DNA of 39,647 bases, taken from positions 1-39,647 of the forward strand of contig JAFSPF010000139.1 of assembly GCA_017443065.1 (NCBI GenBank). The letters run 5' to 3'. The position numbers and the translations under genes are program-made. The DNA is from Lachnospiraceae bacterium (lineage in GTDB: Bacteria; Bacillota; Clostridia; Lachnospirales; Lachnospiraceae). This document shows positions 1 through 39,647 of the stretch, one piece after another (position 1 is the stretch's first letter; each line of letters opens with the position of its first letter). Below the pieces are notes generated by a model. It was not told the DNA's origin. It saw only the letters and a list, made by a program, of their open reading frames with translations, and searched no databases.

Positions 1-141
1 CTCTCACTCCTCCTCGTTATGTATTTTAACACATAACTATGTCGGAGTCAAGAGCGGAATCGAAAAATCTTCAGTATTTACGCGGTTTCACGGCACTTTC
101 ATAGTGACACATAGTGTGGTGTCACGGGAATGCAGGTTCTA
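1..141. other. Non-coding left edge with two small inverted repeats
   Basis: No credible gene is visible here. Two short inverted repeats occur: GTTATGT at 17-23 with ACATAAC at 31-37, and GTGACAC at 104-110 with GTGTCAC at 119-125. The first could be the tail of a terminator belonging to a gene left of the window, but no T-run follows it. The second lies immediately before the tandem repeat and could be a protein-binding site; nothing shows which. Confidence 0.4.
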
Positions 142-318
142 TTCTTTCTATTCTTTCTATTCTTTCTATTCTTTCTATTCTTTCTATTCTTTCTATTCTT
201 TCTATTTTTTTCTATTCTTTCTATTTTTTTCTATTCTTTCTATTTTTTTCTATTCTTTCTATTTCTTTCTATTCTTTCTATTTCTTTCTATTCTTTCTAT
301 TCTTTTCTATTTTTTCTA
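142..318 (+). repeat. 19-unit pyrimidine-rich tandem repeat (9-bp and 19-bp periods)
   Basis: The tract starts with seven perfect copies of the 9-mer TTCTTTCTA (142-204). It then switches to a 10+9 bp alternation that makes six 19-bp composite units (205-318), three beginning TTTTTTTCTA, two beginning TTTCTTTCTA and a degenerate last one. The plus strand has no G at all. The repeat ends about 45 bp upstream of the manC -10 element, so changes in unit number would alter spacing of anything upstream of that promoter. All three forward frames are open through much of it (runs of FYS, LSI or LFF), but this is a by-product of the composition and there is no ribosome binding site for such a peptide. 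Confidence 0.97.
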
Positions 319-332
319 TAATCTGTATGCTT

Positions 333-369
333 CCACGGATGGCGGAACAAAGGGGGAGTGTGGTACAAT
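333..369 (+). promoter_or_regulatory. manC promoter with extended -10 and conserved upstream block
   Basis: The -10 is TACAAT at 364-369, preceded by GTGTGG to give an extended -10. No TTGACA-like -35 is seen at the right distance. Instead the -35 zone lies in a 22-bp block (333-354, beginning CCACGGATGGCGGAACA) that recurs with one mismatch upstream of the desulfoferrodoxin gene (3183-3204, opposite strand) at nearly the same distance from that -10. The conserved block is therefore more likely an operator or activator site than chance. Confidence 0.65.
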
Positions 370-401
370 GAGACAATAACGAAGCATCGGAGGTTTTTAT
401 T

Positions 402-1736
402 TTGGCTTTCCATTTGATTTTACTTTCCGGAGGAAGCGGAAAACGGCTGTGGCCCTTATCCAACGACGTGCGCTCCAAGCAGTTCCTGAAACTGTTTCCG
501 AAGCCGGACGGGACGCATGAATCCATGATCCAGCGCATTTACCGGGAAGCAAAGACCGTCGCAGAGGACGCGACGATCACCGTTGCCACAAGCAAATCAC
601 AGGTTTCCGCCCTGCATAACCAGCTGGGGGAGGACATCTCCATCTCCGTTGAGCCCTGCCGCAGGGACACCTTTCCGGCGATTGCCCTGGCCTCCGCTTA
701 TCTCACGGATGTCAAAGGCGCAAGCCCCTCCGAAGTGGCGGTCGTCTTTCCCGTGGACCCCTTTGTGGAAACGGATTATTTCCGTGCACTGAAGGACTTG
801 AGCATACAGGCCGCAAAGGACGAGGCGGCCATCGCACTCCTCGGCATGGAGCCGACCTATCCTTCCGAAAAATACGGCTACATCATCCCGGAGACGGAGG
901 AACATGTCAGCCGGGTCAAAACATTCCGGGAAAAGCCGGATGAAGAGACCGCAAAAAAATATATCTCGGAGGGCGCCCTCTGGAACGGCGGCGTCTTCGC
1001 CTTCCGTCTGCAATATGTGCTCGACCGTGCGCATGAACAGATGGACTTCACGGATTATCAGGATCTCTTTGCGAAATACAAAACACTGGAAAAGATTTCT
1101 TTCGATTACGCCGTCGTGGAAAAGGAACCCCGCCTGCAGGTGCAACGTTTTGCCGGGACATGGAAGGACCTCGGCACCTGGAACACGCTGACGGAGGCCA
1201 TGGAAGAAAACGTCATCGGTCATGCCTATACCAACGAAAGCTGCAAGGGCGTCCATATCATCAATGAGATGGACGTGCCGGTGCTGGCGATGGGCTTATC
1301 GGACGTCGTGATCAGCGCCTCCCCGGAGGGCATCCTCGTCTCCGACAAGGAGCAGAGCTCCTACATCAAGCCCTATGTGGACAGGATCGATCAGCAGATC
1401 ATGTTTGCGGAAAAAAGTTGGGGAAGCTATCAGGTGATCGATGTGGAAAATGCCTCCGTGACGATCAAGGTCACGCTGCGTCCCGGGCATTCCATGAATT
1501 ATCATTCCCATATGTACCGTGATGAGGTCTGGGTCGTGATCGGCGGCGAGGGCCGGACGCTTGTGGACGGAAAGGAGCAGCAGGTCCGCCCCGGCGATGT
1601 TGTCACGATGCGTGCCGGCAGCAAACATACGGTATTTGCGGATACGGAACTGAAGCTGATTGAGGTTCAGCTGGGCGAAGAAATCAGCGTACAGGATAAA
1701 ATCAAATACGATCTGCCGCCTTCCCTTAAGGCGTGA
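402..1736 (+). CDS. manC: Mannose-1-phosphate guanylyltransferase with C-terminal cupin domain
   Basis: Makes GDP-mannose from mannose 1-phosphate and GTP in the cytoplasm, feeding mannose, fucose or related sugars into surface polysaccharide. The 444-residue protein opens with the nucleotidyltransferase signature LSGGSGKRLWPLSND at residues 8-22, followed by RSKQFL. Later it has the sugar-binding segments EKYGYI, REKPD, WNGGVFAF and GTWKDLGTW. The C-terminal about 110 residues form a type II phosphomannose-isomerase-like cupin (NYHSHMYRDEVW, then RPGDVV). Full-length bifunctional enzymes are slightly longer, so isomerase activity is uncertain. The start is TTG at 402, chosen because CGGAGG lies 8 bases upstream and the protein begins directly at the nucleotide-binding strand. 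The gene stands alone on this strand. Its 3' end overlaps the convergent MBL gene by 11 bp, with no room for a separate terminator. Confidence 0.93.
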   Translation: MAFHLILLSGGSGKRLWPLSNDVRSKQFLKLFPKPDGTHESMIQRIYREAKTVAEDATITVATSKSQVSALHNQLGEDISISVEPCRRDTFPAIALASAYLTDVKGASPSEVAVVFPVDPFVETDYFRALKDLSIQAAKDEAAIALLGMEPTYPSEKYGYIIPETEEHVSRVKTFREKPDEETAKKYISEGALWNGGVFAFRLQYVLDRAHEQMDFTDYQDLFAKYKTLEKISFDYAVVEKEPRLQVQRFAGTWKDLGTWNTLTEAMEENVIGHAYTNESCKGVHIINEMDVPVLAMGLSDVVISASPEGILVSDKEQSSYIKPYVDRIDQQIMFAEKSWGSYQVIDVENASVTIKVTLRPGHSMNYHSHMYRDEVWVVIGGEGRTLVDGKEQQVRPGDVVTMRAGSKHTVFADTELKLIEVQLGEEISVQDKIKYDLPPSLKA

Positions 1737-2730
1737 CGGAGCGCTCCGTCGAGAAGGTCACCGTCTCCCCGTCACTCACACAGGTGATATCCCCCTGTAA
1801 ATCCGTACGGTAAACCGTGATGCTGCGGTTGTTCAGCCTTCGCAGCGTCACCTCATGCGGATGCTCGTAAGGGTTCCCCTCTCCGCAGGAAATCACGCAG
1901 TACGCGGGTGAAACCGCATCCAGAAAGACATCCGTCGAAGAGGAAAAGCTCCCGTGATGCCCGGCCTTTAAGACCGTGGAACGGATATCATCCCCCGTAT
2001 CCAGCACCGAAAGCTCCTCCGCGCTTTCCGCGTCCGCCGTGAACAGAAAGGAAGTATTGCCATAGACAATGCGCAGCATGACGGAGGCATTGTTTTCGAT
2101 CTCCTCCGCCAGCGCCAGATCAACGGGGGCAAGGATGGTCACCTCCGCACTGCCCAGGGAGAAGCGCTCACCCGCCGTCACCGTCACCGCCTGCTTTCCC
2201 TGCGCATCCAGTGCCTCCAGGAAGTTTTCGTAAGCGCGCCCGGTGTATTCACCCGGCGGCACATAGGCCGTGCCGACAGACGCCGCCCTCAGTGCGCCGG
2301 ACAATCCCCCGGCATGATCCTCATGCGCATGGGAACAGACAATGTACTCCAGATGCGTGATCTCCCGGTCCTTCAGCACCGTATAGATCCGGTCGGAATT
2401 CTCCGGAAGTCCCCCGTCGATCAGCATGTGCTGCCCGTCACAGGTGACGAGCGCGGCATCCCCCTCCCCGACATCCAGATACGTCACGGAGAAGCCGCGT
2501 TCCTCATAAGCCTCATCCGTCATGGAGGGCGGCGTCTGCGCCGGTTTCGTGACCTGCACATCCGCAAGGGTGGGCGTCTTCATCCGCGCACGGAGAAAGA
2601 CCATCACGCCGATCAAAGCCCCCATCACCAGGAGGGAGAACACGATCTGCCATTTCAGTGTCTGTTTTTGTTGTTGAAAACGGCGCGACCGCCCCTCAGA
2701 CGGCCGCGCACGCTTGGATCGTTTTGCCAT
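1726..2730 (-). CDS. Membrane-anchored ComEC/Rec2-type metallo-beta-lactamase-fold protein
   Basis: 334 residues. A basic N-terminus (residues 1-25) and one transmembrane helix (about 28-46) are followed by an extracytoplasmic metallo-beta-lactamase domain. The metal-binding motif HAHEDHAGG starts at residue 134 and a GHHGS motif lies further on, the pattern of the stand-alone ComEC C-terminal hydrolase domain. In ComEC this domain is thought to degrade the non-transforming DNA strand. Stand-alone forms are common in Clostridia and their substrate is not established, so a phosphodiesterase role outside the membrane is inference. A GGAG sits 4 bases before the ATG. It follows the desulfoferrodoxin gene on the same strand with a 15-bp gap, so the two are probably co-transcribed. 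Confidence 0.85.
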   Translation of the reverse strand: MAKRSKRARPSEGRSRRFQQQKQTLKWQIVFSLLVMGALIGVMVFLRARMKTPTLADVQVTKPAQTPPSMTDEAYEERGFSVTYLDVGEGDAALVTCDGQHMLIDGGLPENSDRIYTVLKDREITHLEYIVCSHAHEDHAGGLSGALRAASVGTAYVPPGEYTGRAYENFLEALDAQGKQAVTVTAGERFSLGSAEVTILAPVDLALAEEIENNASVMLRIVYGNTSFLFTADAESAEELSVLDTGDDIRSTVLKAGHHGSFSSSTDVFLDAVSPAYCVISCGEGNPYEHPHEVTLRRLNNRSITVYRTDLQGDITCVSDGETVTFSTERSVTP

Positions 2731-2745
2731 ACGGCTCCAAATGAT

Positions 2746-3120
2746 TTACAGATCGGTTTTCCAGAGGCCGTGCAGGTTGCAGTACTCATAAACGGCAACC
2801 GGCGCATCATCCGCCGTCAGCGCAAAGCTTGCCTTCGGCGCGTCGGAAGGATTTAAGACCTTGCGCTGCATGCCCTGCTTTGTTTCCAGGGCAATCCACT
2901 GGATCCAGTGCTCTTCCTGCATCGGATGGGCCACGCTCCCCACATCCACGGTCACGTTCTGTCCGTCCACATTTACCACCGGCACATGCTTTTCGGCGGC
3001 GCCGTCGGAGGTACCGGCCTTCATTTCCTGCATCTCATCACCGCAGCACATGGTCGGGCATGCGGACGGCTGGATCATCCCTACAATCTTTTTACATTTT
3101 GCACACTGATAGAATTTCAT
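2746..3120 (-). CDS. dfx: Desulfoferrodoxin (superoxide reductase, two iron centres)
   Basis: Reduces superoxide to peroxide without making oxygen, a standard defence of strict anaerobes. The 124-residue protein has a complete desulforedoxin-like centre I (C6, C9, C25, C26) and a complete catalytic centre II with ligands H45, H65, H71, C114 and H117 in their usual motifs (HVPVV, AHPMQEEHWIQW, YCNLHGLW). The ATG at 3120 is chosen because AAAGGAG precedes it at normal spacing and the protein starts as family members do; an upstream in-frame extension runs through the promoter and is not used. The promoter is a TATAAT at 3169-3174 (minus), arranged back to back with that of the amidohydrolase gene. 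Confidence 0.95.
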   Translation of the reverse strand: MKFYQCAKCKKIVGMIQPSACPTMCCGDEMQEMKAGTSDGAAEKHVPVVNVDGQNVTVDVGSVAHPMQEEHWIQWIALETKQGMQRKVLNPSDAPKASFALTADDAPVAVYEYCNLHGLWKTDL

Positions 3121-3168
3121 GTCAAAGCTCCTTTCCATACAGTTCCCTGTGGTTTGTGTTGCCGCTCC

Positions 3169-3210
3169 ATTATACCACTTATCCCTCTGTTCCGCCATCC
3201 GTGGTATAAT
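3169..3210. promoter_or_regulatory. Divergent promoter pair with a shared regulatory block
   Basis: Two extended -10 elements face away from each other: minus-strand TGGTATAAT (-10 at 3169-3174) for dfx and plus-strand TGGTATAAT (-10 at 3205-3210) for the amidohydrolase gene. Between them lies a 22-bp block (3183-3204) that is the near-exact reverse complement of the block upstream of manC (333-354). It occupies the -35 zone of the dfx promoter and abuts the other -10, so a protein bound there could control both directions. Confidence 0.7.
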
Positions 3211-3241
3211 AAGATACCATTTCAAAAAACGGAGGTGTGTC

Positions 3242-4627
3242 ATGATCTGTTTCAAGGGCGGTACGGTGGTCAGTGCAAAGGAAAGCTTTCCTGCGGATGT
3301 TCTCGTGGACGGGGAGAGAATCGTCCGGGTGATCCGCGCGGGCGAACAGGCGGACATCCCCGCGGGGGCGGAGGTGATCGACGTTACGGGAAAGCTCCTC
3401 TTCCCGGGCTTTATCGACGCCCATACGCACTTTGACCTGCATGTGGCGGGCACCGTCACCTGCGATGACTTCGCCTCCGGAACCGCCGCGGCCATTGCCG
3501 GCGGCACCACCATGATCATCGACATGGGCACGCAGTACAGGGGCGAAACCCTCCGGGAGGGCATGCGGAACTGGCTGGACAAGGCCGCAGCAGGCGTCTC
3601 CTGTGACTTTTCCATGCACATGTCCATCACCGACTGGAATGAGGAAGCAAGGCTGCAGTGTCAGGACATGATGGACGAGGGCATCACCACCTTCAAGGTC
3701 TACATGACCTATGACACGCAGCTCACGGATAAGGAAATTTTTGAAATCCTGCAGCGTCTGCGTGAGGTCGGCGCCACCACCGGCTGCCACTGCGAAAACG
3801 CCGGCATGATCGACGCCCTGCGCGAGGAGTTTATGAAGGATCACCGCGCAAAGGAGGTGCGCTCGCACTATCTTACCCGCCCCGCCCAGGCGGAGGCCGA
3901 GGCCATTCACCGCTACCTGCGTCTCGCGGAGGTCGCGGACTGTCCCGTGATCGATGTGCACTTAACCTGCGAAGAGGGCTTAAACGAAATCCGTGAGGCC
4001 AGAAAGCGCGGCGTCCGCATCTATGCGGAGACCTGCCCGCAATACCTCACGATGGATGATTCCCTGTATGAGCTTCCGGGCTTTGAGGGGGCAAAGTACG
4101 TAATCGCCCCGCCGCTTCGGAAGAAAAAGGATCAGGATGCGCTCTGGGCGGCGATCGCCTCCGGCGAGATCCAGACCGTCTGCACGGATCACTGCGCCTT
4201 CACGACGGAGCAGAAGAAGCTCGGGATCGATGACTTCCGCAAAATCCCCGGCGGCATGCCCGGCGTGGAAACCCGCGGCGAAGTCATGTTCTCCGAGGGC
4301 GTCGTCAAAGGCCGCATCACCAAAGAACAGTACTGCGCCGTCCTTTCCGAAAACGTGGCGCGTCTCTACGGCTGTTACCCTGGGAAGGGCGTGATCGCGG
4401 AAGGCTCTGACGCGGATATCGTCGTCCTGAATCCGCAGGGCAAAAAGACCATCTCCGTCAAATCCCAGGTCAGCAAATGTGATTACGCACCGCTCGAGGG
4501 AACACAAATCACCGGCACGATCGAGCAGGTCTTTCTGCGCGGCAAAAAAGCGGCCGAAGACGGTGCCGTTGTCACACCTTCCCTCGGCCGCTTCATCAGA
4601 CGTCATCCGCCGGATGTCGCTCTTTAA
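3242..4627 (+). CDS. hydA: Dihydropyrimidinase / D-hydantoinase family amidohydrolase
   Basis: Cyclic-amide hydrolase of the amidohydrolase superfamily that opens dihydropyrimidine or hydantoin-like rings. The 461-residue protein carries the metal ligands HTHFD (H61, H63), the lysine that is carboxylated to bridge the metals (FKVYMTYD, K152), H183 in GCHCEN, a further His in DVHLTCEE and the catalytic Asp in CTDHCAF. KIPGGMPGVETR is the conserved substrate loop. The start at 3242 follows GGAGGTGT; the frame is open upstream but lacks another ribosome binding site. In several anaerobes such enzymes (YgeZ/HyuA type) sit in purine-catabolism clusters with selenium-dependent molybdenum hydroxylase accessory genes, and xdhC and yqeB lie about 7 kb downstream here. 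That link is contextual. A partial second copy of the gene's 3' end lies at 5949-6035. Confidence 0.9.
   Translation: MICFKGGTVVSAKESFPADVLVDGERIVRVIRAGEQADIPAGAEVIDVTGKLLFPGFIDAHTHFDLHVAGTVTCDDFASGTAAAIAGGTTMIIDMGTQYRGETLREGMRNWLDKAAAGVSCDFSMHMSITDWNEEARLQCQDMMDEGITTFKVYMTYDTQLTDKEIFEILQRLREVGATTGCHCENAGMIDALREEFMKDHRAKEVRSHYLTRPAQAEAEAIHRYLRLAEVADCPVIDVHLTCEEGLNEIREARKRGVRIYAETCPQYLTMDDSLYELPGFEGAKYVIAPPLRKKKDQDALWAAIASGEIQTVCTDHCAFTTEQKKLGIDDFRKIPGGMPGVETRGEVMFSEGVVKGRITKEQYCAVLSENVARLYGCYPGKGVIAEGSDADIVVLNPQGKKTISVKSQVSKCDYAPLEGTQITGTIEQVFLRGKKAAEDGAVVTPSLGRFIRRHPPDVAL
4544..4614 (+). repeat. Left copy of 71-bp direct repeat flanking the ATPase gene
   Basis: This copy is the end of the intact amidohydrolase gene. 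It matches 5949-6019 at 65 of 71 positions, with a central perfect run of about 31 bp. Similarity begins in a run of six A and stops abruptly 10 bases before the amidohydrolase stop codon. The two copies bracket an oppositely oriented ATPase gene of different composition. Confidence 0.95.
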
Positions 4628-4663
4628 CTCCTCATTTATATGCATTTTGCGCGGATGAGGAAG

Positions 4664-5818
4664 CTATACTCTCCGCTCTCTTGCCACCGCTACGGCATTG
4701 GAGTTTCTTTTGTCCTGTTTTATATAATCTGCCAGATAAGGAACGCAGAACATCACCTTCCCGTGCTCCGGTGCGGCAATTATGCCATTGTCAATGAGTC
4801 CGGCTCTCGCTTTGCTTAATTTGTTCTGGGCAGCGCCGAGGTTTTTCGCAATAGCAGATGTCAGAGCGAGACGGTCGTCGCCGAGCACGGTTGACATCGC
4901 AGTCAGGTACCTTTTTTCACTGTCCGTCAGTTCTTCTATAAGAGGATCCAATGCACGTCGCTCATACGCCAAAAGCGCGTTTTCGATCGCCACGCGCAAT
5001 TCCTCTTCGCTGGCCTCATGCGTTTTGCCCGGTTTTCCCTCATTGATCCGTGTGATCAGATGAAATCCCAGCAGCTGCATCAAATACGGATGTCCAAAAC
5101 TGGCTTCATTCAGGCTGTCGATGCATATACCGCTGATCCTGCAGCCTTTGATTCCGGAAAACACACCGGAAAAGGCCTCCGCAGTCTCCTGCCAGGTAAA
5201 CAGACCAAGTTCCTCATGCGAGGCTCTGCGCAGATACGTGCAGCCCTCGTTGTGTGTGATTGTTGCATGGGCGTATGGCAGCCCTGCCACAACCAGCATG
5301 ATATCATGCCCTTTCCGGGAAGCCATTTGAAATGCGTTGCAAATGGAAGACATATCCTCCACAGAAACCTTTTGAACTTCATCCACCGTAACAAGAAGTC
5401 CGTTCTTTGCCTTTTCGCAACGCTCCAACAGGAGTGATTGCAGGCTTTCCCTGCCCGCCCGGCTGGTTTTGGAGACTGCCCCTGCACTGATCCCTCCTCC
5501 TATGCCGAGAATGTTTACGCTTGCCTGCGGGCTGACGGTGCTGCTGATTTCATCATAACCCGCAAGTGCACGAACAAGCTGCGCGATCGCATCCTCCGGT
5601 CCGAGATCGATCACGACACGCTTTTTTTCTCGCGCTTTCATGGAAAGTTGCTCCAACAGGGCGGTTTTTCCACAGCCTCGGGTTCCGGTAATGAATAATG
5701 CGCGGTCATCACTGCCCGGATCGATCATGGCCAATTCAAAGCGGTTCAGTATTTCAGTTCGTCCGAAGAACACATCGGGCTTACCCCCGAAAATCGGTGT
5801 AAACGGATTTGCAAACAT
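4664..5818 (-). CDS. P-loop AAA/STAND-type ATPase with C-terminal winged helix
   Basis: 384 residues. The Walker A motif GTRGCGKT is at residues 45-52 and Walker B LLVTVDE at about 141-147. The early segment FTPIFGGKPDVFFGR is typical of the 'ATP-binding protein' family related to archaeal-type and Cdc6/Orc-like ATPases. A C-terminal region from about residue 300 (LTDSEKRYL onward, with LSKARAGLIDNGII) looks like a winged-helix DNA-binding module. Function is unknown; a DNA-linked regulatory or mobile-element role is inference. ATG 5818 is chosen over 5851 because GGAGG precedes it by six bases. The gene looks less GC-rich than its neighbours, has its own strong promoter and sits between two copies of a neighbouring gene's 3' end, all signs of recent acquisition. 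Confidence 0.8.
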   Translation of the reverse strand: MFANPFTPIFGGKPDVFFGRTEILNRFELAMIDPGSDDRALFITGTRGCGKTALLEQLSMKAREKKRVVIDLGPEDAIAQLVRALAGYDEISSTVSPQASVNILGIGGGISAGAVSKTSRAGRESLQSLLLERCEKAKNGLLVTVDEVQKVSVEDMSSICNAFQMASRKGHDIMLVVAGLPYAHATITHNEGCTYLRRASHEELGLFTWQETAEAFSGVFSGIKGCRISGICIDSLNEASFGHPYLMQLLGFHLITRINEGKPGKTHEASEEELRVAIENALLAYERRALDPLIEELTDSEKRYLTAMSTVLGDDRLALTSAIAKNLGAAQNKLSKARAGLIDNGIIAAPEHGKVMFCVPYLADYIKQDKRNSNAVAVARERRV

Positions 5819-5880
5819 GTTTTTCCTCCACCCTGATACCGTCAATGGCATCCGCTATTTCAAAATCTCCGTTTTCTGAA

Positions 5881-5928
5881 ATTATATCCAGAATCTGTTA
5901 AATCTGTCAAGTCTGTCAAATCTGCCTT
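5881..5928 (-). promoter_or_regulatory. Strong ATPase promoter overlapped by four 9-bp repeats
   Basis: On the minus strand TTGACA (5905-5910), an 18-bp spacer and TATAAT (5881-5886) form a near-consensus vegetative promoter for the ATPase gene. Four consecutive 9-mers overlie the -35 and part of the spacer: ATCTGTTAA, ATCTGTCAA, GTCTGTCAA and ATCTGCCTT (5893-5928, plus strand). Direct repeats of about one helical turn over a -35 suggest an operator, perhaps for the winged-helix ATPase itself. Confidence 0.75.
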
Positions 5929-5948
5929 CTGTCACAAAATCTCCGTAT

Positions 5949-6035
5949 AAAAAAGCGACCGAGGACGGTGCTGTTGTCACACCTTCCCTCGGCCGCTTCA
6001 TCAAGCGTCATTCGCCGGAGTTTATCTCCTTCTGA
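5949..6035 (+). pseudogene. Detached 3' end of a second amidohydrolase gene (right repeat copy)
   Basis: An in-frame stretch of 28 codons ending in TGA at 6033-6035 encodes a C-terminal tail nearly identical to that of the intact enzyme up to the residues before its end: KKATEDGAVVTPSLGRF, against KKAAEDGAVVTPSLGRF. It then ends ISF instead of VAL. Of the six differences in the 71-bp match, three are replacements (A to T, R to K, P to S), two are silent, and the sixth falls in the same R-to-K codon. It has no start codon or ribosome binding site and is a remnant. Its end overlaps the stop codon of the convergent surface-protein gene. Confidence 0.88.
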
Positions 6036-8778
6036 TCCGCTGTCTTCTCTTCTTCCCGAAGGCCAGCGCGTTGAAGAGCACGATCCAGGTCGTCGTCATG
6101 ATGGCGAGCAGTCTCGCAATACGCTCCGCCTCATTGTTGTCACCCGTGCGGGAACCGCGGACGGTGGCTTCGTCCTGATCCGCCGTGCCGCTGCGGGAAC
6201 GCGGTCCGCTGTTTGCGGACATGCCGTCCGTTTCCGTCCATTTGGCGTACAGGGTCAGATCCGCGGTGATTGCGGTCGTGTCCATGTCAAAGGGCGTGGT
6301 CCTCGCGGCATCCGTGTACCAGCCATCGAACTCGTAACCTTCCTTCGTGGGCGCAGCGAGCCTTCCGAGCGTTTCGCCCTTGACCACCAGCCGGTCTTCC
6401 ACGACACTTCCGCCGTCCACATCAAATTTCACCTTCCAGGTGTCAACCGTCGCATACCCCACCACATATGTGGAGAACCATCTGGAATAAACATACAAAT
6501 CCGTGCCGTTCACATAGAACGTGGCATCCTTCCAGTCAGCCTTTGCAGGCTTTTCCGTCAGTCTGGTAAAGACCGTCAGCCCCTGATTGCCATGGTTGCG
6601 GACCAGCTGCATGGTGTTCGGATATTTTGTCACGGTGTCCTCCACCGTCAGATGGATTTCCACGACCTGCCCCAGGTCAGGAACATTGGTCTTATCCGAT
6701 TGATTGGTACTCGTGTTCAGCTTGTCCAGTACCACGCCGATATCCAGATACAGCGGCTTGAACTGATCATTCGCTTTCAGCCCGTTGAACAGTTCCTTGA
6801 TCTTCGTGTCAACAGTTGTCTTTTCCGTTCCGGCCGGGGCTTTTGTTTCCACATTCAATGTATACGTCTTGACGTACCCGGTTTCCGCCGACTGCGCCTT
6901 GACAAAATCCTCTAACACCTTGTCGCGGTCCGTCACACCCTTCAATGCGCTGCCGCTGCTGATCTTGACCTCCGGTGTGCCCTGCTTGACTGCTGCTTCC
7001 TTGTCGATGACGATTGTGAATTCTTTTGTGGCTAATCTCTCGACACCAGAAACGGTGCATTTTACCTGGATCGTAAACTTGAATGTCCCTTCTTCTGTCG
7101 GCTTCCCGGAAATCTTTCCACGACTGGTTATATCCAGTCCCTTCGGTAAATTCCCGGAAGAGATAGACCATAAAGGGTTACTGTCCGTTGTACTCGCAAC
7201 CGCAAGTGTTGTCTCCGTATACTGCACATTCACCGTCCCATTGGGCAACTCGGTCGTGGAGATATAGGGTTTCTCGGCATCGACGGTGATGGCGGCTGTG
7301 CCTTTGACACCGCTTCCGTCGCTAGCAGTAGCTGTGATGGTGGCCGTACCGGCTGCAACGCCGGTCACTTTTCCCGTTGTTTTATCTACCGTAGCCACTG
7401 TCGGTTTATCCGACACCCATTCCACGGTTCTAATAGTAGCTTCTGCCGGAACAACCGTCGCTGTCAATGTGACCGTCTCGCTCTTACCGATCGTCTGCGA
7501 CGCGGGGGCAACCGTGATACCGGTGACAGGTCTGTTTTTGACCGTCACTGTCACATCTGCTGTTTTGCCACCGTCTGCTGTCGTGACTGTAATCTTTGAC
7601 GAACCCGCTTTTAACCCTGTTACAACACCGGTCGCGCTTACAGATGCAACATCTTTCGTTGCGGAGTCCCATGTGACGTTTTTATTCGATGCCTCACTCG
7701 GTGTGACAACTGCCTTCAGCGTTTTCGTTTCTCCCACATAGATGTCAAACGACGTAATTGATACATCCTTATCGTCCGTGATGCTGACACCGGTGACCGA
7801 GACATTTGGATCCACTATCGTGATAGTGAATTCCTTGGTCACTGACGAAACCCCATCCGATGCCTGCGCTTTAAAAGTAACATCTCCCGCTGTATTCGGC
7901 GTACCGGTAATTGTCCCGTTCGTATTTAGCGTCAGGTTCTTGGTTGACAGATTGCTTGTAGTCTCACTCCACGTGGCATACGATTTGTTGGCTTTCAGAG
8001 TCTCTGTATACGATTCGCCTTTTTTTCCGCTTTTCAAGGGAGATGTCGAATCGATTGTCAGAGACGTATAGGCAACAATCGTGGCTGTCTTCTGCACTGC
8101 TCCATCGCTACTCAGCACCGTGTCCGGATTCGCACTATTGTTATCCTTTTTTCCTATCCTTCCACCTTCAGGGATTGTGACACCGGCGCTGATCTTGTTC
8201 GCAGCAAATGCCGCATTGGTATTGCCCGTAGATGCAACACTACCACCTGTAACACTAATCTCTGTTGCCCTTATCCCGGAATATCCACTCGCAGTTATGC
8301 TCCCTCCACTGACAGTCAGTGATCCATTGACAAAAAGACCGGCTGTATCAGCAACATCTCCGCCAGTTGCATTTACTGTGCCGTTGGAGATGGTAAATCC
8401 TGCAGAAACTATTCCGCTCTGTGCGCCGATTGCAATTATATTGCCTCCTGTTACCTCAATCGTACCAGTTAAGCTGATTCCGTTGTTAACTATAAGATTC
8501 CCATTTGAGACAATCAGCTTACCCGATCCGTCGATACTGAAAACTGCCAAATCACCATTCACTGTAAAAACAGAACCTGTACTAAGCGCAATCTTGTCCG
8601 TTGCCTTAGGTGATGTTATATCACTACTTGATGCAGTATCGGTGATTGTCCATGTAGCATTATTGCTATCATATGTAGCCGCCGCCCTGACCGTCACCGG
8701 CTTCACCGTAACAGCAAAAACAGACGTCAAGACAATTGACGCCAACACCATGAAGGCTATCTTTCCTCTGGATTTCAT
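6022..8778 (-). CDS. Large secreted multi-domain surface protein (Ig-like and InlB-type repeats)
   Basis: 918 residues. A signal peptide (about 1-32, ending VTVRAA) is followed by a Gly/Ser/Thr-rich region (about 34-230) with beta-helix-like repeats. Next comes a putative He_PIG Ig domain (about 245-325), two BIG2-type Ig domains (about 328-500, with VTGVSITDD and VTGITVAPAS), a second He_PIG domain (about 505-590), and a unique segment (about 590-780). A Listeria-Bacteroides/InlB-type repeat follows (VKFDVDGGSV to LTLYAKW, about 785-855), then a C-terminal transmembrane helix with an arginine-rich tail. There is no LPXTG motif, so it is probably held by the C-terminal helix. The role is likely adhesion or surface display; the ligand is unknown. 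GAAGGAG precedes the ATG. A flagellar-sigma-like -10 lies about 140 bp upstream. Confidence 0.88.
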   Translation of the reverse strand: MKSRGKIAFMVLASIVLTSVFAVTVKPVTVRAAATYDSNNATWTITDTASSSDITSPKATDKIALSTGSVFTVNGDLAVFSIDGSGKLIVSNGNLIVNNGISLTGTIEVTGGNIIAIGAQSGIVSAGFTISNGTVNATGGDVADTAGLFVNGSLTVSGGSITASGYSGIRATEISVTGGSVASTGNTNAAFAANKISAGVTIPEGGRIGKKDNNSANPDTVLSSDGAVQKTATIVAYTSLTIDSTSPLKSGKKGESYTETLKANKSYATWSETTSNLSTKNLTLNTNGTITGTPNTAGDVTFKAQASDGVSSVTKEFTITIVDPNVSVTGVSITDDKDVSITSFDIYVGETKTLKAVVTPSEASNKNVTWDSATKDVASVSATGVVTGLKAGSSKITVTTADGGKTADVTVTVKNRPVTGITVAPASQTIGKSETVTLTATVVPAEATIRTVEWVSDKPTVATVDKTTGKVTGVAAGTATITATASDGSGVKGTAAITVDAEKPYISTTELPNGTVNVQYTETTLAVASTTDSNPLWSISSGNLPKGLDITSRGKISGKPTEEGTFKFTIQVKCTVSGVERLATKEFTIVIDKEAAVKQGTPEVKISSGSALKGVTDRDKVLEDFVKAQSAETGYVKTYTLNVETKAPAGTEKTTVDTKIKELFNGLKANDQFKPLYLDIGVVLDKLNTSTNQSDKTNVPDLGQVVEIHLTVEDTVTKYPNTMQLVRNHGNQGLTVFTRLTEKPAKADWKDATFYVNGTDLYVYSRWFSTYVVGYATVDTWKVKFDVDGGSVVEDRLVVKGETLGRLAAPTKEGYEFDGWYTDAARTTPFDMDTTAITADLTLYAKWTETDGMSANSGPRSRSGTADQDEATVRGSRTGDNNEAERIARLLAIMTTTWIVLFNALAFGKKRRQRIRRR

Positions 8779-8914
8779 TTGAGCATCTCCTTCCCCGGGA
8801 ACATCGGAATCTCCCTATACACTGTTTTCTGCATCCTGCGCATCCATGCGCACCTACCGATATTCCCCCCACTACTGACTCCGGAATTGCATTTTCCTAC
8901 AGTAATATATCTGT

Positions 8915-8942
8915 TTATCGGCATAAAAATGCGATGTATTAA
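8915..8942 (-). promoter_or_regulatory. Putative sigma-28 (flagellar-type) promoter for the surface protein
   Basis: On the minus strand a perfect GCCGATAA (8915-8922) is preceded by TAAT at 15-bp spacing or TTAA at 16 bp, close to the SigD/FliA consensus TAAA-N15-GCCGATAA. It points at the surface-protein gene. A GCCGATAT lies at a comparable place before the flagellin gene, which supports the reading. Confidence 0.55.
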
Positions 8943-9001
8943 GTTTTCTTTAAAAAAATAATACATTTTTTCCCAATCTTGTATGCAAATTATATGGGTT
9001 G

Positions 9002-9057
9002 AAAAAAGGGCTGTCAAGGAACTTCCGACATGTTTTGAAGATTCCTTCCTGCAGCCC
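9002..9057 (-). terminator. Intrinsic terminator of the Rpn-family gene
   Basis: Read on the minus strand, a long stem is built from GGGCTG/CAGCCC (9052-9057 with 9008-9013), AAGGAA/TTCCTT (9042-9047 with 9016-9021) and CTTC/GAAG. Six T follow directly (A-run at 9002-9007 on plus). It lies about 50 bp past the Rpn stop. The rest of the 8779-9106 gap holds the surface-protein promoter and nothing else recognisable. Confidence 0.85.
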
Positions 9058-9106
9058 CAAGATGTAGTATCCGCGCGGCCTCCCGACCACAAGACACCCC
9101 TCCGGA

Positions 9107-9964
9107 TTATCCCCGCAGGATGCTTTCTGCCATCGCCTTAGCCTGCTCCTCCGAGAGGCTGGTATCCTGCGCACGGAAATATGCTGCCATCTTCATAAAG
9201 GCTTGCTCTATCCCTTGCTCTATCCCTTGCTCTCTGCCTTCCTCAAAAAACTCCTGATGCACTTCCGCCTCGTTGTACTCTGTCAGCAACATGTCGTGTA
9301 CCTCCGCTTTACGCGCCAGCAGATATTCTGCCAGGATGCCCTTGTCAATGCATTCCGTGACTGCTTTGTCAATTGCCGCTTCCGGCGGCAATTCCTTGCC
9401 GTATCGTCTCACAGCCGCAATAAACTGCGCATACTCCTCCAGTGTCTGCGCCTGCTTCATCAGTTTACGGTTCTTCCCGTAGTTGACATTCAGTACGGTT
9501 GCCTTTACTTCGATACTGCTTTCTTCCGGCTTGTCAAAAGCCGTTGTCAGACGCAGCTCTTCTTTCTCCGGACGTTCCTGTATGCCGTTGTAAAACACAA
9601 TGTAGCGCGGCGTCGGCAATTTCAGCTGTGTCGATGAATGTATGCGAAGCTTTTTGAGCTTGATGTACTTCTCGTACAGCTTCGCAAAATACAACAGTCC
9701 GCGCACCGGCATGTTCGGATTCACGGTGCTCTGGTGCTCAAACAGGTTCATAACACAGGCAATCAGGAACGCAACGTCATTCTTCATGCCCAGATACAAT
9801 GCGTCTTCGATCGTAAAGATTATGATGTCGTCAGGGTTGTCATACTGTGACCCGTTGACGGCATTGTACAGTTCAAGCGTGTTTTCTTTCCGCTCGGCAC
9901 TGCCGAAAAGCGATATAAACAGTCTGTTTTTGTGTTCGCGGCTTACGTTTACTTTGTTTTGCAT
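9107..9964 (-). CDS. Rpn-family / PD-(D/E)XK nuclease family putative transposase
   Basis: 285 residues. The family is related to E. coli RpnA-E recombination-promoting nucleases and is expanded in Lachnospiraceae, where it is usually labelled transposase though classic transposition has not been shown. Visible features are the N-terminal LFISLFG start, the core strand-rich segment TPRYIVFYNG followed by EVKATVLNVNYG (nuclease-fold region), and a C-terminal segment with the short repeat EQGIEQGIEQ, typical of these proteins. The E-x-K of EVKATVLNVN may supply the nuclease acidic/lysine pair. The gene is single, with its own promoter and terminator, and no flanking terminal inverted repeats were found, so it is annotated as a gene rather than as an insertion sequence. 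Confidence 0.82.
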   Translation of the reverse strand: MQNKVNVSREHKNRLFISLFGSAERKENTLELYNAVNGSQYDNPDDIIIFTIEDALYLGMKNDVAFLIACVMNLFEHQSTVNPNMPVRGLLYFAKLYEKYIKLKKLRIHSSTQLKLPTPRYIVFYNGIQERPEKEELRLTTAFDKPEESSIEVKATVLNVNYGKNRKLMKQAQTLEEYAQFIAAVRRYGKELPPEAAIDKAVTECIDKGILAEYLLARKAEVHDMLLTEYNEAEVHQEFFEEGREQGIEQGIEQAFMKMAAYFRAQDTSLSEEQAKAMAESILRG

Positions 9965-10004
9965 GTTCTCTCCCCTTTCCGGTATCCCCTCTTGCTTACT
10001 TTCG

Positions 10005-10055
10005 GTATACCCGGAGAAAGAACCTGCGCAAAAATTCTTTCTCTACAGTATACCA
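10005..10055 (-). promoter_or_regulatory. Rpn promoter and 5'-leader hairpin
   Basis: A minus-strand extended -10 TGGTATACT (-10 at 10047-10052) lies about 85 bp upstream of the Rpn start. Just downstream of it the mRNA leader would contain GAGAAAGAA (10035-10043 read on minus) pairing perfectly with TTCTTTCTC (10014-10022), and GTATAC hexamers flank the pair at 10005-10010 and 10048-10053. The inverted repeat could be an operator or a leader hairpin that limits expression. Confidence 0.55.
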
Positions 10056-10399
10056 CAAAATGTGTTGTTAAAGTTCTTTTTGGAATGTCCGGAGGGGCCC
10101 TCTCCGAAAGTACCGCGACCGCGGCATTACATTCTTCGGCATAAAACAAAAGCCGACGGTTGGATCATACCATCTGCTTTATGTTTTGTCAAGTATTATT
10201 TTATTTTAAATTTATGTTTTTTATCTCCAGATTATTCGCTTGTTCAGCGCTATACTTTCAACCTTATTCGTTTGTACCCACAGTATGTTTTGCAAAGCAT
10301 CAAGGAAAGATTCTGCCCCGGAACACCAAACCGCGGCATGTATTTTGGATATTCAGCGTGCTTATGCATGTTTTGAGGGGCAGGGAGCTGCGGAAGCGC
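10056..10399. other. Non-coding stretch between Rpn gene and flagellin
   Basis: No convincing gene is found. 10090-10108 contains an imperfect GC palindrome around GGGGCCC. The remainder is AT-rich from about 10160 to 10300 and then becomes mixed. Short frames here lack ribosome binding sites. It may contain the end of a degraded gene but nothing is recognisable. Confidence 0.4.
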
Positions 10400-10427
10400 T
10401 TATGCGACAACGGCATCCTGCCGATAT
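10400..10427 (+). promoter_or_regulatory. Putative sigma-28 promoter of flagellin
   Basis: GCCGATAT at 10420-10427 matches the SigD/FliA -10 core in seven of eight positions and lies about 40 bp before the flagellin start. The -35 (TTAT at 16-bp spacing) is weak. Flagellin genes are normally transcribed by this sigma factor. Confidence 0.5.
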
Positions 10428-10467
10428 AAAGATATAGTGTTACGTGCGCAATTTGCAGGTGAATAAG

Positions 10468-11643
10468 ATGGTGGTGCAGCACAATTTACAGGCTATGAAT
10501 TCCAATCGCATGCTGAATGTGAATGTCGCCGACCGGAAGAAAGTGACGGAAAAGCTCTCTTCCGGTTACGGTGTGAATCGTGCTGCCGACGACGCTGCGG
10601 GGCTGGCCATTTCCGAAAAGATGCGCCGTCAGATCCGGGGACTTACGCAGGCAACAGCCAACGCACAGGACGGCATCTCCTGTCTGCAAATCGCGGAAGG
10701 CGCGCTTCACGAAGTGCATGACATGATACAGCGCATGAACGAGCTCTGTGTCAAGGCCGCCAATGCCACCCTGGATCAGACGGACCGCAACTATATCCAG
10801 AGCGAAATCAGGGCATTGAATGACGAAATCGACAGAACGGGCGCCACGACCACCTTCAATGAAATCAAACTTCTGAACGGTTTGCGTCAGGAAACGGTGA
10901 CGGCAAATCCGCCGGTGGTCACCGGCCTGAATAACATGTCCCTGACGCAGCCGACGACAGACACCGATGCCGTGTTTTCATTTGATCCCCTTCAGGACGG
11001 TGATGTTGTCGGAATTCAAAACAACTCAGGTGACATGGTGTATTACAAGGTTTCGAACGAAGTCAACAACAATGACGGCAGCAATGACACTGTTCCGATT
11101 TCCGCCACCAAAGAATCCATATACGACAGGATTGCAACCGGTATCATTAACCAAAACCCCTCTACTGCCGACTACTCCACCTGGGTCTCGTGGAAACCTT
11201 ATGGTTCCGGGGAAGGGAAATACAACTTCGGTCACCACGGCCCGCTGAAGCTTACCCTCCAGGTCGGTGCGGAATACGGAGACGAGATGGAACTCACCAT
11301 CAATCCGATCAACTCTTCCCGCATCGGTGTCTTTGATATAGATGTCAGCGACCGCACCGGCGACGGCGGCCGCGCCGGCATCGACAAATGCAAACGTGCA
11401 CTGGAGGTCATCTCCAGGGAGCGCTCCGAACTCGGTGCCTACCAGAACCGGCTGGAGCATACAGTTAAAAATCTCGACAATGTCGTCGAAAACACCACCG
11501 CCGCGGAGTCCCGCATCCGCGATGCCGATATGGCGGATCTGATGGTGGTCTATTCCAACAGGAACATTCTGATTCAGGCGGGACAATCCGTTCTTTCCCA
11601 GGCAAACCAGAGCAATCAGGGCGTGCTGTCGCTGCTCGGATAG
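10468..11643 (+). CDS. fliC: Flagellin
   Basis: Filament subunit exported by the flagellar type III apparatus. The 391-residue protein starts MVVQHNLQAMNSNRMLNVNV, then has SSGYGVNRAADDAAGLAISEKMR and IRGLTQATANAQDGIS (D0/D1 N-terminal helices). It ends with the conserved C-terminal helices (ESRIRDADMADLMV, ILIQAGQSVLSQANQ, VLSLLG). The middle region (about 155-290) is variable and does not resemble a known insert. ATG 10468 is chosen over the upstream GTG at 10444 because AGGTG lies seven bases before it and clostridial flagellins begin MVVQHN. No other filament or hook genes are adjacent; the only other flagellar-type genes in the window are near 30.5-32.6 kb. A weak GC inverted repeat at 11651-11688 follows the stop. 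Confidence 0.96.
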   Translation: MVVQHNLQAMNSNRMLNVNVADRKKVTEKLSSGYGVNRAADDAAGLAISEKMRRQIRGLTQATANAQDGISCLQIAEGALHEVHDMIQRMNELCVKAANATLDQTDRNYIQSEIRALNDEIDRTGATTTFNEIKLLNGLRQETVTANPPVVTGLNNMSLTQPTTDTDAVFSFDPLQDGDVVGIQNNSGDMVYYKVSNEVNNNDGSNDTVPISATKESIYDRIATGIINQNPSTADYSTWVSWKPYGSGEGKYNFGHHGPLKLTLQVGAEYGDEMELTINPINSSRIGVFDIDVSDRTGDGGRAGIDKCKRALEVISRERSELGAYQNRLEHTVKNLDNVVENTTAAESRIRDADMADLMVVYSNRNILIQAGQSVLSQANQSNQGVLSLLG

Positions 11644-11676
11644 CCTCCACCCGGGCGCGTTTTTGTTTCGGACATC

Positions 11677-11706
11677 TTGGACGCCCGGCGCGGGATATAG
11701 TATAAT
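11677..11706 (+). promoter_or_regulatory. Promoter of xdhC-yqeB
   Basis: A perfect TATAAT lies at 11701-11706 with a poor TTGGAC at 11677-11682, 18 bp upstream. It lies inside the longer open frame that begins at 11663, which argues for the internal start at 11738. Confidence 0.55.
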
Positions 11707-11737
11707 GGGGAAACCGAAAACGGAGAGCGACAGCAAG

Positions 11738-12769
11738 ATGGACAGATTATCCTTTTTTCAAGAACTCGTGGCACATCCGGCCTTCCGGGACGCGGTGCTT
11801 TGCACCATCCTCTCGGAGGAGGGCTCGACGCCGCGCAAATCCGGCACGCACATGGCCGTCTTTCCGGTCGGAAGCACCGTCGGCACTGTCGGCGGCGGCG
11901 GCGTGGAGCGGATTGCGGCGAAGGAAGCCGCGGAGCTCTTTGCGCTATCCCGCGGCTCATATTTTGTACGGGAATACGATCTTGACGGCACGACACGGGA
12001 CGTGAAGACCGGCATGATCTGCGGCGGTGCCGTGCGGCTCTTCTTCTATTATCCGGATGAGGCGGCGCTTGCCGTGCTGGCAGAAGCGGCGGCACTGCAG
12101 GATGGTGTGGCAAACCGTTATCTCCTGACGGAGATCCCATGCTTTTCCGCGTCCGCCGTCTGTCCCGCGGAACCATCGGTCCTCCTCTCGCTTCTTGATG
12201 AAGCGACACTCCGGGCGCAAACCGGCGGCACATCGCCCCTGCGTCAGCCGCAGCTGAACGGTCACCTTCTGATCGAACCCGTGACCCTCCGCGGCATGGT
12301 GTACCTCTTCGGCTTAGGCCATGTCGGGCGGGCGCTCTATCCCCTGCTCCGCACAACCGGCTTTCCCGTGGTCGTCATCGATGACAGAAAGGAAGCCCTG
12401 GACGAAGTCCTTTTTGCGGACGCCGTAGCCAAACTCTGTCTGCCCTACGGCATGCCTTCGGAGGCGCTGCGCATCACGGAGGATGATCTCGTGGTCATCA
12501 CCACGGCCGGACACCGCGGGGATTTTGAGGTGCTCTCCCTGGTGCTGCCCTTACAGCCCTCCTATATCGGCTGCATCGGCTCCAGGCGCAAGGCCATGAC
12601 GGTCAGCACGCGCCTCCTGGAGGCCGGCTTTCCCGCCACGGAAATTGCAAGGATTCACTCCCCCATCGGCCTGGCGATCGGCGCGCAGACACCTGCGGAG
12701 ATTGCCGTCAGTATCTGTGCGGAGCTGATCGCACACCGCGCCGCACGCAGAAAGGGGGATGCCGTATGA
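11738..12769 (+). CDS. xdhC: XdhC/CoxI family molybdenum-hydroxylase maturation protein
   Basis: Helps insert or sulfurate the molybdenum cofactor of xanthine dehydrogenase-like hydroxylases. The 343-residue protein has the N-terminal XdhC_CoxI segment (EEGSTPRKSGTHMAVFPVGS, then GTVGGGGVE) and a C-terminal Rossmann-like XdhC_C domain (GLGHVGRALYPLL, VIDDRKE, ITTAGHRGD, YIGCIGSRRK, IHSPIGLAIGAQTPAEIA). ATG 11738 follows CGGAGAG and lies downstream of the TATAAT; the upstream frame is therefore not used. The stop overlaps the yqeB start as ATGA, so the two are translationally coupled. No hydroxylase subunit is within the window. Confidence 0.9.
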   Translation: MDRLSFFQELVAHPAFRDAVLCTILSEEGSTPRKSGTHMAVFPVGSTVGTVGGGGVERIAAKEAAELFALSRGSYFVREYDLDGTTRDVKTGMICGGAVRLFFYYPDEAALAVLAEAAALQDGVANRYLLTEIPCFSASAVCPAEPSVLLSLLDEATLRAQTGGTSPLRQPQLNGHLLIEPVTLRGMVYLFGLGHVGRALYPLLRTTGFPVVVIDDRKEALDEVLFADAVAKLCLPYGMPSEALRITEDDLVVITTAGHRGDFEVLSLVLPLQPSYIGCIGSRRKAMTVSTRLLEAGFPATEIARIHSPIGLAIGAQTPAEIAVSICAELIAHRAARRKGDAV

Positions 12770-13554
12770 AACCGCTCGTCCTCATCCGCGGCGCGGGTGA
12801 TATCGCTTCCGGCATTGCACTCCGGCTGTATCATGCGGGCATGCGCATCGTGATGTGCGAGATCGAAGCCCCCACGGCGATCCGCCGCACCGTCGCCTTT
12901 TCGGAGGCCGTGCGGAAGGGGGAAATGCGCGTGGAGGATGTGACGGCCAAACTGTGCGGGGACGCCGCCGAGGCGCTCAACACCGCGAACAACGGCACTA
13001 TCGCCCTGCTCATCGACCCGGAGGCCGCCTGCAAAGAGGCGCTGCGGCCCGATGTCCTCGTCGATGCCATTCTGGCCAAAAAAAACACCGGCACCGTCAT
13101 CACCGATGCGAAGGTCGTGATCGGTGTGGGACCCGGATTCTCCGCAGGCAGGGACTGTCATGCCTGCATCGAAACACAGCGCGGGCATTTCCTGGGCCGC
13201 ACGCTCTATGAAGGAAGCCCCTCCGCCAACACCGGAACCCCCGGCAGCATCGGCGGATTTACATCCGAGCGCCTGCTGCGTGCGCCTGCGGACGGGATAT
13301 TTCATACAGACAGGGAAATAGGGGATATGGCAGAGGCCGGTGAAATCATCGCAACTGTCAATGATATTCCCGTCACTGCACAGATCCCCGGCGTCCTGCG
13401 CGGACTCCTTGCGGATAATACCCCTGTCACAAAGGGCTTCAAATGCGGCGACATTGATCCGCGGGGGGATATCTCCTATTGCGACACCGTCTCTGATAAA
13501 GCTCTCTCGGTCGCCGGCGGTGTGCTGGAAGCCGTCTGTAAGCGGCTGAACTGA
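12766..13554 (+). CDS. yqeB: YqeB, selenium-dependent molybdenum hydroxylase system protein
   Basis: 262 residues of the EF2563/YqeB family, a marker of selenium-dependent (selenide-labile) molybdenum hydroxylases used in purine and xanthine catabolism by anaerobes. The N-terminus VLIRGAGDIASGIALRLYHAG is a Rossmann-type nucleotide-binding turn. Conserved family segments are VVIGVGPGFSAGRDCHACIE, RGHFLGR and a lipoyl/biotinyl-like C-terminal part (RAPADGIFH, AEAGEIIATV, QIPGVLRGLL). Its biochemical role is not settled; it is thought to act in cofactor maturation. It is coupled to xdhC through the ATGA overlap. It converges with the DHFR gene across a 7-bp gap. Confidence 0.92.
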   Translation: MKPLVLIRGAGDIASGIALRLYHAGMRIVMCEIEAPTAIRRTVAFSEAVRKGEMRVEDVTAKLCGDAAEALNTANNGTIALLIDPEAACKEALRPDVLVDAILAKKNTGTVITDAKVVIGVGPGFSAGRDCHACIETQRGHFLGRTLYEGSPSANTGTPGSIGGFTSERLLRAPADGIFHTDREIGDMAEAGEIIATVNDIPVTAQIPGVLRGLLADNTPVTKGFKCGDIDPRGDISYCDTVSDKALSVAGGVLEAVCKRLN

Positions 13555-13561
13555 GCGGCGT

Positions 13562-14050
13562 TTATTTCCTCCGATAGGTACAGAAGGTATAGGCCGTGTC
13601 GAAATAGGTCTGCTCTTCGGACTCTTCGACAAGCTCCCAGTCGGGATCCGCATCCAGATCCGGGAAGAAGGCGTCCGCGTGATAGCTGCGCTCAAGCCGC
13701 GTCACATGACAGACATCACACTGCGGAAGCAGGAGTTCGTAAATCTGAGCACCGCCGATGCAGAAAACATCATCCGCATCCACATCCGCAATCAGCTTCT
13801 GCAATTCATCAAGGTTCCGCACAACCGCGGCCCCCTTCACCTGAAAGGAAGGATTGCGGCTTAAGATGATGTTATCCCGGTCCGGCAGGGGACGTCCCTG
13901 CGGAAAGGTCTGCAGGGTCTTCCGGCCAAGGATCACGACCCTTCCCGTCGTCATCTCCCGGAAGCGCTTCATGTCCGCGGGAATGCGCACGAGAAGCGTC
14001 CCGTCGCGCCCGATCCCCCAGTTTTTGTCCGCCGCCACGATCGCCTGCAT
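13562..14050 (-). CDS. folA: Dihydrofolate reductase
   Basis: Reduces dihydrofolate to tetrahydrofolate with NADPH in the cytoplasm. The 162-residue protein shows IVAADKNWGIGRDG (substrate/M20 loop), the folate-site segment IPADMKRFREMT, NADPH-binding GRVVILGRKTLQTFP, and VFCIGGAQIYELLLP. The start is the ATG at 14050, which shares one base with the TGA of the upstream beta-CASP gene (TGATG), so translation is coupled; a GTG three bases earlier is less likely. No thymidylate synthase is next to it. Confidence 0.96.
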   Translation of the reverse strand: MQAIVAADKNWGIGRDGTLLVRIPADMKRFREMTTGRVVILGRKTLQTFPQGRPLPDRDNIILSRNPSFQVKGAAVVRNLDELQKLIADVDADDVFCIGGAQIYELLLPQCDVCHVTRLERSYHADAFFPDLDADPDWELVEESEEQTYFDTAYTFCTYRRK

Positions 14051-15654
14051 CACGGATCAATCTCCCACTTATCGGAAATGGCCTCCACTTCCTCCGTAAA
14101 CTTCTTCAGATCCTTGTTCGCAAGGCCCGTCGAGCGCGAGATGATGCTCATCAGGCGGTCGCCCGCAGCACGCAGGGCACCGAAGATCGTCGTGACCGGC
14201 GCGGCCTTCTTCGCCACGGGAACGGCCTCGGTTTCACGGATGAACTCTCCCGTCGCAAGATCAAACTCCGTCCCGCTGTAAGGGGCGTAGGTGTCAAAGC
14301 CGTATTCGTCCCGCAGGGTTGCCGCAAAGGCATCCGCCGTGTCCGCCTCGCCGTGCACCACAAAGACCTTCTGCGGTTTTTTCGTAAAGCCCTGAATCCA
14401 GTCGATCAGGCCGTTCTTGTCCGCGTGACCGCTCATGCCCTTGAGCCAGGTGATCTCCGCCCTGATCTGCACGGGCTCCCCGAAGATGCGGATCTCATCC
14501 GCGCCGTCCTTGATCGTGCGGCCGGGCGTGCCGATCGACTGATGTCCCACAAAGCAGATCGTGGATTCCGGTCGCCACAGGTTGTGTTTCAAGTGATGCT
14601 TGATGCGGCCCGCGTCGCACATGCCGGAGGCGGAAAGAATCACCTTCGGCTCCGGATCATCATTGATCATGCGGCTCTCCTCCGCCGTGATCGTCAGCTC
14701 CAGTCCCGGGAAGGAGATCGGGTTGATGCCCTTCCGCACCAGCTCCAGCGCCTCCTCCGCAAAGCAGTCATAGACATGATCCTGGAAAATCTCCGTTGCG
14801 GAAACCGCCATCGGGGAATCCACATAGACCGGGAAATCCGGCAGGGATTTCACCAGGCCCTCATGCTTGATGATGCGCAGGAAATACAGCATCTCCTGCG
14901 TGCGACCGACGGCGAAGGCAGGGATGACGACATTACCGCCGCGCTTAAAGGTCCGGTCCAGGATCTCCGCCAGTTCCTTTACGTAATCCGGCTTTTCCTC
15001 CGCGTGGATGCGCGTGCCGTAGGTGGATTCGATCAGGACGATGTCCGCCTCCTCCGTCTTCTTCGCCTCACGAATCAGGGGATGTCCCGCCGCGCCGATA
15101 TCACCGGAGAAGCAGATCTTCCTCTGCACGCCGTTCTCCTCCAGCCAGAGCTCAATGGAGGAGGAACCTAAGAGATGCCCCACATCCGTGAAGCGGATGC
15201 GGATGCCCTCGCAGATCGTGATTTCTTTGTCATAGGGACAGGGAATGAAGCTGCGGATGGCCGCCTCCGCGTCCTCCATCTTATAAACAGGCTCGATCTG
15301 TTCGATGGAGCGGTTGCGTTTGCCCTTGCGCTTGCGCCATTCCGCTTCCTGCATCTGAATGTGCGCACAGTCGCGTAACATGACCTCGCATAAATCCGAT
15401 GTCGCGTCCGTCGCAAAGATTTTTCCGGTGAATCCGTTTTTATAAAGCAGGGGAAGCATGCCGGAATGATCGACATGTGCGTGTGTCAGCAAAACAAAAT
15501 CCAGCTGTGACTCCTTGACCGGCAGGGGCACATTCTCAAAAAAGTTCTTGCCCTGCTCCATGCCGTAATCCACGATAAACTTTTTGCCGCAGGCCTCCAC
15601 ATAATGACAGCTGCCCGTGACTTCGTGTGTCGCACCGATAAAGGTCAGTTTCAT
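14050..15654 (-). CDS. Beta-CASP metallo-beta-lactamase RNase-like hydrolase
   Basis: 534 residues. The metallo-beta-lactamase core has the motif HAHVDHSG (H58, H60, D62, H63), a downstream SGDIG, and the beta-CASP insertion with SGMCDAGRIKHHL and GMSGHADKNGL. The architecture is that of bacterial relatives of CPSF-73/YSH1 and of exonuclease-like RNA processing enzymes, so an RNA endo- or exonuclease role is inferred from family. An approximately 70-residue C-terminal extension (about 465-534) is less conserved and contains a run of A, V and K. AAAGGAG precedes the ATG. It is the first gene of a two-gene unit with folA, and is divergent from the TraX-like gene. Confidence 0.9.
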   Translation of the reverse strand: MKLTFIGATHEVTGSCHYVEACGKKFIVDYGMEQGKNFFENVPLPVKESQLDFVLLTHAHVDHSGMLPLLYKNGFTGKIFATDATSDLCEVMLRDCAHIQMQEAEWRKRKGKRNRSIEQIEPVYKMEDAEAAIRSFIPCPYDKEITICEGIRIRFTDVGHLLGSSSIELWLEENGVQRKICFSGDIGAAGHPLIREAKKTEEADIVLIESTYGTRIHAEEKPDYVKELAEILDRTFKRGGNVVIPAFAVGRTQEMLYFLRIIKHEGLVKSLPDFPVYVDSPMAVSATEIFQDHVYDCFAEEALELVRKGINPISFPGLELTITAEESRMINDDPEPKVILSASGMCDAGRIKHHLKHNLWRPESTICFVGHQSIGTPGRTIKDGADEIRIFGEPVQIRAEITWLKGMSGHADKNGLIDWIQGFTKKPQKVFVVHGEADTADAFAATLRDEYGFDTYAPYSGTEFDLATGEFIRETEAVPVAKKAAPVTTIFGALRAAGDRLMSIISRSTGLANKDLKKFTEEVEAISDKWEIDP

Positions 15655-15696
15655 GTGTCTGCTCCTTTTCTGTAAGCATGATGTCGAAATAAGTTT

Positions 15697-15725
15697 TTGA
15701 CCCTGGTATAATTGTATTATAATAT
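15697..15725 (+). promoter_or_regulatory. Promoter of the TraX-like gene, placed for a leaderless start
   Basis: TTGACC (15697-15702), a 17-bp spacer and TAATAT (15720-15725) form a good vegetative promoter whose start point would fall at or just before the ATG at 15732. An alternative extended -10, TGGTATAAT (15704-15712), would give a leader of about 13 bases. Neither places a Shine-Dalgarno before the ATG. Confidence 0.6.
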
Positions 15726-15731
15726 ATCATC

Positions 15732-16655
15732 ATGCAAAATACATCCGTTTCCTTCAATTTTATCCCCGAACCTTACCGCGTGATCTCCGGCTCCGTCCTG
15801 AAGCTCGTTGCCGTCGTCACGATGCTCATTGACCATATCGGGGCCGGGATCCTGCTGCCCATGTATCTGGACAAGCTCTATCCCTTCGGGCTTTCGCAGC
15901 GCGGCGCTTATATTCTGTACCGCGTCACGCGCAACATCGGACGCATTGCCTTTCCCCTCTTCTGCTTTTTGCTGGTGGAAGCGCTCTTCTACACCACAAA
16001 CCGCCTGCGCTATTTTCTGACGCTGCTGCTCTTTGCGCTGCTTGCGGAATTCCCTTATGACATCACCCTGAACTGTACCGCCGCGGGCACCCCGCACGAT
16101 GGCCTGCGGGATTCCCTGCTGCATAACTACGCCGCGGTGACCGGCGGGCAGAGCGTTTTCCTGACGCTTGCCCTGGGGTTTCTGTGTATCTGGGGGATGC
16201 AGTTTCTGTCGGAACGCATGCAGCACTTTCTGCAGCCGCCCGCAGGAACGCCGGGCAGCACGCGCAGACAGTCCTTCGCGCTTCCACTGTATCTTATGAC
16301 CGCGATGCTTTCCTTCCTGATGATCTACGCGGCCTGTCTCCTTGCGGACGTCCTCGGCGTGGATTACAAGCACCGCGGTGTCCTCGTGATCGTCATTTTT
16401 TACCTGCTGCGCAGGATCCGCCCGCTGGCGCTGCTTGCGGCCTACTTTTACCTGGGCGTCATTGCCTACGCGGAGGGAGCCGTCAGCTTAAGCGTCTGGA
16501 GTTCCTCCATCTGGGCCTTTCCGGGCTATTTGCTGATGCTCTTTTACAATGACAAACGGGGATTTATCCGGGGAAATCTGAAATACGCCTTTTATGCCTT
16601 CTATCCGGTGCATCTGCTGCTGCTCTGGCTGCTGCGGATGTGGGTGTACCGGTAA
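15732..16655 (+). CDS. TraX-family integral membrane protein
   Basis: 307 residues with about eight transmembrane helices. The hallmark of the family, SVLKLVAVVTMLIDHIGAG, lies at about residues 21-39. TraX acetylates F pilin; chromosomal clostridial homologues have no known substrate and are presumed membrane acyltransferases. A soluble loop at about 165-180 is rich in P, G and R. There is no Shine-Dalgarno ahead of the ATG and a -10 element ends six bases before it. It converges with trkH with five bases between stops. Confidence 0.85.
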   Translation: MQNTSVSFNFIPEPYRVISGSVLKLVAVVTMLIDHIGAGILLPMYLDKLYPFGLSQRGAYILYRVTRNIGRIAFPLFCFLLVEALFYTTNRLRYFLTLLLFALLAEFPYDITLNCTAAGTPHDGLRDSLLHNYAAVTGGQSVFLTLALGFLCIWGMQFLSERMQHFLQPPAGTPGSTRRQSFALPLYLMTAMLSFLMIYAACLLADVLGVDYKHRGVLVIVIFYLLRRIRPLALLAAYFYLGVIAYAEGAVSLSVWSSSIWAFPGYLLMLFYNDKRGFIRGNLKYAFYAFYPVHLLLLWLLRMWVYR

Positions 16656-16660
16656 CTGCT

Positions 16661-18109
16661 TTAGTCCCCTCTCCATGACTTCGGCCGAAAGAGAATCATC
16701 AGCGGAACAAGCTCCAGGCGTCCGGCCAGCATGTCCAGGGAAAGAATGATCTTGGAAAAGAGACTGTAGGCGCCGTAGTTGCCGGTCGCGCCCACCATCC
16801 CGAGACCCGGTCCCACATTGTTTAAGGTCGCCGCCACCGCGGTGCAGTTTGTCTCGAAATCAAAGCCGTCCACGGAAATCAGGATAAAAGAAGCCACATA
16901 AATAAAAATATAGATCGCGACATAGGTGGTCACGGATTTCACGGTTGTGGATTCCACGCGGTGCCCGTCCATATAGACCTGCCGCACGCTCTTGCGGTGC
17001 GTGGAAAAGATCAGCTCGTTCTTGATACGCCTGACACAGATGATGAGACGCGACACCTTGAATCCGCCGCCGGTGGAGCCCGCGCAGGCACCCAGCAGCG
17101 TCAGCATGAAGAGCAGGGTCCTCGACATCTGCGGGAAAAGATTGAAATCCAGCGTCGCAAAGCCGGTGGTCGTCATGACGCTGGAGGTGGTAAAGAGCGC
17201 GTGGTGAAAGCTCATGCCCGGCGTCTCCTGTATCCCCGCCCGGTAGATCATGATGGCGATCATCAGCGCCACGCCGAACATGATGACCAGATACCAGCGC
17301 ATTTCCTCGCTCTGAAAGGCCTCCTTCGGCCGCTTCGTGACAATAAAATAATACACGCTGAAGTTGACGCCGCAGATGATCATGAAGACGGTGATGACGA
17401 TCTGCGCGGCCAGCGGGTAGGGGTTGATGCCCGCGTTCGTGATCGAAAAGCCGCCGGTGCCGACCGTGGAGAAGGTGAGTGTGGAGGCCTCATACAGGTC
17501 CAGACCCGTTGCCAGCAGCAGCAGGATCTCCGCCACGGTGAAGGAAAGATAGATCAGATATAAGACCCTTGCCGTTCCGCGCACGCGCGGCAGAAACTTT
17601 CCGACGGAGGGGCCCGGGGACTCCGCCCGCATCAGGTGCATGGTGCTGCCGCCCGAAAGCGGCAAGATCGCCAGCATAAAGACAAGCACGCCCATTCCGC
17701 CGATCCAGTGCGTGAAGCATCTCCAGAACATCGTGCTCTTCGAGAGCACCTCCACATCGGAGAGGATGCTGGCTCCCGTTGTCGTAAATCCGGAGACCGT
17801 TTCAAACACGGCATCGATGTAATGCGGAATCTCCCCGGAGATCCGGAAGGGCAAAGCGCCCAGCAGGGAAATCACGATCCAGATGAGCGCCGTCATCAGG
17901 AAGCCTTCCCTCGCAAAGAAAATGCGGTTTTCGGGTTTGTACAGCGCGCCGATAAAGCCGACCGCGAAGAAGAAGGCGGCCAGCCCCGCAAAGATCAGGG
18001 CCCTGTCATATTCCGCATAGACGAGCGCCACCATCAACGGTAAAAGCAGCAGCACCGCAACCAGTTGAAAGGTCCGTGCCACGACGAACCGGATCATCGC
18101 ATAGTTCAT
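16661..18109 (-). CDS. trkH: TrkH-family potassium uptake channel subunit
   Basis: Membrane pore of a Trk/Ktr potassium uptake system. The 482-residue protein has four M1-P-M2 repeats with the expected filter-like glycine motifs: VSGFTTTGAS, STVGTGGFS, MTTTGFAT and NNVGPGLGMVGATGNYG. AGSTGGGFKVSR follows the third unit. The ATG overlaps the trkA stop (ATGA), so the regulatory subunit is made first and coupled to the channel. It is the last gene of the six-gene minus-strand run. Confidence 0.94.
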   Translation of the reverse strand: MNYAMIRFVVARTFQLVAVLLLLPLMVALVYAEYDRALIFAGLAAFFFAVGFIGALYKPENRIFFAREGFLMTALIWIVISLLGALPFRISGEIPHYIDAVFETVSGFTTTGASILSDVEVLSKSTMFWRCFTHWIGGMGVLVFMLAILPLSGGSTMHLMRAESPGPSVGKFLPRVRGTARVLYLIYLSFTVAEILLLLATGLDLYEASTLTFSTVGTGGFSITNAGINPYPLAAQIVITVFMIICGVNFSVYYFIVTKRPKEAFQSEEMRWYLVIMFGVALMIAIMIYRAGIQETPGMSFHHALFTTSSVMTTTGFATLDFNLFPQMSRTLLFMLTLLGACAGSTGGGFKVSRLIICVRRIKNELIFSTHRKSVRQVYMDGHRVESTTVKSVTTYVAIYIFIYVASFILISVDGFDFETNCTAVAATLNNVGPGLGMVGATGNYGAYSLFSKIILSLDMLAGRLELVPLMILFRPKSWRGD

Positions 18110-19467
18110 GATTGATTCAGGATGTCCCTGATGTCCCCCATTCCGCTCAAGGTTGTCACGACAATCACACGGTCGCCGACATGAATCGTGGTATCGCCCT
18201 TCGGATGCACGAAATCGTTTCCGCGCAGGATGGCCGCCACCAGTACGCCCTTTTTGAGATCCATCTCCGCCAGGGGAATGTCAATCACCGGCGCATTCTC
18301 CCGGATCAGGAATTCCAGCACCTCCGCCTTGCCCTCGTTGATGGCATAGAGCGATTCGATGTTGGAATCCAGGGAGTTCGACATACCGCGGACAAACTGC
18401 ACGATCTTCTCCGCCGTGATCTCCCTGGTGTCGATGATGGAGCCGACATCCAGCGTATCCACAAGGTCTCCGTATCTGGCATGATGCAGCATGATGATGC
18501 GCTTGGCCTTTGACATGCTCTTGCAAAAGAGCGAGAGCATGATGTTCTCTTCGTCCGTACTCGTCAGCGCGACAAAGCTCTCCGCGTCCGCGAGTCCCTC
18601 CTCCATCAGCATGTCGCGGTCCGTGCCGGAGGCATTGATCACCAGCGCTTCCGGCAGGATGTTGGAAAGCTCCTTGCAGCGCTCCTTGTTCTTTTCGAAG
18701 ACACGCACGTCAATGCCCAGTGCGATGAGCTGCTCCATCAGATAAAAGCTGACGCCGCCGCCCCCGATGATGATCGTGGAATGCACGCGCGCCGTGGGCA
18801 GCTTCATCTTGCGGAAAAGCGCAATCACATGCTTTGACCGCCCGATCAGGGTGATCTCGTCATGAACCTCCGGGACAAAGGAGCCGCCCGGGATGATGAC
18901 CTCACCGCCCCTTGCGACCACGCAGAACAGCACCTGGCTCTTCAGCTCCTTTTGCAGCTGCCGCAGGGACTTTCCGGCGAGGATGGAGCCCTCCTCGATC
19001 TGCAGCGTCACCATCTCCACGCGGCTGCGGGCAAAGGTCTCCACCTTTCTCGCGCTCGGGAATTTCAAAAGGCGCACGGCTTCGGCCGCGGCCGCCTCCT
19101 CCGGATTGATCACGAGGGATAAGCCCAGCTCCTCCTTGATGTACCCGACCTCCTGCTTGTAAATGGGATTGCGGACACGGGCGATCGTGTTGCAGTCACC
19201 GGCCTTCTTGGCGATGAGGCAGCTTAAGAGATTCAGCTCGTCGGAGCTGGTGACGGCGATCATTAAGTCCGCGTCCTCGATCCCCGCCTCCTTCATCGTC
19301 GTGTAGCTCGCGCCGTTGCCGACAACACCCATGACGTCATAGGTGTCCACGACGTCCTTCAGCTCCTCTCCGTCCATATCAATCACGGTGATGTTGTGAT
19401 CTTCCTTGCTCAGCTGGGCGATGATCGTGGTGCCCACGGCACCGCAGCCGACGATAATGATTTGCAT
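18106..19467 (-). CDS. trkA: TrkA potassium-channel regulatory subunit
   Basis: 453-residue cytoplasmic protein with two RCK_N-RCK_C units that bind NAD(H) or nucleotides and gate TrkH. The first Rossmann motif is IIIVGCGAVGTTIIAQL at residues 3-19 with VIDMDGEEL following; the second begins at HSTIIIGGGGVSFYLMEQL (about residue 223). The length and double-domain form are typical of full TrkA rather than the single-domain KtrA. It is preceded by the flavodoxin gene with a 9-bp gap. Confidence 0.95.
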   Translation of the reverse strand: MQIIIVGCGAVGTTIIAQLSKEDHNITVIDMDGEELKDVVDTYDVMGVVGNGASYTTMKEAGIEDADLMIAVTSSDELNLLSCLIAKKAGDCNTIARVRNPIYKQEVGYIKEELGLSLVINPEEAAAAEAVRLLKFPSARKVETFARSRVEMVTLQIEEGSILAGKSLRQLQKELKSQVLFCVVARGGEVIIPGGSFVPEVHDEITLIGRSKHVIALFRKMKLPTARVHSTIIIGGGGVSFYLMEQLIALGIDVRVFEKNKERCKELSNILPEALVINASGTDRDMLMEEGLADAESFVALTSTDEENIMLSLFCKSMSKAKRIIMLHHARYGDLVDTLDVGSIIDTREITAEKIVQFVRGMSNSLDSNIESLYAINEGKAEVLEFLIRENAPVIDIPLAEMDLKKGVLVAAILRGNDFVHPKGDTTIHVGDRVIVVTTLSGMGDIRDILNQS

Positions 19468-19476
19468 GTCTTTTCC

Positions 19477-19998
19477 CTACCTTATCCCGAGGCTTTTGAA
19501 TACCTCATCCACAAACAGATGCGCCTGTAACAGATCCTGCCGGTCCGGATGGGACAGCGCTTCGTCATAGGTCTGCAGCATCCGGTTTAAGATATCGTCC
19601 TCATAGGTGCCGCGCGCCTCCTCGTAACGTTCCCGGATCTGCGGCGGCATTTTCCCCCGGCAGTAAAAAGCCCCGAGGTAATTGTTATCCTCCGGGAGAA
19701 ATGCAATGACATTGCGCTCGAGGCGCTGGTAATAATGCTCCGAATCATCGATGCCGCAGGTGCCGAACAGCGCCACGTGCTTGCCGTGGAGCGAACCCAG
19801 AAGGTCCATGATCTCCAGTGAGCAGGTGGAGTGGTTGACCCAGTAGCCGATAAAATACACGTCCGACTCCAAGCGGCCGTCAAAGTTGCGCACGTCCAGA
19901 AGCTCCTTGGAGTCCGAGCGGATGGCCTCATAGATCTCCCTTGCGACCATCTCCGTATTGCCGGTCTCGCTTGCGTAGATCACCGCGAATCTGCCCAT
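19477..19998 (-). CDS. Flavodoxin-family protein
   Basis: 173 residues. The N-terminal FMN phosphate loop is YASETGNTEMVA (residues 8-19), followed by typical flavodoxin strands (VYFIGYWVNHSTCS and HVALFGTCGIDD). It is an electron carrier or FMN-binding partner of an unknown reductase. The C-terminal 50 residues are charged and helical. Clostridial flavodoxins of this kind, including those called BilS, are similar in length, but there is no bilirubin-reductase gene nearby, so no specific name is given. It sits between the J-domain gene and trkA with 9-10 bp gaps, which suggests co-transcription. Confidence 0.85.
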   Translation of the reverse strand: MGRFAVIYASETGNTEMVAREIYEAIRSDSKELLDVRNFDGRLESDVYFIGYWVNHSTCSLEIMDLLGSLHGKHVALFGTCGIDDSEHYYQRLERNVIAFLPEDNNYLGAFYCRGKMPPQIRERYEEARGTYEDDILNRMLQTYDEALSHPDRQDLLQAHLFVDEVFKSLGIR

Positions 19999-20008
19999 CG
20001 CTCACCCC

Positions 20009-20743
20009 TTAACAGCAAAAGATATACGGCATCATGTATCTTCCCGTTCCGCCGCAGCACAGCTGCGAAATGCAAAGAAGCGTGCAAATACGCGACATGT
20101 TGCAGCCGCGCATGTTGTACGGCGTACCGTAATAGGTCTGGCGTTCGTTGTACCAGGCGCCGCCCGACTGCAGCCTCGTCAAAAACTGCCGGTAGGTCGG
20201 GTTGTCCGGCTCCAGGCGCACGGCCTGCTCCGCGCTTTCGATCGCCGTCGCGTTATTGCCTAAGCCCGAATTGGCGATCGCATGGAAATAATACCACTGC
20301 GCACCGTGCATCTCCACCGCGTCCAGGGCATTGAGCGCCTCACGGTATCTGCCGTTCTGGATATAATTGTATGCCGCACGGAGGCGGATCGTCTCCTGAT
20401 CCTCTCCCGCGGCATTCTGTGTTCTTCCGCCCGCACCCTGTGCCCGCCAGAACCACTCAAAGGGCGTTCCCTGAAAGGGATTCCCCTGCGCGGAGCCGTA
20501 GCCGTAACCGGACTGCGAGGACTGCCCGTAGGAACCGGAGCTTGCGTAAGGATGCTCCTTCTCGTACATGATCTGGTCATAGGCCTGCTGTACCAGCTTG
20601 AACATCTCCTCCGCCTTGTCCTTGTTCGGATTGTTCACGTTCGCATCCGGATGATACTTGCGTGACAGGTTGCGGTATGCTTTTTTGATCTCCTCGTCCG
20701 ACGCGTTCCTTGTCAGCCCGAGGACTTTATACGGGTCGCTCAT
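20009..20743 (-). CDS. J-domain protein with TPR-like helical region
   Basis: 244 residues. The N-terminal J domain (about 3-65: [20 protein letters not shown], with the HPD motif in [10 protein letters not shown]) would stimulate DnaK ATPase. A Gly/Ser/Tyr-rich linker (about 67-105) follows. Then comes a helical repeat region resembling tetratricopeptide repeats ([38 protein letters not shown]). The C-terminus is Cys-rich ([20 protein letters not shown]). It is not DnaJ proper, as it lacks the zinc-finger domain. There is no Shine-Dalgarno before the ATG and a TATAAT ends nine bases upstream. In many Clostridia this gene adjoins a DUF5685 gene, as here. Confidence 0.9.
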
Positions 20744-20752
20744 CTTTGTACG

Positions 20753-20758
20753 ATTATA
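20753..20758 (-). promoter_or_regulatory. Internal -10 in front of the J-domain gene
   Basis: TATAAT on the minus strand with TTCGCA 18 bp upstream (4 of 6 -35 matches), lying in the 15-bp gap after the DUF5685 stop. The predicted transcript would begin within about two bases of the J-protein ATG, consistent with a leaderless mRNA. It could be a second promoter inside the longer operon. Confidence 0.45.
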
Positions 20759-21580
20759 CTACTTTTTCACCTTTTGTGCGAACCTTACCCAGACCCCGGA
20801 ATAGATGATGTTGCGCAGAAGCTCCGCGTCCCGAAAGAGCGGCAGGGCCTCAAAGGCGCGCGCCGTCTGCTCCATCATCAGGGTGAGGAGGGTGCGGCAG
20901 CGCTCCGTAAAGTGTTCCTTATCGGTATTCCATATACTTTTTAACGGATTATAGTTTCCCGATGCGAGGTCCTTTTCGATGTCGTCAAAGGCGTCCATCA
21001 GATAGACGAACTTGCCAAGATAAAAGCCCAGGCGGTGCAGATACGGCGTCCAGGCATCCTCACGCATCGTCAGCACCTCCGCCATGATCTCCCCGAAGGC
21101 GCCCGAAGCGGCGTCCACATCCCTGCTGTCCTCCCGCTCCAGGGCATGAATCCGCTTCAGCTCCCGCCGGATATGTTTACATTTTTCAGGATATTCCTTA
21201 ACGATTTTACGATAACTTCTCCTAAGCAGCGCCTCCGCCGCCTTCCCCTTCGCGCTGCCCTCGTCCAGCGCGTCATCCTGTGCCTTGTGATAGGCCATGA
21301 GCAGGTTCATCTTTGCGGCATAGGCCGTGTATTCGTTGCGCAGCATCGGATGGCGCACGGTCGGATGCACGATGCAGCGGGTCAGCGCATGCTTTTGCTT
21401 CGGTTCGTACAGGGCCGTGAGCAGCACCGCGACGAAGGTCAGGTCATAACTTAAGGTCATCTGCCCCGCGGGGCCGTAGAGCGCACGCAAATCCCTGCAC
21501 AGCCCGCAGTAATACGCGTGGTAGCGCTCAAACTCCTTCACCTTCACTTCCGGTTTGTTGATGGTAATATATCCGAACAT
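20759..21580 (-). CDS. DUF5685 family protein
   Basis: 273 residues, mostly helical, no signal peptide or membrane helix. The opening MFGYITINKPEVKVKEFERY followed by HAYYCGLCRDL is the recognisable family start. The CxxC may bind metal or act in redox chemistry. A later DAFDDIEKD stretch resembles the Asp-rich motif of all-helical prenyl-synthase folds, but the family has no established reaction and this is not a function call. Genes of this family regularly neighbour a J-domain protein, so a protein-folding or cofactor-linked pathway is possible. There is a 9-bp gap from the upstream zinc-ribbon gene. Confidence 0.85.
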   Translation of the reverse strand: MFGYITINKPEVKVKEFERYHAYYCGLCRDLRALYGPAGQMTLSYDLTFVAVLLTALYEPKQKHALTRCIVHPTVRHPMLRNEYTAYAAKMNLLMAYHKAQDDALDEGSAKGKAAEALLRRSYRKIVKEYPEKCKHIRRELKRIHALEREDSRDVDAASGAFGEIMAEVLTMREDAWTPYLHRLGFYLGKFVYLMDAFDDIEKDLASGNYNPLKSIWNTDKEHFTERCRTLLTLMMEQTARAFEALPLFRDAELLRNIIYSGVWVRFAQKVKK

Positions 21581-21589
21581 GGCGGACGG

Positions 21590-21997
21590 TTATGACACCT
21601 TCAGAAATTCGTTGGAACAGCGCGGGCAATGCACCATGATGCGCCCCTTTCCGCTCGGAATGCGGATTTTCTGGGAGCAGTTCGGGCAGGTGTAGATATG
21701 ATAGGCATTGTCCCCGGTGACGCGTTTACGCTTCAGACCGTTCAGCCGCGTCCTTACGCCCGCCGTCATGCGCAGGTAGGTTTCATTTTCCTTATACCGG
21801 GCGGGGATGTTGCGGGACATCAGGCGGAAATACATATAGACCAGGATGAGAAGCGGCAACAGCTGCAGACCCCTTACCCGAAGGAAGGACGTCACGACAA
21901 ACAGCACCAGCCACACGATCAAAAGAAAGCGCGTCAGCCGGTCCGCACCGTAAGCCCCATACCTGCCCTGCATGAACCTGACCAGTTTTTCCCTCAT
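21590..21997 (-). CDS. Small membrane protein with C-terminal zinc ribbon
   Basis: 135 residues. Two transmembrane helices (about 23-58) are followed by a basic linker and a cytoplasmic zinc ribbon with CPNC (about residue 109) and CPRC (about residue 126). No function is known. It is the first gene of the minus-strand run leading into DUF5685, the J-domain protein, flavodoxin and Trk genes. Its upstream region (21998-22119) contains no obvious near-consensus promoter. Confidence 0.75.
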   Translation of the reverse strand: MREKLVRFMQGRYGAYGADRLTRFLLIVWLVLFVVTSFLRVRGLQLLPLLILVYMYFRLMSRNIPARYKENETYLRMTAGVRTRLNGLKRKRVTGDNAYHIYTCPNCSQKIRIPSGKGRIMVHCPRCSNEFLKVS

Positions 21998-22119
21998 AAT
22001 CTCAAATTTTACGCAGTTGACACTACTTAATCAATGCAGGCAGGAAGAAGAATATCTTAAAAAACGATTAACGTAACTATGCTGATCGGCCACTGGGGCA
22101 GGCGGTTCACAACGGTTCC

Positions 22120-24483
22120 TCACTTCCGTCTCGGAAATGCCCCCGCCCCGAACAGCACCGTCTCCCCGGCAAGCACGGCCAGCGCGATGAGCGAGCCCCG
22201 CTCCGCAAAGAGCGCGGCGCCCGCGGGAGAAACCGTCATAAGGCGCGTCAGGGAGGGCGCGATGCCGGTGAGATCCAGGAAGCATCCCCCCGCCAGACAG
22301 ATCAGAAGGGTGGCCAGCGGCGCCAGGGCATCCACCCGCCCCGTATGCACGGTGATATTGGTCAGAAGGATCGAAAGCAGGGTCACATTGATGACCAGAA
22401 GCAGCACAATCAGCACACGCCACAGGGGCGGCAGACCGAAGGGGGCAAAAAAGGCAAGGGCACACAGAAGCCCCGCCGTAAAGACCGCCAGCACATCCGC
22501 CCCGTAGGACAGGTGTCTGCCGAAGGACACCGTCATCATCCGTTGCGAGGCCTTCCTCGCATCCGTTCTCCCGGTGTAGGCGGCAAAGGTCATCAGCATC
22601 AGAATCAGAAGCAGGGCAAAGAAGCTGACCGTCTCCGGCGTGAAGGGCTCCTTCTGCGGTTCGCCGGAGCGGGTATGCAGCTCATAGACCGCCGGAAGCG
22701 TTTCCTTTTCCGTCAGCACCGCCGCGCGAAGCGCTTCCCGCACCGCCTCATCCGCCGTCTGTCCCGTCATCTCCTCATACCGCCGGAAGGCGCGGTAGGT
22801 CGCGCGCTGCGACGCCACCTGTCCGGCGATGATTTCCCGCACCCCCTGCGCGGTAAAGGCCGACTGTGTGGCGCGGTAGGTCAGCGGCAGAATGCCCTCC
22901 GACTGCACGGCATTGGAATAGCCCTCGCCGATGGTGAACAGCCCCTCCGCCGTCCCGTCGATCATCAGCCTTGCCGCGCCCGCCTCGTCCGTGATATGCA
23001 GAGACAGGCTCTCCGAAGACTTCTCCTCCAGCAGGCGGATCAGCTCCGCGGAATCCCCGGTCCCGTCAAGATCCACCAGCGCGATGCTGAGCCTGTCCGC
23101 ACCGTAGCGCGCGTCACGGACCGCAATCCCGGACGCGAGGGACAGGAGAATCACCGCCGCGAAGGCAAGGAGCCCGCCCGTATAGAGCCTCAGCTTCATC
23201 CCGCTGATATACACAAAGGGCAGGAAGCCTCCCCTTCTTTCCCGGGGCATACCCGCCGCGGCCCTGCCGCGGTCTCCGGCGGCAGGACTCCCGCCCGAAG
23301 CGCCCCTTCTCTTCCACGCCGTCACCGGGGCAAGGAGCAGGGCCGCTGCCGCACATCCCGCCGTCAGGATGAGTAGCGGCAGCATCCTGCGCACAACGTC
23401 CGTCGCGGTGTACCCGTCATAGAGCGCATTCAGTACCGGAAACACATGATGGGGGATGGCCGCCTGCTGCAAAGGCGACAGCACGGAGGGCAGGGAGCCA
23501 GCGGGCAAAAGCACATCCCCGAAGAACAGGGACAGGAGCAGATAGGCATTGCACCAGCGGCCGGCGGAGGAATCATCCGCCGTCAGCACCGTGAGCAGAC
23601 TGATCACCGCAAAGGAGGCCGCAAAGGTCAGGAGTGACAGCAGCAGAAACAGCCCTGCCCTCCCGGTATCCGCCAGAAAATACAGCGGCACGAACACCAC
23701 CGCCGTGAAGCAGGCCGCGATCAGAAACTTGGAAAGCAGAAAAGACACAAAGGAGCGGCCGAGGGAACGGAAGCGCAGCAATGCCCCCATGCGCTGCTCC
23801 TGCCTGACGGTCCGAAGCGACGCCAGACAGAACAGGAGGGCCAGCATCGGCATGAGGATGGCCGTGAGCTTCCTGCGCATTCTCGCCGCCGCGTCTGAGG
23901 GAATGATCTCCTCGCGGAACACGCGCTGCCTGGACAGCGCATCACTGAAGATCTCCGCGGAGGCGCCCTCGTACAGCTCTCCCAGATGCGCCTCCATCTC
24001 CTCCCCGTAAACGGTCTTATACAGCGCGCGCCAGGTCGTCTGGTCCGCGATCACGATGTCCATGACGGAGGTGATGACCGTGCGCACCAGCGCCGCCTGC
24101 AGGGGCTGCGCGTCATTCAGCGTCACCACCGCCGGGCAGTCGCTCCCCGTATACATTTCGTAAAAGAAATCCTTCGGGATGGTCAGCACGGCGGCCGCGC
24201 CCTCCTGCAGCGCGCGTTCCTCCGGCATGTCCGCATCGATGCGGCGCACCTCCGAAAACAGCTCCAGCTCGGAAATCTGCGCAAGAAGGGAGCGCGACAT
24301 CACGGTTTCGTCCAGGTCACGCACCGCCAGCGGGAAGGGCTGCACAAAGCGTTCCGTGTCCAGATCGCGCATGCCCCACAGGAATACGGGAATCATCAGG
24401 GCCGCCAGAAGGAGCGTGATCAGCCCCGTCCGGTTGCACATGAGCTTTAAGTCCTTATAGAAGGCCGCAAGGAAGCCCTTCAT
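22120..24483 (-). CDS. Double-length ABC-2 type permease
   Basis: 787 residues containing two tandem ABC-2 permease modules in one chain. Each has an N-terminal transmembrane helix (about 16-36 and 435-455), a large outside domain of about 150-170 residues, and about six membrane helices. The outside domains resemble those of YhgE/Pip or multidrug-exporter ABC-2 proteins (LAVRDLDETVMS in the first, IALVDLDGTGDS in the second). Half-size permeases normally pair as two chains, so this fusion supplies a whole transmembrane unit. ATG 24483 overlaps the upstream ATPase stop as ATGA, which fixes the start; a 29-residue upstream extension is ignored. The substrate is unknown. Confidence 0.88.
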   Translation of the reverse strand: MKGFLAAFYKDLKLMCNRTGLITLLLAALMIPVFLWGMRDLDTERFVQPFPLAVRDLDETVMSRSLLAQISELELFSEVRRIDADMPEERALQEGAAAVLTIPKDFFYEMYTGSDCPAVVTLNDAQPLQAALVRTVITSVMDIVIADQTTWRALYKTVYGEEMEAHLGELYEGASAEIFSDALSRQRVFREEIIPSDAAARMRRKLTAILMPMLALLFCLASLRTVRQEQRMGALLRFRSLGRSFVSFLLSKFLIAACFTAVVFVPLYFLADTGRAGLFLLLSLLTFAASFAVISLLTVLTADDSSAGRWCNAYLLLSLFFGDVLLPAGSLPSVLSPLQQAAIPHHVFPVLNALYDGYTATDVVRRMLPLLILTAGCAAAALLLAPVTAWKRRGASGGSPAAGDRGRAAAGMPRERRGGFLPFVYISGMKLRLYTGGLLAFAAVILLSLASGIAVRDARYGADRLSIALVDLDGTGDSAELIRLLEEKSSESLSLHITDEAGAARLMIDGTAEGLFTIGEGYSNAVQSEGILPLTYRATQSAFTAQGVREIIAGQVASQRATYRAFRRYEEMTGQTADEAVREALRAAVLTEKETLPAVYELHTRSGEPQKEPFTPETVSFFALLLILMLMTFAAYTGRTDARKASQRMMTVSFGRHLSYGADVLAVFTAGLLCALAFFAPFGLPPLWRVLIVLLLVINVTLLSILLTNITVHTGRVDALAPLATLLICLAGGCFLDLTGIAPSLTRLMTVSPAGAALFAERGSLIALAVLAGETVLFGAGAFPRRK

Positions 24484-25124
24484 ACGATCTTTCCGTTCTG
24501 CAGCGTGATGATGCGGTCGCTGACGCTTTGCAGCTCCGCATCGGAATGCGTCACCAGCACGACGCCGCACTGCAAGGTTTTCAGATGGGAAATCAGATGC
24601 AGGATGTTTTCGACGGACTGCGTATCCGCGCCCACCGTCGGTTCATCGAGCAAAAGCAAGGACGGCGTCACCATCAGGGCGCTCGCGAGGTGCAGGCGAC
24701 GCTTCATGCCGCCGGAATAGGCGCTCACCTTCACGCGGGCCTTGTCGGAAAGGCCCAGCTCCTTTAAGAGCCATCTGCGGCGCACACGGATCGCCCGGAA
24801 GGGCAGTCCCGCCGCAAGGCCGTAAAACTTCAGATTGGCGTTGCCGGAGAGCGCCTCATACAAAGAAAGCTCCTGCGGCACATAGGCGACGGCGCCGTTT
24901 TCACGGGAGGCATAGCGCACCGTGCCGCTGTCCGGCTTTTGTATCCCCGCAAGGAGCGAAAGCAGCGTGGATTTCCCGGCGCCGTTTTCCCCGCGCAGGC
25001 CCACGATCTCCCCGGCATGCACCGTGAAAGACACGGGGCCGAGCGCATACCCGCGTCTGCCCCCGAAGGATTTTGTCAGATTCTCGGCGCTGCAGACCAC
25101 AGCGCCCGCTCCCTCAGCCGCCAC
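24480..25124 (-). CDS. ABC transporter ATP-binding protein
   Basis: 214 residues, the nucleotide-binding subunit for the adjoining permease. Walker A GENGAGKS, signature YSGGMKRRLHLA, Walker B LLLLDEP and switch His VTHSDAE are all present. The start is uncertain: GTG at 25124 gives the length used here, while GTG at 25100 is preceded by a better Shine-Dalgarno (GAGGGAG) and would shorten the protein by eight residues. It is the middle gene of a three-gene unit. Confidence 0.92.
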   Translation of the reverse strand: MAAEGAGAVVCSAENLTKSFGGRRGYALGPVSFTVHAGEIVGLRGENGAGKSTLLSLLAGIQKPDSGTVRYASRENGAVAYVPQELSLYEALSGNANLKFYGLAAGLPFRAIRVRRRWLLKELGLSDKARVKVSAYSGGMKRRLHLASALMVTPSLLLLDEPTVGADTQSVENILHLISHLKTLQCGVVLVTHSDAELQSVSDRIITLQNGKIV

Positions 25125-25141
25125 CGCTTTCCGTCCGCCGT

Positions 25142-26944
25142 TCAGAAGTAGAATCCCGCAAGGATTTCCATGAGCTCCGGGGAATCCAGAATCGCAAGCA
25201 GCAGATTGTTCGCCATCTGCTGCATCAGCGCCTCCATCTGCTGCGAACTGTAATCCGAAATATCCGTCCGTGTCCCGGCGGGCTCCTTGGCAGTGGAGCC
25301 TTCCTTCACGCGGAAGGTCAGCTTTCCGCTCTCAAACGCACCGCCGGTGTAAGAACCGAGACCGCTCACGGAAACCGTCAGCACGGAATCGGAGCCGTTC
25401 TCCTCTGTGATCTCCGCGCGGAGCTTCAGGGACGGCACAAGATTCGTCAGATCCGCCTCCCACCAGCCGTAGAAGCCGCCGAAGGCGGAACGCTTCGAGC
25501 GGTCGGTTTCAAAGCGGATCAGGACGGAGCCGCCCGCCGTGGATAAATCATAGGTCCCGCTGCGCAAATCCCCGTTGTCACTGTAATCATGCATCAGCGC
25601 AACCTGCCGCACGCCCTTATCGGTGACCAGGAAGGCTTCTTTTCTTGTCGCCGCACCGTCGGCCGCGGTTTCATAGAAAACGGCGGTCTGTGCCTGCTCC
25701 ACGCGGATCCTTGCAAGCTTCCCGTCCGCATCTGTCAGGACGGACCAGGCAAAGCCTTCCTCCGCCAGACGCTTTGCCGCATCCTTTGCGTTTTTCCTGA
25801 TCTCTGCGGCGGATTCCTTTAACTGCGCGGAAAAGCTGTCTCCGCCGGCGGCTGCGAGGCTGCCGAAACCGGAGGAATCCAGCACCCGGTGCAGGGTTTC
25901 GTCTTTTTCCAGGAAATCCGCAAATGCCAGCATCAGCTTCTCCGCCTCTTCCGCCGTCGGCTTCCAGGTGAGCAGCCTGCCGCTGACCGTCACATTCAGT
26001 CCCTCAAGGCGGACATTCTCCGCATCCTCCTTCTTCAGGGACTCCTCCGTGATATGCTCCGCAAGCAGATCCCGGAGCGTCCTGCCCAGTGTTCTTATGT
26101 CTTCCTCGGAAGTCGCTTCCGTCGCGGAGCCGATGGCGCCGATGATCTGTGAATAGCCTTCGCCGATCTCCTCCTCCATCTTCTGCACGTCCAGGACAAA
26201 GCTGCGATCATCCAGCGCCGGGAAGGAAAATGTGATTTCCGTCTCCGTCATCTGCAGGATCGCCTCCAGGATGTTGCTGCCCTTGAGGTTCAGCACCATG
26301 TTGATCAGAACGCGTCCCGGCGCGGTATCCATCTTGAACACCACGGCGCTGCCGTCCAGGATCTTCTGAATCTGCTGCACCTCCTGATGATTCCCGGAAA
26401 GCTCCGCGGACAGGGTGATGTCCTTCGAGAAATGCTCCGCCGTCCGGACGCGTTCCGGTAGCGCCTCCGCGTCAAAGCGCTCCGCAAGGTATTCGCGCTG
26501 GATCTCGATGAAATCCGCCCCGTCCGGATTGGCGCGCGCGATGATCGCGCGGATCAGGAAAAAGGCGCCGATCCCGAGGGCAATCACGGCCAGGCTGATC
26601 GCCGCAATCAGCACCGCCTTCTTTTTCTTCTTCGGCGGCGCCGCGGGCGTGTACAGTTCCTGCACGGGCGTCCCCACGGGGATCTCCCCGGGCACGCCGG
26701 ACGGTGCAGCGTCATGCGCCTGGTAAACAGGCATCCCCGCAGAGGCACTTGCCCCGGTGCCTTCCCCTTGCGGCTGCGCCCCTACGCCTTCCCCTTGAGG
26801 GGAAGGTGGCTGCGAAGCGGCCGGATGAGGTGTCTCTGTCTTCATTTCCATGATGGGTGTGTTTTTCGGAAACGCATAACCGCAGTTGGTGCAGAACGCG
26901 GCCTGCTCCTGACATTCATTTTTGCAATTCGGACAAATCTTCAT
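25142..26944 (-). CDS. Zinc-ribbon membrane protein with large outside domain
   Basis: 600 residues. A zinc ribbon lies at the N-terminus (CPNC at residue 4 and CTNCG about 14 further on). A Pro/Gln/Gly-rich linker (about 35-90) follows, part of which is encoded by an inserted palindromic repeat. Next are KKKKK and a single transmembrane helix (about 106-128). The C-terminal about 470 residues are outside the membrane and form no domain recognised here. The ribbon faces the cytoplasm. ATG 26944 is chosen because GGGAGGG precedes it and the ribbon starts at once; the frame is open further upstream. A 17-bp gap to the ABC ATPase suggests an operon, so it may be a sensor, anchor or substrate-handling partner of the transporter (inference). 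Confidence 0.8.
   Translation of the reverse strand: MKICPNCKNECQEQAAFCTNCGYAFPKNTPIMEMKTETPHPAASQPPSPQGEGVGAQPQGEGTGASASAGMPVYQAHDAAPSGVPGEIPVGTPVQELYTPAAPPKKKKKAVLIAAISLAVIALGIGAFFLIRAIIARANPDGADFIEIQREYLAERFDAEALPERVRTAEHFSKDITLSAELSGNHQEVQQIQKILDGSAVVFKMDTAPGRVLINMVLNLKGSNILEAILQMTETEITFSFPALDDRSFVLDVQKMEEEIGEGYSQIIGAIGSATEATSEEDIRTLGRTLRDLLAEHITEESLKKEDAENVRLEGLNVTVSGRLLTWKPTAEEAEKLMLAFADFLEKDETLHRVLDSSGFGSLAAAGGDSFSAQLKESAAEIRKNAKDAAKRLAEEGFAWSVLTDADGKLARIRVEQAQTAVFYETAADGAATRKEAFLVTDKGVRQVALMHDYSDNGDLRSGTYDLSTAGGSVLIRFETDRSKRSAFGGFYGWWEADLTNLVPSLKLRAEITEENGSDSVLTVSVSGLGSYTGGAFESGKLTFRVKEGSTAKEPAGTRTDISDYSSQQMEALMQQMANNLLLAILDSPELMEILAGFYF
26757..26835. repeat. Palindromic REP-like element inside a coding region
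   Basis: CCTTCCCCTTGAGGGGAAGG (26787-26806) is a 20-bp palindrome with 9-bp arms. It is followed by GTGGCTGCGAAGCGGCCGGA and then TGAGG. GCCTTCCCCTTG recurs at 26758-26769. The arrangement resembles abundant palindromic repeats in gut Clostridia genomes, from memory rather than a search. It lies in frame in the linker of the zinc-ribbon protein, where it encodes the Pro/Gln/Gly-rich stretch. Confidence 0.7.
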
Positions 26945-26987
26945 ATTCCCTCCCCGCACCCTGTGGTGCATTGATTCCTGAGTTAAG

Positions 26988-27051
26988 ATTTTACCACATT
27001 TTTTTCCGTTTCCAAAATCATATGGTCTGTCTCCCGATAATATGGTAAGAT
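26988..27051. promoter_or_regulatory. Divergent extended -10 promoters
   Basis: Minus strand: TGTGGTAAAAT (-10 at 26988-26993) for the zinc-ribbon/ABC operon. Plus strand: TGGTAAGAT (-10 at 27046-27051) for the PRPP-synthetase homologue. Both lack a good -35 and rely on the TGG extension, as do other promoters in the window. Confidence 0.55.
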
Positions 27052-27074
27052 AAATCCTGTTTGGAGGAACCGAC

Positions 27075-28280
27075 ATGTCCGAAACAGAAAATACGACCAC
27101 CATTTCGCTTCCGATCGCACCGCTCAGGCTCATCGTCATGGAATCCGCAGCGGGCTTCGGGGCAAGCATCAACGAAAAGCTCTCCCGCTTCCGCCGGACG
27201 GAGCATCCCATTCAGAGCGATGACCCCACCTTTCACGATTACCTGCGCGAGGACTACCGCCTGAAGTATCAGGTGCACCGCTCCCCCGCCGGCGAGGTGC
27301 ATGCGCAGCTGGACGAAAGCGCGCGCGGCCGTGACGTTTACATCCTGACGGACGTGATGAACCACAGCATCACCTATCCCTTCCGGGGCGGCGTGAATTA
27401 CATGTCCCCGGATGATCATTACAGTGACTTGAAGCGCATGATCGGCGCCATCGGCGGAAAGGCGAGGCGCATCACCGTCATCATGCCCTTCCTGTACGAG
27501 GGAAGACAGCACAAACGCGCCTACCGCGAATCCCTGGACTGCGCGGTCATGATCCGCGAGCTCACGCAGATGGGCGTGGAGAACTTCATCACCTTCGATG
27601 CCCATGACCCGCGCGTTTTAAACGCGTCACCGCTCGGCGGCTTTGATTCCTTCAATGCTTCCTATCAGTTCTTAAAGGCGCTTCTTTATAACATCGATGA
27701 CCTGATCGTGGACAAGGAACACCTTACGGTCATCAGCCCGGACGAGGGGGCGCTCGACCGCGCGGTGTATTTCGCGGACGTCCTCGGGGCCGATACCGGC
27801 ATGTTCTACAAACGCAGGGATTATTCGCGCATCGAAGGCGGAAAGAATCCGATCGTCGCGCATGAATACCTCGGCGAAACCGTGCGCGGCAAGGACGTCA
27901 TCGTGATTGATGACATGATCTCCTCCGGCGCCAGCATGATCGACACTGCGGAGCAGTTAAAGGGAATGGGGGCAAAGCGCGTCTTTTTATGCGCGACCTT
28001 CGGCCTCTTCACGGACGGCTTCGGGATGTTTGACGAGGCCTTTGCCGCCGGCAAATTCGACCGTGTCATCACGACGAACCTCACCTGGCAGGATCCGTCG
28101 CTGAAGGAACGCGAATGGTTCATCGAGGCGGACATGTCCCGCTTCATCGCGATGATCATCGACTTTCTGAATCACAACGATTCCATCACCGGCGTCCTGA
28201 CACCGACGGACAAGATTCATGAATTCGTGAAAAAATACAACGCGGGCGCGAACGCGAAGGACGTCATCCCGGACCGTTAA
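27075..28280 (+). CDS. Ribose-phosphate pyrophosphokinase homologue
   Basis: 401 residues, longer than the standard 310-320-residue Prs. It retains the PRPP-binding loop VIVIDDMISSGASM (about 275-288), the ATP-loop equivalent PFLYEGRQHKRAYRES, and FDAHDPRV in place of the usual DLHA segment. It would make PRPP from ribose 5-phosphate and ATP for nucleotide, His and Trp synthesis. The divergence in the catalytic segments and the 30-residue N-terminal extension suggest a second, specialised paralogue; clostridial genomes often have one, so prs is not assigned. GGAGG precedes the ATG. Confidence 0.85.
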   Translation: MSETENTTTISLPIAPLRLIVMESAAGFGASINEKLSRFRRTEHPIQSDDPTFHDYLREDYRLKYQVHRSPAGEVHAQLDESARGRDVYILTDVMNHSITYPFRGGVNYMSPDDHYSDLKRMIGAIGGKARRITVIMPFLYEGRQHKRAYRESLDCAVMIRELTQMGVENFITFDAHDPRVLNASPLGGFDSFNASYQFLKALLYNIDDLIVDKEHLTVISPDEGALDRAVYFADVLGADTGMFYKRRDYSRIEGGKNPIVAHEYLGETVRGKDVIVIDDMISSGASMIDTAEQLKGMGAKRVFLCATFGLFTDGFGMFDEAFAAGKFDRVITTNLTWQDPSLKEREWFIEADMSRFIAMIIDFLNHNDSITGVLTPTDKIHEFVKKYNAGANAKDVIPDR

Positions 28281-28603
28281 TTGCCGGTTTTGAGCGCTTC
28301 CAGCTCTGTGCGCAGCTTTTCGATTTCCAGATCACGTTGCTCGATTTCCAGATCGCGTTGCTCGATTTCTTTATCACGCTTGCGGACTTCTCTTTTCTGT
28401 TTACGAAGCTCTTTTTCCGCGCGTGCCAGGTGACCTTTGATAGACGCATAATCATGCAGATAGCGCTCATGCATTTCCAGGAGTACCTTTTCTTTTAATT
28501 CCGCATTCGACTTTGCCATCAGGCCGTTATCCTCATCCTCTTTCGTCGCCAGATCTATATGCTTCAATGATAACACATTCAGCGCAAAATCGTATGAAAT
28601 CAT
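28277..28603 (-). pseudogene. C-terminal remnant of an Rpn-family nuclease gene
   Basis: 108 residues from the first in-frame ATG. The start MISYDFALNVLSLKHIDLATKEDEDNG (quoted in parts: MISYDFALNVL, KHIDLATKEDE) matches the C-terminal third of Rpn/PD-(D/E)XK proteins, but the nuclease core is absent. The rest is a charged coiled coil with the repeat EIEQRDLEIEQRDLEIE, encoded by near-perfect 24-bp repeats. There is no ribosome binding site at the ATG. The stop shares the TTAA at 28277-28280 with the stop of the convergent PRPP gene. It may be a truncated relic, or a short expressed coiled-coil protein. Confidence 0.6.
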
Positions 28604-28626
28604 CCTTGCGGATGTGCAGGGAGCAG

Positions 28627-28656
28627 ACCCCCCGACCGAAGGTGCCGGCCGGGGGT
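28627..28656. other. GC-rich hairpin after the secreted repeat gene
   Basis: ACCCCCCGACCG (28627-28638) pairs with CGGCCGGGGGT (28646-28656) with one bulge and one mismatch. It lies 15 bp past the stop of the secreted repeat protein gene. No T-run follows on the minus strand, so it is a weak terminator candidate or a boundary of the accessory patch. Confidence 0.5.
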
Positions 28657-28670
28657 CACAAAAGAAATAT

Positions 28671-29708
28671 TCAAGGTCTGAACCGATCAAAGAAAGCTTT
28701 AGCTTCCGCAAAAGTGCGGGCCTGCGCAGTTGCAATGGGTGGAACCTGAACTTTGGTGTTCCAGGCTCTGCATTCCCAGTAATCTTTGCCATCCCATAGG
28801 CAAAAATCGATTATATCAGCTTTCCATCCTGCAGGTAATTCTGTACCAAAATCCCATCCATTACCTGGGGCACGTACGACATCCCATGTACGAACACTGC
28901 TCTTTGCTCCTATTGATACTGCGTATCTAGCAATATCATATCCACCTTCCTTACTTAAGAAATTACTGCTAGTGGCGGTGGCGGCTGCCGGGGCTACAGG
29001 AGCCGTGGCAGTCGTGACTGCCGGAGCGGCAGCACCCTTTGCAAATGCCCGGCGGCCTTCCTTGATGCCGTATTTCTGGTAATGTTGCCAGAGCAGAGCC
29101 TCGTTGTAACCGAAGGCTTTCTTGAGGTCTGCGTACGTGTCTGCGTAACGCTTGGCGTCAAAATTGGCCTGCGTAAGGCCGGTGGCTGCCGTAGCCGTGG
29201 GAGCCGGAGTAGCTGCCTGTGCGCCTGTAGCCGCGGTTGCCGGTGTGGTAGCTCCCTTGGCGAAGACATGGCGGCCTTCTTTCATACCGTACTTCTGATA
29301 ATGCTGCCAGAGTAACGCTTCATTGTAGCCAAAGGCCTTTTTCAAATCCGCGTACATATCCGCGTAGCGCTTAGCGTCAAAGGTGGTCTGGGTGAGACCG
29401 TTAACAGTTGCTGCCGGAGTGGTCACCGCTGTAGCGGATGCCGGAGCCGCATCACCCTTGACGAAAACCTGGCGGCCTTCCTTACTACCGAACTGCTGAT
29501 AGTGTTGCCAGAGAAGCGCTTCGTTATACCCAAAGGCCTTTTTCAAGTCAGGATAAGTATCTGCGTAACGCTGTGCATCGAAATCTGACTGCGTCACACC
29601 GGTGGTTGTGGGTGTCGGGGCCGCCTGTACCTTGACCGGCAACAATGCCAGCATGACCGTTGCCAACAACAGTGCCATAAGTCTGCTGCGTCTTTTCGCT
29701 TTCTTCAT
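28671..29708 (-). CDS. Secreted protein with three FDA-RYAD repeats and a novel C-terminal domain
   Basis: 345 residues. A signal peptide (1-29, ending VKVQA) is followed by three near-identical 46-residue repeats at about 39-84, 106-151 and 179-224. Each contains FDAxRYAD, DLKKAFGYNEALLWQHYQ and KEGR. They are joined by Ala/Thr/Pro-rich linkers of 21-27 residues. Similar repeats occur in clostridial cell-surface and choline-binding-like proteins, where they are thought to mediate surface association. The C-terminal 97 residues (NFLSKEGGYDIARYAVS onward, with W and C residues) are not recognised. GGAGG precedes the ATG. Its promoter has a palindromic operator and a divergent XRE repressor gene, so controlled expression is likely. 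Confidence 0.8.
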   Translation of the reverse strand: MKKAKRRSRLMALLLATVMLALLPVKVQAAPTPTTTGVTQSDFDAQRYADTYPDLKKAFGYNEALLWQHYQQFGSKEGRQVFVKGDAAPASATAVTTPAATVNGLTQTTFDAKRYADMYADLKKAFGYNEALLWQHYQKYGMKEGRHVFAKGATTPATAATGAQAATPAPTATAATGLTQANFDAKRYADTYADLKKAFGYNEALLWQHYQKYGIKEGRRAFAKGAAAPAVTTATAPVAPAAATATSSNFLSKEGGYDIARYAVSIGAKSSVRTWDVVRAPGNGWDFGTELPAGWKADIIDFCLWDGKDYWECRAWNTKVQVPPIATAQARTFAEAKAFFDRFRP

Positions 29709-29761
29709 GTATTTTCCTCCTGTCGCCTTTGTTTTACCCTCACTCTACCTTCATCATCTCA

Positions 29762-29790
29762 ATTTTAGAGTTTATAACTCTAAATGTCAA
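29762..29790 (-). promoter_or_regulatory. Promoter of the secreted repeat protein with palindromic operator
   Basis: Minus strand TTGACA (29785-29790), a 17-bp spacer and TAAAAT (29762-29767). The spacer is filled by an inverted repeat TTTAGAGTT-TAT-AACTCTAAA (29764-29784, 9-bp arms, 3-bp centre). An operator in the spacer blocks RNA polymerase when bound; the adjacent XRE protein is the obvious candidate repressor. Confidence 0.8.
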
Positions 29791-29832
29791 TCTCGTTGCA
29801 CGTTGCGTTCTATACTTGAAAAGAGGTGCGCA

Positions 29833-30057
29833 ATGCAATACAACGAACGGATCAGGGAAATCAGAGAAGATCATTCTCTTACGCAACAGGCCATTGCCGA
29901 TTTCTTAAACATTGGCCAAAGAACGTATTGTGATTATGAACGCGGAAAAACGCGCATTCCTGTTGACAGTCTTTTGAAACTTGCCCGGTACTATAACGTT
30001 TCCGTCGACTATATCTCCGGAGCAAGTAATATTCCCTCAAAGTACCCCAAACGATAA
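29833..30057 (+). CDS. XRE-family transcriptional regulator
   Basis: 74 residues, essentially one helix-turn-helix domain (residues 4-62): ERIREIREDHSLTQQAIADF, then GQRTYCDYERGKTRIPVDSL and YNVSVDYISG. Single-domain proteins of this size act as dimeric repressors of divergent genes. AGAGGTG precedes the ATG; an in-frame upstream extension runs into the neighbouring promoter and is ignored. A TATACT upstream (29810-29816) may serve it. It faces away from the secreted repeat gene with a palindromic operator between them. Confidence 0.9.
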   Translation: MQYNERIREIREDHSLTQQAIADFLNIGQRTYCDYERGKTRIPVDSLLKLARYYNVSVDYISGASNIPSKYPKR

Positions 30058-30182
30058 TCTTTGCTTGTAGCAACATCACTTATTCTCTCACACCGCATAA
30101 CAACAAATGATGATCCGCGCCACTTAGGGCTACGCGCAGCCACTTTTTTATCGGCAAACCGGGTGTGGCGGGGAAGGCGCGG

Positions 30183-30473
30183 CAGAACGGATGGATGTTC
30201 GTATTCTTCCGGAAGGGAGGGGTGCCGCACACGGCTTAAGGTTAGGCGCTTCCCATTAAGTCAACGTTTGCCAGACAACGCCGCAGAACGCGAGAAAAGC
30301 AAAGCTCCCTGTATTTCAATGTTTGAGCGCAAAGCGCGAGTTTTGAAATACAGGGAGTATTCAAGGCTTTTCGAGCGGATGCGTTGCGGTGTCGGCAAAC
30401 TTGACTCGAAGCGCCGTTCTTAACTGTGTGTGGCGCCCCGGTGAAAAGGAATGCAACACATCCATCCGTTCTG
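30183..30473. repeat. 291-bp imperfect palindrome filling the intergenic region
   Basis: The whole gap 30058-30491 has no gene. From 30183 to 30473 it is a giant inverted repeat centred near 30331. The outer arms are a perfect 16-bp pair, CAGAACGGATGGATGT (30183-30198) with its complement at 30458-30473. The inner arms are a perfect 15-bp pair, CTCCCTGTATTTCAA (30305-30319) with its complement at 30343-30357. Collinear matches lie between: GGCGCTTC (30245-30252 with 30408-30415), GTTTGCC (30266-30272 with 30394-30400) and GAAAAGC (30294-30300 with 30366-30372). Small indels separate them. It could be a miniature inverted-repeat element, a structured RNA, or a two-way terminator. Confidence 0.88.
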
Positions 30474-30491
30474 AGCGCCGGTGGGAATTCT

Positions 30492-30788
30492 TTACAGCAG
30501 CTGTTGCGGGGGTTTTTTGGCCATGATCTTGTCCATCGCGTCGACGAAGACGAGGATTTCGGCGACGACTTCATAGAGCTCCGGGGGGATGGCCTCGCCG
30601 ATGTCCAGCTTGGAGAGCGTATTGGCCAGCTTGTCATCCTCATGGACGGGGATGTCGGATTCCTTTGCCTTTTCGATGATGCGCTCGGCAAGAGCGCCCT
30701 TGCCGGAGGCAATGACGGTCGGGGCGTTGTCCTTATTCGGGTCGTAGCCTAAGGCGACCGCTGTTTTTCTCTGATGAAACTCCGCCAT
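30492..30788 (-). CDS. Small FlhB C-terminal-domain protein (YlqH-like)
   Basis: 98 residues matching only the cytoplasmic C-terminal domain of FlhB/EscU (AVALGYDPNKDNAPTVIASGKG, then ERIIEKAKESDIPV and a helical tail). In B. subtilis the homologue YlqH can partly replace that FlhB domain in substrate switching of the flagellar export machine. The usual autocleavage motif NPTH is replaced by DPNK, as in other stand-alone versions. It is last in the rnhB operon, 5 bp after the FliK-like gene. Confidence 0.88.
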   Translation of the reverse strand: MAEFHQRKTAVALGYDPNKDNAPTVIASGKGALAERIIEKAKESDIPVHEDDKLANTLSKLDIGEAIPPELYEVVAEILVFVDAMDKIMAKKPPQQLL

Positions 30789-30793
30789 AATCC

Positions 30794-32602
30794 TTATGCC
30801 CTTGCGTCGAAACTAAGCTCGGAAACCATGCCGACGGAGGCGGGGTTCGTGCGCAGCATCTCATCGACCGCCGCGTCCTCTCCGCTCATCTCCGACTGCA
30901 GCATCATCCTGGCCTCCATCGTGTAGCCGCGGCGGGCCAGCTTTTCGTTCAGCTCCCCGATATGCTCCGCGATCAGGTCGATCGCCTCGTCGCTCGCCAG
31001 ATAGAAGTTGGTACTCACCTTGGCGTCCCGCATCTTGACATAGACATCCAGGGGCCCCAGGGCCTCCATGTCGAGATGAAGGATCGCGGAAACCGAACCG
31101 TCCTCCCGCGCCAGGGACTTTTTGTTCGTGTACACATACAGATCGCCGTGCGCGTTCTGGTTTTGCAGCTGCAGTGGCAGCTGCACATACTGGAACATCT
31201 GGTTCAGCTGGTTCATGAAATCCAGATTGCCGTTCAGGTTGTTCATCTGCTGCGTCACCGTGGCATTGGGACCCAGCGTATTGTTCAGCACGGCGGAGAG
31301 CTGCTGCGTGTGACTCTTTAAGCGCGTGTAAAGCTCTTCGATATTGCCCTTGTCACGCACATCCTCCGGCCTAAGCAGCCACTGCTCGTTCATGACGTTT
31401 TTCATCAGCCCCTCGAAGTCTTTGGATTCAAAGAGCTTTCCCCAGGCCGCGTCGATCTCCGGCGAGCTGTGCGCCGTGATCTGATAATGATCGGAAAGCG
31501 CCTTGAAGAGGGCGTCCTGCGGCATCTGCGCCGCCTCCTCGGGGAGCCCCAGCGCCTTAAGCAGATCGGAAAACGATTCCTGCGCCGGCATCGCCTGTGC
31601 GGGCTGTGCCTCCATGCGCGTGCCGTCCGCGGCAAAGGTGAAGGGCGCATCCAGCGCCTGTGCGTTTTCGTTTGCGATGGTAATCCCGGCTTCCCTTCCG
31701 CCGCCGAACAGATCCAGATCCGCCAGCCCCTCTTCCAGTGCCGCGCGTCCTGCTGCCATGAATTCCTCATCCAGCAGGGTCGCCTGCCCCTCCGGAGAGC
31801 CCGGAAGTCCGCCCGTCACGTCCCCCTGCACCGCAGCGGAGGCATCCGCCGCCTCCGTATTCAGATAGGGCAGCTCCGTGATCGGCTCCTCCGGGTTGGT
31901 GAAAAGCCGCATCAGCGCACCGTACAGATCCAGGGCCTGCATGGCATTGCCGGTCTGCGCCACGTTCTGGAAGGCCGCCGGCAGGCCGTTCATGATGTCA
32001 TTGAGGGCCGTGGAAATCTGATGCTGGTAATTCTGGTAATTCTGCATCTGCGTGATGTTGTTTTCCGTGACCGGCAGGTCCATCGCACGCAGCTGCATCA
32101 GCGTGTTCATCTCCGCATTCGGGAAATCCGTGACGGCGCGCGCCATCACCTGCAGGGATTCCCTGTCCACCGGCAGTCCCGCGTTCATCATGTCGCGCAC
32201 CATCTGCATGGAATTCGCGTCCCTGCTCATGCCGGCCTCAAGCAATGCCCGCATGACGGACGAATCCAGCGCCGTATTCTGATACAGGGGATTTAAGTTG
32301 ATCTGACCGTCCGCGGTCGTCCGCACCTGAAAGGTAACCGCGGAGCCCTCCGCAATCGCCATGCCGGCATCCAGACGCGCGGAGAAAAGCGCATCGCCGC
32401 CGAGATCAATCAATGCGGTGCGTGCGCCGTTCGCCGACGTTTCCACGGAAACGACACGGCCCTCCAGGGTCTGGCCGCTCCTGAGATTGGAAAGCACCTC
32501 CTGTCCGCGCTGCTCCGCCGTCGTGACGGGTGTTGCCGGCTGTTGCGTACCGGGGACCGGGGTGATCTGTGTATTCAGTTGGACGTTTGTAATGTCCGCC
32601 AT
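30794..32602 (-). CDS. FliK-like hook-length-control family protein (YlqG-like)
   Basis: 602 residues. A short N-terminal OB-like segment (LSNLRSGQTLEGRVVSVETS) is followed by a long helical, Gln/Asn-rich region. The C-terminal about 120 residues (LHLDMEALGPLDVYVKM, NEKLARRGYTMEARMM) resemble the Flg_hook domain of FliK. By gene order it corresponds to B. subtilis YlqG, next to YlqH. It probably works with the small FlhB-like protein; a direct hook-length role is not shown for this family. It is 2 bp downstream of rnhB and 5 bp upstream of the FlhB-like gene, so it is clearly in one operon. Confidence 0.8.
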   Translation of the reverse strand: MADITNVQLNTQITPVPGTQQPATPVTTAEQRGQEVLSNLRSGQTLEGRVVSVETSANGARTALIDLGGDALFSARLDAGMAIAEGSAVTFQVRTTADGQINLNPLYQNTALDSSVMRALLEAGMSRDANSMQMVRDMMNAGLPVDRESLQVMARAVTDFPNAEMNTLMQLRAMDLPVTENNITQMQNYQNYQHQISTALNDIMNGLPAAFQNVAQTGNAMQALDLYGALMRLFTNPEEPITELPYLNTEAADASAAVQGDVTGGLPGSPEGQATLLDEEFMAAGRAALEEGLADLDLFGGGREAGITIANENAQALDAPFTFAADGTRMEAQPAQAMPAQESFSDLLKALGLPEEAAQMPQDALFKALSDHYQITAHSSPEIDAAWGKLFESKDFEGLMKNVMNEQWLLRPEDVRDKGNIEELYTRLKSHTQQLSAVLNNTLGPNATVTQQMNNLNGNLDFMNQLNQMFQYVQLPLQLQNQNAHGDLYVYTNKKSLAREDGSVSAILHLDMEALGPLDVYVKMRDAKVSTNFYLASDEAIDLIAEHIGELNEKLARRGYTMEARMMLQSEMSGEDAAVDEMLRTNPASVGMVSELSFDARA

Positions 32603-32604
32603 AA

Positions 32605-33375
32605 TCAGATAAAGTTTTGAATAAATGATTTCCGGTGGATGGGGGTCGGGCCCAGCCGCTTCAGGGCCGCAATATGCTCCGCCGCACCGTATCCCTTGTT
32701 GGAGGCAAAGCCATAGCCGGGATAGGCGGTGTCGTAATCCTCCATCAGCCGGTCACGCTCCACCTTGGCCACAATGGAGGCCGCCGCGATCGAGGCGCTC
32801 TTCGCGTCTCCCTTTACGATCGAAATCTGCCGGTACCGGCTCAGCTGCGGCACGTGCACCGCATCGATCAGAAGCGCCGAAGGCTCCTTCCCGAGGTATT
32901 TGCAAAGCGTCTGCACGGCCTGTGTCATGGCTTCATAGGTCGCCTGCAGGATGTTGATCTCGTCGATCCTTGCGGGCGCGACAAAAGCCGTGGCATACGC
33001 CAGCGCCTCCTTTGTGATTACGTCATATAACTCTTCTCTCTTTTTTTCGGACAGTTTCTTGGAATCGTTTAGATACAGAAGCTCTTTTTCCGGGGGCAAT
33101 ACCACCGCCCCCGCACAGACGGGACCGGCCAGGGGCCCCCTGCCGACCTCATCCATCCCGCAGAGAATGCCGAGGGATGCGTATTCACGCTCGAACGAAT
33201 ACATCTCATGCGTCCGCTCCCGCTCCTTTTCCAGGGCGGCCGCCTCCTTTTCCGCCTTTTTCAAAAGCGCCTGCACGCCGGTACGCGGGTCCTCCCTGTA
33301 ACGGGCGCAGAAGGCCGCACGACCCTCCGGCGGGGTCTGAAGATATTCCTCTCGGATTTCGGAAAGCGATGCCAC
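32605..33375 (-). CDS. rnhB: Ribonuclease HII
   Basis: Removes ribonucleotides from RNA/DNA hybrids. The 256-residue protein has the conserved GMDEVGRGPLAGPV (catalytic Asp and Glu), YLNDSKKLSEKKRE, IDAVHVP and GDAKSASIAAASIVAKVERD motifs. A roughly 60-residue N-terminal helical extension (with KKAEKEAAALEKERE) is normal for Clostridia. The best start is GTG at 33375, with no strong ribosome binding site, so it may rely on coupling to the upstream signal peptidase gene 17 bp away. Confidence 0.95.
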   Translation of the reverse strand: MASLSEIREEYLQTPPEGRAAFCARYREDPRTGVQALLKKAEKEAAALEKERERTHEMYSFEREYASLGILCGMDEVGRGPLAGPVCAGAVVLPPEKELLYLNDSKKLSEKKREELYDVITKEALAYATAFVAPARIDEINILQATYEAMTQAVQTLCKYLGKEPSALLIDAVHVPQLSRYRQISIVKGDAKSASIAAASIVAKVERDRLMEDYDTAYPGYGFASNKGYGAAEHIAALKRLGPTPIHRKSFIQNFI

Positions 33376-33392
33376 TGAAACGAACCCCGCGG

Positions 33393-34031
33393 CTACTGGT
33401 GCTTGATAAAGCCGAAATTGGCAAAGGGGTAAATGCGGATCCAGGCCCTGCCGATGATCTGGTCCTCATGGATATTCCCGACCTCGATCCGGCGGCTGTC
33501 CAGGGAATTGTTGCGGTTGTCCCCGAGAACAAAGTACTCCCCCTCCGAAAGCACAACGGGGGTGACCGCCCGTCCGGGGTCCCTGATCACCTCCAGCCCG
33601 TAATGCTCCTCCAGCTGCTCCCCGTTGATCCAGATCCTGCCGTCCTCCGTGATCTGCACGGTCTCCCCCGGCAGCCCGATCACGCGCTTGATGAAGAAGG
33701 TCTCCTCCGACTGCGTGAAGGGAAAGACGACAATGTCAAAGCGGTCCGGATCCCGGAAGCGGTAGCTGATCTTATCCACGAGAAGCGAATCCCCGTCCTC
33801 CAGCATCGGCAGCATGGAATTGCCGGAGACATCCGTCCGCTGCATGACGAAGCGGATGAAAAGAATGGTTACGGTAAACAACACCAGCAGGTACAGGATC
33901 AGACGAAGCAGCTCCGTCTCCCAGAACCGCCGCCTTGCCTTCCCGCTCATTTTCTTCGTTTCGGGCGCATCCGCCTCTTCCGTCAGGTATTCCTCTTCCC
34001 GTTCAGGCTCTCTCAATGGTGAATCTCCCAA
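33393..34031 (-). CDS. lepB: Signal peptidase I (first copy)
   Basis: 212 residues. An acidic cytoplasmic N-terminus (about 1-28) is followed by one membrane helix (about 42-62). The catalytic Ser is in SGNSMLPML (S72) and the general-base Lys in IKRVIGLPG (K115). The FVLGDNRNNSLDSR box completes the family pattern. It cleaves signal peptides of exported proteins outside the membrane. The start is TTG at 34031, supported by AGGGGAGG six bases earlier; it overlaps rbgA by 29 bp. A second signal peptidase gene lies upstream across rbgA. Confidence 0.93.
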   Translation of the reverse strand: MGDSPLREPEREEEYLTEEADAPETKKMSGKARRRFWETELLRLILYLLVLFTVTILFIRFVMQRTDVSGNSMLPMLEDGDSLLVDKISYRFRDPDRFDIVVFPFTQSEETFFIKRVIGLPGETVQITEDGRIWINGEQLEEHYGLEVIRDPGRAVTPVVLSEGEYFVLGDNRNNSLDSRRIEVGNIHEDQIIGRAWIRIYPFANFGFIKHQ

Positions 34032-34875
34032 TTCTGCCTCCCCTGAAATCCGTCAACAACATCACTGCGGCTTTTTCATAATCCGGAAGGGCGCCGCGTC
34101 TGATACAGCCCCGATGAGCGGCAATCGCGGAGAGAATCCCGACAGACTTCAGCTCCGTCTGCTCCTCTTCCATCCGCTCCCTTGCTTCTTCCTCCGTATA
34201 TCCGTAAAAGGAGGACAAGGCCCCCGGATACAGCTCTTCCAGGAGATCGATCGCCTTCAGCGCCAGGGTCTCCATGTCCAGGTTCACGTCATTCATGGAG
34301 CCGATCAGCGCCAGATGCTCTCCGGTTACCTTATCGTCAAACTTCGGCCAGAGCACGCCAGGGGTGTCTAAGAGCTTCACCCCGTCCGGAAGCGAAATCC
34401 ACTGCTTGCCGCGGGTCACGCCCGGCCGGTTTTCGGTCTTCGTGACGGCACTCCCCGCCAGGCGGTTGATGAAGGTGGATTTGCCCGCATTGGGGATGCC
34501 GCAGACCATGGCGCGGATCTGCGCGTTCATGCCCTTTGCGCGGTCGCGCTCCGCCTTTTCCTTTGTCAGACGCCTGATCGCCTCCCGGATCCGTTTCTCC
34601 GCCCCCTGTGCCGCGGTGTTGCAGGCAAGGGTTTCCAGCCCCTTCTCCCGGAAGTACTGCTCCCAGCGTTTGTTTTCGGCCTCATCCGCAAGGTCCGCCT
34701 TGTTCAGGATGAGCAGCCGTTTCTTGCCCTCGCTTAAGGCGTCGATGTCCGGATTCCGCGAAGAAAGGGGAATCCTCGCATCCGCCAGCTCAATCACCAG
34801 GTCCGCCGGTGCGATCTGTTCGCGCATCATGCGGATGGCCTTTGTCATATGTCCGGGGTACCACTGATAGTCCAT
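34003..34875 (-). CDS. rbgA: Ribosome biogenesis GTPase RbgA (YlqF)
   Basis: 290-residue circularly permuted GTPase needed for late assembly of the 50S subunit. Order of motifs: WYPGHMTKA at the start, G4 NKADL (58-62), G1 GIPNAGKST (126-134), G2 around GVTRGKQ, and G3 DTPGV (170-174). A C-terminal helical domain follows. It overlaps the downstream lepB start by 29 bp and sits in the classic rplS-rbgA-rnhB neighbourhood. Confidence 0.96.
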   Translation of the reverse strand: MDYQWYPGHMTKAIRMMREQIAPADLVIELADARIPLSSRNPDIDALSEGKKRLLILNKADLADEAENKRWEQYFREKGLETLACNTAAQGAEKRIREAIRRLTKEKAERDRAKGMNAQIRAMVCGIPNAGKSTFINRLAGSAVTKTENRPGVTRGKQWISLPDGVKLLDTPGVLWPKFDDKVTGEHLALIGSMNDVNLDMETLALKAIDLLEELYPGALSSFYGYTEEEARERMEEEQTELKSVGILSAIAAHRGCIRRGALPDYEKAAVMLLTDFRGGRIGRFTIERA

Positions 34876-34912
34876 TGACTGCTCCTTCCGTCCCGGACAT
34901 CATTTTTTCTTT

Positions 34913-35467
34913 TCAGTCCACGCGCCAGACGCGGCCCATCACCCGGTCTCTCGTCACCAGGCCGATGTTGGCGCTGCGGGAATCCTCCGAATTATTGCGG
35001 TTATCCCCGAGCACAAAGAACTCCCCGCTCTGCAGCGTGATCTCCTGCGCGGCAATTCCCGCGTCCTGCATCCGGTCGTATCCCGAATCATCCTGCGCCT
35101 CGCCGTTCACGTACAGGATGCCGTCCGTAATCCGCACCGTGTCGCCGCCGACGGCCACAATCCGCTTGACATAGGTCCTTGTGCGGCCGGCCCCGCCGTA
35201 AAAGACGATGACATCATCCCGCGCGGGCTGAGACATCTGATAGGCCAGACGGTTCACCCAGACACGCTGTCCGCTGTAGATCTCCGGCTCCATAGAATCA
35301 CCGGACATCTCCACCGTCCGGAAAAACGCAAGCGCGATCAAGACCGCAACCAGAACCGCAGCGACCGTCAGGATCAGCCAGGTGGCAATTTCCTTAACGA
35401 GCTGCGGCGTGAGTTTCCGCTCCGCCTGAAACGCGGAGCTTCTGCGTCTGCGTCGCCTTCGGTTCAT
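34913..35467 (-). CDS. lepB: Signal peptidase I (second copy)
   Basis: 184 residues. A very basic N-terminus (seven Arg in a row), a membrane helix (about 28-48), catalytic Ser in SGDSMEPEI (S58), Lys in VKRIVAVGGD (K101), and FVLGDNRNNSEDSR. It is shorter than the other copy and would face outside the membrane. Its ATG lies nine bases after a TATAAT and has no Shine-Dalgarno, so it is a leaderless candidate. It sits directly after the rplS terminator, heading the rbgA-lepB-rnhB-FliK-like-FlhB-like series. Confidence 0.93.
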   Translation of the reverse strand: MNRRRRRRRSSAFQAERKLTPQLVKEIATWLILTVAAVLVAVLIALAFFRTVEMSGDSMEPEIYSGQRVWVNRLAYQMSQPARDDVIVFYGGAGRTRTYVKRIVAVGGDTVRITDGILYVNGEAQDDSGYDRMQDAGIAAQEITLQSGEFFVLGDNRNNSEDSRSANIGLVTRDRVMGRVWRVD

Positions 35468-35476
35468 AACGATAGT

Positions 35477-35482
35477 ATTATA
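35477..35482 (-). promoter_or_regulatory. -10 element between rplS terminator and second lepB
   Basis: TATAAT on the minus strand, nine bases before the lepB ATG, embedded directly behind the T-run of the rplS terminator. No good -35 can be placed in the terminator stem. It would give an mRNA starting at or next to the ATG. Confidence 0.45.
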
Positions 35483-35484
35483 TC

Positions 35485-35516
35485 ATAAAAAAAGGCTGCC
35501 GTCCTGCGGCAGCCTT
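35485..35516 (-). terminator. Intrinsic terminator of rplS
   Basis: AAGGCTGCCG and CGGCAGCCTT (35492-35501 and 35507-35516) form a 10-bp perfect stem with a 5-base loop. On the minus strand a run of about eight T follows. Confidence 0.95.
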
Positions 35517-35530
35517 CCGTCCTTCAAGTC

Positions 35531-35875
35531 TCAGCGGACCATTTCCTTGACCTTGGCCTTCTTGCCGGTCAGGCCCTTCAGGTAGTTGAGGCGCGCCCTG
35601 CGCACCTTGCCGCGGCGGGTGACCTCCACCTTTTCCACAAGGGGGCTGTGCAGGGGCCAGGTCTTCTCCACGCCGATGCCGCTCGAAAGCTTGCGCACCG
35701 TAAAGGTCGTGCGGTTGCCGCCGCCCTGGATCTTCTTGACCGTGCCTTCAAAGACCTGCACGCGCTCGCGGTTGCCTTCCTTGATCTTGCCGTATACCTT
35801 GACCGTATCGCCGACGTTAAACTGCGGCGGTGTCTCCTTTAACTGTGCCTTTTCCAGTTCTTCAATGATCGTCAT
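35531..35875 (-). CDS. rplS: 50S ribosomal protein L19
   Basis: 114 residues, usual length. Sequence [20 protein letters not shown], then [50 protein letters not shown] and RARLNYLKG are all canonical L19. ATG 35875 is preferred over 35890 because GAGGT sits eight bases ahead of it inside the longer frame. It is single, with its own promoter and terminator. Confidence 0.97.
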
Positions 35876-35944
35876 CGTCCCGTACCTCATTCTGCGAATC
35901 TTCTTATAAACATGTTTCCGCTGGTTTTTTTCACAGCATCAAAT

Positions 35945-35973
35945 ATGCTACCACAATGCGCCACGCGCGTCAA
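35945..35973 (-). promoter_or_regulatory. rplS promoter
   Basis: Minus strand TTGACG (35968-35973), 17-bp spacer and TAGCAT (35945-35950), with the TGTGG extension before the -10. The leader of about 65 bases contains a small GCTG/CAGC hairpin around an A-run; an L19-leader regulatory element cannot be claimed from this. Confidence 0.7.
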
Positions 35974-36025
35974 GTATATTCTTCCGGGGCGGGTCTGCCG
36001 GGGTTCCTTCCGGCCGCTGCCGGGA

Positions 36026-37174
36026 TCAGTACCCGAAGACCGCCGCGGCCTGTGCCATATTGGCGCGGATTTCCACGCCGAAGGGGCATCTCGTCTCGCA
36101 GGCGCCGCACTGAATGCAGTCGGAGCCGTGCTTTTCCAGTACCTTGTAATGCTCCCTGACCGTTTCCGGGATGCCGCCGGCCGCCAAAGCAAGGTTTAAG
36201 AACTTCGTCACGGAGGCGATGTCGATCTGCACGGGACAGGGCTGACAGTGCGAGCAGTACATGCAGTGCCCTTCCCAGCTGATCTTCGGGAAGGAGGCCA
36301 AGGCCTTCGCATAGGAGCGTTCCTCATCGGAGGCCTCCTCATAGGCGGCACTTTCTCTCAGCTGCTCCACGCTGTGCGCGCCGGAGAGCGCCACACAGAC
36401 CGCCGGTCTCGTCAGACAGTAGTCGATGCACTGGTTGACCGTCAGGGCTTTCCCCGCGGGCGAAAGGGACGCGTCCAGCAGATCGCCGCCGCCGAAGACC
36501 TTCATCACCGTGATGCCGACGCCCTGCTTTTCGCAGGTTTCATAGAGCAGCTCGCGCTCCGGATTCATGTTCGTCAGCTGATGCTCGTAGGCCTCATCCT
36601 TCCAGAGGTCCTCCACGTCCTCGCTCGCGGGCTGCAAGTCGTAGCAGGGATTGATCGAAAACATCAGCACCTCGATTTTCCCGGTCTCCACGGCCTTTAA
36701 GGCCACCTGCGGATTGTGCGAGGAAAGACCGATATGCCGGATGCGGCCTTCTTTTTTCAGCTGCAGCGCGTAATCCAGAATGCCGTTTTGGATGATCGCG
36801 TCCCAGTCCGAAAGCGCATCACAGTAATGAATCATGCCGACCTCGATGAAATCCGTCTGCAAAAGACGCATCATTTCCTCAAAGCCGGCCTTTGTTTTTT
36901 CAAGGTCCCTTGTGCGCAGATACTGCCCGTTCTCCCAGACGGAGCAGATGTGGGACTGCACGATGAATTTGTCCCTGCGTCCCTTCATCGCCTCGCCGAC
37001 CGCGGCGCGCGTCTGCGGATCCGAGGTGTAAAGATCAAAGTAATTGATCCCCAGCTTTTCCGCCTCGTCAAAGAGGCGTGCGCACATCTGATAATCATCC
37101 TCCGCCATGCCCTCACAGCCGAGTCCGATCTCGCTGACCTTCAGTCCCGTGTTTCCGAGCGTTCTGTAAACCAT
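36026..37174 (-). CDS. Aldo/keto reductase homologue fused to a 4Fe-4S ferredoxin domain
   Basis: 382 residues. The AKR (TIM-barrel) part runs about 1-300 and begins MVYRTLGNTGLKVSEIGLG. The C-terminus has two 4Fe-4S clusters: C304, C307, C310, C313 and C353, C356, C359, C363. The canonical AKR tetrad is incomplete: the segment that normally holds the catalytic Lys reads IVQSHICS, while D47 (YFDLYTS) and H116 (IHYCD) are in place. Ordinary NADPH-dependent aldehyde reduction is therefore uncertain, and ferredoxin-linked chemistry is possible. ATG 37174 follows GGAGG; a 40-residue upstream extension reads through the promoter and is rejected. A perfect palindrome overlaps its -35. Confidence 0.88.
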   Translation of the reverse strand: MVYRTLGNTGLKVSEIGLGCEGMAEDDYQMCARLFDEAEKLGINYFDLYTSDPQTRAAVGEAMKGRRDKFIVQSHICSVWENGQYLRTRDLEKTKAGFEEMMRLLQTDFIEVGMIHYCDALSDWDAIIQNGILDYALQLKKEGRIRHIGLSSHNPQVALKAVETGKIEVLMFSINPCYDLQPASEDVEDLWKDEAYEHQLTNMNPERELLYETCEKQGVGITVMKVFGGGDLLDASLSPAGKALTVNQCIDYCLTRPAVCVALSGAHSVEQLRESAAYEEASDEERSYAKALASFPKISWEGHCMYCSHCQPCPVQIDIASVTKFLNLALAAGGIPETVREHYKVLEKHGSDCIQCGACETRCPFGVEIRANMAQAAAVFGY

Positions 37175-37223
37175 GTTTCTTTCCTCCGGTGGAACCGCCT
37201 GTCGCGCTTCCTGCTTCATAACA

Positions 37224-37265
37224 TTGTACCACACGCCCCTCCTGTGTCGACATCCATGTCGACAC
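37224..37265 (-). promoter_or_regulatory. AKR promoter with perfect palindromic operator
   Basis: Extended -10 TGTGGTACAAT (-10 at 37224-37229). The -35 position lies in a perfect inverted repeat TGTCGACAT-CC-ATGTCGACA (37246-37265). A repressor or activator bound there would overlap RNA polymerase, so the reductase is probably induced by some signal. Confidence 0.72.
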
Positions 37266-37309
37266 GCAAAGCAGTCGGGCCGGTAGTATGGCACATCCTT
37301 GTGCGCATA

Positions 37310-37789
37310 TCACAGGGGAAGCTGTCCCCCGTTCTCTCCCGCAGCGCCACGCGTCTGGCGGACGGCCTCGTACAGGATCACCGCAACCGCGTTTGCGAGA
37401 TTCAAGGAGCGGGCGCCCGCAACCATCGGAATACGGATACAGCTTGATTCGTATTGCGCAAGAATGTCCTCCGGGATCCCCGCGCTCTCCTTTCCGAACA
37501 TGATGTAGTCCTCCGGCGAAAACCTGACGTCCGTGTACAAGCGCCTTGCCTTTGTCGTCGCCATCCAGATCTTCGCCCCCGGATGCGCTTCCGTAAAGGA
37601 CGCAAAGTTCGGATAACGCGTCACGTCGAGTTCGTTCCAGTAGTCCATGCCGGCACGCTTCAGGGCGCGCTCGTTGAGCCGGAAGCCCAGAGGCTCGATC
37701 AGGTGAAGATCCGCCCCCGCCGCCATGCAGGTCCGTCCGATATTGCCCGCGTTCTGCGGGATTTCCGGCTGGTGTAACACGATGTGCAT
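37310..37789 (-). CDS. trmL: tRNA (cytidine/uridine-34-2'-O)-methyltransferase TrmL
   Basis: 159-residue SPOUT methyltransferase that modifies the wobble base of tRNA-Leu. Motifs: MHIVLHQPEIPQNAGNIGRT at the start, GADLHLIEPLGF, IMFGKESAGIP (motif 2) and IRIPMVAGARSLNLANAVAV (motif 3, knot). The length is normal. It is single, with a minus-strand TATAAT (37867-37872) upstream, back to back with the response-regulator gene. Confidence 0.95.
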   Translation of the reverse strand: MHIVLHQPEIPQNAGNIGRTCMAAGADLHLIEPLGFRLNERALKRAGMDYWNELDVTRYPNFASFTEAHPGAKIWMATTKARRLYTDVRFSPEDYIMFGKESAGIPEDILAQYESSCIRIPMVAGARSLNLANAVAVILYEAVRQTRGAAGENGGQLPL

Positions 37790-37866
37790 CTTTTCGTCCG
37801 CTCTCTTTCCTGCGCGGTTTTGCGCATCCCGTACAGGAAAGGGAAAACGCTTTTGCCGCTTACGAT

Positions 37867-37912
37867 ATTATACCTCTTTCCCCGGATATGGTATACTTGT
37901 CTTTCGGACAAG
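37867..37912. promoter_or_regulatory. Divergent promoters trmL / response regulator with small hairpin
   Basis: Minus TATAAT (37867-37872) for trmL. Plus TGGTATACT (-10 at 37892-37897) for the response regulator. CTTGTC and GACAAG (37896-37901 and 37907-37912) make an inverted repeat over the start point of the latter, a possible operator or 5' hairpin. Confidence 0.6.
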
Positions 37913-37926
37913 GGGGAGAACGATCA

Positions 37927-38709
37927 ATGGCTGCGCCGCATATTCTCATCATTGAAGACGATACCGGCATCAACAACATGATCGCGGAGGGCTTGCAGAA
38001 AAGCGGTTACCGCTGCACGCAGGCCTTTTCCGGGACGGAGGGGCTCCGCCTTGCGGAGGACGAGGCAAAGCGCCGGGCTGACGATACGCAGGCAGGAAGC
38101 GAAGACACCTTCCGCGTCATCCTCATGGATCTGATGCTGCCGGGCTTAAACGGCGAGGAGCTGCTCCCGCAGATCAAAGCGCTCACGGACGCGCCCGTCA
38201 TCGTGACCAGCGCAAAGGACAGTCTGGATTCCAAGGTCGATCTGCTCTCGGCGGGCGCGGAGGATTATCTGACCAAGCCCTTTGCTCTGGACGAGCTGAT
38301 CGCAAGGGTGGGCGTACAGCTGCGCCGCACGCTGCAACGGCAGGGAGACGCCGCGGACGATGCAAGGGCGGACGCGCAGGCCGCTTCCGACAATAAAGAC
38401 GCCTCTGTCGCAACGCTTACGCACAAAGCGCTCACGCTGGATGCCCTCTCCTACAGCGCGGAGATCGACGGGCATGCGCTTTCGCTGACCAGGCAGGAAT
38501 ATAAAATCCTGGAACTTCTGCTCTCCCATCCGAAACGCGCCTTTTCCAAGCAGGAAATCTACGACTACGCCTGGGATGACATTTACATCGGCGAGGACAA
38601 GACGATCAACGTCCATGTCTCCAACATCCGCAAGAAGCTCCGGCAATACACGGAGGAGGAATACATCGAGACGGTCTGGGGCATCGGCTTCCGTCTTTCC
38701 CGCGCCTGA
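37927..38709 (+). CDS. OmpR/PhoB-family response regulator
   Basis: 260 residues. The receiver has the acidic pair D11-D12, the phospho-acceptor D68 in VILMDLMLPG, then VIVTSAKD and K117 (YLTKPF). D68 is about 14 residues later than usual because a charged insert (about 48-61, KRRADDTQAGSE) lies between helix 2 and strand 3. A long Ala/Asp-rich linker (about 138-170) precedes a standard winged helix (LTRQEYKILELLLSHPKRAF, then INVHVSNIRKKL and TVWGIGFRLS). ATG 37927 follows GGGGAG. No histidine kinase is in the window; the next gene is an ABC transporter with direct repeats in front of it, the expected target. Confidence 0.92.
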   Translation: MAAPHILIIEDDTGINNMIAEGLQKSGYRCTQAFSGTEGLRLAEDEAKRRADDTQAGSEDTFRVILMDLMLPGLNGEELLPQIKALTDAPVIVTSAKDSLDSKVDLLSAGAEDYLTKPFALDELIARVGVQLRRTLQRQGDAADDARADAQAASDNKDASVATLTHKALTLDALSYSAEIDGHALSLTRQEYKILELLLSHPKRAFSKQEIYDYAWDDIYIGEDKTINVHVSNIRKKLRQYTEEEYIETVWGIGFRLSRA

Positions 38710-38715
38710 CACATC

Positions 38716-38732
38716 TTTAACATTTCTTTACC
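38716..38732 (+). promoter_or_regulatory. Probable response-regulator box before the ABC operon
   Basis: TTTAAC (38716-38721) and TTTACC (38727-38732) are direct repeats 11 bp apart, the usual spacing for OmpR-family dimers. They sit just after the regulator stop and before the ABC gene. A GATAAA near 38747 could be the -10. Confidence 0.5.
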
Positions 38733-38757
38733 TTTGCTTTGCGATTGATAAACCCCT

Positions 38758-38808
38758 GCATCCTATCATGGTTTTTGTAGGGCAAAGCCCTTACGAAAAC
38801 AAGGATGC
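38758..38808 (+). other. Long hairpin in the leader of the ABC ATPase
   Basis: GCATCCT (38758-38764) pairs with AGGATGC (38802-38808). Inside, GTTTTTGTAGGGC (38771-38783) pairs with GCCCTTACGAAAAC (38787-38800) with one bulge and one G-U pair. The ribosome binding site AGGAGGAG follows directly. There is no T-run, so it is more likely a leader structure than a terminator. Confidence 0.8.
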
Positions 38809-38822
38809 AAGGAGGAGTTTGT

Positions 38823-39647
38823 ATGGATTACATTCTGGAAACCAGGGCGCTGTCGAAGCGCTACGGAAAAACGAGGGCGGTTGACACGGTCAGCCTCCAT
38901 GTGAAGAAGGGCGCGATCTACGGCCTGATCGGCAGAAACGGGGCCGGCAAGTCCACGCTCTTAAAGATGATCGCAGGGCTCGCGCGGCCGACGGAGGGCA
39001 GCCTGCAGCTTTTCGGAAGCGAAGTCGGCGACAAAGGGCTTGCCTTTTCCCGCATCGGCGTCCTGATCGAACACCCCGGTCTCTATTACAACATGAGCGC
39101 AAGGGAAAACCTGACGGTCAAGCTGATGGCGCTCGGCATCCGCGAAAAGGACGCCGCGGACAGGCTGCTGGAAACCGTGGGCCTGCGTGACACCGGGAAA
39201 AAGAGCGTCAAAAAGTTTTCCATGGGCATGCAGCAGCGCCTGGGGATCGCGCTGGCACTGGCCGGCAATCCAGATCTGATGCTGCTCGATGAGCCGATCA
39301 ACGGTCTCGACCCGCAGGGCATCGCGGAGATGCGGCAGATTTTGGAGCGGCTCAACCGCGAATACGGCATCACCATCATCATTTCCTCTCACATCCTGGA
39401 GGAGCTTGCCAAGGTCGCGACGGACTACGGGATCCTCCACGAGGGACGCCTCTTAGAGGAGCTGACGCATCAGGAGCTTTTGGAAAAAGGCGGCGAGCAC
39501 ATCGAGCTCAAAACCGGAGACGCGCCCGCGGCCTGTACTGTCTTAGAGGAAAACGGCATCGCGCAGTACAAGGTGATCGACAAGGATACGATCCGCATCT
39601 TTGAACGCCTGACGGACAGCGGCAATATCGCGATGGCCATGGCAAAC
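38823..39647 (+). CDS. BcrA/lantibiotic-type ABC transporter ATP-binding protein (partial, 3' end cut)
   Basis: 275 codons are present and the frame is still open at the window end. Walker A GRNGAGKST (37-45), EHPGLYYNMSARENL (Q-loop region), signature FSMGMQQRLGIALA, Walker B LMLLDEP with NGLDPQG, and SSHILEEL match the subfamily that drives ABC-2 permeases against bacitracin, lantibiotics and similar peptides. Because it follows an OmpR-type regulator, a peptide-antibiotic response or immunity role is plausible; the permease would lie beyond the window. AAGGAGGAG precedes the ATG. Confidence 0.93.
   Translation, partial: MDYILETRALSKRYGKTRAVDTVSLHVKKGAIYGLIGRNGAGKSTLLKMIAGLARPTEGSLQLFGSEVGDKGLAFSRIGVLIEHPGLYYNMSARENLTVKLMALGIREKDAADRLLETVGLRDTGKKSVKKFSMGMQQRLGIALALAGNPDLMLLDEPINGLDPQGIAEMRQILERLNREYGITIIISSHILEELAKVATDYGILHEGRLLEELTHQELLEKGGEHIELKTGDAPAACTVLEENGIAQYKVIDKDTIRIFERLTDSGNIAMAMAN

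Follow-up and report, generated by a model that had tools for sequence, protein, structure and literature searches.

A small AAA_16 ATPase module between two copies of a hydA gene end in a Lachnospiraceae genome: a candidate target-duplicating insertion

The window, a stretch of 39,647 nucleotides of Lachnospiraceae DNA, encodes a D-hydantoinase/dihydropyrimidinase, HydA (3242..4627, plus strand; TIGR02033, 546 bits against a cutoff of 393), a 384-residue AAA_16 ATPase (4664..5818, minus strand), and a surface protein with Big_2 and Flg_new domains (6022..8778, minus strand). The first-pass annotation described a 71-bp direct repeat framing the single, oppositely oriented ATPase gene, and this was confirmed: the copies, at 4544..4614 and 5949..6019, agree at 65 of 71 positions (91.5% by BLAST). 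A search of the organism's own assembly (2.83 Mb in 144 contigs) with positions 4530-4640 returned two copies only (second copy, E = 6e-23). The left copy forms, on the plus strand, the last codons of the intact hydA and, on the minus strand, lies downstream of the ATPase gene. The right copy lies directly behind the surface-protein gene on the minus strand and, as also described earlier, is a start-less hydA tail on the plus strand, reading KKATEDGAVVTPSLGRFIKRHSPEFISF in frame up to its own stop (6033-6035) with no ATG, GTG or TTG codon inside. With the repeat ends taken as boundaries, the putative inserted island spans 1334 bp (4615..5948) and comprises the ATPase gene, its promoter array and ~50 bp downstream of the gene; judged by the hydA ends of relatives, positions 6020..6035 (plus strand) would be the original last hydA codons and stop, overlapping the 3′ end of the surface-protein gene. 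GC3 of the ATPase gene (0.55) differs from that of hydA (0.77) and is close to that of the surface-protein gene (0.56). A Pfam scan of 26 window proteins found no recombinase above cutoff, in line with the earlier statement that none is visible. The Rpn-like gene at 9107-9964 has sub-cutoff matches to Rpn and Transposase_31; its presence is the sole datum on it as an insertion enzyme and speaks neither for nor against that role.

On the minus strand, both 71-bp copies form terminator-like hairpins of approximately −37 kcal/mol followed by six U. The left hairpin (~4547-4594, U tract ~4544-4549; −37.6 kcal/mol) stands behind the ATPase gene and the right one (~5952-5999; −36.8 kcal/mol) behind the surface-protein gene, and in each case 0 of 200 shuffles was as stable. 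Both may act as terminators. The hairpin at the hydA end of the L066 locus, from the nearest relative found (HydA 84% identical), was not better than shuffles (z −0.65). The minus-strand hairpins and the phased array at the ATPase promoter were both absent from the first-pass annotation.

Comparison of hydA ends bears on which copy is the older. Before their stops, the window right copy ends ..SPEFISF, the G145 hydA ..APEMFDL and the L066 hydA ..KPEL; the right copy thus has the PE of both relatives, at G145's distance to the stop, and the G054 hydA has SE in its place. The left copy (..DVAL, stop) diverges exactly at the repeat boundary when aligned with L066, G145 and G054. Because the orthologous ends are closer to the right copy, that copy is probably the pre-insertion hydA end, a polarity that rests on one codon and the length to the stop. 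Set against L066 by eye, the six differences between the copies comprise two derived in the left, three derived in the right and one undecided. Since the older-looking end is on the far side, the present last codons of hydA seem to be island DNA, and the earlier idea that hydA was restored by a carried copy is not supported.

Among the genomes compared, sampled at one per species, none has an uninterrupted junction between hydA and the surface-protein gene, which the first-pass annotation had proposed to look for in relatives. L066 has hydA together with a gene whose C terminus equals that of the surface-protein gene; its locus is not a clean empty site, as a 210-residue ORF and a DUF3160 gene are present there, and no ATPase ortholog was found in that genome (best match 31%). 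No duplication of the hydA tail was seen in L066, G145 or G054. The four near hydA loci (L004, L066, L067 and L215) show neither an ATPase beside hydA nor a decaying pair of full-length hydA genes side by side, the latter being the picture that would have spoken against an insertion. The ATPase and its orthologs sit in five different neighborhoods across six genomes, and targeting of hydA by the element was not borne out.

Four more islands were found in three genomes, each bracketed by 66-239 bp copies of another gene's 3′ end. The repeats measure 156 bp at L066, 132 bp at L114 (genome G054), 239 bp at L115, which is a convergent gene junction, and 66 bp at L122, in the window's own genome; with the 71 bp of the window, length and target differ in every case, giving five targets, and no shared core was seen by eye. 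The L114 island holds an ATPase ortholog 69% identical to that of the window, so the same ATPase does occur flanked by a different gene's 3′ end, which the first-pass annotation had proposed to look for. The scanned cargo proteins of L066, L114, L115 and L122 include no recombinase above cutoff. Cargo of L114 matches PADLOC PDC-M42A/B (5e-39 and 8e-9); a mad3-like PADLOC match at L122 was set aside as an ABC-transporter gene by Pfam that lies outside the island. All five bracketed islands come from loci picked for hydA or ATPase (20 sequences), and no clear two-copy gene-end pair emerged from a further 1.31 Mb of sequence drawn from four genomes. The remaining repeats there are dispersed, are paralogs or lie within one gene; a pair of GNAT fragments at L164 is a possible gene-end pair. 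Long repeats in G085 (L116a, L183) and G054 (L153, L162) were dropped as island evidence, being dispersed. Direct repeats of at least 45 bp also occur at five distant hydA loci (L067, L078, L089, L092, L093), and pairs of this kind are therefore not very rare. Of 18 ATPase loci, 3 are bracketed, compared with 8 of 262 control genes (Fisher p = 0.027); without the window the count is 2 of 17 (p = 0.12). Other bracketed islands carry unrelated genes, and the ATPase-only specificity suggested earlier is not established. What stands of the earlier proposal is insertion accompanied by a duplicated gene end, for which the polarity of the hydA ends and the four sibling islands argue.

The ATPase exceeds the Pfam gathering cutoff for AAA_16 (PF13191; 44.1 versus 32.6 bits), and its family alignment shows GxRGxGKT, an invariant DE and a conserved C-terminal region that we read as a winged helix; in profile searches this region matches ArsR-type regulators only weakly (E = 0.004). 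A single-sequence search found no solved relative, and the best 60 of 112 profile matches are generic AAA+ or helix-turn-helix proteins such as ClpB, DnaA, Orc4/Cdc6 and ArsR-type regulators. NCBIfam gave sub-cutoff matches only, and no PADLOC model matched the window ATPase beyond the P-loop, the sole match (8.5e-4) covering 26 residues. We considered and rejected a phage origin: 50,697 phage records contained a single, distant relative (26%), and three viral-contig scans yielded one locus, L231. Plasmid relatives are mostly annotated "ATP-binding protein".

Upstream of the ATPase gene, phased direct repeats with a 9-bp period (CAGATTTGA-like) form an array (5883..5937, minus strand) that is overlapped by a consensus match to a sigma70-type promoter, TTGACA-18-TATAAT (5881..5910, minus strand). 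No shuffle of 30 scored as high as the window array, for which p9 was 0.005 and whose tandem motif has no second occurrence in the genome. Phased arrays with 9-10-bp direct repeats recur in the family: from 46 ATPase loci, three of which (L054, L056, L104) had no usable start, 37 of the 43 scored members reach 0.56, compared with 14 of 758 control upstreams and 6 of 188 intergenic regions, and 7 of 9 members added later have an array. Spacings of 10, 19 and 9 bp dominate. Promoter matches of at least 10/12 are present in 19 of 39 arrays, 17 of them overlapping the array, where shuffles give 1.4 such promoters. Word counts, scored for 54 of 58 loci (L054, L056, L104 and L106 lacked a 300-residue protein), were significant in 33; the G004 ortholog was not significant (8 of 30 shuffles reached its score), and among 12 plasmid or phage members three were significant (L219, L227 and L228, of which L228 lacks the 9-10-bp spacing) and nine were not. 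The array words differ between most paralogs. In the 48 loci left after L057, L110, L221, L223, L224 and L228 were also dropped, their correlation with the AAA part is no weaker than that with the winged helix (partial r 0.30 versus 0.15), and covariation specific to the winged helix did not emerge. The ATPase probably binds its own promoter array; the array-binding protein could also be another one. We read the window module as a one-gene, probably self-regulated AAA+/winged-helix unit.

We favor, with reasonable though limited confidence, a reading in which a 1.33-kb ATPase module was inserted between convergent hydA and surface-protein genes, duplicating a 71-bp terminator-bearing target without a recombinase of its own, and in which the ATPase regulates itself through the array. 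Ancestrally, hydA (plus strand) and the surface-protein gene (minus strand) would have converged with overlapping ends, the GC-rich hydA end doubling as minus-strand terminator of the surface-protein gene. The module, phased-repeat promoter plus ATPase gene, would have entered there, and we infer that the duplication arose at insertion. HydA would have kept a tail of full length, now closed by a few codons from the island, the surface-protein gene would still have a terminator, and the ATPase gene would have gained one. Assembled head to tail in the AAA+ manner, the ATPase would most likely contact the 9-bp-phased words via the winged helix at its C terminus, and binding at its own promoter would lead to self-repression or tuning. 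Any cellular role of the ATPase we likewise infer.

A Campbell-type integration, in which a circle with the ATPase gene and a hydA tail from a donor recombined by crossover in the recipient hydA tail, would yield identical anatomy, the copies differing as donor and recipient did. It fits the divergence of the window pair (8%, where the other four pairs differ by 1-5%) and the order of pieces at L122, where A-B-C faces B′-C′-ATPase-A′, as expected for a circular or tandem ATPase unit. Against it, the window copies are 92% alike and each is closer to the other than to L066 or G145 (the left copy and L066 agree at 82% over 62 bp), differing sibling targets would require a matching tail on every circle, and the ATPase adjoins hydA at none of the four near loci; we regard this route as unlikely. 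Tandem duplication of the hydA tail with the ATPase, one of the two ATPase genes later being lost, draws on a common kind of event and agrees with the start-less right tail, but the right junction resembles an ancestral hydA end more than a deletion scar, the surface-protein gene's stop (6022) follows the repeat immediately, and the pattern recurs with unrelated cargo, which makes it very improbable. We give slightly less credence still to what is left of an integrase-borne island that had attached at the 3′ end of hydA and whose integrase has since disappeared: the layout is like attL/attR in a gene 3′ end, but neither the 26 scanned window proteins nor the scanned sibling cargo yielded a recombinase above cutoff, and targets and repeat lengths vary without a common core. 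That the 71-bp repeat is a dispersed terminator-like element, its copies unrelated to the insertion, is hardly credible, for although it is a hairpin and G054 and G085 do contain dispersed intergenic repeats, the assembly holds two copies only, on which ground we rejected this reading, and the left one is hydA coding sequence.

A broader proposal is speculative and rather doubtful: that these are widespread one-gene AAA+/winged-helix modules of Clostridia, with some members on actinobacterial plasmids, each ATPase reading an operator array of its own that is helically phased with a 10/9/19-bp grammar. Being complete in ~1.3 kb, the modules would settle as orphans, in this case by recombinase-free, target-duplicating insertion at a gene end, and would serve as autonomous, self-regulating elements or as sensors, of a kind undescribed in the papers searched. 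Our literature searches found no description of ATPase promoter arrays. The arrays offer, for most paralogs, a predicted binding site with spacing rules, and so a handle on ATPases that mostly bear a generic annotation.

Integrase islands in gene 3′ ends leave the gene end duplicated on both sides, as here; the window differs in that no recombinase was found and no common core seen. Iteron and partition loci such as parMRC, and BldC-type direct-repeat binders, place short head-to-tail repeats over a gene's promoter, and the head-to-tail repeats at the ATPase promoter resemble them. Here, however, one gene joins an ATPase and a putative DNA-binding part in one chain, the words vary between most paralogs, and no constant partner gene was seen. 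The likeness to AAA_16 ATPases lies in the Pfam match, GxRGxGKT, the invariant DE and the conserved C-terminal region; we know of no function for ATPases of this family. Insertion with long target duplication was reportedly described by Nobusato et al. in Gene in 2000, in Helicobacter pylori and often with restriction-modification genes. In published accounts, a small gene unit lies between long, variable direct target repeats (PMC1643837, PMC3031569, PMC4978471), and to that extent the window's small unit with its long, variable bracketing repeats is similar. H. pylori belongs to another phylum, and here the cargo is an AAA+ ATPase rather than a restriction-modification system, a gene end doubling as a likely terminator forms the duplicated target, and no strain pair with an uninserted junction was seen. 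As the duplicated stretch is a likely terminator, old and new genes would each keep a stop, and the end of a gene could thereby take up additional genes with neither neighbor broken. With five cases in three related genomes, recombinase-free, target-duplicating insertion becomes testable beyond Helicobacter.

The first-pass annotation placed a 71-bp direct repeat at 4544-4614 and 5949-6019, and we found it there; across our own assembly (2.83 Mb searched) it occurs at these two places only. The left copy is the 3' end of hydA (3242-4627, plus strand), whose product is a D-hydantoinase by NCBIfam, and the gene between the copies (4664-5818, minus strand) encodes a 384-aa AAA_16 ATPase. The right copy does carry an in-frame hydA tail: the hydA frame runs on to a stop at 6033-6035, and its end overlaps the 3' end of the surface-protein gene (6022-8778, minus strand; stop at 6022). 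As had been proposed, an insertion that duplicated a gene end is the likeliest account of the locus, but the idea of hydA as a special target did not hold. Beyond the surface-protein gene lies a Rpn/Transposase_31-like gene (9107-9964, minus strand; matches below cutoff), with a 60% identical homolog in genome G054 and only partial matches in G103 and elsewhere in our own genome, G000.

The closest relative found was L066, a locus of the MAG 'Lachnospiraceae bacterium RGIG7864' from the same genus set (HydA identity 84%), with recognisable counterparts of the first four window genes and, in addition, a gene sharing the surface protein's C-terminus. The first window gene (402-1736, plus strand), which we take to be mannose-1-phosphate guanylyltransferase, is reversed there (5019-6347, minus strand) relative to the metallo-β-lactamase gene, a local inversion. 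No ATPase ortholog was found in the L066 assembly (best match 31%), but the L066 locus cannot serve as a clean empty site: a 210-aa ORF, a DUF3160 gene and one more island separate its hydA from the surface gene. HydA ends in ..RRHKPEL in L066, in ..GRFIKRHAPEMFDL in G145 and in ..GRFVRRHGSEGVSAKPSF in G054 (also numbered G147), while the hydA frame ends in ..GRFIKRHSPEFISF in the right copy and in ..GRFIRRHPPDVAL in the left. The right copy retains the PE found in two orthologs as well as G145's spacing to the stop, and the left copy's divergence starts at the repeat end. The right-hand end is thus probably hydA's pre-insertion one, and hydA's last codons would now be island DNA. By eye, two of the six differences between the copies are new in the left, three in the right and one has no polarity.

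Each 71-nt copy is predicted to fold on the minus strand into a long GC stem with U after it; the fold energies, -37.6 and -36.8 kcal/mol, were equalled by 0 of 200 shuffles in either case (1/200 and 0/200 for longer pieces around the copies). Both share one predicted structure, so the differences between them leave the stem paired. The right hairpin stands directly behind the surface gene and the left behind the ATPase gene, and the duplicated piece is, from these predicted folds, likely a terminator. A simple terminator scan listed neither copy, probably because its loops were limited to 3-8. The L066 hydA end gives a similar predicted hairpin, not significant against shuffles (z -0.65); the hydA ends of G145 and G054 gave no such fold.

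Other islands are bracketed by duplicated gene ends, with intact and start-less copies positioned as expected under target duplication. In L066, a 156-bp repeat (12361-12516 and 13353-13508; 95.5% identity), comprising the surface-gene 3' end and a predicted terminator-like hairpin, encloses overlapping ORFs (12524-13278) of 94 aa and of 157 aa, the latter retropepsin-like (PF13650 below cutoff; PADLOC defence-candidate model PDC-M08B, 8e-5). G054 has two: L114, where 132 bp (97.7%) of the 3' end of a 701-aa ORF bracket an ATPase ortholog (69%), a DUF3990 gene (PDC-M42A, 5e-39), an HTH gene (PDC-M42B, 8e-9) and an ORF with TPR matches; and L115, where 239 bp (98.7%) of convergent overlapping gene ends, one selD-like (AIRS domains) and the other presumably ridA, bracket ORFs of 691 and 105 aa, for which no Pfam match was found. 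In our own genome, the L122 island (1042-4539) lies between 66-bp repeats (97%) of the end of an ORF with YFSSDRTIRDYNRDIWRL, which we take to be glycogen phosphorylase, and holds a 363-aa ORF, an HTH gene and a PDC-M03A-like gene (3e-9). At L122 (G000:C86), pieces run A-B-C at one of two places and B'-C'-ATPase-A' at the other (2785-3156 and 6281-8241). An ATPase paralog has piece C as its promoter array, and C is found ahead of an HTH gene too; the arrangement resembles what a tandem or circular ATPase unit might leave behind.

Bracketing was seen at 3 of 18 ATPase loci versus 8 of 262 control genes (p 0.027), or at 2 of 17 without the window (p 0.12). The islands described above were seen among 20 sequences chosen for holding hydA or an ATPase relative. 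Eighty content-blind stretches (289 kb of G000, 370 kb of G054, 400 kb of G085, 246 kb of G103) gave no clear bracketed case, L164 being possible; their other repeats were rejected as island evidence, being dispersed repeats, paralogs or within-gene repeats. Intergenic repeats in L172 and L183 (G085) and L153 and L162 (G054) include several in dispersed families and some palindromes. Direct repeats of at least 45 bp also occur in five distant loci among 33 hydA loci. Within the window, a GTPase gene lies between two signal peptidase (Peptidase_S26) genes (33396-35467, minus strand); a 38-bp repeat (33505/34989) inside the latter is probably their shared coding motif. At 104-379 (plus strand), overlapping ORFs give F, L, S and Y runs in three frames, implying a T/C-rich simple repeat.

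The ATPase occurs in 6 of 79 genus genomes, ours included (E ≤ 1e-40), the other five copies being 60-69% identical to it and that of G014 broken; it has five neighbourhoods, the flanks in G042 and G085 being nearly alike. Members were found in 9 of 291 Clostridia genomes, again including ours (1e-25), and distant relatives on 97 of 72,556 plasmid records, with no constant neighbour in eleven plasmid regions viewed.

Upstream of the five intact copies (5883-5937 in the window) stand 9-bp-spaced repeats (lag-9 p 0.005-0.015 versus shuffles); by word count the G085 and G004 copies were not significant (2/30 and 8/30 shuffles). Each family member was scored by its best 45-bp match with a lag of 9 or 10 in the 200 bp upstream: 37 of 43 reached the 0.56 threshold, compared with 14 of 758 control upstreams (four genomes) and 6 of 188 intergenic controls; for 35 of the 43, at most 1/100 dinucleotide shuffles did as well. 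By the same score, seven of nine members added afterwards passed, the two failures being the weakest family matches. Family sequences are related and hence not independent, so that p-values overstate the case. Word count made 33 of 54 arrays significant, and in these the spacings peaked at 10 bp (111), 19 bp (40) and 9 bp (29). A sigma70-like promoter (at least 10/12) was present in 19 of 39 arrays, 17 overlapping the array (shuffles, 1.4). Examples of such arrays stand upstream of the AAA_16 members L036, L041, L058, L098 and L234. Among plasmid members, 9-10-bp words were significant at L219 and L227 and visible at L218 (11/30 shuffles); none were seen at L221, L223 and L224.

Array words are mostly unlike among eight G000 paralogs (cosine ≤0.25; exceptions L107/L108, 0.35, and L108/L109, 0.62). 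Across 48 members, array-word similarity correlates with protein similarity (r about 0.7; Mantel 0/500), and the fit to the AAA part is no poorer than that to the C-terminal part. Allowing one mismatch, the window motif in tandem occurs at one place each in G000 and G054, at the ATPase promoter, and is absent from G103. A winged-helix-like region at the C-terminus of this AAA+ protein, together with phased sites on its own promoter, suggests that the ATPase may bind these sites, spaced by roughly one helical turn, cooperatively and head-to-tail, and would thereby control itself. The candidate defence genes at L114, L122 and, weakly, L066 are no more than suggestive of a cellular role; in the window island the ATPase stands alone, with none beside it.

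The type of event has a precedent, insertion with long target duplication, reportedly described by Nobusato et al. in 2000. The promoter arrays are more novel than the gene-end insertion. Passages of three reports describe such insertions in H. pylori, often with restriction-modification genes (PMC1643837, PMC3031569, PMC4978471). The window case works like the H. pylori insertion with long target duplication, of which it is a putative example.
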